Below are positions 1 to 52,495 of a stretch of 52,495 bases of DNA, in pieces. This DNA comes from Flavobacteriaceae bacterium (lineage in GTDB: Bacteria; Bacteroidota; Bacteroidia; Flavobacteriales; Flavobacteriaceae): assembly GCA_024644725.1 (NCBI GenBank), contig JAHEHE010000009.1:1-52495 (forward strand), given 5' to 3'. Below the pieces are notes generated by a model. That model worked only from the letters and a program-made list of their open reading frames with translations. It did not search any database and had not been told where the DNA came from. Positions within the stretch are counted from its first letter, which is position 1, and the number at the start of each line of letters is the position of its first letter. Both the position numbers and the translations under genes were made by a program.

Positions 1-199
1 TCCGCAAAGGACTGACTTCGATCGGGCATAAAACGTTTTGCTTTTATTCAAAGGTGGCAATAAATATAGGGATTTATATCATTCGCCTATTTAGAGCTTT
101 TTGTTCCCTAAATAAGGTCATTTGTCGAATATTTTTCATGTAACTCGAGTTTTGAGTCATTTTTGCATCTCAAACATCAAAACCCATACGCAGAGGAAG

Positions 200-2128
200 A
201 TGAATTCAATGGTAAAACACAAGGAGGAATTAAAACACACGGAGCCGGGGAAATTTGAAGAGACCCGTTTTGAGAAGATACACAATGTGATCTTTGACAA
301 TTCGGATAATGCTTCTGTTGCTGTGGCTGAAGAAATTGCGGAGCTGATCAGGGAAAAGGAAAGAAAGAAAGAGCCATGCGTGCTCGGTCTGGCGACAGGT
401 TCATCTCCGATCAAGGTTTACGAAGAATTGGTGCGCATGCACCAGGAAGAGGGCTTGAGCTTTAGAAATGTCATCACCTTCAATCTGGATGAGTATTATC
501 CAATGTCCAAAGAAAATACCCAAAGCTATTGGTATTTCATGCATGAGCACCTGTTCAATCATGTGGACATCTTGCCTGAGAACATCAACATCCCCAACGG
601 GCAACTGGCTCCGGAGGAGATCCACCAGTTCTGCATTGACTATGAAATGAAGATCAAGGAGGCCGGAGGACTCGATTTTCAGCTTCTCGGAATCGGTAGG
701 ACGGGCCACATCGGATTCAACGAACCGGGTTCCCACTACAATTCCGGTACGAGAAACATAACCTTGGATCATATTACACGTATTGACGCTGCTACAGCTT
801 TTCTCGGTTTGGACCACGTTCCTAAGGTGGCCATCACGATGGGTATCAGCACGATACGAAAAGCGAAACGCATCGTATTGCTCGCCTGGGGGATCAACAA
901 AGCTTCGGTGATCAAGGAGACCATAGAAGGTGAGATCAGCTCGGAGGTTCCTGCCACTTATTTGCAGAATCATGACAACACAACTTTTGTTCTCGATGAC
1001 GGCGCCTCGCAGGAACTTACTCGTATTAAAACCCCATGGCTCGTCAAGAACTGCATCTGGACGGATGAGCTTACGATAAAGGCGGTGGTCTGGTTGTCAT
1101 CCAAGATGGAGAAATCAGTTCTCAAGCTTACCGATAAGGACTACAACTTCAACGGCATGTCGAGTTTATTGGTGGAACAAGGCTCTGCCTACCAGCTTAA
1201 CATCAATATGTTCAACAAGCTGCAGCACACCATAACCGGATGGCCTGGAGGAAAGCCGGGTGCCGATGACACCAATAGGCCGGAGCGTAACACCCCGGAG
1301 CGAAAAAGAGTCATCATTTTCAGCCCGCATCCCGATGACGACGTGATCTCGATGGGAGGAACATTTGATCGTCTGGTCGAGCAGGGACATGAAGTACACA
1401 TTGCGTATCAAACTTCGGGGAACATTGCCGTTTCGGATGAAGAGGCCATGAAGTTTGCCGAAGTGGCACTCGATATCAATGGTGATTCCGGAAAAGTAAG
1501 AAACATTATTTCCGACCTGAACAGCAAGAAGGAATACGATATAGATACTCAAGAAGTAAGAGAGCTTAAAGGCTTGATTCGAAGGAAAGAATGCTATGCA
1601 GCAACTCGTTACCTGGATACACCGGATGAGAACGTTCATTTCCTGGACCTGCCCTTTTATGAGACGGGTCGCGTCAAGAAGAAAAAGCTCAGTGACGAGG
1701 ACATCAAGATCATGTGCGACATCATCGCAGAGGTCAAACCTCACCAGATTTATGCTGCAGGAGACCTGGCGGATCCGCATGGCACCCACAAGGTCTGTCT
1801 CGATGCCCTGTTCCTGGCGCTGGACATACTCAAGAAGGAATCTTACATGGATGACTGCTGGGTATGGCTCTATCGGGGAGCCTGGCACGAATGGGACATT
1901 CACGACATTGAAATGGCGGTGCCGATGAGTCCGGATCAGGTTCAGAAGAAAAAACAGGCAATCTTCTTCCATCAGAGTCAAAAGGACGGAGTTATGTTCC
2001 AGGGAGATGATTCAAGAGAATTCTGGATGCGCGCAGAGGATCGCAACAAAGAGACGGCCAAGAAATACCACAGTTTGGGGATGGCCGACTATGCAGCCTT
2101 TGAGGCATTCAAAAGATATCATTATTAA
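200..2128 (+). CDS. nagB: NagB-like glucosamine-6-phosphate deaminase fused to LmbE/PIG-L domain
   Basis: The N-terminal half (about residues 30-300 of 642) is a glucosamine-6-phosphate deaminase/isomerase domain, expected to convert GlcN6P to fructose-6-phosphate and ammonia in the cytoplasm. It shows the phosphate loop GLATGSSP (63-70), the FNLDEYYP motif with D97, and GRTGHIGFNEP (166-176). The C-terminal half (about 365-640) is an LmbE/PIG-L deacetylase domain with SPHPDDD (375-381) and DPHGTH (525-530) as zinc/catalytic motifs. The fusion is known in Bacteroidota and could pair deacetylation with deamination, which is inference. Odd point: the Asp that assists ring opening in E. coli NagB (D141) is replaced by T168, while H170 and E175 are kept. 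I chose ATG 200, preceded by a purine-rich AGAGGAAG, over an upstream TTG at 122 whose extra residues look like leader. The next gene is a hexosaminidase, supporting a role in GlcNAc use. A terminator follows. Confidence 0.9.
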   Translation: MNSMVKHKEELKHTEPGKFEETRFEKIHNVIFDNSDNASVAVAEEIAELIREKERKKEPCVLGLATGSSPIKVYEELVRMHQEEGLSFRNVITFNLDEYYPMSKENTQSYWYFMHEHLFNHVDILPENINIPNGQLAPEEIHQFCIDYEMKIKEAGGLDFQLLGIGRTGHIGFNEPGSHYNSGTRNITLDHITRIDAATAFLGLDHVPKVAITMGISTIRKAKRIVLLAWGINKASVIKETIEGEISSEVPATYLQNHDNTTFVLDDGASQELTRIKTPWLVKNCIWTDELTIKAVVWLSSKMEKSVLKLTDKDYNFNGMSSLLVEQGSAYQLNINMFNKLQHTITGWPGGKPGADDTNRPERNTPERKRVIIFSPHPDDDVISMGGTFDRLVEQGHEVHIAYQTSGNIAVSDEEAMKFAEVALDINGDSGKVRNIISDLNSKKEYDIDTQEVRELKGLIRRKECYAATRYLDTPDENVHFLDLPFYETGRVKKKKLSDEDIKIMCDIIAEVKPHQIYAAGDLADPHGTHKVCLDALFLALDILKKESYMDDCWVWLYRGAWHEWDIHDIEMAVPMSPDQVQKKKQAIFFHQSQKDGVMFQGDDSREFWMRAEDRNKETAKKYHSLGMADYAAFEAFKRYHY

Positions 2129-2150
2129 GAATTTATTTGAGTATTTTTTT

Positions 2151-2204
2151 AAACCGTCTTTCTGAGATCGCCCTGACACATGGTCTCTGACTGACGGTTT
2201 TTTT
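2151..2204 (+). terminator. Rho-independent terminator after the nagB-like gene
   Basis: An 8-bp outer stem AAACCGTC/GACGGTTT encloses an inner GAGATC/GGTCTC pairing, and a run of seven T follows. It lies 22 bases after the stop codon and just before the GH20 start, so the GH20 gene may need its own promoter or read-through. Confidence 0.75.
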
Positions 2205-2217
2205 AATTTCACGCGTT

Positions 2218-4308
2218 ATGAAAACCAAGATTTTAGCCCTGTCGCTTCTCATATTAATGACCTTGGGATCTCTGTATTCACAGCCCGCCGAATCTTCATT
2301 GTCTACCGATTCATTGACTTTGATGCCCTGGCCACAGGAAATTGAAGTGGAGCCGGGATTTCAGATTATTGATACTGATTTCAGGCTTGCCATAAGCATA
2401 GTGGGTGGAGAGACAAAAGCAGGAGCTGGATCAAGGCTTGAAAATGCCTCTACACGCTTTCTGAGATATCTCACCGACAAAACCGGAACCTTTCTGAAGG
2501 CTGGCTATCCCGTGTCCGGTCAAGTGGAGGGCGCAACCCTGCTGATCGAAATAGAAGAAAAAGCGGTTCTTGAACTGGGTAATGACGAATCCTACGAGCT
2601 TGACGTTCTCGCAAATAAAATTTCTTTGAAGGCCCGAACAGACATTGGAGCCCTGAGAGGCCTCTCGACCCTGAAGCAGTTGATATCGGTTCAGAATGGG
2701 GCATTTGGATTTCCCCAGGTCAAAATCAAGGACAATCCGAGATTTCCCTGGAGAGGTTTGATGCTGGACGTGAGCAGACACTTCATGCCGGTAGACGTTG
2801 TCAAAAGAAACCTCGATGCAATGGCGTTTGTCAAATTGAATGTCCTTCACTGGCACTTGTCGGATGACCAGGGCTTCCGGGTCGAGGTGAAAAACCTTCC
2901 GAATCTGCATGAAAGAGCCTCCGATGGGATGTACTACACCCAGGATCAGATTCGCGATATTGTCACCTACGCCGATGAAAGAGGAATTCGGGTAGTTCCG
3001 GAATTCGATGTTCCCGGGCATGCCACAGCGATTTTAACAGCTTACCCCGAATATGCCAGCAATCTGAATTTAAGATACTCGCTGGAACGGAACGCGGGCA
3101 TTTTCGATCCGACCCTCGATCCGACAAACGAGGAGGTTTATTCGTTTCTCGACACTCTTTTCAAAGAGGTGACCCCTCTGTTTCCCGATGCCTATTTTCA
3201 TATTGGCGGGGATGAGAACGAGGGTAAGCACTGGGATGAGAACTCACAGATTCAGCGCTTCATGGCTGAGAATGAGATTCCGGACAACCACGAGCTGCAG
3301 ACCTACTTCAATATCCGGCTCGAGAAGATTCTAAGCAAGTATGGAAAGAAATTAATGGGCTGGGAGGAGATCATGACCCCCAATATGCCCAAGTCGGCTT
3401 TGATCCACTCCTGGAGGGGAGTGAACGAGGGTATGGAACCCGGAGAATCCCTGATCAAAGCAGTTAAGAGCGGCTACCACACCATTTTGTCCAATGGATA
3501 CTATATCGACCTCATGCTTTCGGTGGAGGATCACTATCAGGTCGACCCGATGCCTGAGCACGAACTCACCCAGGAAGAGCAGAGCAGAATCCTGGGAGGC
3601 GAGGCTACCATGTGGAGCGAGCTGGTCACCCCGCTGACCATTGACACGCGTATTTGGCCCAGGACAGCAGCGATTGCCGAACGATTTTGGTCTGCCAGGG
3701 ACATAAAAGATCTGGACGATATGCACAGAAGGCTGATGGCAACAAGCCAAAAACTTGAGGGCCTGGGCATACGGCACATTCAGGTTCGCGAATACCTTTT
3801 GAGAAACATTGCCAATTACAAAGATACAGGGGCATTGAGCGACCTGGTGAAGATCAGTGAACCCCTGAAGATCTATACGCGCAATAGTGGAGGCACCCAG
3901 TACCAGGTGTACTCGCCGTTTACGCTTTTCGCGGATGTTTGCACCCCGGATGCAGTCGACGTCATACCCTTTGAAAAGGAAGTGACAGCCTATGTTGAAA
4001 CTGCAAATGAGTCGGATCCGGTTGCTCTCAAGGAATATCTTGGGAAATGGGCCACGATCTATGAGAGACTCCTGCAAATCGAGCAGGACGCACCTTTGGT
4101 TGGGCCGGTGCTTCCTTATGCAAAGCGGGTCCGGGACGTTTCAACTCTTTTGTTGGAAGGGCTGGATGAAGGAAAACTGAGAAAGAAGGATTTCGTTGTC
4201 ATTCAGGATCTTTTGCAGGAAAAGGATGATCCGAGGCAGAACCTCGATGTGGAGCTTGCCGTCAAAGATGGAATCCTTGATTTGGCAACTTTTTTATCCG
4301 ATAAGTAA
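2218..4308 (+). CDS. Secreted GH20 beta-N-acetylhexosaminidase
   Basis: A glycoside hydrolase family 20 enzyme of 696 residues, expected to release terminal GlcNAc or GalNAc from chitin oligomers or glycoproteins in the periplasm or outside the cell. The first 22 residues form a signal peptide ending in SLYSQ. An N-terminal GH20b-like domain covers about 30-170 and the TIM-barrel about 172-520. Catalytic signatures are WHLSDDQGFR and HIGGDEN, with the Asp332-Glu333 pair used in substrate-assisted catalysis. A C-terminal extension of about 150 residues is unassigned. The SMP-30-like gene starts 11 bases after the stop, so the two are probably co-transcribed. The NagB-like gene upstream would process the released amino sugar. 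Confidence 0.95.
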   Translation: MKTKILALSLLILMTLGSLYSQPAESSLSTDSLTLMPWPQEIEVEPGFQIIDTDFRLAISIVGGETKAGAGSRLENASTRFLRYLTDKTGTFLKAGYPVSGQVEGATLLIEIEEKAVLELGNDESYELDVLANKISLKARTDIGALRGLSTLKQLISVQNGAFGFPQVKIKDNPRFPWRGLMLDVSRHFMPVDVVKRNLDAMAFVKLNVLHWHLSDDQGFRVEVKNLPNLHERASDGMYYTQDQIRDIVTYADERGIRVVPEFDVPGHATAILTAYPEYASNLNLRYSLERNAGIFDPTLDPTNEEVYSFLDTLFKEVTPLFPDAYFHIGGDENEGKHWDENSQIQRFMAENEIPDNHELQTYFNIRLEKILSKYGKKLMGWEEIMTPNMPKSALIHSWRGVNEGMEPGESLIKAVKSGYHTILSNGYYIDLMLSVEDHYQVDPMPEHELTQEEQSRILGGEATMWSELVTPLTIDTRIWPRTAAIAERFWSARDIKDLDDMHRRLMATSQKLEGLGIRHIQVREYLLRNIANYKDTGALSDLVKISEPLKIYTRNSGGTQYQVYSPFTLFADVCTPDAVDVIPFEKEVTAYVETANESDPVALKEYLGKWATIYERLLQIEQDAPLVGPVLPYAKRVRDVSTLLLEGLDEGKLRKKDFVVIQDLLQEKDDPRQNLDVELAVKDGILDLATFLSDK

Positions 4309-4319
4309 AAACACGTGAT

Positions 4320-5237
4320 ATGCGATCCAATTGTAAAAACTTCAGACTGTCAACTTGCCAATTTTTAACCCCTGTTTCAGGTATCATTTTTGTTGTAGGC
4401 CTTTTACTGTGGAGTTGTGGAGAAAAAACGGATCATAGCTTTGACTTCACTGAGGAAGGACTTTTCACACCTGGAATAGAGGGCCCGGCTGTGGACAGCA
4501 AGGGAAACCTGTATGCCGTTAATTTTGAAAAGGAAGGCACCATTGGGATCGTTGATTCTGAGGGGAACCCGTCCCTATTTGCAGAATTGCCCGATGGCAG
4601 CATAGGCAACGGGATCCGCTTCGATGACAGAGACAATATGTATGTTGCAGATTACGTCAACCACAATGTTCTGTTGCTTCCTGCCGGGACGAATGACGTG
4701 CAGATATTCGCGCACGATCCACGACTCAGCCAGCCCAATGATCTGGCCATATCCCCAAGCGGAATTCTCTTCGCAAGTGATCCCAATTGGGAAAAGGGAA
4801 CGGGTCAGTTATGGCGCGTCGATAAAGCCGGGTTCCACTTGCTCGAAGAAGAAATGGGTACAACCAATGGCATAGAAGTTTCTCCCGATTCCAGGCATTT
4901 GTATGTGAATGAATCCGTTCAGAGACGCATATGGCGCTACAATCTTGATTCGGATGGAAATGTCTCCGGAAAAACCCTGTTTTATCAGTTCGACGATCAC
5001 GGGCTTGACGGTATGCGCTGTGATCAAAAAGGCAACCTCTATGTCTGTCGTTATGACGCAGGAAAAGTCCTTGTTTTGAGTCCGGAAGGCACCGTTATTA
5101 GGGAAGTGGAGCTACAAGGAAAAAAACCCAGCAACATCACTTTCGGAGGCAAGGACGGAAAACAGTGTTTTGTGACTCTTGCCGACCGGGGATGCTTCGA
5201 GAGTTTTTATGCCGAATTCCCGGGAAGAGACCGGTGA
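4320..5237 (+). CDS. SMP-30/gluconolactonase-like beta-propeller lipoprotein
   Basis: A 305-residue six-bladed beta-propeller of the SMP-30/gluconolactonase/LRE family. The N-terminus carries a long basic segment, a hydrophobic stretch and a lipobox LLWSC with Cys33, so it is probably anchored to a membrane facing the periplasm. Repeated blade motifs are visible, such as GNLYAVN, DNMYVAD, HLYVNES and GNLYVCR. Candidate metal ligands match the family pattern: Glu in IEGPAV, Asn in TTNGIEV and Asp in GLDGM. Family members hydrolyse sugar lactones, but the substrate here cannot be read from sequence. Spacing of 11 bases to the GH20 gene indicates an operon. It could be a non-enzymatic NHL-like propeller instead. 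Confidence 0.8.
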   Translation: MRSNCKNFRLSTCQFLTPVSGIIFVVGLLLWSCGEKTDHSFDFTEEGLFTPGIEGPAVDSKGNLYAVNFEKEGTIGIVDSEGNPSLFAELPDGSIGNGIRFDDRDNMYVADYVNHNVLLLPAGTNDVQIFAHDPRLSQPNDLAISPSGILFASDPNWEKGTGQLWRVDKAGFHLLEEEMGTTNGIEVSPDSRHLYVNESVQRRIWRYNLDSDGNVSGKTLFYQFDDHGLDGMRCDQKGNLYVCRYDAGKVLVLSPEGTVIREVELQGKKPSNITFGGKDGKQCFVTLADRGCFESFYAEFPGRDR

Positions 5238-5323
5238 TTCATCGCACTTTTACGAAAATTTCACCTCCGCAATCGATTTCGTTTAAAAGTTGAGATTCAC
5301 ATGAAAATGACCTCATTAATTTG

Positions 5324-5331
5324 TATTTTTG
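5324..5331 (+). promoter_or_regulatory. Candidate -7 element for pfkA
   Basis: TATTTTTG fits the Bacteroidota -7 consensus TAnnTTTG and lies 18 bases before the pfkA ATG. No well-placed TTG -33 element was found, so the assignment is tentative. Confidence 0.4.
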
Positions 5332-5349
5332 TGTGTTTTTAAAAAGAAT

Positions 5350-6336
5350 ATGAAAAGATTCATCAAAAAGATAGCTGTAATGACCTCAGGGGGTGATTCC
5401 CCGGGAATGAATGCGGCCATTCGTGCTGTTGTTCGGTCATGTGCTTATTACAAACTCGAATGCGCTGGAATCTACAGGGGTTACCAGGGCATGATCGAAG
5501 GAGACATTGTACCCATGTCGGCACGTGACGTTCATCACATCATTCAAAAAGGAGGTACGGTATTGAAATCAGCCCGATCCAAAGAATTCAGAACGGTCGA
5601 AGGAAGGAAAAAGGCTCACGAGGCGCTCAAAAAATTTAATATAGACGCATTGGTTGTGATCGGTGGTGACGGTTCGTTTACCGGGGGAATGATCTTCAGT
5701 GAGGAATTTGACTTTCCGGTGATCGGGATTCCAGGAACAATTGACAATGACATTTTTGGAACCGATTATACGCTGGGTTACGACACGGCACTGAATACAG
5801 CTGTGGAAGTGATTGACAAGATTCGTGACACGGCGAGTTCACACAACCGACTCTTTTTTGTGGAAGTCATGGGTCGGGATTCAGGTTTTATCGCTCTGAA
5901 TTCGGGTATCGGTGCCGGTGCTGAGGAAATTCTCATCCCCGAAGAGGATATGGGTCTGGATCGCCTCTTGGATTCTCTTGAGAAGAGCAGAAGATCCGGA
6001 AAATCGTCGAGCCTTGTCGTTGTGGCTGAAGGAGACAAAACGGGATCCAATGTATTTGATTTGGCCAACTATGTCGAGACGAATTTACCGCAATACGATG
6101 TGCGGGTTTCGGTTTTGGGTCATATGCAGCGTGGAGGAGCTCCGAGCTGTTTTGACCGCGTTCTCGCGAGTCGCATGGGTGTGAAGGCAGTAGAACTGCT
6201 GATCGACGGTGAAACCAACAAAATGGTTGGGGTTCAGAACAATGAAATTGTAGCTGTGGATCTGGAGAATGCCGTGAAGGAGCACCACAAGATCAGCGCT
6301 GAAATGTTGAGAATATCCGATATCATGTCTGTTTGA
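5350..6336 (+). CDS. pfkA: ATP-type 6-phosphofructokinase
   Basis: A phosphofructokinase of 328 residues, the usual bacterial PfkA length, that phosphorylates fructose-6-phosphate at C1 in glycolysis. Visible motifs are TSGGDSPGMNAAIR (nucleotide binding), GGDGS (105-109), PGTIDND with catalytic Asp132, and MGRDSGF. Gly at the two positions that discriminate ATP from pyrophosphate (GGDGS and PGTIDND) indicates use of ATP. I chose ATG 5350 because the frame upstream adds only a short unconserved MCVFKKN. GAPDH follows after 76 bases, and a second, PPi-type phosphofructokinase lies beyond it. Confidence 0.96.
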   Translation: MKRFIKKIAVMTSGGDSPGMNAAIRAVVRSCAYYKLECAGIYRGYQGMIEGDIVPMSARDVHHIIQKGGTVLKSARSKEFRTVEGRKKAHEALKKFNIDALVVIGGDGSFTGGMIFSEEFDFPVIGIPGTIDNDIFGTDYTLGYDTALNTAVEVIDKIRDTASSHNRLFFVEVMGRDSGFIALNSGIGAGAEEILIPEEDMGLDRLLDSLEKSRRSGKSSSLVVVAEGDKTGSNVFDLANYVETNLPQYDVRVSVLGHMQRGGAPSCFDRVLASRMGVKAVELLIDGETNKMVGVQNNEIVAVDLENAVKEHHKISAEMLRISDIMSV

Positions 6337-6352
6337 GACGGTATCGATCAAT

Positions 6353-6378
6353 CGCTGTCAGGGAGCTTCCCGACAGTG
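6353..6378 (+). repeat. Stem-loop between pfkA and gapA
   Basis: CTGTC-A-GGGA pairs with TCCC-GACAG around a 3-base loop, with one bulged A and two further outer pairs. No T-run follows, so it is not a standard terminator. It may be an attenuating or mRNA-processing hairpin that separates pfkA from gapA. Confidence 0.4.
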
Positions 6379-6400
6379 TCATAACTGAGAATAATTTTAA

Positions 6401-7408
<1,008 letters not shown>

Positions 7409-7460
7409 GCGGCAGCGAAGTCAAAGATTCCTATTTTAGAATCTTTTATTCCAAATAGAT

Positions 7461-7493
7461 AAAAAAGATCGCCTTGTGGCGGTCTTTTTTTTT
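7461..7493 (+). terminator. Terminator after gapA
   Basis: GATCGCC pairs with GGCGGTC around a TTGT loop. It is flanked by an A6 tract before and a T9 tract after, a classic intrinsic terminator 50-80 bases after the gapA stop. Confidence 0.9.
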
Positions 7494-7516
7494 ATAACTT
7501 TAGTAAATCAAAAAAA

Positions 7517-7558
7517 TGACCTGTTTACCGAACGAGAAATGGCTTGGCAAACAGGTCA
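7517..7558 (+). repeat. 13-bp inverted repeat upstream of the PPi-type phosphofructokinase
   Basis: Arms TGACCTGTTTACC (7517-7529) and GGCAAACAGGTCA (7546-7558) are complementary except for one position, with a 16-base spacer. The element lies between the gapA terminator and the phosphofructokinase start (7592) and has no T-run, so it looks more like an operator or leader hairpin than a terminator. Confidence 0.5.
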
Positions 7559-7591
7559 AATTCCGTACAATAACTTTTAAACATTTGTTTT

Positions 7592-8797
7592 ATGGCAAAC
7601 ACAAAAAAAATTAAGGGAGTCATTGCGATCCTAACGGGTGGTGGTGATGTGCCCGGACTGAATCCGGCGATTCGTGCCATTACGATTCGCGCCAACCGGG
7701 AAGGCTTCAAAGTTCTTGGGTTGAGAAGAGGCTGGGCCGGAATAACCGAACTCGTAAGGGATAAAAAAGCAGACAACAGCAAGAGTTATATGGTGTTGAC
7801 AAATGACATAGTCAACAAAGCGGGTCGAACAGGGGGTACTTTTTTGCACTCCTCACGGACACGTCCAAGCCACATGCCAAAAGCAAATGTGCCGGAGCAC
7901 CTCAGGGACAGTTACAATGAGGAATTCAATGACCTGACCCCTGAAATCATCAAAAATCTTGAATGGCTTGGAGTCGACTATTTGATCCCGATTGGAGGCG
8001 ACGATACGTTGAGCTACGGCGTGAGACTATACAAAGAAGGTGTAAAAGTCGTGGCGATTCCCAAGACCATGGACAACGACGTACCCGGGACTGATTATTG
8101 CATCGGTTTCTCGACCTGTGTAACCCGAACGATCATGATGACCAATAATCTCAGAACTTCGGCAGGAAGTCATGAGCGCATCCTGGTCATGGAGGTCTTT
8201 GGCCGATATGCAGGTTTTACAGCTATGCTACCAACAATGGCCGGATCTGCGAATCGCTGTGTGATCCCCGAATACAAGTTTGACATCAATCATTTGACTC
8301 AATTGATGGTGGAGGACAGGAATGAGAACCCGAGCAAGTATTCTGTAGTTCTCATATCTGAAGGGGCGATGTTCAAAGGCGGAGACATGGTTTTTGAGAA
8401 CCAGGAAAAGGACATGTTCGGTCATGCCAAACTGGGAGGTATTGGTGACATGATCTCGGCAGAGATCAAGGAGCTTTCGCCCAAATACAACAACGGGCAG
8501 CGCATCAATGTGATCAACCAGAAGCTGGGTTACCTGGTTCGGGGCGGAGATCCCGATGCAGTGGATTCGATAGTGCCTATGGCTTATGGAAACTTAGCAT
8601 TAGACCTGATTCTCGGCGGCTTCCACGGAAGACTGGTGGTACTCAAGAACGGTCGTTATGATGACGTGCCACTGGAAGTGGTCACAAGCTCCAAGAAAAT
8701 AGTGAATGTCGAGAAGTATTACAACACGGAACGTCTCCGACCTCACTATCACCGCTTTGAAATGAAACCGCTTTTCCTGATGGCCGCTGACAGTTGA
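7592..8797 (+). CDS. pfp: PPi-type 6-phosphofructokinase
   Basis: A second phosphofructokinase-family protein, 401 residues. It has the PFK signature LTGGGDVPGLNPAIRA but carries Asp at GGDDT (135-139) and Lys at PKTMDND (157-163, catalytic Asp161). In the family these two substitutions, equivalent to G104D and G124K of E. coli PfkA, mark pyrophosphate-dependent enzymes, which work reversibly in glycolysis and gluconeogenesis. The longer length than PfkA also fits the PPi-type clade. The HMG-CoA-lyase-like gene starts 4 bases after the stop, implying one transcript. A 13-bp inverted repeat sits in the leader. Cofactor use is inferred from residues, not shown. Confidence 0.9.
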   Translation: MANTKKIKGVIAILTGGGDVPGLNPAIRAITIRANREGFKVLGLRRGWAGITELVRDKKADNSKSYMVLTNDIVNKAGRTGGTFLHSSRTRPSHMPKANVPEHLRDSYNEEFNDLTPEIIKNLEWLGVDYLIPIGGDDTLSYGVRLYKEGVKVVAIPKTMDNDVPGTDYCIGFSTCVTRTIMMTNNLRTSAGSHERILVMEVFGRYAGFTAMLPTMAGSANRCVIPEYKFDINHLTQLMVEDRNENPSKYSVVLISEGAMFKGGDMVFENQEKDMFGHAKLGGIGDMISAEIKELSPKYNNGQRINVINQKLGYLVRGGDPDAVDSIVPMAYGNLALDLILGGFHGRLVVLKNGRYDDVPLEVVTSSKKIVNVEKYYNTERLRPHYHRFEMKPLFLMAADS

Positions 8798-8801
8798 TTC
8801 C

Positions 8802-9656
8802 ATGCAGGATGTCAAGATCATTGAATGCCCCAGAGATGCAATGCAAGGCATTCGACAATTCATACCCACCCCAGACAAGGTCCGTTATATCAACGCCCTG
8901 TTGAAGGTGGGTTTTGACACTATTGATTTTGGCAGTTTCGTCTCTCCCAAAGCCATCCCGCAGATGCGGGACACCGCTGAGGTGCTTCAACAGCTTGAGC
9001 TTTCAGAAACCAAAAGCAAGCTCCTGGCCATCGTAGCCAACGTCCGTGGAGCTCAGGATGCCAGCCAGTTCCCTGTTATAGATTATTTGGGATATCCTTT
9101 CTCCATTTCCGAGAACTTTCAGATGCGTAATACGGGAAAGACGATTGAACAGTCACTCGTTACCCTGGAGCAGATCATGGAGATTGCTTCGAATCGAGGA
9201 AAAGAGGTCGTTGCTTATTTGTCCATGGGCTTCGGTAATCCCTATGGGGATCCCTGGGATGTGGATATCGTTGCCGAATGGACCCGGACCTTGTCTGAAT
9301 TGGGGGTCTCGATCATTTCCCTCTCGGACACCATCGGAGTTGCCAGTGGTGAAACGATAAGTTATCTTTTTTCGAACCTCATACCCAGATACCCCGCGAT
9401 TGAGTTTGGGGCGCATATGCATACCCATCCGGTCCATTGGCACGAAAAAGTGGATGCAGCCTACAGGGCGGGGTGCAGGCGATTTGACGGGGCTCTAAAG
9501 GGATTTGGGGGATGTCCCATGGCCAAGGATGAGCTGACCGGAAACATGCCGACAGAGAAACTCTTCTCTTACTTTACGGCTGAAAAGGTGTCCACGGGAA
9601 TCAATTCGCTTCGATTTGAAACAGCCTACAATGAGGCTATGCGAATCTTCGCTTAA
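8802..9656 (+). CDS. Hydroxymethylglutaryl-CoA lyase family protein
   Basis: A 284-residue TIM-barrel of the HMGL-like family, which cleaves HMG-CoA to acetyl-CoA and acetoacetate in leucine and ketone-body catabolism. Family marks are the N-terminal ECPRDAMQG with the catalytic Arg, the metal-binding GAHMHTHP, and the flexible catalytic loop GGCPMAKDELTGNMPTE containing the active-site Cys. Length is slightly short for the family (about 300). It begins 4 bases after the PPi-phosphofructokinase stop. The two enzymes belong to different pathways, so linkage may be for shared regulation only. The stop codon region overlaps the convergent lipoprotein gene by 4 bases. Confidence 0.88.
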   Translation: MQDVKIIECPRDAMQGIRQFIPTPDKVRYINALLKVGFDTIDFGSFVSPKAIPQMRDTAEVLQQLELSETKSKLLAIVANVRGAQDASQFPVIDYLGYPFSISENFQMRNTGKTIEQSLVTLEQIMEIASNRGKEVVAYLSMGFGNPYGDPWDVDIVAEWTRTLSELGVSIISLSDTIGVASGETISYLFSNLIPRYPAIEFGAHMHTHPVHWHEKVDAAYRAGCRRFDGALKGFGGCPMAKDELTGNMPTEKLFSYFTAEKVSTGINSLRFETAYNEAMRIFA

Positions 9657-10390
9657 GGTACCTCGAATTGCACGGACTGTGCCGTATCTTCAAACAGATT
9701 GGGAAAAACCCTTCTTCCCTCATTGGGATCTTCGTAGTCGTTGCTGTAATATGAATCCCCGTAAACCCGGGCATAAACGGTGCTTCCCGAGTTGAATCCG
9801 AGTTCATTCAACTCCTGCCCGGTGATCGTCAAAACCGCTGGATTCACACCCGGATCAGATTCTACAGGACGGTCCAGGAAAGCTTCGTAACTCTCCGAGC
9901 TCACATCGCTGCGGCTACTGAAGAAATAACGAAGATAGCGTATGGGTGTATTTGTTCCAGTCGTGACAGAGGCTATGCGGACCTCCATGCCTTCAATAAT
10001 AACCGAATTGGTTATGACATCCGTCTGCGATATCTTTCCAAGTGAAGGAACCTCAGTTAAAACAAGATCCTCATTGAAGTCGTCAATGAATTTCTTGAAG
10101 GTTCCAAAGCCCGATTTTTCATATGCGACAACCACGCGCCCAAGCTGCACGTCTTGCAGTAGAAAACGCCCGTCTCCATCGGTGAGATCCTCGATCCTCA
10201 AGCCTTCTGCAGAAACGGTCATTCCCGATGGGGACATCTCAATGGTTCCTTCGTCGAATAACTTGACCTGACCACTGATATCAGCCGATGGGGGATTGGG
10301 AAGTGGATCATCTTCATCTCCGCAAGCTGATGTCAGGTGCAGAAGCAAGCTAAAAAGGACCAGTTTTGAAAAGAATATGCGTGTATTCAT
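9653..10390 (-). CDS. Lipoprotein with carboxypeptidase-regulatory-like domain
   Basis: A 245-residue exported lipoprotein of unknown function. The signal peptide ends in the lipobox LTSAC with Cys23, followed by an acidic GDEDDP stretch that may favour export to the outer membrane. Residues of about 35-100 (SGQVKLF to VAYEKSGFG) resemble a carboxypeptidase-regulatory/CNA-B-like beta-sandwich. The rest has beta-rich character like a fibronectin-type domain (YARVYGDSYYSNDYED). I chose ATG 10390, which gives a canonical signal peptide, over a TTG at 10411. It lies 4 bases after the polyphosphate glucokinase stop, so both are probably co-transcribed. Confidence 0.7.
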   Translation of the reverse strand: MNTRIFFSKLVLFSLLLHLTSACGDEDDPLPNPPSADISGQVKLFDEGTIEMSPSGMTVSAEGLRIEDLTDGDGRFLLQDVQLGRVVVAYEKSGFGTFKKFIDDFNEDLVLTEVPSLGKISQTDVITNSVIIEGMEVRIASVTTGTNTPIRYLRYFFSSRSDVSSESYEAFLDRPVESDPGVNPAVLTITGQELNELGFNSGSTVYARVYGDSYYSNDYEDPNEGRRVFPNLFEDTAQSVQFEVP

Positions 10391-10394
10391 TTTT

Positions 10395-11135
10395 CTAATG
10401 TACTTTGTCAAAGGCTCCTACGGCGGCGCCGATGATACCTGCTTCATTTTTATTTTCAGCTGGAATGATCGGAGCACGGATCTCGATCTGGTCGACGAAT
10501 TTGTCCATTTTTGAACTGGCACCGCCCCCGATGATAAACAGGTCGGGTGAAAGAATCAGTTCAATTCGTTTGAAGTATTTGTTGAGCCTCTTGCCCCATT
10601 GTTTATAGGTAAGATCTTCTTTTTTTCGAATGGAGTCTGCTGCAAATTTCTCAAAAGCCTCTCCTTTGAAGACCGTATGGCCAAGTTCCGTGTTTGGAAT
10701 CAGTATGCCATCATAAAATAGCCCCGAACCGATGCCTGTTCCCAACGTGATCACGGCAACCAATCCCATTTTTCCCTGTCCGGCTCCGTAGTGCATCTCA
10801 GCTTCACCCGCCGCGTCCGCATCATTGATCACCGTGAATTCCAATCCGGTAGTCTCAGAAAACAACTGATCGACTTGAACACCTTTCCATTTTTTGTGAA
10901 GATTGCCCCCGCTCATGCATTTTCCGTGGGCCAGAGGAGTAGGGAAGCCGACACCCACCTTGCCCTTCCAATTGAAGTGATCCACAATTTGATGGACCAC
11001 TTTGGCCACAGCTTCGGGTTTTGCGGGCCTGGGCGTTTTCAGCCTGAACTTTTCGGTGACCAGTTCCCCCAAATCAGTATCAACGATGGCGCCCTTGATT
11101 CCGGAACCACCTACATCTATACCCAGGATTTTCAT
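10395..11135 (-). CDS. ppgK: Polyphosphate glucokinase (ROK family)
   Basis: A 246-residue ROK-family kinase closest in layout to polyphosphate glucokinase, which phosphorylates glucose using polyphosphate or ATP. Seen directly: the N-terminal phosphate loop [15 protein letters not shown], the catalytic-Asp motif [12 protein letters not shown], the second phosphate loop [15 protein letters not shown] for sugar binding, and the adenosine-side motif IIGGGAS. The zinc motif CxCGxxGCxE of classical ROK sugar kinases is absent, as expected for the PpgK branch. A lipoprotein gene follows 4 bases downstream. A promoter-like TAAGTTTG lies just upstream. Confidence 0.88.
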
Positions 11136-11157
11136 CAGTCTGAATTTTTTGGTTTCT

Positions 11158-11186
11158 CAAACTTAGGTAAATTCTGAACACCTCAA
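11158..11186 (-). promoter_or_regulatory. Candidate promoter of the ppgK operon
   Basis: Read on the minus strand: TTG (11186-11184), an 18-base spacer and TAAGTTTG (11165-11158), close to the Bacteroidota consensus. The TTG lies at the end of the T-run of the preceding terminator. The ppgK ATG is 22 bases further on. Confidence 0.55.
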
Positions 11187-11220
11187 AAAAAAACAGCCCT
11201 GTTAAAATTAACAAGGCTGC
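11187..11220 (-). terminator. Terminator of the small envelope protein gene
   Basis: On the minus strand AGCCTTGTTA pairs with TAACAGGGCT around an ATTT loop and is followed by a run of nine T. It lies 24 bases after the stop of the gene ending at 11244 and separates it from ppgK. Confidence 0.85.
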
Positions 11221-11243
11221 CTCATATTGTTTATAAGTCCGAA

Positions 11244-11684
11244 TCAGAAATGAACGGCAACTCCGATCCCTCCGGCAGCGGTAGTACCTCCTCCCAGCTC
11301 GAGAATGATACCCCAAGTTTCATTAAACTTGTACTCGGCACCAGCGTGCAGATTCAGGCTGAAGTCATCCTCTCCGTCGATGATGAAACCAGCGTCTGCG
11401 CCTCCCCAGATGTCCCAGGGCTCTTTCAGGTTGAACAACCTGTCAAAGTAATAGTCGGCTCTGGCTCCAACCGCAAAACCGTTTCCGTTGAACCAGATTC
11501 GGGCTTCCGGAGAAACCGTGATGTCTTGATGAACCTGGAATTCATAGTTCGCAGAAATGCTGGAGTTGTCTCCGAATTTCACGAAAACATTCAAAGCATT
11601 TCCGTGATTTTCCTGCGCAAAAGTAGTACCCGAAGCGGCTACGAAGAACGCAACCAAAAGGCAAAGTGCATAAATATTTTTCAT
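11244..11684 (-). CDS. Small exported beta-rich envelope protein
   Basis: A 146-residue protein with a clear signal peptide (about 24 residues, ending in TTFAQ). The mature part is built from alternating short beta stretches with aromatic residues (ARIWFNGNGFAVGARADYYFDRLF, NLHAGAEYKF) and ends in Phe, as in small outer-membrane beta-barrels of about eight strands. This assignment is structural inference; no family is recognised. ATG 11684 gives the best signal peptide. It has its own candidate promoter and a strong terminator, so it looks monocistronic. Confidence 0.75.
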   Translation of the reverse strand: MKNIYALCLLVAFFVAASGTTFAQENHGNALNVFVKFGDNSSISANYEFQVHQDITVSPEARIWFNGNGFAVGARADYYFDRLFNLKEPWDIWGGADAGFIIDGEDDFSLNLHAGAEYKFNETWGIILELGGGTTAAGGIGVAVHF

Positions 11685-11704
11685 AATGTTAATTTTTGAG
11701 AAGG

Positions 11705-11712
11705 CAAATATA
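11705..11712 (-). promoter_or_regulatory. Candidate -7 element of the small envelope protein gene
   Basis: TATATTTG on the minus strand fits TAnnTTTG, 20 bases before the ATG at 11684 and just after the stop of the ICMT-like gene. No good TTG was found at -33. Confidence 0.4.
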
Positions 11713-11722
11713 TTGAAAACAA

Positions 11723-12157
11723 TCAAAAGACGTAAGGAATCATCCTGTAAGTTGAGTTAAAATAATCTGTGTAACGAGACCCAAACCGTTCGATAAGATA
11801 CTTTTCTTCATCGCTTATTTTCAAAGCAAAGATCACAACTAAACACATCCATGCAATAAGACCCTGCCAGTTGAAATTACTGATTATTCCCGCACCAAAG
11901 AACAAGAGTAGTCCGGCGTACATCGGGTTCCGGATCTTGGCATAGGGCCCAAATTTAATAAGTCGCGCATTCATTTTGACTTCAGGCTGAGCATTGAAGT
12001 TTCCAATGCCCATGACCGCGATGCTCCACAAGCAAAGAAGAAACCCTAAAAACTGGATCAATATGAATATTCCGGAGGCGAGGAGTTCCTGAAAAAACAC
12101 GAAATATCCGAAACAAAGGAATTGGAGAGTCAGCAGGATTTTTGATCGTAAAGACAT
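11723..12157 (-). CDS. ICMT/PEMT-like membrane methyltransferase
   Basis: A 144-residue integral membrane protein with about four hydrophobic segments. The C-terminal motif pattern RNPMYAGLLL followed by an acidic EEKYLIERFG and a final Tyr-rich stretch is typical of the isoprenylcysteine carboxyl methyltransferase / phosphatidylethanolamine methyltransferase-like superfamily, which binds S-adenosylmethionine at this site. Bacterial members have mostly unknown substrates, so the role here is open. It diverges from the FecA-like receptor, with a 166-base regulatory region between them. Confidence 0.75.
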   Translation of the reverse strand: MSLRSKILLTLQFLCFGYFVFFQELLASGIFILIQFLGFLLCLWSIAVMGIGNFNAQPEVKMNARLIKFGPYAKIRNPMYAGLLLFFGAGIISNFNWQGLIAWMCLVVIFALKISDEEKYLIERFGSRYTDYFNSTYRMIPYVF

Positions 12158-12205
12158 GCTTTAAAGATAATAAAAGTAGCTCAAAAGGCCTGTGAAACCT
12201 CAAAA

Positions 12206-12223
12206 ACATGACTTTTGTCATGT
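12206..12223. repeat. Perfect inverted repeat ACATGAC-TTTT-GTCATGT
   Basis: Seven-base perfect arms around a TTTT spacer lie immediately upstream of the first 23-bp operator-like repeat and share one base with it. It could be a protein-binding site for either divergent gene or a small hairpin. Confidence 0.5.
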
Positions 12224-12245
12224 TATTTAAAATTATTCTAAATAA
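12223..12245. promoter_or_regulatory. Operator-like palindrome, copy 1 (FecA-like promoter)
   Basis: A 23-bp element with perfect 7-bp outer half-sites TTATTTA and TAAATAA around a 9-base core. The same element recurs exactly 70 bases downstream with one base changed. This copy ends 5 bases upstream of the -33 TTG. AT-rich palindromes at iron-transport promoters are often sites for Fur- or DtxR-type metal repressors; which regulator acts here is inference. Confidence 0.65.
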
Positions 12246-12249
12246 GTCT

Positions 12250-12279
12250 TTGAGGAATAAAAATTTCAATTTACATTTG
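12250..12279 (+). promoter_or_regulatory. Promoter of the FecA-like TonB receptor
   Basis: TTG (12250-12252), a 19-base spacer and TACATTTG (12272-12279) match the Bacteroidota housekeeping promoter consensus. Operator-like palindromes lie on both sides. The predicted transcript starts near 12286, giving a leader of roughly 40 bases. Confidence 0.75.
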
Positions 12280-12292
12280 CTCTAATAATTGC

Positions 12293-12315
12293 TTATTTAA
12301 AATTAATCTAAATAA
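12293..12315. promoter_or_regulatory. Operator-like palindrome, copy 2 (FecA-like promoter)
   Basis: The second copy of the 23-bp element, differing from copy 1 only at position 14 (A instead of T). It lies just after the predicted transcription start and 8 bases before the receptor ATG, where bound protein would block transcription. Confidence 0.65.
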
Positions 12316-12323
12316 AAACAAAA

Positions 12324-14579
12324 ATGTTTAGGAGCACATTTTTCATCATTTTAGGACTCATAAGTTGGTCCGTTTTTTCTCAACAAAGCTATTATCAAGA
12401 CAGCATAATTTTTGTGACCCAAGACACTGTTCCCGTGGAAAAAGAACCCGAAATTCTGAATGAGATTATTCTATCACATAACATTTTGGGAAGCAAGTTC
12501 GAAGTAAAGAATAGAACAGGTTCGGCCTATTTCATCTCACCCCAGGAACTACAGCAATTCGGCTATACGGACATCAACAAGATTATCCGGGCCGTACCGG
12601 GTGTGACCATTGTTGAAGAAGATGGATTTGGATTACGTCCGAACATCAGCATCCGGGGTACCTCACCCGAGCGAAGTGCGAAGATTACCTTGATGGAAGA
12701 TGGGGTCCTTATAGCTCCTGCGCCTTACAGCGCTTCAGCAGCCTATTATTTTCCTACTGTGGGTCGCATTGAAAATGTAGAAGTTCTCAAGGGTAGCAGT
12801 CAGATTCAATACGGGCCTTTTACCACAGGGGGTGCGGTGAATATGGTGTCCAAGGAGATTCCCAACGACTTTTCGGGTGACGTTCGGTTCAACGCCGGAA
12901 ATTACGACTCGAGGAGCACCGAAGCGACAGTGGGTCATTCCACAGAGAATTTTGGATTCGTGACACAATATTTCAATTATAATTCAGATGGTTTCAAAGA
13001 CCTCGACGGAGGGGGAAATACCGGTTTTGACAAAAGCGATTATCTCGGTAAAGTGCGCTTGAATTCTGATTTGGATGCCAGAGTGTTTCAGTCTTTGAGC
13101 TTGAAATTCCAGTACTCAGAGGAGTCGTCCAAAGAAACCTATCTCGGGTTGACGCAGGACGATTTTGAAGACGCGCCCTATAGAAGGTACCTGGCTTCTG
13201 CAGCTGATCGCATGGATACCCAACACAAGCAGTTTCAGCTGGATCATTTGATCAAGCCCAGCGACAACCTGAAGATCAGAACAACAGCTTACAAAAATAC
13301 ATTTGACCGGAACTGGTACAAACTTGACTATGTCACGGTAACCGAAAAAGTCAAGATTGCCAATATTCTCCAGGATCCGGAACTTTACCCGGATGAATAT
13401 CGAGCCATAGAGAGCATGGAGGACACGGCAGATGACGTTTTTGGCGTGAAAGCCAACAACAGGTCCTATGAATCGAAAGGGATTCAATCGATTGCCAATA
13501 TCACGTTCGGGGAAAGAGCTTTCAACGATCTAGAGATCGGGATTCGTTATCATGAGGACTACGAAGACAGATTCCAATGGGTGGATGGCTACGCGATTCA
13601 AAATGAAGAAATGATTCGAACTACAGTTGCGCGAAAGGGAAGTGACGCCAACAGGATCAGCAGTGCATCGGCCCTTGCTGCTCATGTTCTTTACAAATGG
13701 ACTTTGAACGACCTCACCCTGACGCCCGGGCTTCGTTATGAGAACATGACATTGAAGCGAAAGGACTATGGAAAAAATGATTCTGACAGAACCGGTGTTG
13801 ATCTTTCCACCCGTGAAAACAAGGTCGATGTTTGGATCCCAGGAATAGGAGTGAATTATAAGGTTAGTGCGGATGTTACCCTCTTTGGAGGCGTGCACAA
13901 GGGTTTTGCACCTCCGGGCAGCCAGGAGGGTTCAGATCCTGAAAACAGTGTGAACTACGAATTGGGTACGCGTTTTACCGCCTTCGGGATTACAGGTGAA
14001 TTCGTTGGATATTACAATGATTATACCAATCTATTGGGCAGTGACCTTGCCGCATCGGGAGGAACCGGAAGCCTCGATCTATTCAATGCCGGAGCGGCAA
14101 CTGTCAGGGGTATCGAACTCTTATTGAACTATGACCTGTTGAGAAATAGCGACAGTGAATTGCGCTTTCCGCTGACCTTTTCGTACACCTTGACCGACAC
14201 ACGATTCGATTCTGATTTTGACAGTGATGACAGTATTTTCGGGGAGGTCATGAAAGGGGATGAAATACCCTATATTCCGAGGAATCAATTCAATATGACG
14301 GCAGCACTGGAAGGGGACAGATTTAATGTCAGTTTGAGCGGAAGATACACGAGTGCTTTCAGAACTCAGGCCGGAACGGGCGACATTCCACCCGAGTACA
14401 AGGTTCGCAGCAATTTTATCGTGGATGCGGCTGCCCGCTACTTTTACACGAAAAGAATTACATTTTCGCTGAACGTGATGAATATGTTCAACACGGCCTA
14501 TGAGGTATCGCGTACCCCTGCAGGATTGCGTCCGGGAGCTCCGTTCATGTTCAACGCAGGTGTAGGATATCGCTTTTAG
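12324..14579 (+). CDS. FecA-like TonB-dependent ferric-chelate receptor
   Basis: A 751-residue outer-membrane receptor with a signal peptide ending in SVFSQ. A plug domain follows (about 55-175), with GYTDINKIIRAVPGVTI, IRGTSPERSAKITLMEDGV and APAPYSASAAYYFP, which closely recall FecA-type Fe(III)-dicitrate receptors. A 22-strand barrel fills the rest, ending in GVGYRF with the terminal Phe required for barrel assembly. It lacks an N-terminal carboxypeptidase-regulatory domain and an anti-sigma signalling domain. It would import an iron chelate using TonB energy. The promoter is flanked by twin palindromes, suggesting metal-dependent repression. No partner ABC transporter is adjacent. Confidence 0.9.
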   Translation: MFRSTFFIILGLISWSVFSQQSYYQDSIIFVTQDTVPVEKEPEILNEIILSHNILGSKFEVKNRTGSAYFISPQELQQFGYTDINKIIRAVPGVTIVEEDGFGLRPNISIRGTSPERSAKITLMEDGVLIAPAPYSASAAYYFPTVGRIENVEVLKGSSQIQYGPFTTGGAVNMVSKEIPNDFSGDVRFNAGNYDSRSTEATVGHSTENFGFVTQYFNYNSDGFKDLDGGGNTGFDKSDYLGKVRLNSDLDARVFQSLSLKFQYSEESSKETYLGLTQDDFEDAPYRRYLASAADRMDTQHKQFQLDHLIKPSDNLKIRTTAYKNTFDRNWYKLDYVTVTEKVKIANILQDPELYPDEYRAIESMEDTADDVFGVKANNRSYESKGIQSIANITFGERAFNDLEIGIRYHEDYEDRFQWVDGYAIQNEEMIRTTVARKGSDANRISSASALAAHVLYKWTLNDLTLTPGLRYENMTLKRKDYGKNDSDRTGVDLSTRENKVDVWIPGIGVNYKVSADVTLFGGVHKGFAPPGSQEGSDPENSVNYELGTRFTAFGITGEFVGYYNDYTNLLGSDLAASGGTGSLDLFNAGAATVRGIELLLNYDLLRNSDSELRFPLTFSYTLTDTRFDSDFDSDDSIFGEVMKGDEIPYIPRNQFNMTAALEGDRFNVSLSGRYTSAFRTQAGTGDIPPEYKVRSNFIVDAAARYFYTKRITFSLNVMNMFNTAYEVSRTPAGLRPGAPFMFNAGVGYRF

Positions 14580-14637
14580 TCTTTATAACTGGGATTCTCA
14601 CGAAAAAGGGGGATTTTCACAAACCGATTTATTATTG

Positions 14638-14645
14638 TAAATTTG
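14638..14645 (+). promoter_or_regulatory. Candidate -7 element for guaB
   Basis: TAAATTTG fits TAnnTTTG and lies 27 bases before the guaB ATG. The upstream region has only a TTT near the expected -33 position. Confidence 0.4.
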
Positions 14646-14672
14646 GCCGCAATTAATTTTTAATTGCACCCC

Positions 14673-16139
14673 ATGTCTACTCCCAAAATTTTACTCGAAG
14701 GCCTTACGTATGATGACGTATTGCTCGTGCCTGCCTATTCAGAGGTATTGCCCCGAGAAGTCAGTCTTGAAACGCGCTTTACGAGAAACATCAATATCAA
14801 TACGCCGATTCTCTCGGCGGCGATGGATACCGTGACCGAGTCGGAAATGGCGATCGCCATGGCCAGAGAGGGAGGGATTGGAATTCTCCACAAGAACATG
14901 AAGATCTCGAAACAGGCTGCGGAGGTGAAAAAAGTAAAGCGTTCGGAGTCGGGCATGATCATAGATCCGATCACTTTGACCAAAGACAAGGATGTAGCAC
15001 ATGCCAAGTCCTTGATGCGAAAGTACAAGATTGGGGGGATTCCTGTTGTCAACGATGAAGGAGAGTTGATAGGAATCCTGACAAACAGGGACCTGCGATT
15101 TGAAAATAACAATGATCGCCTGGTTGAAGAGGTCATGACTTCGGAAAATTTAATTACGGCCAAAGAGGGAACTTCCCTGGAGCAAGCCGAAAGAATACTG
15201 CAGGATCACAAAATTGAAAAGCTACCCGTCGTCGACGATCGAGGAAAACTCGTCGGGTTAATTACCTATAGGGACATTATCAAGGTGAGTGAGAACCCGA
15301 ATGCGAACAAAGACAGTTTTGGACGACTTAGAGTCGCTGCGGCGATTGGCGTAACAGGAGATTCGATAGACCGCGCCAAGGCTCTTATCAAAGAGGGTGT
15401 AGACGCCATAGTAATTGATACGGCCCATGGACATTCCAAAGGAGTCGTTAAAACCCTGAAAGAGATTAAGAAGAAGTTTCCCGATACGGACATTATTGTT
15501 GGGAACATCGCTACCGCCGATGCGGCCCGCTACCTGGTCGAGGCCGGTGCTGATGCCGTAAAAGTGGGTATTGGTCCCGGGTCGATCTGCACTACAAGGG
15601 TAGTCGCCGGTGTGGGATTCCCGCAGCTCTCAGCGATCATGGAAGTTGCCGGTGCCATCAAAGATTCCGGAGTGCCGGTTATTGCCGACGGAGGTATACG
15701 TTACACGGGTGACATCCCCAAAGCCATAGCGGCCGGGGCAGACACGGTCATGCTCGGATCTCTCCTGGCAGGGACCAAGGAGTCTCCCGGGGAGACCATC
15801 ATCTTTGAAGGTAGGAAATTCAAGTCATACAGAGGCATGGGTTCCATTGAGGCGATGCAGAAAGGCTCAAAAGACAGGTATTTCCAGGATGTAGAGGATG
15901 ACGTTAAAAAATTGGTTCCGGAAGGTATCGTTGGACGCGTGCCGTACAAGGGAGAGGTCTATGAGACCATGCATCAATTCATTGGCGGACTTCGTGCCGG
16001 AATGGGATATTGTGGCAGCAAGAGCATAGCTGACCAAAAGAAGGCCCGTTTCGTCAGAATCACTTCTTCAGGAATCACAGAAAGTCATCCACACAACGTC
16101 ACGATCACCAAAGAATCACCAAACTACTCGAGAAGGTAG
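14673..16139 (+). CDS. guaB: Inosine-5'-monophosphate dehydrogenase
   Basis: A 488-residue IMP dehydrogenase that oxidises IMP to XMP, the committed step of GTP synthesis. The barrel is interrupted by two CBS domains at about 95-205 (seen as repeated [22 protein letters not shown] and [20 protein letters not shown]). The catalytic loop [11 protein letters not shown] has the nucleophile at Cys306, and the IMP-binding MGSIEAMQ and flap Arg motifs are present. I chose ATG 14673; a TTG three codons upstream is possible. It converges with the helicase gene, with 10 bases between the stops. Confidence 0.97.
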
Positions 16140-16149
16140 AAGGCTCGAC

Positions 16150-17871
16150 CTAGCGCTTCTTTTTCTTGGATCGCTTGTTTTTCTTTCCCTTTTTTCCATG
16201 GAAAGAGAAATCCCCACCGGGTTTGCTGTTTTTTCGGCCCCACTTGTTGCGTTTGTTCTGCGATCTTGTTTTTTTCTGACCTGAGGTAACCTCAACGATG
16301 ACATGGCGATCATTGAATGTCGCATCATTCATTTTATCGATTATGTCCTCTTTGAAAGATTTGTCGATTTCAAAAAATGAGAAGCTTTTCAGGATTTCTA
16401 TTCGGCCTATCTCAACATCTCTTTTTCGGATGCATTCGTTGATCAGGCCCATGAGCCTCGCAGGAGTGAGGTTGTCCATCTTCCCCTGGTTGATGTAGAA
16501 ACGAACAAAGGAAGCGTCGCCTGGTTTTTTTCGTTCCGGGCGGTCATCTCCGTTGAGATCCCGCGAATTTTCGTAATAAGACAGGAATTGGTTGAATTCG
16601 ATGGATACAAACCTCTTTATCAGCTCTTCACGGTCGAGACCGTCGAGTTTTTGGTAAATGTCGGGTAAAAAGTCTTTGATCTCCTTTTCATTGACCTCGA
16701 TATCGTGAATTTTGTCAATCAGGCTGAAGAGCTGAACCTCACAAATTTCCTGACCTGTAGGCACCATTTTTTGTACGAACTTCTTCTTGATCTTGCCTTC
16801 GATCGGTCGAATCTTGTTTTTCTCCCGGTTGGTGATCACGGCCACGGAAATACCCTTTTTGCCCGCACGTCCGGTTCTTCCACTGCGATGCGTGTAGTTT
16901 TCAATCTGATCGGGAAGCTTGTAATGGATGACATGACTCAGGTCGTCAACGTCTAAGCCCCTTGCAGCAACATCGGTAGCGACGAGCATCTGGAGGTGCT
17001 TCTTTCTGAATTTGTTCATGACCAGGTCGCGCTGGGCCTGAGACAGGTCTCCGTGCAGTGCATCGGCGTTGTATCCGTCGGCGATCAGCTTGTCAGCCAC
17101 ATCTTTGGTCTCCCGTCGGGTTCGACAAAACACAATGGCGTAAATACTGGGATTGACATCGGCTATCCGCTTCAGGGCGGGGTAGCGGTTGCGATCCGAA
17201 ACGAGGTAGTATTCGTGCTCCACATTGGCGGCCCCGGTATTTTTCTGCCCGGCTGAAACCTCGAGGGGTTCCTGTAGATAATTTCTGGAGATCTGTTCGA
17301 CCTCCTTGGGGAAAGTAGCCGAGAATAGGAGGGTTTGCTTCTGTTTAGGCGTGCTTCTCAGAATCTTGTCGAGCTCTTCTTTAAAACCCATATTGAGCAT
17401 TTCATCCGCCTCATCAAGAACGAGCCATTGGATCTTCTCGAGAGACAAAGCTTTGCGTTTAACGAGATCCAGGGTTCTTCCCGGGGTTCCCACAACGATT
17501 TGGGTGCCCCTTCTGAGTGAGCGAATCTGTTCATCGATGTTGGCCCCGCCATATACAGCGGTAACTTTGAGTTCCTTCATATTCTGGGAGAACTCCTCTA
17601 TGTTTCGCGCAATTTGAATAGCCAGTTCTCTGGTAGGAGACAAGATAAGGGCCTGGGCATGCTTTCTGCTCAAGTCGATTTTCTCGATAATAGGGAGGCT
17701 GAAAGCCGCAGTTTTGCCGGTTCCGGTCTGCGCAAAAGCCTTGAGGTCCTGATTGGAACCCAGGATCTGTGGAATCGTTATCTCTTGAATGGGCGTCGGT
17801 TTCTCATAGCCCATGGTAATCAGGGAAGCTGTTATGGGATCACTCAGGCCCAGTGCTTTGAATTGTGTCAT
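16150..17871 (-). CDS. DEAD-box ATP-dependent RNA helicase with DbpA-type C-terminal domain
   Basis: A 573-residue DEAD-box helicase that remodels RNA, probably in ribosome assembly or mRNA decay. All core motifs are visible: the Q motif (PTPIQ), AQTGTGKT, PTRELA, TPGR, DEAD, SAT and HRSGRTGRAG. A C-terminal RNA-binding domain of DbpA type follows (about 455-530, from DASFVRFYINQGKMDNLTPARLMGLIN). The last 30 residues form a highly basic Lys/Gly tail expected to bind RNA non-specifically. ATG 17871 matches the usual family start MTQFKALGL; an upstream in-frame start would add 10 residues. Confidence 0.95.
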   Translation of the reverse strand: MTQFKALGLSDPITASLITMGYEKPTPIQEITIPQILGSNQDLKAFAQTGTGKTAAFSLPIIEKIDLSRKHAQALILSPTRELAIQIARNIEEFSQNMKELKVTAVYGGANIDEQIRSLRRGTQIVVGTPGRTLDLVKRKALSLEKIQWLVLDEADEMLNMGFKEELDKILRSTPKQKQTLLFSATFPKEVEQISRNYLQEPLEVSAGQKNTGAANVEHEYYLVSDRNRYPALKRIADVNPSIYAIVFCRTRRETKDVADKLIADGYNADALHGDLSQAQRDLVMNKFRKKHLQMLVATDVAARGLDVDDLSHVIHYKLPDQIENYTHRSGRTGRAGKKGISVAVITNREKNKIRPIEGKIKKKFVQKMVPTGQEICEVQLFSLIDKIHDIEVNEKEIKDFLPDIYQKLDGLDREELIKRFVSIEFNQFLSYYENSRDLNGDDRPERKKPGDASFVRFYINQGKMDNLTPARLMGLINECIRKRDVEIGRIEILKSFSFFEIDKSFKEDIIDKMNDATFNDRHVIVEVTSGQKKTRSQNKRNKWGRKNSKPGGDFSFHGKKGKKNKRSKKKKR

Positions 17872-17938
17872 AGTAAATTGTTTTGAACTTCTATTAAGCA
17901 CAAACCACTACGATCCGACCTTGAGTTCTGTGAATTTG

Positions 17939-17946
17939 CAAAAGTA
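17939..17946 (-). promoter_or_regulatory. Candidate -7 element for the DEAD-box helicase gene
   Basis: TACTTTTG on the minus strand fits TAnnTTTG, 67 bases before the helicase ATG, leaving a leader of about 60 bases. Long leaders are common for this helicase type. No clear -33 TTG was found. Confidence 0.35.
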
Positions 17947-17974
17947 CGTTTAATTTGAAGAAGTGGGCAGGTAA

Positions 17975-19411
17975 TTATCTTTTTTTGAGGTCAGCCAGGT
18001 GCATGTCAAAATATTTGTCGGTGAGGAACACGTAGGAATTCAAGACATTTCCTTCCTTGTTGACAATTATGCTACGAGCCATGTCTCCCTCGAACCAGGA
18101 GTAGCATTCGGAGTCTTTTGAGATTTTGAACTGGTTGTCAGTCGACAGTTTCTTAGTTTCCAAAAAGGCTGTCCACTCTTTGTGCTCCTTGGTTCGCTCG
18201 ATTCCAATGAACTTGACATCGGGATACTTCTTTTGCAACTTGTCAAGCTTCTCGTTGACAATCTCGATCTGCATGAGATCATTGGGCCAAAAGTAAATGA
18301 CCGTATGGTTGTCCTGGGACACTTGATTGACCTTCACCTCATTGCCTCGGCTGTCTACTACGATCAGTTCGGGAAGCTTCTGACCTGATTTAAGTTTTGC
18401 TTTCTGTTCCAGTGAAATTTTGAACTCTGACTTGATTTCTTCATTTTGACACTTTTCGAGGAAAAAGCTCTGTACCGCCAAATGCTGCTCCGGGGTCATA
18501 TGTTCATTGCTAAGGGAACTCCAGGCACTCCCAGCCAGGAGACGATCCTTCAATCGCGGAACCGTGATTTTTTCATTTACTTGCTTCATAAAATGCAGCT
18601 CGACATTGTTGTCTTCCGGATCGATGTATTTCTTTTTGTGTGCCAAATGCTTCAAATATGTCCTTATGTAAACCACGTAAATTTCGTAGTCAATCAGATT
18701 GGGGTCATTCAAATTCAGTTGATCCCGGTACGCGTAAAAGTCATCGCTGAGCTCTGGAAATTCCTTTGATTTCATCATCCACATATGATTGTACGGATAA
18801 TACTCCTTCATGAAATAAAACGGAAAATAAATCCCGGTCTTGGCCAATTTGTCGAACTGTGGTGAGGGTGGGTTTTCCAAATCATTGACGAAAATGTCGT
18901 AGAGGTCCAATTGTTTTTGGATACCTGCGTCGATGAGGTCAGAGAACTCGTGTTCATCCAACCTATAATTTGCTTTGAAGTTCTTTTCGGTTTTTTCCTG
19001 TTGCAGGTAAAGATTGATCAGAAAATTGTTTTTTGCGCTCCCCTTGCCGCTGAAGATCAGGGACTCATCAAAATCCCACGTGTTGAGGTACATAAGTACG
19101 CTGTCTGTCGGTTGCAGGTAGAGATACTGGAATTCTGGACCGTGGTTGAAGATATAGAGCCCCTCCTTAATCGAATCCAGTTCAAAGGCAAATTTGTTGT
19201 GATCATCCAGTCGTGCCGAATCGATCACCTTCTTCTCTTTGGAGAGATAGATGTATTTCCCCTTGGGATTTTTGATCTTTCCTCCAAAAAAGGTAATATT
19301 CTCTCTATCAGAGGATCCACAGCCATAAAAGCCGGTCAGGACACCCAGTGAAAGCAGGAGGATGAAAACAGAAGGAAAGTAATTTTTTTTCAAACAATTT
19401 ACCTTAAACAT
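17975..19411 (-). CDS. Thioredoxin-fold lipoprotein lacking redox cysteines (TlpA/DUF4369-like)
   Basis: A 478-residue lipoprotein with a basic N-terminus, hydrophobic core and lipobox FYGCG at Cys31. The N-terminal part (about 40-140) resembles the DUF4369 beta-rich domain seen before thioredoxin domains in Bacteroidota, with a helical middle. The C-terminal 140 residues follow a TlpA-like layout: a strand TVIYFWPND, KYPDVKFIGI, and a cis-Pro-region equivalent near ARSIIVNKEGNV. At the site where TlpA proteins have WCxxC, the sequence reads FWPNDLMQ (374-381), so no disulfide chemistry is possible. It is probably a binding or scaffold protein in the periplasm. The gene diverges from the ABC-F gene. 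Confidence 0.8.
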   Translation of the reverse strand: MFKVNCLKKNYFPSVFILLLSLGVLTGFYGCGSSDRENITFFGGKIKNPKGKYIYLSKEKKVIDSARLDDHNKFAFELDSIKEGLYIFNHGPEFQYLYLQPTDSVLMYLNTWDFDESLIFSGKGSAKNNFLINLYLQQEKTEKNFKANYRLDEHEFSDLIDAGIQKQLDLYDIFVNDLENPPSPQFDKLAKTGIYFPFYFMKEYYPYNHMWMMKSKEFPELSDDFYAYRDQLNLNDPNLIDYEIYVVYIRTYLKHLAHKKKYIDPEDNNVELHFMKQVNEKITVPRLKDRLLAGSAWSSLSNEHMTPEQHLAVQSFFLEKCQNEEIKSEFKISLEQKAKLKSGQKLPELIVVDSRGNEVKVNQVSQDNHTVIYFWPNDLMQIEIVNEKLDKLQKKYPDVKFIGIERTKEHKEWTAFLETKKLSTDNQFKISKDSECYSWFEGDMARSIIVNKEGNVLNSYVFLTDKYFDMHLADLKKR

Positions 19412-19481
19412 GATACACAAATGTACTATTTCGGGCCCCTTGGCCTTGTTAATGTGTTGTTAAATGTTTTTACATGAAAGG

Positions 19482-19511
19482 TTAAAGATTAGACATATTT
19501 AGCTAATTTTG
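19482..19511 (+). promoter_or_regulatory. Candidate promoter of the ABC-F gene
   Basis: TTA (19482-19484, one mismatch to TTG), a 19-base spacer and TAATTTTG (19504-19511) fit the Bacteroidota consensus, 21 bases before the ATG. Confidence 0.5.
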
Positions 19512-19523
19512 CAGGAATTTTAA

Positions 19524-21154
<1,631 letters not shown>

Positions 21155-21155
<1 letters not shown>

Positions 21156-21188
21156 GGCAAATCGAAGAGTTCAGGTTTGCCTCTTTTC
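21155..21188 (+). terminator. Likely terminator of the ABC-F gene
   Basis: GGGCAAATC pairs with GGTTTGCCT (two wobbles) around about a 12-base loop, followed by CTTTTC. It overlaps the ABC-F stop and lies between two convergent genes. The T-run is short. Confidence 0.5.
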
Positions 21189-22089
21189 AGTTTTCCTTTC
21201 GGGGGTGAAATTTTTCCATGACTTTTTTCAAATGGGCACGGTCAACATGCATGTAGATCTCGGTTGTCGTAATGCTCTCGTGACCAAGCATCTGTTGAAT
21301 GGCCCTCAGATCCGCTCCGTTTTCAAGCAAATGCGTCGCAAAGGAATGCCTCAAGGTGTGCGGACTTACTTTTTTTCTGATCCCTGACTTTTGCACGAGA
21401 TCCTTCAAGATCATAAAGACCATGTTGCGACTGATTTGCCGCCCTCGCCTGTTCAAAAACAAGGTATCTTCAAAATCATTGTCAACGTCGAGGCTGCTTC
21501 GGATCAGGTTCCTGTAGTTGTCTATCAGACGGATTATATGATCGTTGACTGGAACGAAACGCTGTTTGTTGCCTTTGCCGATCACCCGGATGAAACCCTC
21601 TTCGAAAAAGAGATCGGAAATCTTCAACCCGACCATTTCACTAACTCGTAAGCCACAGCTGTAAAGGGTTTCCAACATGGCTCGGTTTCGTTCACCCTCA
21701 GGTGTGCTCCGGTCAATTTGGGAAAAGATCCGGTCTATATCCTCTTCTGACAGTGTATCCGGCAATTTACGTCCCAGTTTGGGCGATTCGATCAGGTCCA
21801 CAGGATTGTCTGAACGGTAGTCTTCAAAGATGAGGTAGTCAAAAAAACTGCGCAGGCCCGAGATAAGCCTTGCCTGCGAGCGTGCCGAAATATCCGGTTC
21901 GGTTCGGTAAATGAATTCGCGTACGTCTTCCTCGATGATATGAATCGGACCCTTTTCGTCCCCGTTTTCCTCCCGAAAATTTGCAAATTTCTGGATATCT
22001 CTCCCATAGGCCTGAACCGAATTCTCGGAAAGACCTCTTTCAATCTTCAGGTAGTATTTGAAGTCATTGAGCGCCTGGTTCCATTTCAT
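21187..22089 (-). CDS. xerD: Tyrosine recombinase XerD
   Basis: A 300-residue tyrosine recombinase of the XerC/XerD type, which resolves chromosome dimers at dif. The N-terminal SAM-like DNA-binding domain covers about 1-100 (YYLKIERGLSENSVQAYGRDI). The catalytic domain shows the full set: Arg in YSCGLRVSEM, Lys in GKGNKQR, HTLRHSFATHLLENGADLRAIQQMLGH and the Tyr nucleophile in TTEIYMHV. Length and lack of any attachment site or cargo argue for the housekeeping enzyme over a mobile integrase. It diverges from aroQ, an arrangement consistent with a stable core region. Confidence 0.93.
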   Translation of the reverse strand: MKWNQALNDFKYYLKIERGLSENSVQAYGRDIQKFANFREENGDEKGPIHIIEEDVREFIYRTEPDISARSQARLISGLRSFFDYLIFEDYRSDNPVDLIESPKLGRKLPDTLSEEDIDRIFSQIDRSTPEGERNRAMLETLYSCGLRVSEMVGLKISDLFFEEGFIRVIGKGNKQRFVPVNDHIIRLIDNYRNLIRSSLDVDNDFEDTLFLNRRGRQISRNMVFMILKDLVQKSGIRKKVSPHTLRHSFATHLLENGADLRAIQQMLGHESITTTEIYMHVDRAHLKKVMEKFHPRKEN

Positions 22090-22143
22090 TTTTCCTCTTT
22101 TGCTTTTAATTCGGGTCGTCTGCAGAGATCTGTAAATTTATGC

Positions 22144-22151
22144 TATTTTTG
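22144..22151 (+). promoter_or_regulatory. Candidate -7 element for aroQ
   Basis: TATTTTTG fits TAnnTTTG, 26 bases before the aroQ ATG, in the 88-base gap between divergent xerD and aroQ. No clear -33 element. Confidence 0.4.
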
Positions 22152-22177
22152 GGAACAGTTCAACGAAGGAAACCACT

Positions 22178-22600
22178 ATGAAAATCGCCATAATCAACGG
22201 ACCCAATCTCAATCTTTTGGGCAAACGTGAGCCCGATGTCTACGGGAATACGACTTTCGAGTCGTATTTCGAGAATTTGAAAAAGGTATATCCCACTATT
22301 GAATTCGAATACTTCCAGTCGAATATCGAAGGGGAGATCATTTCGAAAATCCAGGAATTTGGCTTCTCGGCAGATGGAATCATTCTGAATGCCGCGGCCT
22401 ACACGCATACATCCGTGGGTATAGGGGATGCTGTAAAAGCCGTGCCTGCTCCAATTGTCGAGGTGCATATTTCGAATGTCTATCAAAGAGAGGATTTTCG
22501 CCATGAGTCTCATATATCGGCTCATGCTATGGGGGTGATTGTCGGTTTTGGCCTCATGGGATATGAACTTGCCGTACGCTCTTTTATGGATAAAACCTGA
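22178..22600 (+). CDS. aroQ: Type II 3-dehydroquinate dehydratase
   Basis: A 140-residue type II dehydroquinase that dehydrates 3-dehydroquinate in the shikimate pathway. The family hallmarks are complete: INGPNLNLLGKREPDVYG with the catalytic Tyr, EGEIISKIQEF, NAAAYTHTSVGIGDAV for phosphate and substrate binding, and the active-site His in VEVHISNVYQREDFRH. Length is typical (about 140-150, forming a dodecamer). ATG 22178 is preceded by a purine-rich GAAGGAAA. Confidence 0.97.
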   Translation: MKIAIINGPNLNLLGKREPDVYGNTTFESYFENLKKVYPTIEFEYFQSNIEGEIISKIQEFGFSADGIILNAAAYTHTSVGIGDAVKAVPAPIVEVHISNVYQREDFRHESHISAHAMGVIVGFGLMGYELAVRSFMDKT

Positions 22601-22683
22601 GAGCCGATAGTCACTATTTTCTAACATTTATCAGCTTTTTTTCTCTCGCATTTTATATTTTTACGTTTCCTTAAAAACAGATT

Positions 22684-23544
22684 ATGATTTTAGTTGCAGA
22701 CAGCGGATCGACCAAAACCAATTGGATCGCGATCAACGACAAGGGAGAGACTTTCTTCAAGATAGATACAAAAGGACTCAATCCGGCGGTATTTTCGCGC
22801 GATACGCTGTTTGACCGTGTGATTACGAAAAAAGAACTTTACGACATTAAAGACGATGTGAACAAAATTTTCTTTTATGGGGCCGGTTGTGGAACTCAGC
22901 ACGCTGTAAACTACCTGAAGGATGTCTTCCAGGATATATTCACCAATGCTGACATCGAGATTCAAGAGGACACGATTGCAGCTGTGAAGTCGCTGCAGAC
23001 GGATAAGCCCGGCGTGGTCTGTATCCTCGGAACAGGTTCAAATTGCAGTTTTTACGACGGGAAGGAGACCCATCAGAAGATCGTTTCACTCGGCTATATC
23101 CTGATGGACGCAGCCAGCGGAAACTTTTTTGGAAAGCAGATTCTAAAGGATTATCAATACCGTACCATGCCCAAGGAAATTGCTGAAAAATTTGCGAAAC
23201 AATACGACCTGAGACCCGATATAATAAAGGAACACCTGTATAAAAAAGAGAATCCTAATACGTATCTCGCAGATGTCGGCCGCTTTTTGATTGAGAACAA
23301 GCAAAGTGATTACGCCCAGAAGATTATCAAAGCGGGCTTGAGGTTCTTTGTTGAGAATCAGATTTTGCAGTTTGAAGAGGCTCGAAATGTTCCTGTCTAC
23401 TTTGTAGGCTCCATAGCGCACTTCCTGGCGGAGGAGATTGAATCCGTGTTGAAGGAATACGATCTGGTTTTGGGCAAGATCATCCGTCATCCCATCATCA
23501 CCCTGGCTCAGCATCATGCCAATGAGATGATCGCGAAAAATTAG
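22684..23544 (+). CDS. BadF/BadG-family ATPase, N-acetylglucosamine-kinase-like
   Basis: A 286-residue ASKHA-fold ATPase. Motifs include the N-terminal phosphate loop VADSGSTKTNW, GAGCG, the second phosphate loop ILGTGSNC, and LMDAASGNFFGKQIL. This matches the BadF/BadG/BcrA/BcrD family, whose non-benzoyl members include eukaryotic N-acetylglucosamine kinase and similar amino-sugar kinases. The cysteine pair that holds the Fe-S cluster in benzoyl-CoA reductase activators is absent, which supports a sugar-kinase role. The same window has a GH20 and a NagB-like gene, so GlcNAc phosphorylation is a reasonable guess. It converges with ridA, with 5 bases between stops. Confidence 0.82.
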   Translation: MILVADSGSTKTNWIAINDKGETFFKIDTKGLNPAVFSRDTLFDRVITKKELYDIKDDVNKIFFYGAGCGTQHAVNYLKDVFQDIFTNADIEIQEDTIAAVKSLQTDKPGVVCILGTGSNCSFYDGKETHQKIVSLGYILMDAASGNFFGKQILKDYQYRTMPKEIAEKFAKQYDLRPDIIKEHLYKKENPNTYLADVGRFLIENKQSDYAQKIIKAGLRFFVENQILQFEEARNVPVYFVGSIAHFLAEEIESVLKEYDLVLGKIIRHPIITLAQHHANEMIAKN

Positions 23545-23549
23545 ATCAT

Positions 23550-23930
23550 TTATTTGACTGCAATACAGGAGATTTCGACCCTTACATCTTTCGGCAACCT
23601 GGCGACTTCGACCGTTTCGCGGGCAGGCGCCGTAACCGGATCGAAGTAAGATCCGTAAACCTTGTTGATCTTTTTAAAGTCATCCATGTCTTTTATGAAG
23701 ATCGTGCACTTGACCACGTTGGAGAAATCCATTTTTGCCTCGGCCAGAACGGCTCCCAAATTTTTCATCACACGACGCGTTTCCGATTCGATGTCCTTTT
23801 TGACCAGGTTTCCCAATTCGGGGTCAATGGCGATTTGGCCCGAGACATAAAGCGTATTTCCATGCAGAATGGCCTGGCTGTAGGGCCCGATGGGTTCGGG
23901 AGCACCTTTCGTTACAATGATCTGTTTCAT
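23550..23930 (-). CDS. ridA: RidA family enamine/imine deaminase
   Basis: A 126-residue member of the RidA/YjgF/YER057c/UK114 family, which hydrolyses reactive 2-aminoacrylate-type enamines released by PLP enzymes. Seen: GPYSQAILHGNTLYVSGQI, GAVLAEAKMDFSNVVKCTIFIKDM, and the substrate-binding Arg in APARETVEVARLP followed by EISCIA. Length is typical for the trimeric family. It lies 108 bases after lptD on the same strand and converges with the BadF-like gene. Confidence 0.95.
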   Translation of the reverse strand: MKQIIVTKGAPEPIGPYSQAILHGNTLYVSGQIAIDPELGNLVKKDIESETRRVMKNLGAVLAEAKMDFSNVVKCTIFIKDMDDFKKINKVYGSYFDPVTAPARETVEVARLPKDVRVEISCIAVK

Positions 23931-24038
23931 ACGGGGATAGAATTTATGTTTTTCCTTAGTTTATTCGTACGTTAACCTAATAACACAAACTTCAAATGAA
24001 GTGAATTATTGTCAGCTTGAGACAAGTTTTTTAACAGA

Positions 24039-26705
24039 TCAGAACAGCCTTCTGTCGGGTACTCTTCTCTGATCGTATTTGAGATCGCTCAAGGCGCCTG
24101 ATTTGATGCCGATGTAGAAATAATAAGTTGCCCGGTCACCGAAGGGAACCCAGTTAAAACTGAATCTCCAGCTGTCCAGGTCTCGCTCAAACCGGAGCTG
24201 TGTATAGGTGATGCCATTGTTCCTGAAGTCATATCCGGATGAGAAGCCCACTTTCCACTTGGGGGAAAATTCAAGATTTCCGGAGACCTGAAGGGAATTC
24301 GTAGTGATTTCATCCCGTGCCGCCACATTGTTGTAGGTCAGGGCGTACCTGACTCTCAAATCCCAGGGCATGCTTGTGTTGAACAGTTTGGCCTTTTTCA
24401 CCGTATCTTCCTCTTCACCTCTGTTGATGGTCTGACGATTATTTACAAGACTTTCTCCAAACATATTGGCCGAACTGTCATCGGCTGACCCTCCAACGGC
24501 GTAGTCTTTCCCTCCATCAGACTCCTTGCCCAGATCCTTGCTATTCAGGGAATAGTTCATTGTGAAGTTGGCATTTGTGAAGCGCAGCAGGCTTCCGCCG
24601 TTGTTGATGTTGTAGACATTTATCCTTCTTCCGTTGGCATTGATGGCATAAGGATCAAACGAGGCATTCAGGTTGAGCCCCATTTTGTTTTTGAGTATTT
24701 GCGTTCCGGCGGTCATTCTCAGCGGACTCCAGTTCAGTGAATCCGCAGCGATATTATAGCTTGTGGACAGGTTCAGGTTATTGAGAATGGTGACTTTCTT
24801 GGGTTCCTCCTCGTCGGGGTCTTTGGAGGCCACTTTCGCTTCCAGCGTATTGTTCACAGAGAACCCAATGCTGTTTGACAAGCCCTGGGAAGGGGTTCCA
24901 TAAACGCCCCCTTCGAAACGAGAATACTCGCGAATGTCGTCTGGGTCTAGACTGGCCTGGTATTCATCGTAATACTGGCTGAAATCCGGCCTGTAGTTCC
25001 ATGAGATTGCAGGTCGCATCACATGGCGAATGGCCTGCATACGCCCCTTTTTAAAGTTGAGCATCCCGTATACGGTGGTACTTGCCGATACCCCGCCGGA
25101 ATATTCCCGGTAACTGTCAAAACCATTGATGGTGTCGGTTACCACCTCCTCAATGTCTTCGTCCCAGTACCTTTCAATGGTCTTGAACACCCATACGTCC
25201 CGATAGCTGATCGAAGGCGCCACACTCACATATTTCAGAGCTTTGGCGCTGGTGCTCATGGCAATGTCGTGTCGTATGCCTGACCTTGCGTCTTTAAACA
25301 TATCCGAACTGCCGAACTCTTCGTCTGTCGTTGTTATCCGGTTCTGGGCATTCATATTGTAGGTTACCCCAATGTTTTGAATGGGATTCTTTTTGGTTCC
25401 CACCTTTGGGGCAAACGGATAGATCCGATCCATGTTCACCACCAGGGAAGGAAGGTTCATGTCAATGGTTTCGGTATTCGTATTCTGGGTGTGGGTCATC
25501 GACGCATTCAAATTAAACGGTGTCCCGACAAACTTTTTATAATAGGATACAGACGAGGCAAAGGTGTTGACGAGGTAAAACGGGGAGCTCGCCTCATTGA
25601 TCGACTCCTGGAAAAAGCTGCTGCTACCGAAATTTACGGACGCCGCGAACCGTGAGGTGGGGTTGGATTGGGTCGACTGGCTGTGAGACCAGCGGATGAA
25701 AAAATTTGTCGCCTTGCTGTAATCCGGAAATCCCTTTTGACTGTTGATCAGGTTTTCGAATCTAAAACTGAAGCTACCGGTGAACTTGTAACGCAGAGCA
25801 TAATTCGACTCGGCTCGAAGTCCCCAGCTTCCGTTTGTGTAGATGTCACCTAAGATGGCGAGATCCAAATAGTCATTCACGGCGAAATAATAACCTCCAT
25901 TCTGAAGAAAGTAGCCCTGGTTGTTATTCTGGCCCCAGGTCGGAATGATGAATCCGGAAGCTCTTCCGCTGGTTATCGGCGCATAGAAGAAGGGCAAAAC
26001 CAGAGGCGTTGGAACATCTGCGATCACCAGGTTGCTCATTCCGCCAACGATCTTGCTGTCTGGCACCACCTTGATGTTCGAGGTTTGGATGTAATAGTCG
26101 GGGATTTCCTTCTGAGAAGTAGTGAATTTAGCCTTGTTGATGTAAAAGGTGCTGTCATTCTCTTTTTTGGTGATATCTCCTCGAATAATCATACCCTGTT
26201 GCTCGGTCTTTGAATTGTAGATGATCGCCTTTTCGGTCTCAAAATTGTAGAGCAGGGAATCCTGCACGGACTCCTGGCTGCCCTGTTTGAACTGTGGACG
26301 CTGGATGTAGTTTCCGGCTGAGTCCAAAATTCCGGAAGCTATGGCGAGGTTGTTTTTGTAATCGATGATAATTTTCCCGGCTCGAAGCTCGATATCCTGG
26401 TAATAGAGCTCCGCCTCGTTGTACAAAGTGGCGGTTGAGGTCAAAAAGTCATTTGAGAGATAGTCCTTTGATCTGTGGATGATGTTGTCTTCGAGATATT
26501 CCTGGGTGATCTGAAGAGAATCGGTTTTAGTGGTGTCTTGTTCCACAGGGACGACCGCAAATTCTTTGGGTCTCCTCAGACTGTCCGTTGGATTTAATTG
26601 GACTTCAGCATTGCTTTCCTGTTGATCAATTTGCCCTGAAATCTTCTGATTTCCAAAAACAAATAATAAGATCAAGAAAAGGATGTATCTTAAATTTGTA
26701 TACAA
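24039..26705 (-). CDS. lptD: LPS-assembly outer-membrane protein LptD, Bacteroidota type
   Basis: An 888-residue outer-membrane beta-barrel expected to insert lipopolysaccharide in the outer leaflet together with a partner lipoprotein. A signal peptide of about 24 residues (FLILLFVFGNQ) precedes a periplasmic OstA-like region (about 95-240, with ELYYQDIELRAGKIIIDYKNN and GDITKKENDSTFY), then the barrel with VPTPLVLPFFYAPI, a stretch conserved in LptD proteins. No ATG occurs near the signal peptide, so the start is the TTG at 26705. That region overlaps the -33 element of the divergent amidase promoter. The envelope setting (amidase, MCE) fits the role. It is longer than E. coli LptD (784), as usual in the phylum. 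Confidence 0.88.
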   Translation of the reverse strand: MYTNLRYILFLILLFVFGNQKISGQIDQQESNAEVQLNPTDSLRRPKEFAVVPVEQDTTKTDSLQITQEYLEDNIIHRSKDYLSNDFLTSTATLYNEAELYYQDIELRAGKIIIDYKNNLAIASGILDSAGNYIQRPQFKQGSQESVQDSLLYNFETEKAIIYNSKTEQQGMIIRGDITKKENDSTFYINKAKFTTSQKEIPDYYIQTSNIKVVPDSKIVGGMSNLVIADVPTPLVLPFFYAPITSGRASGFIIPTWGQNNNQGYFLQNGGYYFAVNDYLDLAILGDIYTNGSWGLRAESNYALRYKFTGSFSFRFENLINSQKGFPDYSKATNFFIRWSHSQSTQSNPTSRFAASVNFGSSSFFQESINEASSPFYLVNTFASSVSYYKKFVGTPFNLNASMTHTQNTNTETIDMNLPSLVVNMDRIYPFAPKVGTKKNPIQNIGVTYNMNAQNRITTTDEEFGSSDMFKDARSGIRHDIAMSTSAKALKYVSVAPSISYRDVWVFKTIERYWDEDIEEVVTDTINGFDSYREYSGGVSASTTVYGMLNFKKGRMQAIRHVMRPAISWNYRPDFSQYYDEYQASLDPDDIREYSRFEGGVYGTPSQGLSNSIGFSVNNTLEAKVASKDPDEEEPKKVTILNNLNLSTSYNIAADSLNWSPLRMTAGTQILKNKMGLNLNASFDPYAINANGRRINVYNINNGGSLLRFTNANFTMNYSLNSKDLGKESDGGKDYAVGGSADDSSANMFGESLVNNRQTINRGEEEDTVKKAKLFNTSMPWDLRVRYALTYNNVAARDEITTNSLQVSGNLEFSPKWKVGFSSGYDFRNNGITYTQLRFERDLDSWRFSFNWVPFGDRATYYFYIGIKSGALSDLKYDQRRVPDRRLF

Positions 26706-26725
26706 TGCTATAAATGCTATTTTTG
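26696..26725 (+). promoter_or_regulatory. Promoter of the amidase gene
   Basis: TTG (26696-26698), a 19-base spacer and TATTTTTG (26718-26725) give a near-perfect Bacteroidota promoter, about 90 bases before the amidase ATG. Its -33 element lies within the first codons of the divergent lptD. Confidence 0.7.
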
Positions 26726-26752
26726 TATGAAAATGCCAATTTTTTAAAGTTA

Positions 26753-26760
26753 CAAACTTA
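26753..26760 (-). promoter_or_regulatory. Candidate -7 element of lptD
   Basis: TAAGTTTG on the minus strand fits TAnnTTTG, 47 bases before the lptD TTG start. The -33 position has only a weak match (ATG for TTG). Confidence 0.4.
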
Positions 26761-26815
26761 CATATATTTTTTCACTGGCATACATATATGGGGATATTTT
26801 AGACGTGTGAAAGCT

Positions 26816-27916
26816 ATGGTGTTTAAAGGGAAAAAGAACAATTGGTCTTCGTTGTGCATCGTCTTTTTCGGTTTGTTTTTCGCGATGTCATTTCAGGGTT
26901 TTTCACAAATGGATGACAACTTTATCGTGGTGCTTGATGCCGGTCACGGAGGAAAGGATCCCGGACGTCCTGCGAAAAATTACAGCGAGAAGGACATTGC
27001 GCTGAATATCGTTTTGGAGCTTGGACGCAAACTGCAGTCTCTTGATGATGTAAAAGTGGTATACACACGAAAGAAAGATATATTTCTGGAGTTGAAAGAG
27101 CGAGGCAGAATCGCCAATGAGGCAGATGCCGACCTTTTTGTCTCTATTCATTGCAACGCCTTCCACACCCAGGTCGATGGTACGGAAACCTATGTTCTGG
27201 GGTTGCACGCCAATCAGCAGAATTTTGAAGTGGCAAAGCAAGAAAACTCTGTTATATTTCTGGAAGACAATTACTTGGAAACTTATGAAGGGTTTGATCC
27301 GAACTCGCCCGAGGCCGTCATCGGACTCACCCTGATGCAGGAGGAGTTCCTCGATCAGAGCTTAATGCTGGCAAGCAATATTCAGAACAATTTCAAGAAC
27401 GACCTCAGAAGGAAAGACCGGGGCGTCAAACAGGCCGGATTTGTTGTTTTGCATCAGACCTACATGCCCAGCGTACTGGTTGAAACCGGATTTATAACCA
27501 ATACGAAGGAAGGTGCCTTTTTGAATTCAAAAAGCGGGCAACAGAAAGTGGCCGGAGCCATTTATGAAGCGATCAGGGCCTACAAAAAGCATTTCGATGA
27601 GAATCTGGTGGTCGAGGAAGTGCCGGCACCCGTAGAAGAGGAAAAAGAGTCCAGGATCTACTCGGGAGTTGATTTCAAGGTGCAAATCGCGTCGGGATCC
27701 AGGAAACTCGACCTGAAGCCCTATAACTTCAGCGGACTCAAAGGTGTTGATCGTGAAAAGGTAGGCAAGCATTATAAATACTATTACGGAAAGTCTTCAA
27801 ACTACGATGATATACTGAAGCTCAGGGATGAAGCCCGAAAGGCGGGCTACAAATCCGCTTTTGTGGTTGCCTTTAAGGATGATGTGCGCGTTTCAGTATC
27901 CGACATAATCGATTGA
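26816..27916 (+). CDS. N-acetylmuramoyl-L-alanine amidase with C-terminal SPOR-like domain
   Basis: A 366-residue exported Amidase_3 enzyme that cleaves the amide bond between MurNAc and the peptide stem during cell separation or wall turnover. An N-terminal hydrophobic signal ends in GFSQ. Zinc-ligand and catalytic motifs are VLDAGHGGKDPG, the Glu in YSEKDIALN, ADLFVSIHCNAF and SVLVETGFITN. An insertion with TETYVLGLH is typical of the AmiC branch. The C-terminal 80 residues (FKVQIASGSRKL to SAFVVAFKDD) form a SPOR-like peptidoglycan-binding domain. ATG 26816 was chosen because the open frame upstream adds an unlikely AT-rich leader. The MCE gene follows 66 bases downstream. Confidence 0.93.
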   Translation: MVFKGKKNNWSSLCIVFFGLFFAMSFQGFSQMDDNFIVVLDAGHGGKDPGRPAKNYSEKDIALNIVLELGRKLQSLDDVKVVYTRKKDIFLELKERGRIANEADADLFVSIHCNAFHTQVDGTETYVLGLHANQQNFEVAKQENSVIFLEDNYLETYEGFDPNSPEAVIGLTLMQEEFLDQSLMLASNIQNNFKNDLRRKDRGVKQAGFVVLHQTYMPSVLVETGFITNTKEGAFLNSKSGQQKVAGAIYEAIRAYKKHFDENLVVEEVPAPVEEEKESRIYSGVDFKVQIASGSRKLDLKPYNFSGLKGVDREKVGKHYKYYYGKSSNYDDILKLRDEARKAGYKSAFVVAFKDDVRVSVSDIID

Positions 27917-27982
27917 TCCTTCCGAATTCATTCGCTGCGCCTGCAAAATATTTAGTAATATTGTTCTTGTAAAATCTTCAAC

Positions 27983-28927
27983 TTGAAAGCCACAAGAGAA
28001 ATTAAGACCGGAGTAGTCGCGATCCTGGTTATCATCCTTTTTATTTGGGGGTACAACTTCTTAAAGGACCAGAATCTTTACGACACGAGCAGGACAATGT
28101 ACGCCGAATATGACAACGTCCAGGGATTGGCTCCGAAAAGCCCGATAACGATCAACGGTTTGAAGGTCGGATCGGTCACGCAGATCAGTTTTCACCCCCG
28201 CAAAAAGGGAATTTTGGTCGCACACCTCCAGCTGGACAACCCGATAGAGTTCTCCGTGAACAGCGTGGCCCAGATCTACAGCCCGGATTTTATAAGTGGA
28301 AAATCGCTCAAGATCAATCTGGTTCTGGACCAAGGGTCGATCGCCATGGATGGTGACACGTTGATAGGCGAGGTTGATTCGGGGATCATGGGAATGATCA
28401 ATGAGCAGATTGCCCCTCTGCAGGTAAAGGTGGAAAGCTTTGTGGTACAGACGGATTCGGTCATGAAATCGATTGATGCCCTTTTGGATAAAGAGAATCA
28501 ACAGAATATCAAGGAGTCTTTGAGAAACGTCAATGGAATCCTCTCAGATTTCAAAACATCGTCTCAGTATCTTGAGAGCCTGATGGCGGAGAACGGGAAG
28601 ATGGACAGCATTATCAACAGCACGAACCATACCATGAATAACCTGGCGGCGATCTCCGATTCAATTCAGGCTGCCGACCTGGGTGCAGCAGTGGCGACCA
28701 TGGAGTCTACTCTTGCTAACTTCAATTCGGTTCTCGACAGCTTGAAAACGGGCGATGGAACGATGAGTAAATTGCTGAATGACGATGAGCTTTACACAAA
28801 CCTGGCCAATGCTTCCAAGGAACTCGAAGAATTGCTCCGAGAGGTCAAGGAGCATCCCAAGCGATTTGTTCACCTGTCGGTATTTGGAAAGAAGGAAAAG
28901 CCTTACGTAGAACCCGAAGAAGATTAG
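27983..28927 (+). CDS. MCE/MlaD-family lipid-transport protein
   Basis: A 314-residue protein with one N-terminal membrane anchor (GVVAILVIILFIWGYNFL), one MCE domain (about 38-120, with YDNVQGLAPKSPITINGLKVGSV and SPDFISGKSLKINL), and a long helical C-terminal part with Ser/Asn-rich heptads (VKESF to SIQAAD) likely to form a coiled-coil tube. MCE proteins carry lipids between inner and outer membrane, usually with an MlaE/MlaF ABC transporter, none of which is encoded here. No ATG is present; TTG 27983 gives the family start LKATREIKTG. It follows the amidase and precedes two Fe-S genes. Confidence 0.9.
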   Translation: MKATREIKTGVVAILVIILFIWGYNFLKDQNLYDTSRTMYAEYDNVQGLAPKSPITINGLKVGSVTQISFHPRKKGILVAHLQLDNPIEFSVNSVAQIYSPDFISGKSLKINLVLDQGSIAMDGDTLIGEVDSGIMGMINEQIAPLQVKVESFVVQTDSVMKSIDALLDKENQQNIKESLRNVNGILSDFKTSSQYLESLMAENGKMDSIINSTNHTMNNLAAISDSIQAADLGAAVATMESTLANFNSVLDSLKTGDGTMSKLLNDDELYTNLANASKELEELLREVKEHPKRFVHLSVFGKKEKPYVEPEED

Positions 28928-29012
28928 TTGATAACTTGTAATAAATTAGTCTTTGGACCTTTTTGAAGATGAGTAATTTTACTCTCGACTAACTCAAAAT
29001 CCGTAAAGAAGG

Positions 29013-30338
29013 ATGTCAGTTTTACCCAATATCATTTTCGCAATCATACTCTTGCTGGGAATTGGTTTTTTCGCCAGGAATATCCGCAAGCTCAAGAGAA
29101 ACATCGAGCTCGGGCGGGATTCTCATCGAGATGACCGATCTTCGGAACGTTGGCAGAATATGATTCGGGTGGCGCTCGGCCAGGGTAAGATGGTCAGCCG
29201 ACCCATCGCCGGAATTCTTCATATTTTGGTCTATGTGGGATTTGTCATCATCAACATTGAAGTGCTCGAGATCGTTATTGACGGATTGTTGGGTACCCAC
29301 AGGATATTCGCCTTTGCCGGCGGATTCTATGACTTTCTGATCGCCTCTTTCGAGATCCTGGCCTTACTCGTTCTGGTTTCCGTTATCATTTTTTGGATAC
29401 GCCGGGTCATACTCAAGATTCCCAGGTTTTGGAACAAGGAAATGACCAAATGGCCGAAGAACGATGCTCTGAATATTTTGTATTTCGAGGTGATTCTGAT
29501 GACGCTCTTTTTGGTGATGAACGCTTCGGATTACGCTTTGCAGCAAATGGGTGCGATTCACTATGTCCAGGCAGGAAGTTTCCCGATCAGCTCCTGGATC
29601 GCAGGTTGGCTCCCTCAAAACGAGTTGACTCTCTTTTATCTGGAGCGAGGAGCGTGGTGGCTTCACATCATTGGAATATTGTTCTTTTTGAACTATCTCT
29701 ATTATTCGAAACACCTGCATATTCTGCTCGCGTTTCCAAATACCTATTACGCAAATCTGGAAGTCCCCGGCAGGTTCAGCAACCTGGAATCGGTTACCCG
29801 TGAGGTCAAGCTCATGATGGATCCGTCAGCGGATCCCTATGCGGTCCCGGAAGATGAGCCGGAGACAGCTGAGAAGTTTGGTGCCCGGGATGTTGCAGAT
29901 CTTACAAGAATCCAGCTTTTGAACGCCTATACCTGTACAGAATGCGGCAGGTGCACCTCGGTTTGTCCTGCCAACCTTACCGGAAAAGAACTTTCGCCGC
30001 GAGCAATCATGATGAAGACGAGAGACAGGCTGGAGGAGGTGAGTGGTTTCATCGACGTAAATGGAGAAGACAAGTTTAAATCTGAGGGAGATGGCAGGTC
30101 GCTTTTGGATTATGTCAAAGCAGAGGAGATCTGGGCGTGCACGAGCTGTAACGCATGTGTTGAGGCTTGTCCTGTTGACATTGATCCGCTCTCGATCATC
30201 ATGGATATGCGGCGCTACCTGGTGATGGAAGAATCCCAGGCCCCAATGGAACTGAATTTGATGATGACCAACGTGGAGAATAATGGTGCACCCTGGCAGT
30301 ACAACCAGATGGATCGGTTGAACTGGAAGGACGAGTAG
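29013..30338 (+). CDS. Membrane-bound (Fe-S) reductase subunit with NarI-like and 2x[4Fe-4S] domains
   Basis: A 441-residue protein whose first 240 residues carry about five membrane segments, with His residues near segments that could bind heme (IAGILHILVYVGF, WWLHIIGILFF), like the NarI/HdrE type. The soluble C-terminal part has two [4Fe-4S] ferredoxin motifs, CTECGRCTSVCP from Cys308 and CTSCNACVEACP from Cys376. The next gene supplies the CCG-domain subunit. Together they resemble membrane heterodisulfide-reductase-like or GlpBC-type complexes that pass electrons between a soluble donor and quinone. The substrate is unknown. A menA gene just downstream agrees with a menaquinone link. Confidence 0.88.
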   Translation: MSVLPNIIFAIILLLGIGFFARNIRKLKRNIELGRDSHRDDRSSERWQNMIRVALGQGKMVSRPIAGILHILVYVGFVIINIEVLEIVIDGLLGTHRIFAFAGGFYDFLIASFEILALLVLVSVIIFWIRRVILKIPRFWNKEMTKWPKNDALNILYFEVILMTLFLVMNASDYALQQMGAIHYVQAGSFPISSWIAGWLPQNELTLFYLERGAWWLHIIGILFFLNYLYYSKHLHILLAFPNTYYANLEVPGRFSNLESVTREVKLMMDPSADPYAVPEDEPETAEKFGARDVADLTRIQLLNAYTCTECGRCTSVCPANLTGKELSPRAIMMKTRDRLEEVSGFIDVNGEDKFKSEGDGRSLLDYVKAEEIWACTSCNACVEACPVDIDPLSIIMDMRRYLVMEESQAPMELNLMMTNVENNGAPWQYNQMDRLNWKDE

Positions 30339-30386
30339 CAGGAAGTCAAAAGTTGAAAAAGTTTAAAAAAATTAGACTAAATTAGT

Positions 30387-31166
30387 ATGGTAATACCGAC
30401 AATGGCTGAGAAGATGGCAGCGGGCCAAACACCGGAAGTTTTGTTCTGGGTGGGATGCGCCGGAAGCTTTGACGATCGTGCCAAGAAAATAACCAAGGCA
30501 TTTGCCAAAATTTTGATTGAGGCCGGAGTCGATTTTGCCGTGTTGGGCACGGAGGAGAGTTGTACAGGTGACCCTGCAAAGAGAGCAGGAAATGAGTTTC
30601 TGTTTCAGATGCAGGCGATGACCAACATCGAGATCATGAACGCCTATGAGGTCAGAAAGATCGTTACGACCTGTCCGCATTGCTTCAATACGATCAAGAA
30701 TGAATATCCAGAATTGGGAGGGAAGTACGAAGTGCTTCACCACACCCAGTTTATAAATGGTTTGATAGCAGACGGAAGACTCGTTGTTGAAGGTGGAGAT
30801 TTCAAAGGAAAGCGAATTACTTTCCACGATCCTTGCTATTTGGGACGAGCGAACGATGTGTACGAGGCTCCAAGAGATTTGATCCAAAAGATCGACGCGG
30901 AACTCGTTGAAATGAAAAGGTGCCGATCCAATGGTCTATGTTGTGGAGCTGGCGGTGCGCAAATGTTCAAAGATGCGGAAGCCGGCAAGAAGGAAATAAA
31001 CATCGAAAGAACCGAGGAAGCTCTTGAAGTAAACCCGGGAATCATTGCGACCGGCTGCCCATTTTGCAATACGATGATGACCGACGGGATCAAGAACAAG
31101 GAAAAGGAGAAAGAGGTCAGCGTGTTGGACGTGGCAGAGCTGATAGCCAGAGCCAAGGACCTTTAA
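30387..31166 (+). CDS. CCG-domain (Fe-S) protein, HdrB-like
   Basis: A 259-residue soluble protein with two CCG-type cysteine-rich regions: first VGCAGSFDD with TTCPHCFNTIK, second HDPCYLGR with LCCGAGGAQMF and GCPFCNTMM. Such domains hold catalytic Fe-S clusters in heterodisulfide reductase subunit B, glycolate oxidase GlcF and LutA. Together with the membrane subunit 48 bases upstream it probably forms a two-protein oxidoreductase. ATG 30387 is used. The SPOR-like membrane protein starts 14 bases after the stop, suggesting one operon. Confidence 0.9.
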   Translation: MVIPTMAEKMAAGQTPEVLFWVGCAGSFDDRAKKITKAFAKILIEAGVDFAVLGTEESCTGDPAKRAGNEFLFQMQAMTNIEIMNAYEVRKIVTTCPHCFNTIKNEYPELGGKYEVLHHTQFINGLIADGRLVVEGGDFKGKRITFHDPCYLGRANDVYEAPRDLIQKIDAELVEMKRCRSNGLCCGAGGAQMFKDAEAGKKEINIERTEEALEVNPGIIATGCPFCNTMMTDGIKNKEKEKEVSVLDVAELIARAKDL

Positions 31167-31180
31167 GTGAATAAATAGAT

Positions 31181-31792
31181 ATGCCTTTTGTGAGAGATAA
31201 AAATTTAGTTAATGTTTACGAAGAGCTTGATAAAGCCAATGGCACCATCAAGAATCTCTCCACGGCCTTAAAGGATGAGGAAGAGAACAACTCCGAGCTG
31301 AAGAAGCACCGAATTATATTGGGAGTTGCCTGCCTGGTATTCCTGATTCTGTTCCTCTGGTCTTTTCTGCCCAAATCGAAGCAGTATAAAGAGGAGTACC
31401 TGATCAAGAACAATCTGAGCCTGATCGATACGGATTCGCTTCACAAGATACAACGTAAGGCCAAACAGGTCATCATGGCCGATTCCATACAGGTTTCTCT
31501 GAACGAATTGAGCATCGTGTTCAGCATTCAGATTGGCGCCTACACGAATTTCAATTCCGGATTGATTTCCAAAGACATTGCCCAGCTCGAGGAATTTGAG
31601 GAAAATGGCTTCAACAAGTTTGCCGTAGGCAAGTTCACAACCTACAAAGAAGCTGTGGCTCTGCGGGATGACCTCCGTCGAATGGGTTTCAACGATTGTT
31701 TCATCATTGCAAAGTCCTTCGGAATCCCTGTAAATATCGACGAGGCTCTTCAACTCAGCGGGGAAAAATGGATCCGTGGAAACAGCAAGTAA
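31181..31792 (+). CDS. Single-pass membrane protein with coiled coil and SPOR-like domain
   Basis: A 203-residue protein of unrecognised family. Residues about 8-45 form a charged coiled coil (EELDKANGTIKNLSTALKDEEENN). One membrane helix follows (IILGVACLVFLILFLWSFL, about 46-64). The C-terminal part (about 110-190, VFSIQIGAYTNFNSGL, NKFAVGKFTTYKEAVALRDDLRRMGFNDCFII) has the pattern of a SPOR peptidoglycan-binding repeat. Topology would put the coiled coil in the cytoplasm and the SPOR part in the periplasm, as in cell-division SPOR proteins. It is closely spaced with the Fe-S and menA genes. Confidence 0.8.
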   Translation: MPFVRDKNLVNVYEELDKANGTIKNLSTALKDEEENNSELKKHRIILGVACLVFLILFLWSFLPKSKQYKEEYLIKNNLSLIDTDSLHKIQRKAKQVIMADSIQVSLNELSIVFSIQIGAYTNFNSGLISKDIAQLEEFEENGFNKFAVGKFTTYKEAVALRDDLRRMGFNDCFIIAKSFGIPVNIDEALQLSGEKWIRGNSK

Positions 31793-31819
31793 GAGGAAAC
31801 AGCAACTAATCTATTTCAA

Positions 31820-32722
31820 TTGGCACGTTTAGAATCTTGGGTAAAAGCTGCCCGCTTGCGAACCCTTCCACTCTCGGTATCCGGAATTATCGTCGGAACC
31901 TGCATGGCAGCTTCAAGGGGCTATTTCGATGTCTGGATATTTGTCCTGGCCCTGATCACGACGATTGGCTTTCAAATTCTGTCAAATTTTGCGAATGATT
32001 ATGGCGATGGGCTCAAAGGCACTGACAACGAGGATCGGGTAGGTCCTGAGCGGGCCATACAAAGTGGTGAGATCAGTCCTGCCCAAATGAAAAAAGGCAT
32101 GACGATTACCTCGGTTTTGACGGTAGCCGTAGCCTTGTTGCTAATTTACCTCTCTTTCGGAAAAGAGTATCCCTTTTACGCTTTCCTTTTCATTCTTCTG
32201 GGAGTAAGCAGCATCATCGCCGCCATCAAGTATACCGTGGGCGACAACGCATATGGCTACAGTGGTCTCGGTGACGTGTTTGTCTTTCTCTTCTTTGGAC
32301 TTCTCAGTGTATGCGGCTCCTATTTTCTGTATGCCAAATCCATTGATTTCACGGTCTTTCTTCCTGCTTTTTCAGTCGGATTGCTCAGTGTCGGGGTCTT
32401 GAACCTTAATAATATGAGAGATATGGAGTCCGATAAGAAAGCGGGCAAAGTCACCCTGGTGGTGCGAATAGGTTCAGAATTTGCCCGGTATTATCACTAT
32501 TATCTCATCGTAGCCTCTTTGCTATTTGCTCTGATGTACACTTCCCTGAGATTCTCATCTCCGTTTCAGTTTCTTTTCCTGATCGCCTACATTCCGTTGT
32601 TCACTCACTTGGTGAAGGTTTACAAAACCCGGGACGTTAAACTTCTCGACCCGGAATTGAAAAAACTGGCTTTGAGCACCTTCCTGTTTTCTCTACTTTT
32701 TGGGTTAGGTCTTGTTTTGTAG
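31820..32722 (+). CDS. menA: 1,4-dihydroxy-2-naphthoate polyprenyltransferase
   Basis: A 300-residue UbiA-family membrane prenyltransferase that attaches the polyprenyl tail to 1,4-dihydroxy-2-naphthoate in menaquinone synthesis. It opens with WVKAARLRTLPLSVSGIIVG, followed by the Mg-diphosphate motif NFANDYGDGLKGTDNEDRVGPERAIQSG. A second Asp motif is NNMRDMESDKKAGK. About eight membrane helices are visible. An in-frame stop lies just upstream and there is no ATG, so TTG 31820 is the likely start. menC and menE occur 14 kb further on, so the pathway genes are split within this window. Confidence 0.95.
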   Translation: MARLESWVKAARLRTLPLSVSGIIVGTCMAASRGYFDVWIFVLALITTIGFQILSNFANDYGDGLKGTDNEDRVGPERAIQSGEISPAQMKKGMTITSVLTVAVALLLIYLSFGKEYPFYAFLFILLGVSSIIAAIKYTVGDNAYGYSGLGDVFVFLFFGLLSVCGSYFLYAKSIDFTVFLPAFSVGLLSVGVLNLNNMRDMESDKKAGKVTLVVRIGSEFARYYHYYLIVASLLFALMYTSLRFSSPFQFLFLIAYIPLFTHLVKVYKTRDVKLLDPELKKLALSTFLFSLLFGLGLVL

Positions 32723-32777
32723 CTCGATAAGGCTCAATGAATAGTATTGATGCAAGTCAAGACTTAGAGAGGAACAA

Positions 32778-32808
32778 TTGTATGATTTAGTGGAATTGAT
32801 TAATTTTA
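32778..32808 (+). promoter_or_regulatory. Possible promoter of the metallo-hydrolase gene
   Basis: TTG (32778-32780), a 20-base spacer and TAATTTTA (32801-32808, one mismatch to TAnnTTTG) lie 17 bases before the ATG in the 102-base gap after menA. Confidence 0.35.
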
Positions 32809-32824
32809 ATGTAAAATCCTCATT

Positions 32825-33502
32825 ATGAAAATCACATATCTCGGGCATGCCGGCCTTTCCATTGAAGTAGCCGGGAAAAACCTAATTGTAGATCCCTTTA
32901 TCAGTCCGAATCCGCTGGCTAAAGACATTGACATCGAGGTTCTGGAGGCCGACTATATCCTGATCACCCATGCACACCAGGATCACATTGTTGACGTAGA
33001 TGCGATAGCGAAACGGACTGGGGCCAAGATCATCTCGAACTTTGAGATTGTCACCCATTACGGCAACCTGGGCTTTGAGGGGCACCCGATGAACCACGGG
33101 GGTTCATGGCAATTCGAATTTGGACGAGTCACCTATACCAACGCGATTCATACGAGTTCCTTTCCCGATGGAAGCTATGGGGGTCAGCCCGGAGGTTTCT
33201 TACTGGAAACCGACGAAGGAAACATATATATTGCCGGGGATACGGCACTTACCTTCGACATGAAGCTTATTCCGATGCAGTGCAAGCTCGATTTTGCCGT
33301 TCTTCCCATAGGGGACAATTTTACCATGGGTTATGAAAGTGCGGTCATCGCAGCGGAGTTCATTGAATGCGACAAAATAATGGGCTATCATTACGATACT
33401 TTTGGTTATATCGAGATCGATCATGCCAAGGCCAAAAATGCTTTCTCATCGGCGGGCAAAGAGCTCATTCTGCTGCCGATCGGGGATTCTGTGGAGGTTT
33501 AA
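32825..33502 (+). CDS. UPF0173-type metal-dependent hydrolase (metallo-beta-lactamase fold)
   Basis: A 225-residue protein with the metallo-beta-lactamase fold: MKITYLGHAGLSI, the zinc motif THAHQDH (about 50-56), MNHGGSW, GQPGGFLLE, IAGDTAL and a final GYHYDTF. This matches the UPF0173/YtkL family of small metal-dependent hydrolases with no settled physiological substrate. The SRPBCC gene starts 19 bases after the stop, suggesting co-transcription. Confidence 0.9.
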   Translation: MKITYLGHAGLSIEVAGKNLIVDPFISPNPLAKDIDIEVLEADYILITHAHQDHIVDVDAIAKRTGAKIISNFEIVTHYGNLGFEGHPMNHGGSWQFEFGRVTYTNAIHTSSFPDGSYGGQPGGFLLETDEGNIYIAGDTALTFDMKLIPMQCKLDFAVLPIGDNFTMGYESAVIAAEFIECDKIMGYHYDTFGYIEIDHAKAKNAFSSAGKELILLPIGDSVEV

Positions 33503-33521
33503 AGACAATTTTCTATATTTA

Positions 33522-33980
33522 ATGGAACAAAAACCAGGTTCCGTGAAATATACGAATGAAGTAACCATAAATCTTCCCCTGAAAAAGGTCCTGGATCTTT
33601 TTGACAGCGAGGAGAACATGTTCAAGTGGCAACCTGAACTCGTGAGTTTTGAGCACGTTTCAGGCGAAAAAGGGGAGGTTGGCTCAAAATCGAATCTGTG
33701 CTACAAGATGGGAAAGCGCGAAGTCGAAATGCTCGAAACCATTACCAAGAAGAACCTACCTGAAGAATTCGATTTCACTTACGAGGCCAAAGGCGTCTGG
33801 AACCAAATGAAGAACTCCTTCATTGAAGTGGGGCCCTCTGAGACAAAATGGATTTCTCATTCCGAATTTCGATTCAGCGGTTTCATGAAGCTCATTGGAT
33901 TTCTCATGCCCGGATCATTCAAAAAACAATCTCAGCTGGCATTGGACCGTTTCAAGGCCTTTGCTGAATCACAGATATAG
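33522..33980 (+). CDS. SRPBCC-family protein
   Basis: A 152-residue protein with the START/Bet v1-like layout: a first strand VKYTNEVTINLPLKKVLDLFDSEENMFKWQPEL typical of polyketide-cyclase/SRPBCC proteins, central strands EFDFTYEAKGVWNQ and KWISHSEFRFSG, and a long C-terminal helix FKKQSQLALDRFKAFAES. Such proteins bind hydrophobic ligands. No function can be assigned. ATG 33522 starts the recognisable domain; the frame stays open upstream inside the hydrolase gene, but that part is clearly the shadow of the other frame. Confidence 0.8.
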   Translation: MEQKPGSVKYTNEVTINLPLKKVLDLFDSEENMFKWQPELVSFEHVSGEKGEVGSKSNLCYKMGKREVEMLETITKKNLPEEFDFTYEAKGVWNQMKNSFIEVGPSETKWISHSEFRFSGFMKLIGFLMPGSFKKQSQLALDRFKAFAESQI

Positions 33981-33996
33981 ATTTTGAGTATTAAAC

Positions 33997-34671
33997 TCAT
34001 TCAAGAAGTTTAGTCACAAAGAATTTCAACATTTCTTCCACATCCTCCTTCATTGAGGACTTGGCCTTAATCTCGGTAAGCCTGGGCAAGTGATCCGCAA
34101 AGTAGATATGGTTGTTTGTCATTTCGAAAAGATTGCTGGCCAGGGCAGAAGGATAGGGAAAGTCAGGTTTGATTTCCAGGATCACCTCTGCAACCTGGGC
34201 CACCATATTTTTGTAGTTCAAAAAGAATCCCTTTTTATTCTCCTGATCCACCTCTTTCGTATGATAAACCTTGGTACTTTCTGAGATCACAACATTGTGC
34301 AGCGAGGACTCATTCACGTATTCGATTGCCGGATTTTCCTCACTTACCGAGACAAAGGAATGAAGTATTATCTCGAGTTTTTTTCTTGGGTCCTCGACAT
34401 TGAAAGTCTTGATCTGAATCATGTAACTCAGCCATTCCCAATACCAGGAGACCAGGTAAATAAGAAGGAGGTGCTTGTTTTCAAAATACCTGTAGATGGA
34501 GGCTTCGGTGGAACCCATAGCTTCCGCCAGTTTCTTGAAGTTGAATTGTTCAAAACCCAATTCTTCCAATAAGAGAATAGAATGTTTGACAATGCGCCTC
34601 CCTAGATCCGATTCCTGCGGATCCTTGAGGTACAGACCTGGATTCAGTGATATTCTGATATTGACAGCCAT
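33997..34671 (-). CDS. TetR-like transcriptional regulator
   Basis: A 224-residue protein with a helix-turn-helix of TetR/AcrR type near residues 26-70 (RRIVKHSILLLEELGFEQFNFKKLAEAMGSTEASIYRYFENKHLLL), where YRYFENK is the recognition-helix hallmark. The remaining helical part would bind a ligand. It diverges from the SulP transporter, and a 13-bp perfect palindrome lies over the transporter's -33 region, so autoregulated control of the transporter is a reasonable inference. The stop is 16 bases from the convergent SRPBCC gene. Confidence 0.88.
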   Translation of the reverse strand: MAVNIRISLNPGLYLKDPQESDLGRRIVKHSILLLEELGFEQFNFKKLAEAMGSTEASIYRYFENKHLLLIYLVSWYWEWLSYMIQIKTFNVEDPRKKLEIILHSFVSVSEENPAIEYVNESSLHNVVISESTKVYHTKEVDQENKKGFFLNYKNMVAQVAEVILEIKPDFPYPSALASNLFEMTNNHIYFADHLPRLTEIKAKSSMKEDVEEMLKFFVTKLLE

Positions 34672-34684
34672 ACTTAAAGAGAAT

Positions 34685-34692
34685 CAAAGTTA
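34685..34692 (-). promoter_or_regulatory. Candidate -7 element of the TetR-like gene
   Basis: TAACTTTG on the minus strand fits TAnnTTTG, 13 bases before the regulator ATG, implying a very short leader. Confidence 0.4.
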
Positions 34693-34748
34693 GATAATTG
34701 ACACCGCAATTAAAAATATCATGAACAATTATATGACTATTTAACACA

Positions 34749-34761
34749 ATAGTATTACTAT
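34749..34761. promoter_or_regulatory. Palindrome ATAGTA-T-TACTAT, candidate TetR operator
   Basis: A perfect palindrome with 6-bp arms around one base, in the 135-base region between the TetR-like and SulP genes. It covers the position expected for the SulP -33 element, where a bound repressor would block RNA polymerase. The link to the adjacent TetR is inferred from position only. Confidence 0.5.
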
Positions 34762-34778
34762 CAGTATGATTTTTTTAA

Positions 34779-34786
34779 TATCTTTG
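34779..34786 (+). promoter_or_regulatory. -7 element of the SulP gene
   Basis: TATCTTTG fits TAnnTTTG, 21 bases before the ATG at 34807. The region 19-20 bases upstream is the palindrome and lacks a clear TTG, as in some activator- or repressor-controlled promoters. Confidence 0.55.
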
Positions 34787-34806
34787 ATAGTTAAAATTTG
34801 ATCATT

Positions 34807-36402
34807 ATGGAGCAAAAAAGTTTTTTAAGTGGAATTAGATCTGATCTCCCGGCGAGTATCGTCGTATTTTTCGTGGCCTTGCCGCTCTGTCTGGGAATTG
34901 CCTTGGCGAGTGGCGCTCCGCTTTTTTCAGGACTGATTGCCGGAATTGTAGGTGGTATTGTAGTCGGTGCGCTCAGTGGATCAAAAATTGGAGTTAGTGG
35001 TCCTGCAGCAGGACTTGCTGCTATCGTTCTCACGGCAATTGGAACCCTGGGCGGCTTTGAGAATTTTCTTGTTGCCGTTGTCCTTGGAGGGATCATTCAA
35101 ATCATTCTCGGGTTTTTACGTGCCGGGGTCATCGGATATTATTTTCCATCCTCAGTGATCAAAGGTATGCTTACCGGAATCGGAATTATCATCATTCTCA
35201 AGCAGATCCCTCATTTCTTTGGATATGACGCCGATCCGGAAGGAGATTTTGCATTCTTTCAGGTGGATGGCCAGAATACCTTCTCGGAGATTTTCAATGC
35301 ATTGAACCACATTCAGCCCGGTTCGGCCCTGATAGGAATCATCGGATTGGCTATCCTTATACTTTGGGAAAATGTACTATCCAAAAAAGGAAAGATTTTT
35401 AAATTGATACAGGGGCCCGTGGTCGCCGTGGTTTTGGGAATAATATTCTTTGTTGCGACCCAGGATTCCGGAGCATTGAGCATTTCTTCAAGTCATTTGG
35501 TGAGTGTGCCTGTTCCAGAGGATTTCTCGTCCCTGGCCGGACTGCTGACCTTCCCTAATTTTGCGGCTTTGGCAAATCCCGAGATATGGGTGGTAGGGTT
35601 TACCATAGCCTTGGTGGCGAGTTTGGAAACCCTGCTTTGTGTCGAGGCAACTGACAAACTGGACCCTCATAAAAATGTCACACCCACCAATCGAGAGTTA
35701 CTCGCCCAGGGTACTGGAAACATTATTTCAGGATTGATAGGCGGACTGCCGATCACCCAGGTGATTGTGAGAAGCTCGGCGAATATACAATCAGGAGGAC
35801 AAACTAAGGCCTCAACTATAATTCACGGTTTCTTTCTGCTGATCTCAGTGGTGTTGATCCCCAATTTACTCAACAAGATACCTCTTTCTGTTCTGGCGGC
35901 GATTCTGCTGGTGGTGGGATACAAACTCGCCAAGCCGAGGCTTTTCAAATCGATGTATGAACTCGGATGGAAGCAATTCGTTCCTTTTATCGTCACGGTT
36001 ATGGGAATCATTTTCACAGACCTTCTTGTGGGTATCGGACTCGGACTCCTGGTTGGTATCATTGTGATTTTGATCAAGAGCTACCAGAATTCTCACTTCT
36101 TGCACATGGAAGGTGAAGATGTGGATGACGGAAAAGTGAAAATGACCCTGGCGGAAGAAGTTACATTTTTTAACAAGGGTGCCATCCTGAAAGAACTGGA
36201 TCGGCTTCCTGAAGACTCCTTTTTGGAGCTTGATGTGACCAACACCAAGTACCTCGATCACGACGTAATAGAGATCCTGGATGATTTCATTCTGAAGGCG
36301 GAAGAGCGAAACATTACGGTTAAAGTAATTTCGAAGGACGGTATCGTTGTCGACCCAAAGGCCTACTTCCACTTCATCAACAAGAGAAAAAAGGCGAGCT
36401 AG
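34807..36402 (+). CDS. SulP/SLC26-family anion transporter with STAS-like tail
   Basis: A 531-residue inner-membrane transporter. It begins with the SulP region DLPASIVVFFVALPLCLGIALASGAPLFSGLIAGIVGG, then SGSKIGVSGPAAGLAAIV, and shows 10-12 hydrophobic segments with the family region LPITQVIVRSSANIQSGGQTKAS. The last 100 residues are soluble and STAS-like (FLELDVTNTKYLDHDVIEILDDF). Family members move sulfate, bicarbonate or other anions; the substrate here is not clear, and no carbonic anhydrase or sulfate-assimilation gene is adjacent. I chose ATG 34807 over a TTG three codons upstream. Regulation by the divergent TetR-like protein is suggested. Confidence 0.92.
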   Translation: MEQKSFLSGIRSDLPASIVVFFVALPLCLGIALASGAPLFSGLIAGIVGGIVVGALSGSKIGVSGPAAGLAAIVLTAIGTLGGFENFLVAVVLGGIIQIILGFLRAGVIGYYFPSSVIKGMLTGIGIIIILKQIPHFFGYDADPEGDFAFFQVDGQNTFSEIFNALNHIQPGSALIGIIGLAILILWENVLSKKGKIFKLIQGPVVAVVLGIIFFVATQDSGALSISSSHLVSVPVPEDFSSLAGLLTFPNFAALANPEIWVVGFTIALVASLETLLCVEATDKLDPHKNVTPTNRELLAQGTGNIISGLIGGLPITQVIVRSSANIQSGGQTKASTIIHGFFLLISVVLIPNLLNKIPLSVLAAILLVVGYKLAKPRLFKSMYELGWKQFVPFIVTVMGIIFTDLLVGIGLGLLVGIIVILIKSYQNSHFLHMEGEDVDDGKVKMTLAEEVTFFNKGAILKELDRLPEDSFLELDVTNTKYLDHDVIEILDDFILKAEERNITVKVISKDGIVVDPKAYFHFINKRKKAS

Positions 36403-36459
36403 CTCGCAAACGATTCCAAGCGGAGGAATTCCCTTCCATTTTTATGTTTTTTCATTAGC

Positions 36460-36493
36460 AAGCGCTGCCCGAGAGGGCAGCGCTTCTTTTATT
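36460..36493 (+). terminator. Strong terminator after the SulP gene
   Basis: A perfect 11-bp stem AAGCGCTGCCC / GGGCAGCGCTT with a GAGA tetraloop at 36460-36485 is followed by CTTTTATT. It lies 58 bases after the stop. Confidence 0.9.
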
Positions 36494-36516
36494 TGAAATT
36501 TGTCTATTTTTAGTAC

Positions 36517-38784
36517 ATGTTTGATTCATGGATTTTTAGGTATAGAAACACCTTGGTTTATGCTCTTTTTATCATTGCCTTCCAGGGATTGGCAAACGAT
36601 TGCGGTAATGTGACGTATGAAGTAGATAATGAACCCTTTGAGAAAGTGCTGATCTATTGGGACACCTCTCTGTCCATGGCCGGCAGGAACCTCGAAGTGG
36701 AATTGGAATTGCTCTCCGCTTACTTCGAATCCCTCGGAAGAACCGAGGTGGAATTCATAACGTTTGATCACCAGTTGGGAAAAGCTTCGAATCTGAGCGT
36801 TGTAAATGGAGAAATCTCCTCATTGAAGTCAGCCATAATGGGTCTGACTTATGACGGGGTCGCTCTTTTCACACTTTTGGACTTGAATGAGGATGCCTAT
36901 GCGACTCTTATTTTTACTGACGGTGTAGGGGTGATCGATGACCTGCACCTGCCCGAAGGGAAAGACATTTTTTTGATCAACAGCCTCCCGACTGCCCAAG
37001 CTATCGGTCGGCGAACCTATCACAGAAACTATCTCGACATAGCTGAATTGGGACTTGGGGGAGTGTTGGAGAGCCTGGGGGTAGTTGGAGCGAGGGCCTC
37101 GAGCGATCTCCCCACAACAAATAGTCCGGCTGATGAAAAGACGGATTTTCGCATCGAGGGTGTGGTTTTTGATCAGAGCAGGCCACTTGAAAATGCCACA
37201 ATCCAGGTCCAAGGAGAGGATAGGGGCGTTGTTTCGGGAAAAGACGGAAGGTTTAACCTCGAAGCATCGATTGGCGATATTCTAATAATTGGATATCTGG
37301 GCATGGAGAATCAGGAATACCAGATCACAGGAGATCAGGTCATCGAGTTTTATCTCAATATCGAAGAGAACCAGCTCGATGAGGTCGTGCTGAAATCAAA
37401 AGCGGAAAGTCCGGATGCAAAGAATACCATCACCACAGCTTATGGTGAAAAGAACGAAGACCAGATTGGTTATACGGTTCAGGATGTCGAGGGCGAGAAT
37501 TTCGAAGGGCAGGGAAATATATCTGATGCGACACGGGGTAAAATCATCTCCTACAATTATTCACAGAACGATGACCTGAGTCAGATTCAGCTCAGGCAGG
37601 TGCAAACTCTTGCAGCAGGGACAAAGAACCCTTTGATTGTGGTCGATGACATCCCTTTGGGCGTCAATGACAGCTCGACCGGCGGGCTGACCCTTTCCAC
37701 ATGGCATATTGATCCGAACAATGTAGAAAAAATAACGGTGCTGCGGGGTTTGGCAGCAACGAATAAATACGGGACGCTTGCTCGAGGTGGAGCGATTCTC
37801 ATCTATACCAAAACAAGGGCGGGTGCCAAAGCCGGAAAAGATGGCCAATCCAATTCAGCTATGGTAAAAGGGAACACCTATAATGAGACCGTAACAAGCA
37901 TATCCAATGCTCCCAAGGGTGATTACCTGAAGGAGTTCAAAAAGGTTAAAAGCATCGAAGAGGCCTACGAGCTTTACATGAATCAACGCACCTCTTATCT
38001 GGACGACTATCAGTATTTCATCGATGTGTCCAAATACATGGTCAAATGGGGAAATGCCGATCTGTCAAAGAGAATCCTGCTGAATATTTTGGAATTGAAT
38101 CCGAATGAAGTTGAATACTTGCGTTTTGCGGGTATGATACTCCAGGATCGAAAAGATTTTGGCCTGGCACGCGAGGTCTACGAGCAGGTACTTCTTTTAA
38201 AGCCCGGAGAGTCTCAATCCTATCGCGACCTGGCTCTGATCCTGGGAGAGAGCCATCAGTACCAAAAGTCCCTGGATATGTATCGCAAGATGAAAGACGG
38301 AACTTACCCGAGTGTGAATTTTGAAGGGCTCCGAAAGCCCCTGAACAGTGAAATGAAAAGATTGATCCTTCTGCATCGCAATAAACTGGATACCCAGGGC
38401 CTTTCAAGTCATTACCAGACCCCTATGAATTACGATGTTCGGGTGGTGGTCGACTACAATGATCGAGATGCTGAATTTGACCTTCAATTTGTCAATCCGC
38501 AGAAGAAGTTCTTCGTCTGGTCCCACCGAAAGTTTGAGAACAGTGAGCGCATTGATCAGGAAAAGACTCAGGGCTTCAACACCGAGGAATTCTTTCTGAT
38601 CGACGCCGAACCCGGAAAGTGGCAGGTCAATATTGAATCCCCCAAACAAGACAGCCGCGACCCACTTGCCTTGCGCTATACCGTTTACCGGTACTATGGA
38701 ACAAAGGCAGAGACGAGCCAAAGCAAGACCGTAATACTCAACAACGTTGAAGGAAAATACCTGCTTGGCATCATCAAAATCTAA
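36517..38784 (+). CDS. Multidomain envelope protein: VWA-like, carboxypeptidase-regulatory, barrel-less TonB plug, TPR and DUF2135-like
   Basis: A 755-residue exported protein with a rare domain order. After a hydrophobic N-terminal signal (ALFIIAFQGLA) comes a von Willebrand A-like domain (about 40-190) with a MIDAS-like DTSLS (49-53) and TDG at D135. Next is a carboxypeptidase-regulatory-like beta-sandwich (about 211-282: IEGVVFDQSRPLENATIQVQG). Then follows a TonB-receptor plug-like region (about 285-440) with QLDEVVLKSK, NPLIVVDDIPLG, NVEKITVLRGLAATNKYGTLARGGAILIYTK, but no barrel after it. TPR-like helices follow (about 500-610), then a DUF2135-like beta domain (about 638-710: YDVRVVVDYND, FDLQFVNPQ, TQGFNTEEF). 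The function is unknown; a surface or periplasmic assembly role is a guess. It stands alone after a strong terminator. Confidence 0.75.
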   Translation: MFDSWIFRYRNTLVYALFIIAFQGLANDCGNVTYEVDNEPFEKVLIYWDTSLSMAGRNLEVELELLSAYFESLGRTEVEFITFDHQLGKASNLSVVNGEISSLKSAIMGLTYDGVALFTLLDLNEDAYATLIFTDGVGVIDDLHLPEGKDIFLINSLPTAQAIGRRTYHRNYLDIAELGLGGVLESLGVVGARASSDLPTTNSPADEKTDFRIEGVVFDQSRPLENATIQVQGEDRGVVSGKDGRFNLEASIGDILIIGYLGMENQEYQITGDQVIEFYLNIEENQLDEVVLKSKAESPDAKNTITTAYGEKNEDQIGYTVQDVEGENFEGQGNISDATRGKIISYNYSQNDDLSQIQLRQVQTLAAGTKNPLIVVDDIPLGVNDSSTGGLTLSTWHIDPNNVEKITVLRGLAATNKYGTLARGGAILIYTKTRAGAKAGKDGQSNSAMVKGNTYNETVTSISNAPKGDYLKEFKKVKSIEEAYELYMNQRTSYLDDYQYFIDVSKYMVKWGNADLSKRILLNILELNPNEVEYLRFAGMILQDRKDFGLAREVYEQVLLLKPGESQSYRDLALILGESHQYQKSLDMYRKMKDGTYPSVNFEGLRKPLNSEMKRLILLHRNKLDTQGLSSHYQTPMNYDVRVVVDYNDRDAEFDLQFVNPQKKFFVWSHRKFENSERIDQEKTQGFNTEEFFLIDAEPGKWQVNIESPKQDSRDPLALRYTVYRYYGTKAETSQSKTVILNNVEGKYLLGIIKI

Positions 38785-38790
38785 GATCCT

Positions 38791-39639
38791 CTATTCGATA
38801 ATCAAGGTCTTGGTAAAGGTCTCTGCGACGGCATAGTATCCGAGCGCAAAATTGTTGAATTGGTCGACATTGTCAAAAAAGTCTATGTTGTCGATCTCGG
38901 TCACATTGATGATATTTCCCCGGAGTGTGGATACCGGGGTTTGAAAGAGATCAATCTCCTCTTTGGACTGTTCGATAAGCTTGTTCATGTAGTTGTAAAA
39001 ACTCCGGTCGATCCCCATCAAACTGACCGTGATTTCTGTTCCGGAAGGAATCTCCCGATCGTAAATAAAGGAAATGGTTTGAGTCTTTCCGTCGTAGAGC
39101 TTGTCGGAGCTCGTCATGTATTGGCCATTGTCAAAATCAATCAGATAGAAATTTTGCCTGTTAATGGAGTCTTTAAACTGGATTACAACTTCAGTGTTGT
39201 CATTAAAGGAATTGCCATCGCCCTGGTAAACCGTGTCAATGGGGGCAGAATGCACATAAACGCCGCGTGCCAGGTAGCGCTGATCCTTGTGCTGAATCTG
39301 GAGCAGATTGTCACCGCCTTGCCTCAAAGCTCTGGCTGTGAACAGGTTTTCGTAAAAGCCGGATCCGGGATTTGCTGAATCCTGTAGTACCAGACCGCTC
39401 ATTGTGATTTGCTTGAGGTCGGTTGCCGGAACCTCTCCCAAAAAGGCACTGGTCTCTGAGACCTTGATACCCAATCTTAGCGGAGGAGGTAGAGGTGCCA
39501 GGGGATCGACACGTACCAGCCCGTCGACGACCAACCTGGGTTCTTCCGCTGGCGGGTCAATGTCTACGATTTCCTCGCACGAAAGTATCAGAAATGCAAG
39601 CTGAAGTGTGGCCAAAACGACAAATAGAAACTGCTTCAT
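38791..39639 (-). CDS. DUF4249-family outer-membrane lipoprotein
   Basis: A 282-residue lipoprotein with lipobox LILSC at Cys21 followed by the family opening EEIVDIDPPAEEPRLVVDGLV. Beta-rich middle and a C-terminal region with YYAVAETFTKTLIIE are consistent with DUF4249, a Bacteroidota family usually encoded right after a TonB receptor. The gene starts 3 bases after the receptor stop, so it is surely co-transcribed. It probably forms a surface-exposed partner of that receptor, much as SusD does for SusC; this role is inferred from context. Shorter than the two paralogues at the end of the window (about 400). Confidence 0.8.
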   Translation of the reverse strand: MKQFLFVVLATLQLAFLILSCEEIVDIDPPAEEPRLVVDGLVRVDPLAPLPPPLRLGIKVSETSAFLGEVPATDLKQITMSGLVLQDSANPGSGFYENLFTARALRQGGDNLLQIQHKDQRYLARGVYVHSAPIDTVYQGDGNSFNDNTEVVIQFKDSINRQNFYLIDFDNGQYMTSSDKLYDGKTQTISFIYDREIPSGTEITVSLMGIDRSFYNYMNKLIEQSKEEIDLFQTPVSTLRGNIINVTEIDNIDFFDNVDQFNNFALGYYAVAETFTKTLIIE

Positions 39640-39642
39640 GGT

Positions 39643-42072
39643 CTAAAATTTAAAATTGTACGTCACGGCGGGCACAATGCCGAAAATCGAGGTTTGAACG
39701 GCTTCGTTGACTCCCGTTTCCTGGTTTCTCCTGAAATTGATCGAGGCCGCATTTTGACGGTTGTAGACGTTGTATATGCTGAAGACCCATTCCGACTGAA
39801 GACGCCGCTTCTGGTTTCCTTTCGGAACGAAGCGTGCCGAGAGGTCGAGGCGGTGGTAATCAGGCAATCTTTCTGTGTTCCTCAGACCGTAATACGGAAC
39901 CCCCAGGCCCTGAAATTCGAACTGACCCAGAGGGTAATTGGTGGGTCTTCCGGTCTGATAGACAAAATTGGCGCTGATGGTCCATTGGCGATTCGGAAGA
40001 TAGCTTCCGTAAATCGACAGGTCATGAGGCTTGTCATAGGGAGTCGAGTACCACTGGCCCAGGTTGATCCCGGTTTCTTTGTTGGAACGATTGTTGTCCA
40101 CCTTGGGCGTTCGACCGGGAGTGCGTTGCTCAGATCGCGAATAGGTGTAGGCGAACCAGCCTTTGAACTTTTCATGGTTGAGACGAAACAGGAATTCAAC
40201 GCCGTAGGCCCTGGCCTCGCCATTGAGAATCACCCTTTCAATCGCTTCGTTGGCAATCAGGTCGGCCCCGTCTATATAATCGATGCGGTTGTCAATGTCT
40301 TTGTAGAACACCTCAGTTTCCAGCGAGAACAGTCCGCTTTTGAAGTTGCGATAAAAACCAAGGGCATACTGATCGGCTATCTGTGGCTTGATATACGGAC
40401 CACTGGGTGTCCACACATCAACCGGCGAAGGGGAGTTGGTATTGGAAAGAAGGTGAACGTATTGTGCAATCCGGTTGTAGCTCGCTTTGACCGAGGTGTT
40501 GGGGTTGAAACGATAAGACATCGAAATCCGGGGCTCCAAATTCGCATAGAGCTCTGAGATTCCGGTTCCGGCTCCATCCGAAAAGAAGTCGGGGGCTCCA
40601 TTGTCATTGAAAACAGGCTCGGCCTCCACATAGGTGAGAAGAAAGGGATCGAACAATACGGGTTCATCGTTCTCATACTGGTAGAAATCACCCTGTGCCA
40701 GCCTCATGAAAATACTTAGACGGGCCCCGTATTGCATCGAGAACTTCTCAGAGAAATAATTCTCGATCTCGACGTAGGCCGCAAATTCATTGGCATATTT
40801 TCGGGTCAGCTGACTTCTCTGGATTTCTGAATCCGGGCCAAGTGGATTGATTGTGCCGGGGTTGAATTCGTAATAGATGTTGTGAAATCCGTAACGCGTG
40901 GTTACTTTTTCGCTGTTGAAATTGTTAAGGTCGAATTTGAAGTTCAACTGCCGTACATTGGAATCCCATCGGAATCCCTCCAGATCCAAGTCGAGGCCAA
41001 AGAAATAGTCCGTGTAAATGAACGATAGGTTGGAGAATAACTTTTCAGAAAAAAGGTGATTCCAGCGTAAGTTGACTACGGTGTTTCCATAGGTGTTGGC
41101 GTAGTTTCCATCGAGACTGAAATTGTCGCGTCCGAAATAGCCCGACAGGTATAACTTGTTTCTCTCATTGAACTCATAGTGAACCTTGGCATTGAGATCG
41201 TAGAAATAAGCCGAGTTGTCGATGTCCAGAGCAGGAAGAAAATACTGCCCATAGGAGGCTCTTCCGCCCAAGAGAAAAGCGGATTTGTCCCGAACAATTG
41301 GACCTTCGGCCATAAGTCGTCCCGCAATAGTTCCTATTCCACCGCTAATTTTGTACTCCTTGCTGTTTCCTTCCTTCTGATAAACTTCCAGGACCGAGGA
41401 AACACGTCCACCGTATCGGGCGGGAATGCCGCCCTTGTAGAGCGTCATATCCTTGATCGCATCCGGATTGAAAACCGAGAAAAAGCCAAAGAGATGGGAA
41501 GGATTGTAAATCATGGCCTCATCAAGCAAAACCAGGTTCTGATCAGCAGCACCCCCACGCACATTGAAACCTGTCGATCCTTCTCCGGCGTTCGAGACCC
41601 CGGGCAAGAGCAGGATGGAACTGACCACATCGGCTTCGCCAAAGACCAGGGGAATGTCTTTCATCGTCTCCACCGAAAGTGCCGTGATGCTCATCTGGGG
41701 GTTCCGGATATCGACCTTTTCGATATTTTCGGTAATTATAACCTCATCGAGCTCCTCGACAAAGGACTCCAGGAAAATATCCAGGCGATAGTTCTCATTC
41801 AGATCAATGATCTCGGTATGTTTTCTATAACCTATGGAGCTCACTTCGAGGGTATAGGTTCCTGGATCCAGGCTGACCGAGTAGAATCCGTATTTATTCG
41901 TGGATACCCCGGTATTGAGCTCCGGAATGAACACAGTCACGGCAATCAGGCTTTCATTGCTGGAAGCCGCTCTAATCTGTCCGCTCAGGGTGTATTTGAC
42001 CTGCTCCTGCGACCATGCTGTCATATAGAATATCAGCAAGATGAATCCGAGACAGGAGAAGCGAGATTTCAT
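39643..42072 (-). CDS. TonB-dependent receptor with carboxypeptidase-regulatory N-terminal domain
   Basis: An 809-residue outer-membrane receptor. A signal peptide ending in TAWSQ is followed by a carboxypeptidase-regulatory-like domain (about 25-105: TLSGQIRAASSNESLIAVTVFIPELNTG). The plug domain (about 115-230) contains DVVSSILLLPGVSNAGEGSTGFNVRGGAADQNLVLLDEAMIYNPSHLFGFF. A long barrel ends in VTYNFKF. This is the type paired with DUF4249 lipoproteins; the ligand is unknown. ATG 42072 gives the signal peptide; upstream in-frame starts would run into the tRNA terminator. Transcription comes after the tRNA-Arg terminator. Confidence 0.92.
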   Translation of the reverse strand: MKSRFSCLGFILLIFYMTAWSQEQVKYTLSGQIRAASSNESLIAVTVFIPELNTGVSTNKYGFYSVSLDPGTYTLEVSSIGYRKHTEIIDLNENYRLDIFLESFVEELDEVIITENIEKVDIRNPQMSITALSVETMKDIPLVFGEADVVSSILLLPGVSNAGEGSTGFNVRGGAADQNLVLLDEAMIYNPSHLFGFFSVFNPDAIKDMTLYKGGIPARYGGRVSSVLEVYQKEGNSKEYKISGGIGTIAGRLMAEGPIVRDKSAFLLGGRASYGQYFLPALDIDNSAYFYDLNAKVHYEFNERNKLYLSGYFGRDNFSLDGNYANTYGNTVVNLRWNHLFSEKLFSNLSFIYTDYFFGLDLDLEGFRWDSNVRQLNFKFDLNNFNSEKVTTRYGFHNIYYEFNPGTINPLGPDSEIQRSQLTRKYANEFAAYVEIENYFSEKFSMQYGARLSIFMRLAQGDFYQYENDEPVLFDPFLLTYVEAEPVFNDNGAPDFFSDGAGTGISELYANLEPRISMSYRFNPNTSVKASYNRIAQYVHLLSNTNSPSPVDVWTPSGPYIKPQIADQYALGFYRNFKSGLFSLETEVFYKDIDNRIDYIDGADLIANEAIERVILNGEARAYGVEFLFRLNHEKFKGWFAYTYSRSEQRTPGRTPKVDNNRSNKETGINLGQWYSTPYDKPHDLSIYGSYLPNRQWTISANFVYQTGRPTNYPLGQFEFQGLGVPYYGLRNTERLPDYHRLDLSARFVPKGNQKRRLQSEWVFSIYNVYNRQNAASINFRRNQETGVNEAVQTSIFGIVPAVTYNFKF

Positions 42073-42113
42073 GAGGAATGGATCTGAGAAAATGCCGGTT
42101 GGGTCTAAGATAG

Positions 42114-42149
42114 AAAAAACCGATGAAGATATATGCATCTCCATCGGTT
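42114..42149 (-). terminator. Terminator of tRNA-Arg
   Basis: On the minus strand a 13-bp stem (one mismatch), arms 42149-42137 and 42130-42118, closes a 6-base loop and runs into TTTTTT. It starts 8 bases after the tRNA 3' end. Confidence 0.85.
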
Positions 42150-42156
42150 GCTTAGG

Positions 42157-42228
42157 TACCCTCGCCAAGAATCGAACTTGGATCTAAAGTTTAGGAAACT
42201 CTTATTCTATCCGTTGAACTACGAGGGC
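42157..42228 (-). tRNA. tRNA-Arg (anticodon CCT)
   Basis: The 72-base minus-strand sequence folds as a cloverleaf. Acceptor GCCCTCG pairs with CGAGGGT (first pair G-U), followed by T8-A9, D arm GTTC/GAAT, anticodon stem AGAGT/ACTTT with loop TTCCTAA, T arm CCAAG-TTCGAAT-CTTGG, and discriminator A. Anticodon CCT reads AGG (Arg). The next bases are CCT, so the terminal CCA is not encoded and must be added by the CCA enzyme. A terminator follows. Confidence 0.93.
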
Positions 42229-42370
42229 CGGAACTCGGCAAAGTTACTATTTATGGAGAAAAAAATGCAGGAGTTAAACGGAAAAAATAGGAGTCAAATT
42301 TTGAATGAAACAGATTGAACCAAGCATCTCTACTATTTGGTTTGGAAGGGAATGAAAATGGGGCTCATAC

Positions 42371-42401
42371 TTGTTGTATGCCGGCTTTTGCACTATCTTT
42401 A
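42371..42401 (+). promoter_or_regulatory. Candidate promoter of the GH97 gene
   Basis: TTG (42371-42373), a 20-base spacer and TATCTTTA (42394-42401, one mismatch to TAnnTTTG) lie 37 bases before the ATG in the 209-base gap after the tRNA. Nothing else was recognised in that gap. Confidence 0.45.
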
Positions 42402-42437
42402 TAGGTCTAATGAACCGTAATCTAAAATCGACTGGCC

Positions 42438-44420
42438 ATGATAAGAACAACCATAGGATCTTCTGGACTTATCCTTTTATTTCACTTCTTTTTCGCCATT
42501 TCAACATATGCCCAGACATACTCCCTCGATTCCCCGGATGGACGCATAAGCATTGAAGTTACGACTGGAGGTAATATTACCTGGAGCGCTTTTTTGGAAA
42601 GCAGGGAGATCATCGGTGAAGTTGGTATTGGCATGACTCTGGATCAAAAGAGAAAGCTTGGTGAGAACCCAAAAGTTCGGAATGTAATAAAAGACCTCAA
42701 GGAAGAGTTGATTCGACCCGTGGTTCCGAATAAGGATAAGGAGATAGAAAGTCGTTACAATGAGATGATCCTGGAGATGACAGAGAAATACAATGTCATT
42801 TTTAGGATTTTTGACGATGGTGTAGCTTATAGATTCGTTGATCGAAGCAAGAAATCAGCCGTTGTTTATTCCGAGAAAATGAATATTGAGTTCCCCCAGG
42901 GCACATCTTCTTATTTTCCCAAGGAAGAGTCGATGTACTCGCACAATGAACGCATTTATTTGAAACAGCAGGCCGGGGATTTTGAAAAGGGAGATTTCTG
43001 CTCGTTACCGGTACTGTTCGACACCGGATTAAGCAAGGTGCTGATCACCGAGGCTTCGCTTCATGACTATCCGGGCATGTTCCTGAAGTATAAGGAAAAT
43101 ATGGACTTTGAAGCCGTTTTTCCAAAATTCGTCCTGGAAGCCATCCCGGATGAGAACAATTCTCCTGACCGCAATCAGATCTTATCCAAAAAAGCTGATT
43201 ATATAGCCGAAGTTTCAGGATCTCGGGCCTATCCCTGGAGGGTTTTCATGATCAGCGACGACGACCGAACGTTTGTCGAGAGCAATCTCGTCACCCAGTT
43301 GTCCGGCCAGAACAAAATTGAAGACACAACCTGGATCAAACCCGGTATGGTCGCCTGGGATTGGTACAACGCCAATAATATTTACGGCGTCGATTTCGAG
43401 GCAGGATTAAACACTGAAACCTACAAATACTATGTTGACTTCGCCTCTGAAAACGGTATCGAGTACGTCATACTCGATGAAGGATGGACCAAATCGACCA
43501 CCGAAATCCTCGACTGGAATCCGGATATCGATCTGCCGGAGCTCATCGAATACAGCAAGAAGAAAAATGTGGGCATCATACTCTGGGTCTTGTGGAAGCC
43601 CTTGAATGAAAACTTGGAGGAGATTCTAAAGCTTTACAGCAGCTGGGGCGCTGTCGGCATCAAAGTTGATTTCATGCAGCGCAACGACCAAGCCATGGTA
43701 AAATCCTACGAGGCTATAGCTGAAACAGCGGCCAAATATAAACTTCTTGTTGATTTTCACGGTGCATTCAAACCGGCGGGCATGGAACGGGTATGGCCCA
43801 ATATCATCAACTATGAGGGGGTCAAGGGTAACGAGAACAACAAATGGAGTGCCGACATCAGCCCGGAGCACAATTTGACCATTCCTTTCACGCGCATGGC
43901 CGCGGGACCGATGGATTTCACCCCGGGGGCAATGGTCAACAAGCACAAGAAAAACTTCATGCCGAGCTTTGTCAGGCCCATGGGCCTGGGGACCAGATGC
44001 CACCAGCTCGCCATGTATGTGGTCTATGAAGCGCCTTTGCAGATGCTTTGCGAATCTCCGTCAAGATACCGGCAGGAGCAGGAAACCGTTGACTTTATCA
44101 CTTCCATTCCAACCACCTGGGATGAAACCCGGGTGATCGAAGCAGCTGTCTCCGACTATATCGTAATCGCCCGACGGAAAGGAGACAACTGGTTTTTAGC
44201 TTCGATGACCGATGACACCCCAAGAGATTTCAACGTAAAACTGGACTTTTTATCGGATGGTTCCTATGAGATGGAAGTGTTCAGAGACGGAATCAATGCC
44301 AAGAACTATGCAGAGGACTACAAACGAGAGATAAAAAAGGTCCACAAAAATGATATTCTGGAGTTGAGCCTCACAGGTGGTGGAGGATGGATTGCCCAGA
44401 TTCGAATGGAAACCAAATAA
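42438..44420 (+). CDS. Secreted GH97 alpha-glycosidase, probably retaining (alpha-galactosidase-like)
   Basis: A 660-residue exported glycoside hydrolase family 97 enzyme. After a signal peptide (AISTYAQ) come the N-terminal beta-sandwich (about 28-290, SPDGRISIEVTTGGNITWSAFL), the catalytic barrel (about 300-570) with WDWYNANNIYGVDF and VILDEGWTK, and a C-terminal beta domain. The family has inverting alpha-glucosidases (SusB type) and retaining alpha-galactosidases. The retaining type uses an Asp nucleophile in KVDFM; here Asp411 sits in IKVDFMQRND and Glu460 in NYEGVKGNE, and the length is close to that of the retaining enzyme as I recall it. I therefore favour the retaining type. It converges with the DUF4468-like gene. 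No susC/susD pair is adjacent. Confidence 0.88.
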   Translation: MIRTTIGSSGLILLFHFFFAISTYAQTYSLDSPDGRISIEVTTGGNITWSAFLESREIIGEVGIGMTLDQKRKLGENPKVRNVIKDLKEELIRPVVPNKDKEIESRYNEMILEMTEKYNVIFRIFDDGVAYRFVDRSKKSAVVYSEKMNIEFPQGTSSYFPKEESMYSHNERIYLKQQAGDFEKGDFCSLPVLFDTGLSKVLITEASLHDYPGMFLKYKENMDFEAVFPKFVLEAIPDENNSPDRNQILSKKADYIAEVSGSRAYPWRVFMISDDDRTFVESNLVTQLSGQNKIEDTTWIKPGMVAWDWYNANNIYGVDFEAGLNTETYKYYVDFASENGIEYVILDEGWTKSTTEILDWNPDIDLPELIEYSKKKNVGIILWVLWKPLNENLEEILKLYSSWGAVGIKVDFMQRNDQAMVKSYEAIAETAAKYKLLVDFHGAFKPAGMERVWPNIINYEGVKGNENNKWSADISPEHNLTIPFTRMAAGPMDFTPGAMVNKHKKNFMPSFVRPMGLGTRCHQLAMYVVYEAPLQMLCESPSRYRQEQETVDFITSIPTTWDETRVIEAAVSDYIVIARRKGDNWFLASMTDDTPRDFNVKLDFLSDGSYEMEVFRDGINAKNYAEDYKREIKKVHKNDILELSLTGGGGWIAQIRMETK

Positions 44421-44450
44421 AGCTGTTCCCGAGTCATTCCTGAGCAAATG

Positions 44451-45002
44451 TCACTCTTGCGTAATTGCCACAGTCGGGGTGTTGTCCTTCTTGAACAATT
44501 CTGCATGAAGACTTTCGATCAGGCCATTCATTTTGTGATCGATCTCCTTGTAAAATGCAGGATTGTATCGTCCTCCAAGCCTGGTGTCTGACTGAAAGAT
44601 TTCGAGTTGGGCTTCACGAGAGCCGTCCTGAACGACAAAATGATCGAAGCGATATTGATACCTGTCTTTTTTCACGACTACCTCAATATCGAATTTTAGC
44701 TTCTTGAAATATTGCTCAAAATTATTGGGACCCCATAGCACCTCGATGGATCCGCGACCCCGGGCCTTGTCCCTGGAGTAATCGTCTTCCTCAACCTGTT
44801 CAAATGAAAATCCGTTTTTAACAAACCACGTTTCAACCTTATTCATATGGATTTCGAGGTCCTGATCCTTAAGCTCCTCTACATTGGTAAAGACAACTTC
44901 TCCACCCGAGGTAGGCAAATTTTCAGCCAGGGCGTTCTGAGCAGAGCCGCTGTGCAGGGAGACTAAAAAAGCTAAAACTAAGAGGGCATAAATCTTTTTC
45001 AT
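44451..45002 (-). CDS. Exported DUF4468-like protein
   Basis: A 183-residue protein with a signal peptide of about 21 residues ending in SGSAQ. The mature part (EELKDQDLEIHMNKVETWFVKNGFSFEQ, GSIEVLWGP, FDIEVVVKKDRYQYRFDHF) follows the pattern of DUF4468, a TBP-like-fold domain common in Bacteroidota exported proteins. No function is known. I chose ATG 45002, which starts a classical signal peptide, rather than an in-frame start 12 codons upstream. It diverges from menC. Confidence 0.7.
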   Translation of the reverse strand: MKKIYALLVLAFLVSLHSGSAQNALAENLPTSGGEVVFTNVEELKDQDLEIHMNKVETWFVKNGFSFEQVEEDDYSRDKARGRGSIEVLWGPNNFEQYFKKLKFDIEVVVKKDRYQYRFDHFVVQDGSREAQLEIFQSDTRLGGRYNPAFYKEIDHKMNGLIESLHAELFKKDNTPTVAITQE

Positions 45003-45086
45003 AGCTGAAAATGATTTCAATGACCTAAATATAAGCATTTTATGGGAAACACGGGCTGGCTCGATGGAAACCAGCGCATTTCGGAT

Positions 45087-45094
45087 TATATTTG
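45087..45094 (+). promoter_or_regulatory. Candidate -7 element of the menC operon
   Basis: TATATTTG fits TAnnTTTG, 77 bases before the menC ATG. A weak TGG is the only candidate at -33. Confidence 0.4.
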
Positions 45095-45171
45095 TTGGTC
45101 TTTAACAAAATTGTCTGGACTATTTCTTGGAACATAATTTACAGACATAAATCACTGATCTCTCACCACAG

Positions 45172-46221
45172 ATGACACTGACATATTCCCGATATGATTT
45201 GAATTTCAAGGTTCCGGGAGGGACCTCAAGGGGTGTTCTCCGAACCAAGGAGACCTACTTTTTAAAAATTGAAGAAGAAGGGTCTGTCGGTATTGGGGAG
45301 GTGGGTTTGTTTCGCGGACTGAGCCATGACGACCGACCTGATTTTGAAACCCGGATGTCCTGGCTGGCCAGGAACATTGACCAAGGCAAGGAATGGTGCC
45401 TGGATCAACTTGACGAATATCCGTCTATCGCCTTCGGATTGGAACAGGCTTTTCTGTCCTTGGAGTCTTCAACGAGGTTTGAATTGTTTCCCTCTGATTT
45501 CACAAGAGGGACCGACTCCATTGACATCAATGGACTTGTATGGATGGGCGATAAAGATTATATGAAATCCCAGATTCACGAGAAGTTGAATTCCGGTTTT
45601 AATGTGATCAAGCTCAAGATAGGAGCCATCGACTTTAATACGGAGATGGAGCTGTTGGGGTCGATCCGAAAAAATTTCAGCGCCAAGGACATAGAATTAC
45701 GTGTGGATGCTAACGGAGCCTTTTCCCCTGAAGAGGCCATGGAGAAACTAAAACGGCTGTCAGATTATGACATACATTCCATCGAGCAACCCATCCGTCA
45801 GGGGCAATATGAACAGATGGCTGCCTTATGCGAATCGAGTCCTGTTCCGATTGCGCTGGACGAAGAATTGATAGGTTTGACAGAGTCCGGCAAAAGAGAA
45901 AGTTTGTTAACAAAACTAAATCCTCAGTATTTGATTTTCAAACCAAGCCTGATCGGTGGAATGAAGGTTTGCAACCACTGGATCGATCTTTGCGAGAAAT
46001 ACAACATTGGGTGGTGGATCACTTCGGCCTTGGAGAGCAACGTCGGTCTCAATGCGATTGCTCAATACACATACACGCTGAAGAATCCCATGCCCCAGGG
46101 ACTAGGCACTGGCGGACTTTTTACAAACAATATTGATTCGCCACTTGGAGTAAAGCAAGGAGCACTCTACCATGACCCCCTTATAAAATGGGGTGATACG
46201 GATCAATTGTTTGACGAATAA
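45172..46221 (+). CDS. menC: o-Succinylbenzoate synthase (enolase superfamily)
   Basis: A 349-residue enolase-superfamily enzyme, expected to dehydrate SHCHC to o-succinylbenzoate in menaquinone synthesis. Catalytic Lys pair KLKIG near residue 140, metal ligands Asp in RVDANGAF, Glu in SIEQPI and Asp in ALDEEL, and the second Lys in FKPSLIGG are all present. The family includes dipeptide epimerases, but the adjacent menE makes MenC the preferred reading. It is first in a run with a CPBP gene and menE. Confidence 0.92.
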   Translation: MTLTYSRYDLNFKVPGGTSRGVLRTKETYFLKIEEEGSVGIGEVGLFRGLSHDDRPDFETRMSWLARNIDQGKEWCLDQLDEYPSIAFGLEQAFLSLESSTRFELFPSDFTRGTDSIDINGLVWMGDKDYMKSQIHEKLNSGFNVIKLKIGAIDFNTEMELLGSIRKNFSAKDIELRVDANGAFSPEEAMEKLKRLSDYDIHSIEQPIRQGQYEQMAALCESSPVPIALDEELIGLTESGKRESLLTKLNPQYLIFKPSLIGGMKVCNHWIDLCEKYNIGWWITSALESNVGLNAIAQYTYTLKNPMPQGLGTGGLFTNNIDSPLGVKQGALYHDPLIKWGDTDQLFDE

Positions 46222-46251
46222 TGGTATTTTCGAAATAAATAATACGAATAC

Positions 46252-47211
46252 ATGAGCAAGACGGGCTTTATCGAAATGGCATTTGAGGGCCGAAACGAAT
46301 GGTGGAGGTACATAGCCACGCTTTTTCTGGTTTTTATGGGCTGGCAGTTCATTGGCGTGATCCCGCTTTTTGTCTTCTCGTACATGAAAGCTGACAGCCT
46401 CCAGGATTGGATCGATGCTGCAGAAAGTGCTTTTCTCGGGCTCGGGATCGATTCAAACTTGTACCTGCTCCTGATCATATTTTCATTTATCGGTGGCTTG
46501 GTTTTTCTCGTACTGGGCGTTCGTGCCATTCACCACAGGAGTCTGAAAAGCCTTGTCAGCTCAAGGAAAACCATAGATTGGAATCGTATCCTGTTTGGTT
46601 TTGCATTTTGGTTTCTGGTTTCGGTTATATTGATCTTTTTGGACTATTTGGCGCATCCGGATGACTTCCTGAATAATTTCAAACTGGTTCCCTTTGTTAT
46701 TCTGGTTGTTGTTTCGCTTGTTTTTATTCCGTTTCAAACTAGTTTTGAGGAACTCCTCTTCAGGGGATATCTCATGCAGGGAATTGGTTTGTTGTTCAAG
46801 AACGCGTGGGCCCCACTTTTTTTGACATCTGTCGGATTCGGACTGTTGCACGCCTTTAACCCGGAAGTGGAGAAGCTCGGCCCGATGATATTGCTGTACT
46901 ATATCGGAACGGGATTTCTTTTCGGAATTATCACCCTGATGGACCAGGGAACCGAACTCGCCCTGGGCATGCACGCGGCCAATAACATTGTAGCCGCAAT
47001 GATTGTAACTGTGGATTGGGCCGTTTTCCAAACGGATGCACTTCTGATCGATCAATCTGAGCCGTCCCTGGGCGTTGAGATGTTGCTCCCCTTGCTGATT
47101 GTTTATCCTTTAGCTGTATTTTTTCTGTCTCGGAAATACCGATGGAGAGATTGGAAACAGCGCCTGGCGGGTCGAATTGATAACCCGATTAACCCCTCAG
47201 AAGAAAGATGA
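46252..47211 (+). CDS. CPBP-family intramembrane glutamic endopeptidase
   Basis: A 319-residue membrane protein with about eight hydrophobic segments. The CPBP/Abi signature is present: FEELLFRGYLMQGI (EExxxR), then FGLLHAFNPE and GMHAANNIVA supplying the His and Asn of motifs 2-4. Family members cleave prenylated or other membrane proteins, or act in bacteriocin immunity; here the substrate is unknown. It lies 30 bases after menC and its last four bases overlap the menE start, so it is translationally coupled to menaquinone genes. Confidence 0.9.
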   Translation: MSKTGFIEMAFEGRNEWWRYIATLFLVFMGWQFIGVIPLFVFSYMKADSLQDWIDAAESAFLGLGIDSNLYLLLIIFSFIGGLVFLVLGVRAIHHRSLKSLVSSRKTIDWNRILFGFAFWFLVSVILIFLDYLAHPDDFLNNFKLVPFVILVVVSLVFIPFQTSFEELLFRGYLMQGIGLLFKNAWAPLFLTSVGFGLLHAFNPEVEKLGPMILLYYIGTGFLFGIITLMDQGTELALGMHAANNIVAAMIVTVDWAVFQTDALLIDQSEPSLGVEMLLPLLIVYPLAVFFLSRKYRWRDWKQRLAGRIDNPINPSEER

Positions 47212-48296
47212 ATCCATACGGAATCCATAGCAGTTTCACTTTTGACGGGCAGTCATTTGATTCGGAAGCCAAGTGGATCGAGTTCATGGATCAAAACTAT
47301 CCGCAGGGATCGGACTTGTTGCGATCCTGGTTCGCAAAGAACAAAATTCGAGTGAAAACTTCAGGTTCCACGGGTACGCCCAAAACAATTGCTTTCAAGG
47401 TTGAGCAGATGGCGGAGTCCGCCCTGGCGACAGGTCGGTTTTTTGATATGGGTGAAGGCACAAGAGCGCTGCTTTGCCTTCCTTTGGATTACATTGCAGG
47501 AAAAATGATGCTTATACGAGCCATGACCCTGGGATGGCAGCTGGAAGGCATCGAGCCCGTGATTCACCTGGATCTTGCGAATAAGGGAAACTATAATTTC
47601 GCAGCCATGATCCCCATGCAACTGGAAAGCAATTTAAAATACCTGGACAGAATTGAGAACCTAATCGTCGGAGGGGCTCCCGTCAGCTGGAGATTACAGG
47701 AAAGAATCAAATCCTTGCCAACAAGAATCTATGCTACGTATGGGATGACCGAAACCATCACACATATTGCCGTAAAACCCCTCAATCGTAGTGCGAGACA
47801 AAAGACTCTTCCAGGAAACCAACCTCTTTCAAATGAAGGTTATACAGGTTTGCCGGGGGTGTCCTTTGATAAAGACGAACGTGGTTGCCTGGTAGTGCGA
47901 TGCCCCAGGATATCCGATAATGACATAATTACCAACGACTTGGTCGAATTGACCTCTGGGAATAGCTTCATATGGCTGGGCCGTGTCGACAACGTTATTA
48001 ATTCAGGAGGGTTGAAACTGATGCCGGAGACCATTGAGAAGAAATTTTCAAGATGCTTCTCTGGCCGATTCTTCGCTGCCGGCCTTCCGGACCCTGAACT
48101 GGGCGAGCGACTGATCTTAGTGGTTGAGGGTCAACCCGAAATAGGGCTAATGAATCGCTTGAAAACCTGTCAGGCACAATCCAAGGGTGAAATCACGAAA
48201 AACGAAATCCCCAAAGAAATTGTCTTTCTTGCGAAATTTGCAGAGACAGATTCAGGAAAGATCAATCGGAAAATGACCCTGGATCTAATTGACTAG
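47208..48296 (+). CDS. menE: o-Succinylbenzoate-CoA ligase (short AMP-forming type)
   Basis: A 362-residue AMP-forming ligase that activates o-succinylbenzoate to its CoA thioester. The AMP motif is TSGSTGTPKTIAFK (about 51-64), with ATYGMTETITHIAVK in the middle and a short C-terminal domain ending in TDSGKINRKMTLD with the catalytic Lys. It is about 90 residues shorter than E. coli MenE, mainly in the N-terminal part, as usual for Bacteroidota. It overlaps the CPBP stop by 4 bases and converges with the next gene. Confidence 0.92.
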   Translation: MNPYGIHSSFTFDGQSFDSEAKWIEFMDQNYPQGSDLLRSWFAKNKIRVKTSGSTGTPKTIAFKVEQMAESALATGRFFDMGEGTRALLCLPLDYIAGKMMLIRAMTLGWQLEGIEPVIHLDLANKGNYNFAAMIPMQLESNLKYLDRIENLIVGGAPVSWRLQERIKSLPTRIYATYGMTETITHIAVKPLNRSARQKTLPGNQPLSNEGYTGLPGVSFDKDERGCLVVRCPRISDNDIITNDLVELTSGNSFIWLGRVDNVINSGGLKLMPETIEKKFSRCFSGRFFAAGLPDPELGERLILVVEGQPEIGLMNRLKTCQAQSKGEITKNEIPKEIVFLAKFAETDSGKINRKMTLDLID

Positions 48297-48300
48297 CGTA

Positions 48301-50040
48301 TTACTTCACCTCAATGAACTTTCTCAACGAGAGCGGCTTCCCTTGTTCGTTAAAGCCTTCGAGAACCACTTCGTAGCTTCCCTTGACATCAGAGGTGTAG
48401 AAAGTCATGGTTTCAGTCGACCCATCCAGCTTGAATTGGGGTTCCCACACCAATTGGGTTCGGTAATCCGGGATTCGTTTGTAACGCTCGGGATACCTGT
48501 AATCCTGGTCGAAATAGTCCTTGGCCAATTCGGGCCGAAAGAGCTTCGTATCCTTTTCTTTCAGTGCAGGCAGGCTCTCGATAAAATCTCCCTCGTAAGA
48601 CTCCATGGATATGATGCCTTCGAAAACTTCGGAGCCATAAAGGTATTGTTGGTTGATAACGCTGATTTTTTTGATCTTTGAAGCCTTAGCTTCAACTACC
48701 GTATTGTGATCCTGGATGAAAAGACCGTCGATCAGCAGCAGTGAATTCAGCCCGGTTTCAACATCGTCGTCGTACACCCGTACATGGATAAATTGCTTTC
48801 CTTTGCGCTGGCGGGTTGACGCCTGCTCGATCACCTCAATAATCGTCTCTTTGATTGTGGGGAAACGGGTGTAGTCATCGAGATAATACTCATGACTTGG
48901 CGTGTGGAAGAAAGGAGGGAAGTCCTCTATTTTTCTGATGCTGTCAATCCGATTCTCAGCATATGCATTTTGAATTTGGTTCTGTACACTCTGTTCGAGA
49001 ATGAACGCTTCCATAGTGTCGTCCAGGACAAAGTCGCTAAAGGTCAGATTAGAATAATCGGGAGATTCAAATTCATCCATCTCAATTCGGAAAGCATCTC
49101 GGTCCTCTCCGATCACCTGGATCAAAGCCTGCTCATTGGTGTAGGACTCATCCACATTAAAAAAGAACGTTCCGTTTTCTCTTGTACTCGATATCTTAAA
49201 TAGATAGTTGGTAGCCGGGATTGACAGTGCCACCCTGCGATTCGGTACTTTTTCATCTGTATCGATGCGGAATACAGTTCCCGTCAACAACTCACCTCTC
49301 AATTCCGGAAGAGTCATAGTGTTTTGACTGGAGACTTTGATCGATTCTGTATTGCCTTTCAGGCTTTCTGCAAAAGCGTTTGATGTTTCTCTTTGTGGAA
49401 CCGGTAACTTAGCGATAGTCTTTCGCACAGACAGTGAATAGTCTCCGTGCCAGTCGGAGGGAACGCTATTGATCGTCAAAGCAATCTGCTCCCGGTTACC
49501 AGTGGTTTGAGGATTTAACTGAAACTCGATTGCAGCAGGATCGCTGGGTAAATTGACCGCAGTGTTCGCGTTCGCACCATTAGACCGTGTGCTGTCTGAA
49601 GCCGATCGCATGAGACCGCTTTGGTTGTTCTGGAAGGGATTTATGACAACGACGTCATTTTGAAAAAAGTCTTCGACTTCGCCGTTTTGCATCCACCGGG
49701 TGAAAGCAACGAGTTTGTAATTCCCTGACGGTACAGAGGTAGGAACAAAAAAATCACCTGCCCCGGATCCTTTCTCCAAACGGACTTTATGGCTGAATAC
49801 TACTTGACCATCTTTGCCCACGAGCTCCACGTAGGCGACCTTGCTCATATCGGACAAGGCTCCTGTTTCACTGTTCAGACAATACAGTTTGTAATACAGG
49901 TATTCCCCACTCATCAGCAAAGTCGTGTTCTGATGAAGGTAAATCCTCTCTTCTGGCATCAAAAACTCTTCTGGCGCAGATTGTCCGTGAACGAGGTTCA
50001 CTGTAAAAATCAAAAGGAGAATATAGAGGTTTTTTTTCAT
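48301..50040 (-). CDS. Large exported beta-rich protein, MG2-like, of unknown function
   Basis: A 579-residue protein with a signal peptide (LLLIFTVNLVHGQ). The N-terminal 120 residues (IYLHQNTTLLMSGEYLYYKLYCLNSETG, PSGNYKLVAFTRWMQNG) resemble macroglobulin MG2 domains seen in Bacteroidota surface proteins. The middle is beta-rich with a GTVFRIDTDEKVPNRRVALSIP stretch like a carboxypeptidase-regulatory domain. A later part (QFIHVRVYDDDVETGLNSLLLIDGLFIQDHNTV, KISVINQQYLYGSEVFEGIISM) looks like a divergent TonB-plug remnant. It ends in another beta domain (WEPQFKLDGS). The two DUF4249 genes lie directly upstream (33-base gap), so it is probably part of a TonB-linked surface complex. Confidence 0.75.
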   Translation of the reverse strand: MKKNLYILLLIFTVNLVHGQSAPEEFLMPEERIYLHQNTTLLMSGEYLYYKLYCLNSETGALSDMSKVAYVELVGKDGQVVFSHKVRLEKGSGAGDFFVPTSVPSGNYKLVAFTRWMQNGEVEDFFQNDVVVINPFQNNQSGLMRSASDSTRSNGANANTAVNLPSDPAAIEFQLNPQTTGNREQIALTINSVPSDWHGDYSLSVRKTIAKLPVPQRETSNAFAESLKGNTESIKVSSQNTMTLPELRGELLTGTVFRIDTDEKVPNRRVALSIPATNYLFKISSTRENGTFFFNVDESYTNEQALIQVIGEDRDAFRIEMDEFESPDYSNLTFSDFVLDDTMEAFILEQSVQNQIQNAYAENRIDSIRKIEDFPPFFHTPSHEYYLDDYTRFPTIKETIIEVIEQASTRQRKGKQFIHVRVYDDDVETGLNSLLLIDGLFIQDHNTVVEAKASKIKKISVINQQYLYGSEVFEGIISMESYEGDFIESLPALKEKDTKLFRPELAKDYFDQDYRYPERYKRIPDYRTQLVWEPQFKLDGSTETMTFYTSDVKGSYEVVLEGFNEQGKPLSLRKFIEVK

Positions 50041-50073
50041 GACATGGGTTTTGTTTGGATCATTCCGTAAGCT

Positions 50074-51288
50074 TTATTCTTCCCAAAACTCGGGTGGTTC
50101 ACTTGTGCCGAGTGCGGTGCAATCACCACAGGCCCTAGGCACGGTTATAAAGGGTCCCTCCAGCTGCCCCTGATTCAAATTTTCTTCGAGGTATTTGACC
50201 AGGCCTGCCTCGATGGCGTCAAAGAGCGGGAATGTCGGTGGAACTGCCTGTGACACAATGGGAGGCGCAGCACGTCCACATTCAATGAAATACGGAGGAA
50301 GTGGTTCATCCGGGAAGAAATCTTCGTAATTGAAATAGAGTCTTTTTTCTGTGACCGCTGAGACTTGAAAGAAACCAAGCACCTTTTCATTTCTGTCCTG
50401 GTTAGAACGAATGTTGCTGCTGATGAACCCCGGTTGAATCTGAGCCAACGTATTGTCGCTTCCAGAGAGTTGATTCAGGATGTCGTAATACGTGTATGCT
50501 TCCAAGGATTGAACGTACTGTTTTACCAGAATACTGTAACGGTGGCTGATCACCGGGTCTTCCGCTGAAATGTTCCGTACCGAGAACCCGGATACACGGT
50601 CCTCAGACAGATTTGTGGTCGAGGTGACGATGATGCTGTTCGAATTAACCGTGTTGTAGCACGTTTTTTCCTCAAGAGGCCTAATCGCATCCGGTGAAAT
50701 GGAATCTTGCCTGTATACTACGAAATCTTCCCTTGTCCAGTCTGGGGCAATGATCTTGTAGCTCTCTTCGTATTCATAGCGATAGTAATTCGATTGCCGC
50801 GTCGGATCATAACTGTCGACCAAAATAGCCATGATCTCATTCCCTATGCTATTCACTTGTCGTTCTGCCGTAAGATTATCTATAGGTACTGAGTTGGTCA
50901 ACTGAACTTTCGGAGATTGATAGGATCGACCTCCATTCGTTGTCACAAAAAGTTGATAGTCAGATCCGCTTTCAGCGGCAAATTCATTTTCGGATTTGTA
51001 TACACCCGGGCTGTCTTCGATGAACAAGATGCTCTCTCCGTCATTGACAACCACGCGAACCTCTGCGTTTTGCTCGGGAATCGGTCCCTTGGTTTCAAAC
51101 TCATACGTTCGGGATAATAAGAATTCCTGTATCTTCTTTTCATCTGTCAGCGTAGCCTCGATGACGATCACGTCCTCAAACTTGAATTCTTCATCGACGT
51201 CTATCTCTTCAACACATGACAGTGCAACGAGCGCAACAAGCAGCGAGGTTATCCAATGACTTATTGATATGTTTCTTTTCATATTCAT
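50074..51288 (-). CDS. DUF4249-family lipoprotein, tandem paralogue 2
   Basis: A 404-residue outer-membrane lipoprotein with lipobox ALSC at Cys25 (or Cys23 if the ATG two codons later is used), followed by VEEIDVDEEFKFEDVIVIEATLTDEKK. It has Ig-like beta-rich character and a C-terminal GDCTALGTSEPPEFWEE. It is strongly similar along its whole length to the neighbouring upstream gene (for example DSYDPTR.SNYYRYEYEE.YKIIAP), so the pair arose by tandem duplication. Stop-to-start spacing is 2 bases, indicating coupled translation. Function unknown; such proteins accompany TonB receptors. Confidence 0.8.
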   Translation of the reverse strand: MNMKRNISISHWITSLLVALVALSCVEEIDVDEEFKFEDVIVIEATLTDEKKIQEFLLSRTYEFETKGPIPEQNAEVRVVVNDGESILFIEDSPGVYKSENEFAAESGSDYQLFVTTNGGRSYQSPKVQLTNSVPIDNLTAERQVNSIGNEIMAILVDSYDPTRQSNYYRYEYEESYKIIAPDWTREDFVVYRQDSISPDAIRPLEEKTCYNTVNSNSIIVTSTTNLSEDRVSGFSVRNISAEDPVISHRYSILVKQYVQSLEAYTYYDILNQLSGSDNTLAQIQPGFISSNIRSNQDRNEKVLGFFQVSAVTEKRLYFNYEDFFPDEPLPPYFIECGRAAPPIVSQAVPPTFPLFDAIEAGLVKYLEENLNQGQLEGPFITVPRACGDCTALGTSEPPEFWEE

Positions 51289-51290
51289 TT

Positions 51291-52495
51291 TTATTCAATC
51301 CAAAATTCCGGCGGATCCGTCTGACCAAGAGCAGTACAGTCTCCACAAGGGGTCGGAACCACGTCAAAGGGCCCCACGTTTTGTTCAGGAGGCTGATGAT
51401 CCTGAAAATATTTGACCAATCCGGCTTGTATCGCATCTTTCAATGGGGTTCCAGCCATTGTGGCTATAGGCGGAGCGGACAACCTGCAGCTTACAAAATA
51501 GGGAGGCAGGGGTTCCCCAGGGAAAAAATCCTCATAGTCCAGAAAGATTCTTTCTTCGGACACCGAGGATACATCAAAGTATCCCAGGACTTTTTCATCT
51601 CGATCTGTAGTCGAAAAAATATTACTCGCAATGAAACCAGGTTGAATCTGCGACAACGCGTTCCCGGTTGCTGAGAGTTGGTTCAACAGATCGTAGTAAC
51701 TGAAGGCCTCCAGTGACTGTACGTACTGTCGCACCAAGATGCTATAACGATGGCTTATGATCGGATTATCCGTCGAAATATTGCGAACGGGAAAACCCGA
51801 GACCCGATCCTCGGTCAACTGGGTGGTCGAAGTCTGTATGATGCTGTTCGAAATGTCCGTGTTGTAACACTCCAATTCATCTATGGATCTCGTTTCAAAA
51901 CCCGGAAATGCCAAATCATTCCCATATTCGTCCTGAAGAATAACAAACTCCTTATTCACCCAATTCGGAGCAATGATCTTATAGGTTTCTTCATACTCAT
52001 ATCGATAGTAGTTCGAAGTCCTTGTGGGATCGTAACTGTCTACTTTGATCGACAAGATCTCCGTTCCAATGCTGTTGAATTCACGACTGCCATAAACACG
52101 TTCAATCTGGGAGGTATTAGGCAATTGCACAGGTCGGGTTGTATAGGAGTCACCCGTCGAGGTGGTCACAAAGAGACGATAATCGACCCCGGGCTCTGCT
52201 TTAAACTCTTCTTCGGAGACATAGAGACCCGCTATGGTGTCACATTCAGAAAATGAATAAACTATGTTTTCATTTGCAGAGATACTTACTGTAGCATTGG
52301 ATTCAGGATTAGCTCCTTCATCTTCAAAGCGGTAGGATCGGCTCATGGCGATCATCTGCTCCTTTAATTCATCAGTGATATTGGCCTCGATGACCAGGGC
52401 ATCTTCAAAATTGACTTCCTCGATGATATCGATTTCCTCCACACAGCTGTACACCACCATCAGAAGGGCAGTGCAATAGCTACTATGTTGAGTGA
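51291..52495 (-). CDS. DUF4249-family lipoprotein, tandem paralogue 1 (5' end outside window)
   Basis: A DUF4249 lipoprotein of at least 400 residues. Reading from the window end, the frame is open with no stop before the lipobox VVYSC; hydrophobic residues (YCTALLM) precede it, so the true start and part of the signal peptide probably lie beyond 52495. A Met 4 residues before the Cys would give too short a signal peptide. The opening CVEEIDIIEEVNFEDALVIEANITDEL and the ending GDCTALGQTDPPEFWIE match the downstream paralogue closely. A TonB receptor is expected further upstream, outside the window. Confidence 0.8.
   Translation of the reverse strand, partial: TQHSSYCTALLMVVYSCVEEIDIIEEVNFEDALVIEANITDELKEQMIAMSRSYRFEDEGANPESNATVSISANENIVYSFSECDTIAGLYVSEEEFKAEPGVDYRLFVTTSTGDSYTTRPVQLPNTSQIERVYGSREFNSIGTEILSIKVDSYDPTRTSNYYRYEYEETYKIIAPNWVNKEFVILQDEYGNDLAFPGFETRSIDELECYNTDISNSIIQTSTTQLTEDRVSGFPVRNISTDNPIISHRYSILVRQYVQSLEAFSYYDLLNQLSATGNALSQIQPGFIASNIFSTTDRDEKVLGYFDVSSVSEERIFLDYEDFFPGEPLPPYFVSCRLSAPPIATMAGTPLKDAIQAGLVKYFQDHQPPEQNVGPFDVVPTPCGDCTALGQTDPPEFWIE

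Follow-up and report, generated by a model that had tools for sequence, protein, structure and literature searches.

The DNA analysed here, hereafter the window, is a stretch of 52,495 nucleotides that makes up contig C112 of a flavobacterial genome of 2.83 Mb in 161 contigs. A gene for a TonB-dependent receptor and a divergent methyltransferase gene share an intergenic region in which a promoter and three palindromes are located (Table 1). The NCBIfam model nearest to the receptor is that of the TonB-dependent siderophore receptors, with a score below the cut-off (177.8 versus 223.5 bits). An earlier description made from the letters of the DNA (the sequence-only reading) had called the receptor FecA-like. 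This label is loose: the protein is a TonB-dependent receptor, but it scores 85 bits with the FecA equivalog model NF041676, the cut-off of which is 1100, and an N-terminal signalling domain of the FecA type was not found in it, Pfam giving plug and barrel only. Outside its own genome, the closest match (91 % identity) comes from a MAG with the title 'Bacteroidia bacterium'; among genus-named records it is that of Aureitalea sp. L0-47 (67 % identity).

Table 1 Features of the receptor promoter region (window positions) and other places of the 23-bp motif in the genome
Feature	Position	Strand	Remark
PEMT/ICMT-type methyltransferase gene, divergent	11723-12157	-	shares intergenic region with the receptor gene
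Third palindrome, ACATGAC-TTTT-GTCATGT, ACATGACTTTTGTCATGT	12206-12223	.	not conserved
Putative Fur box 1 (upstream operator), TTATTTAAAATTATTCTAAATAA	12223-12245	.	sequence, genome search and match to Table 5 of PMC5609570
-33 element TTG	12250-12252	+	19-bp spacer to TACATTTG
-7 element TACATTTG	12272-12279	+	fits TAnnTTTG; TTG-N19-TACATTTG
Putative Fur box 2 (downstream operator), TTATTTAAAATTAATCTAAATAA	12293-12315	.	in the presumed 5' untranslated region; sequence and ortholog pairs
TonB-dependent receptor, 751 aa, plug and beta-barrel	12324-14579	+	Pfam, NCBIfam; ATG at 12324
Motif at feoA-feoB			feoB named by eye
Motif at sufA-B-C-D run			B, C and D named by eye
Motif at sufS			
Motif between sufE and a SUF-associated gene			
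Motif between hemA (glutamyl-tRNA reductase) and hemH (ferrochelatase)	L017:6181-6203		
Motif between multihaem cytochrome operon and a small gene	L014:5479-5501		
Motif between ferredoxin and 2-oxoacid:ferredoxin oxidoreductase			KOR/ferredoxin locus
Motif divergent from a 2-oxoglutarate dehydrogenase-like gene			named by eye
Motif upstream of a fasciclin-domain gene	contig C126, L019:5929-5951		3 mismatches

Recomputed from the sequence, the two 23-bp palindromes share 22 of 23 bases; their outer 7 bp form perfect half-sites in both copies (TTATTTA/TAAATAA), and the start-to-start distance is 70 bp. The sequence-only reading had described them in these terms, and direct reading and recomputation bore it out; the coordinates of the palindromes and the promoter stand as first given. 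It had also placed a Bacteroidota promoter between the copies, which is supported by the two elements read there, and one site just upstream of the -33 element, in agreement with the 4 bp found between the end of copy 1 and the TTG. Copy 2 begins 13 bp after the end of TACATTTG and presumably lies just after the transcription start. A search of the methyltransferase strand up to 160 bp from the palindromes found no promoter of the TTG-N-TAnnTTTG type. When the window was searched with an even-centred 22-mer, copy 2 was matched only out of register (three mismatches) and copy 1 was missed, with 0 matches in 100 shuffles; this pattern was poorly chosen for the twin palindromes.

Using a degenerate 23-mer with up to three mismatches, 11 places were found in the genome versus 1 for the same pattern read backwards. 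Two of them are the twin copies at the receptor and the other nine lie elsewhere (Table 1; neighbouring genes were named from model matches where there were any and otherwise by eye). The search at other iron genes that the sequence-only reading had proposed thus located the motif near feoAB, suf and hem genes, and the count of 11 against 1 together with the iron-gene neighbours speaks against a random scatter over AT-rich sites. Two of the 11 places are without a clear iron link; the match at the fasciclin-domain gene, which has no evident one, may be a chance hit. Pooling the sites by inspection gave TTATTTAGAATNATTCTAAATAA. Among 198 genomes of the class, a match to the motif with two mismatches was present in 187 and Fur in 186, with backward-control counts that were high in many of these genomes, and this co-occurrence was set aside as evidence. 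A 46-aa cysteine-rich ORF (MSQASHYY...) lies at L012:6742-6882, shortly after a -7-like element and a putative Fur box; it had no Pfam match at E 1.

A literature word search with the 19-bp core led to a study of Riemerella anatipestifer, a member of the Flavobacteriales, in which the Fur box is given as ATTTAGAATTATTCTAAAT and purified Fur bound promoter fragments carrying such a box in EMSA (PMC5609570). The core of box 1 (12225-12243) is identical at 19 of 19 positions to the hmuR box, entered for HmuR in Table 5 of that study as ATTTAAAATTATTCTAAAT, and at 18 of 19 to the ATTTAGAATTATTCTAAAT consensus; for box 2 these values are 18 and 17 of 19. This match corrects the sequence-only reading, which had left the regulator as unknown: it is very probably Fur, judging from the box. 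A gene sharing the hmuR promoter was upregulated in a fur deletion mutant, in a Fur-box mutant and in low iron in a different strain (PMC11967795), and the site mutated there is taken to be the same hmuR site because the ATG distances of 25 and 78 match. Binding of Fur to the rhuB promoter in EMSA, as well as a Fur box and Fur control for feoAB, are also stated for this species (PMC10986502, PMC10434265). According to Table 4 of PMC5609570, expression of iron receptors in R. anatipestifer rises when iron is low and when fur is mutated; an annotated Fe-dicitrate receptor with such a box has values of 2.22 in low iron and 1.63 in the fur mutant with iron. The same source reports that the iron response of many genes, suf included, persists without fur, and that with iron the fur mutant has less feoAB expression (-2.25 and -2.22), which fits poorly with simple repression by Fur in that species. 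In PMC7976709, a different, E. coli-type sequence is quoted as the R. anatipestifer Fur box. The present boxes resemble those of R. anatipestifer in their near-identical core, their iron-receptor targets and their closeness to the start codon; Table 5 of PMC5609570 gives one box per gene, whereas here two bracket the promoter, as known from the sequence.

The genome encodes one Fur-family protein (PF01475), which matches solved Fur proteins with a best E of 1.4e-19 and the gene of which lies between spoT/relA-like and purA-like genes (by eye). In the alignment to a solved Fur protein, the HDH stretch and a later E and H, presumably metal ligands, are kept, and one of two neighbouring histidines is replaced by Q. 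Three DtxR-family proteins (PF02742) were also found. Two of their genes (L020 and L022, contig C82) are adjacent and are followed by a gene for a FeoB-like GTPase; one of the paired proteins has a FeoA-like C-terminal stretch by eye, and this is perhaps a second ferrous-iron or manganese locus.

Conservation was examined at orthologous promoters. Seventeen orthologs came from named records and 28 from 149 sampled genomes of the family; with the window, this gives 46 upstream regions. Some receptor match at E 1e-3 was present in 133 of the 149 genomes, only 28 of which, plus the window's own genome, had a receptor at least 51 % identical; the orthologs used are 51-91 % identical to the receptor of the window. 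L041, which is the window itself, and L070, which is 30 % identical, were left out of the ortholog set. A box was counted if at least 15 of 22 positions matched, and the expectation was taken from Markov shuffles. At least one box was found in 46 of 46 regions, against 15.1 expected, as single chance boxes are common at this threshold, and at least two in 44 of 46, against 2.9 expected; L039 and L062 have one box each. The 46 regions are not independent: over 150 bp there is no difference within two pairs, and a further three pairs have 85-99 % similarity close to the gene. The twin boxes are thus conserved at orthologous receptors, and this, together with the distribution near iron genes, supports the two-operator metal-responsive control of an iron receptor that the sequence-only reading had claimed.

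The promoter is conserved along with the boxes: 41 of 44 pairs enclose an exact TAnnTTTG that is preceded at 19-21 bp by a TTG (the exceptions being L032, L052 and L054). From the start of box 1 to the -7 element there are 47-49 bp in 33 of 46 regions and 33-34 bp in 11 of 46. The latter class consists of Flavobacterium records and one near-identical MAG, and the TTG lies inside box 1 there; the exceptions are L039 (56 bp) and L052 (107 bp, where a third, better-scoring box was picked). The distance from the start of the -7 element to that of box 2 varied more in the 44 regions with two boxes, being 7-9 bp in 11, 11-12 bp in 10, 19 bp in 1 and 21-25 bp in 22. By these distances, box 1 is fixed relative to the polymerase, with box 2 floating. 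Spacings between the boxes of the 44 pairs were 41-43 bp (11 pairs), 59-60 bp (10), 67 bp (1), 70-73 bp (21) and 132 bp (1; L052, with the third box picked).

The twin palindromes are very likely twin Fur boxes that bracket the receptor promoter and would shut the receptor off with iron. In the mechanism proposed, the single Fur-family protein of the genome would bind both boxes when iron is present. With box 1 abutting the -33 region and box 2 just past the promoter, such a two-sided block would keep the polymerase from binding, from leaving or from both, and the receptor would be off. When iron is scarce, Fur would leave and the siderophore-type receptor would be made.

Two other origins of the boxes were weighed against this reading. 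One is that they serve as operators for a protein of the DtxR/MntR family, of which there are three in the genome, the mechanism being otherwise as for Fur. The genes for two such proteins beside a FeoB-like gene make this conceivable, but for R. anatipestifer an identical core is reported to be a Fur box, on the evidence of EMSA and of a mutated box at the same promoter (PMC5609570, PMC11967795), and Fur is present here as a single copy, so that we regard a DtxR-type operator as improbable. That the palindromes are AT-rich chance matches or a mobile repeat without function is hardly credible. The motif is AT-rich, its weak matches are common, and in 28 of 59 upstream regions of the cytochrome operon treated below the backward control, too, scores 15 of 22. 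Against this stand the genome-wide count of 11 versus 1, the retention of pairs in 44 of 46 regions upstream of receptors that differ as much as they do, and the information content, which is 0.47-0.49 bits per column in the flanks versus 1.66 within the box (calculated from the 31 of 46 regions long enough to include both flanks; the picking of the box by score inflates the latter value). The chance or mobile-repeat reading is in the main already refuted.

How Fur would act through the two boxes can also be read differently. The sequence-only reading had suggested cooperative looping over about seven helical turns. A Fur-bridged DNA loop needing whole helical turns between the boxes would account for the keeping of two boxes in 44 of 46 regions, and short-range looping or condensation by Fur is stated for Helicobacter pylori (PMC5007355). 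However, with 10.5 bp per turn, 70 bp make 6.67 turns, and the spacings of about 42, 60, 67 and 72 bp among the orthologs correspond to 4.0, 5.7, 6.4 and 6.9 turns; looping is not supported because these spacings share no helical phase, and the quantity that stays constant is the distance from box 1 to the -7 element. The loop was rejected on the ortholog spacings and is considered very improbable. Box 1 might instead have a second role, compatible with the two-sided block, in which Fur bound there contacts the polymerase and activates or holds it and box 2 represses. The two classes of distance from box 1 to the -7 element hold for -33/-7 spacers of 19, 20 and 21 alike, the distance to box 2 ranges over 7-25 bp in the 44 regions, and the cytochrome operon has a like box at a constant distance upstream. 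Still, a repressor overlapping the polymerase would likewise constrain the distance, and 48 bp is about 1.8 turns from the 66-67 bp of the cytochrome operon, which would put the protein on a different face; such a second role is rather unlikely. The sequence-only reading is thus right in outline, with Fur as the likely regulator and without the looping.

It had further described a third, unrelated palindrome as abutting copy 1. This palindrome is present; in fact, it has one base in common with copy 1. With up to three mismatches it gave 1 match in the window, and at least one match was obtained in 3 of 100 shuffles. A second ATGAC-N4-GTCAT like that beside box 1, ATGACnnnnGTCAT, lies at L018:4441 in the 172 kb of partly overlapping own-genome DNA that were scanned. 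Apart from the window itself, the third palindrome was seen in 1 of 45 orthologous upstream regions (L024), on which ground it was rejected as a component of the switch; it probably does not belong to it.

Placement of the box at other members of the putative regulon was compared in the best 30 loci each for hemA, sufA, feoB, ferredoxin and actA, the name used here for the first gene of the cytochrome operon, from the 39-41 family genomes with a match. At 17 or more of 22 positions, a box was found at 28 of 30 feoAB loci (backward control 0), 25 of 30 hemA loci (control 0) and 15 of 30 sufA loci (control 4). With a threshold of 16, sufA rises to 24 of 30 (control 6 of 30), a count that depends on the start codon chosen (24 or 22 of 30). 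In 23 of 30 feoAB loci, an exact -7 element begins 8-10 bp ahead of the box. The exceptions are L133-L135, where its start follows the box start by 24 bp, and four loci without an exact element nearby. At sufA, the start of the element precedes the box by 11-13 bp in 21 of the 22 box-bearing loci. The placements at feoAB and sufA are off-positions. The ferredoxin/KOR locus was rejected as a core target, as 3 of 30 relatives have the box (control 0), which makes it lineage-specific; it was used as an internal negative control. From the hemA box to the -7 element of hemA (loci L071-L100) there are 78 or 86-88 bp in some loci and 152-154 bp in 20. The idea of hemA as an activated target in phase at these distances was withdrawn because the box also lies 34-35 bp past a -7 element on the opposite strand, beside the divergent gene, in 17 of 25 box-bearing loci; it may be the operator of that gene, and phase was judged from the actA distances alone.

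A different geometry was observed at the multihaem cytochrome operon. In the model libraries searched, no model named alternative complex III for this operon, and it is of this type in our own reading, from the multihaem cytochrome and the second gene, which resembles a TAT-variant molybdopterin oxidoreductase. The 59 actA loci (L191-L249) comprise the best 30 of the family and the best 29 new loci among 62 matching genomes of the order, the latter under ten family labels. At 17 or more of 22 positions, a box is present in 29 of the best 30 family loci (control 0) and in 57 of all 59 (control 0); at 15 of 22 the backward control reaches the 28 of 59 mentioned above. From the box start to the start of the -7 element, counted as an exact match to TAnnTTTG, there are 65-68 bp in 49 of 59 loci, 77-78 bp in 7 and 55 bp in one; a box is lacking in L205, and L237 has an inexact element, TAATTTCG, at 66 bp. 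These shifts are of about one helical turn, with none between, as expected of a polymerase contact on one face of the DNA. With four shifts judged to be separate (55 in L215, 77 in f70, 77 in L234 and 78 in L238), the periodicity was reached by 31 of 50,000 random sets, in a test chosen post hoc. In its right half, the box departs from the consensus and moves towards TTATAAATTA, and given this drift it may be bound by a different protein. In 15 of 58 loci, the box is 54 bp from a -7-like element on the opposite strand and may act on the divergent small gene.

From the geometry of these sites, Fur may activate the cytochrome operon. Among the genes most strongly induced by iron in Elizabethkingia anophelis is a quinol:cytochrome c oxidoreductase cluster (4.1-8.6-fold); it is called bc1 in that report (PMC7221216) and is, in our own reading of its gene content, alternative complex III. 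For R. anatipestifer, 'cytochrome c oxidoreductase quinone-binding subunit 1' is given in low iron at -1.01 in the wild type and -3.47 in the fur mutant, with a further entry at -2.23 (PMC5609570); this low-iron fall without fur argues against Fur as the only sensor. Fur of the Flavobacteriales could be a two-way regulator by geometry: a box past the -7 element, as at feoAB and sufA, or a bracketing pair would mean off with iron, and a box 65-68 bp (or 55 or 77-78 bp) ahead of that element would mean on, with direct activation of the multihaem cytochrome operon in all ten family labels. We hold this tentatively, at somewhat less than even probability, and keep the estimate modest because the fur-mutant results in R. 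anatipestifer cut against a Fur-only picture. Fur boxes upstream of iron-rich respiratory genes in a system of another phylum are the model for the actA case, whereas in the Flavobacteriales activation by Fur is a candidate only. A search for literature on alternative complex III, the ferric uptake regulator and iron found none, within a coverage outside which most subscription journals fall.

In Escherichia coli, iron-bound Fur covers iron-uptake promoters with multiple sites, and the present switch is like it in that Fur would cover the promoter with more than one site. The box differs from the E. coli-type box, GATAATGATAATCATTATC as quoted in PMC5609570. The metal-responsive compaction of promoter DNA by Fur of H. 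pylori is similar in that the promoter has more than one operator; looping or condensation is stated there (PMC5007355), whereas the spacings here are without a common helical phase. For the Flavobacteria, neither 'Fur box' nor 'binding site' occurs in the available text of a survey of the iron genes of marine members (PMC3475125). MliR of Bizionia argentinensis is a MerR-like iron regulator unrelated to Fur, the Fur homologue being left for later study in the accessible part of that report (PMC9478572). A survey of Fur operators in Flavobacteria beyond R. anatipestifer was not found by title and start of abstract, again with most subscription journals outside the coverage.

In conclusion, the twin-box switch is ordinary in kind and well conserved. 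With it, a regulator formerly unknown receives a name, and a checkable operator code becomes available for iron control in the Flavobacteriales beyond the single species for which a published box was found. The by-product at the cytochrome operon matters more than the twin boxes, and its activator-like geometry is the chief lead. If the two-way reading is true, the multihaem operon, one of the large iron consumers of the cell, would be directly activated by Fur, which would offer a reason for the iron induction of the E. anophelis oxidoreductase cluster (PMC7221216), and the composition of the respiratory chain would be set directly by the supply of iron.
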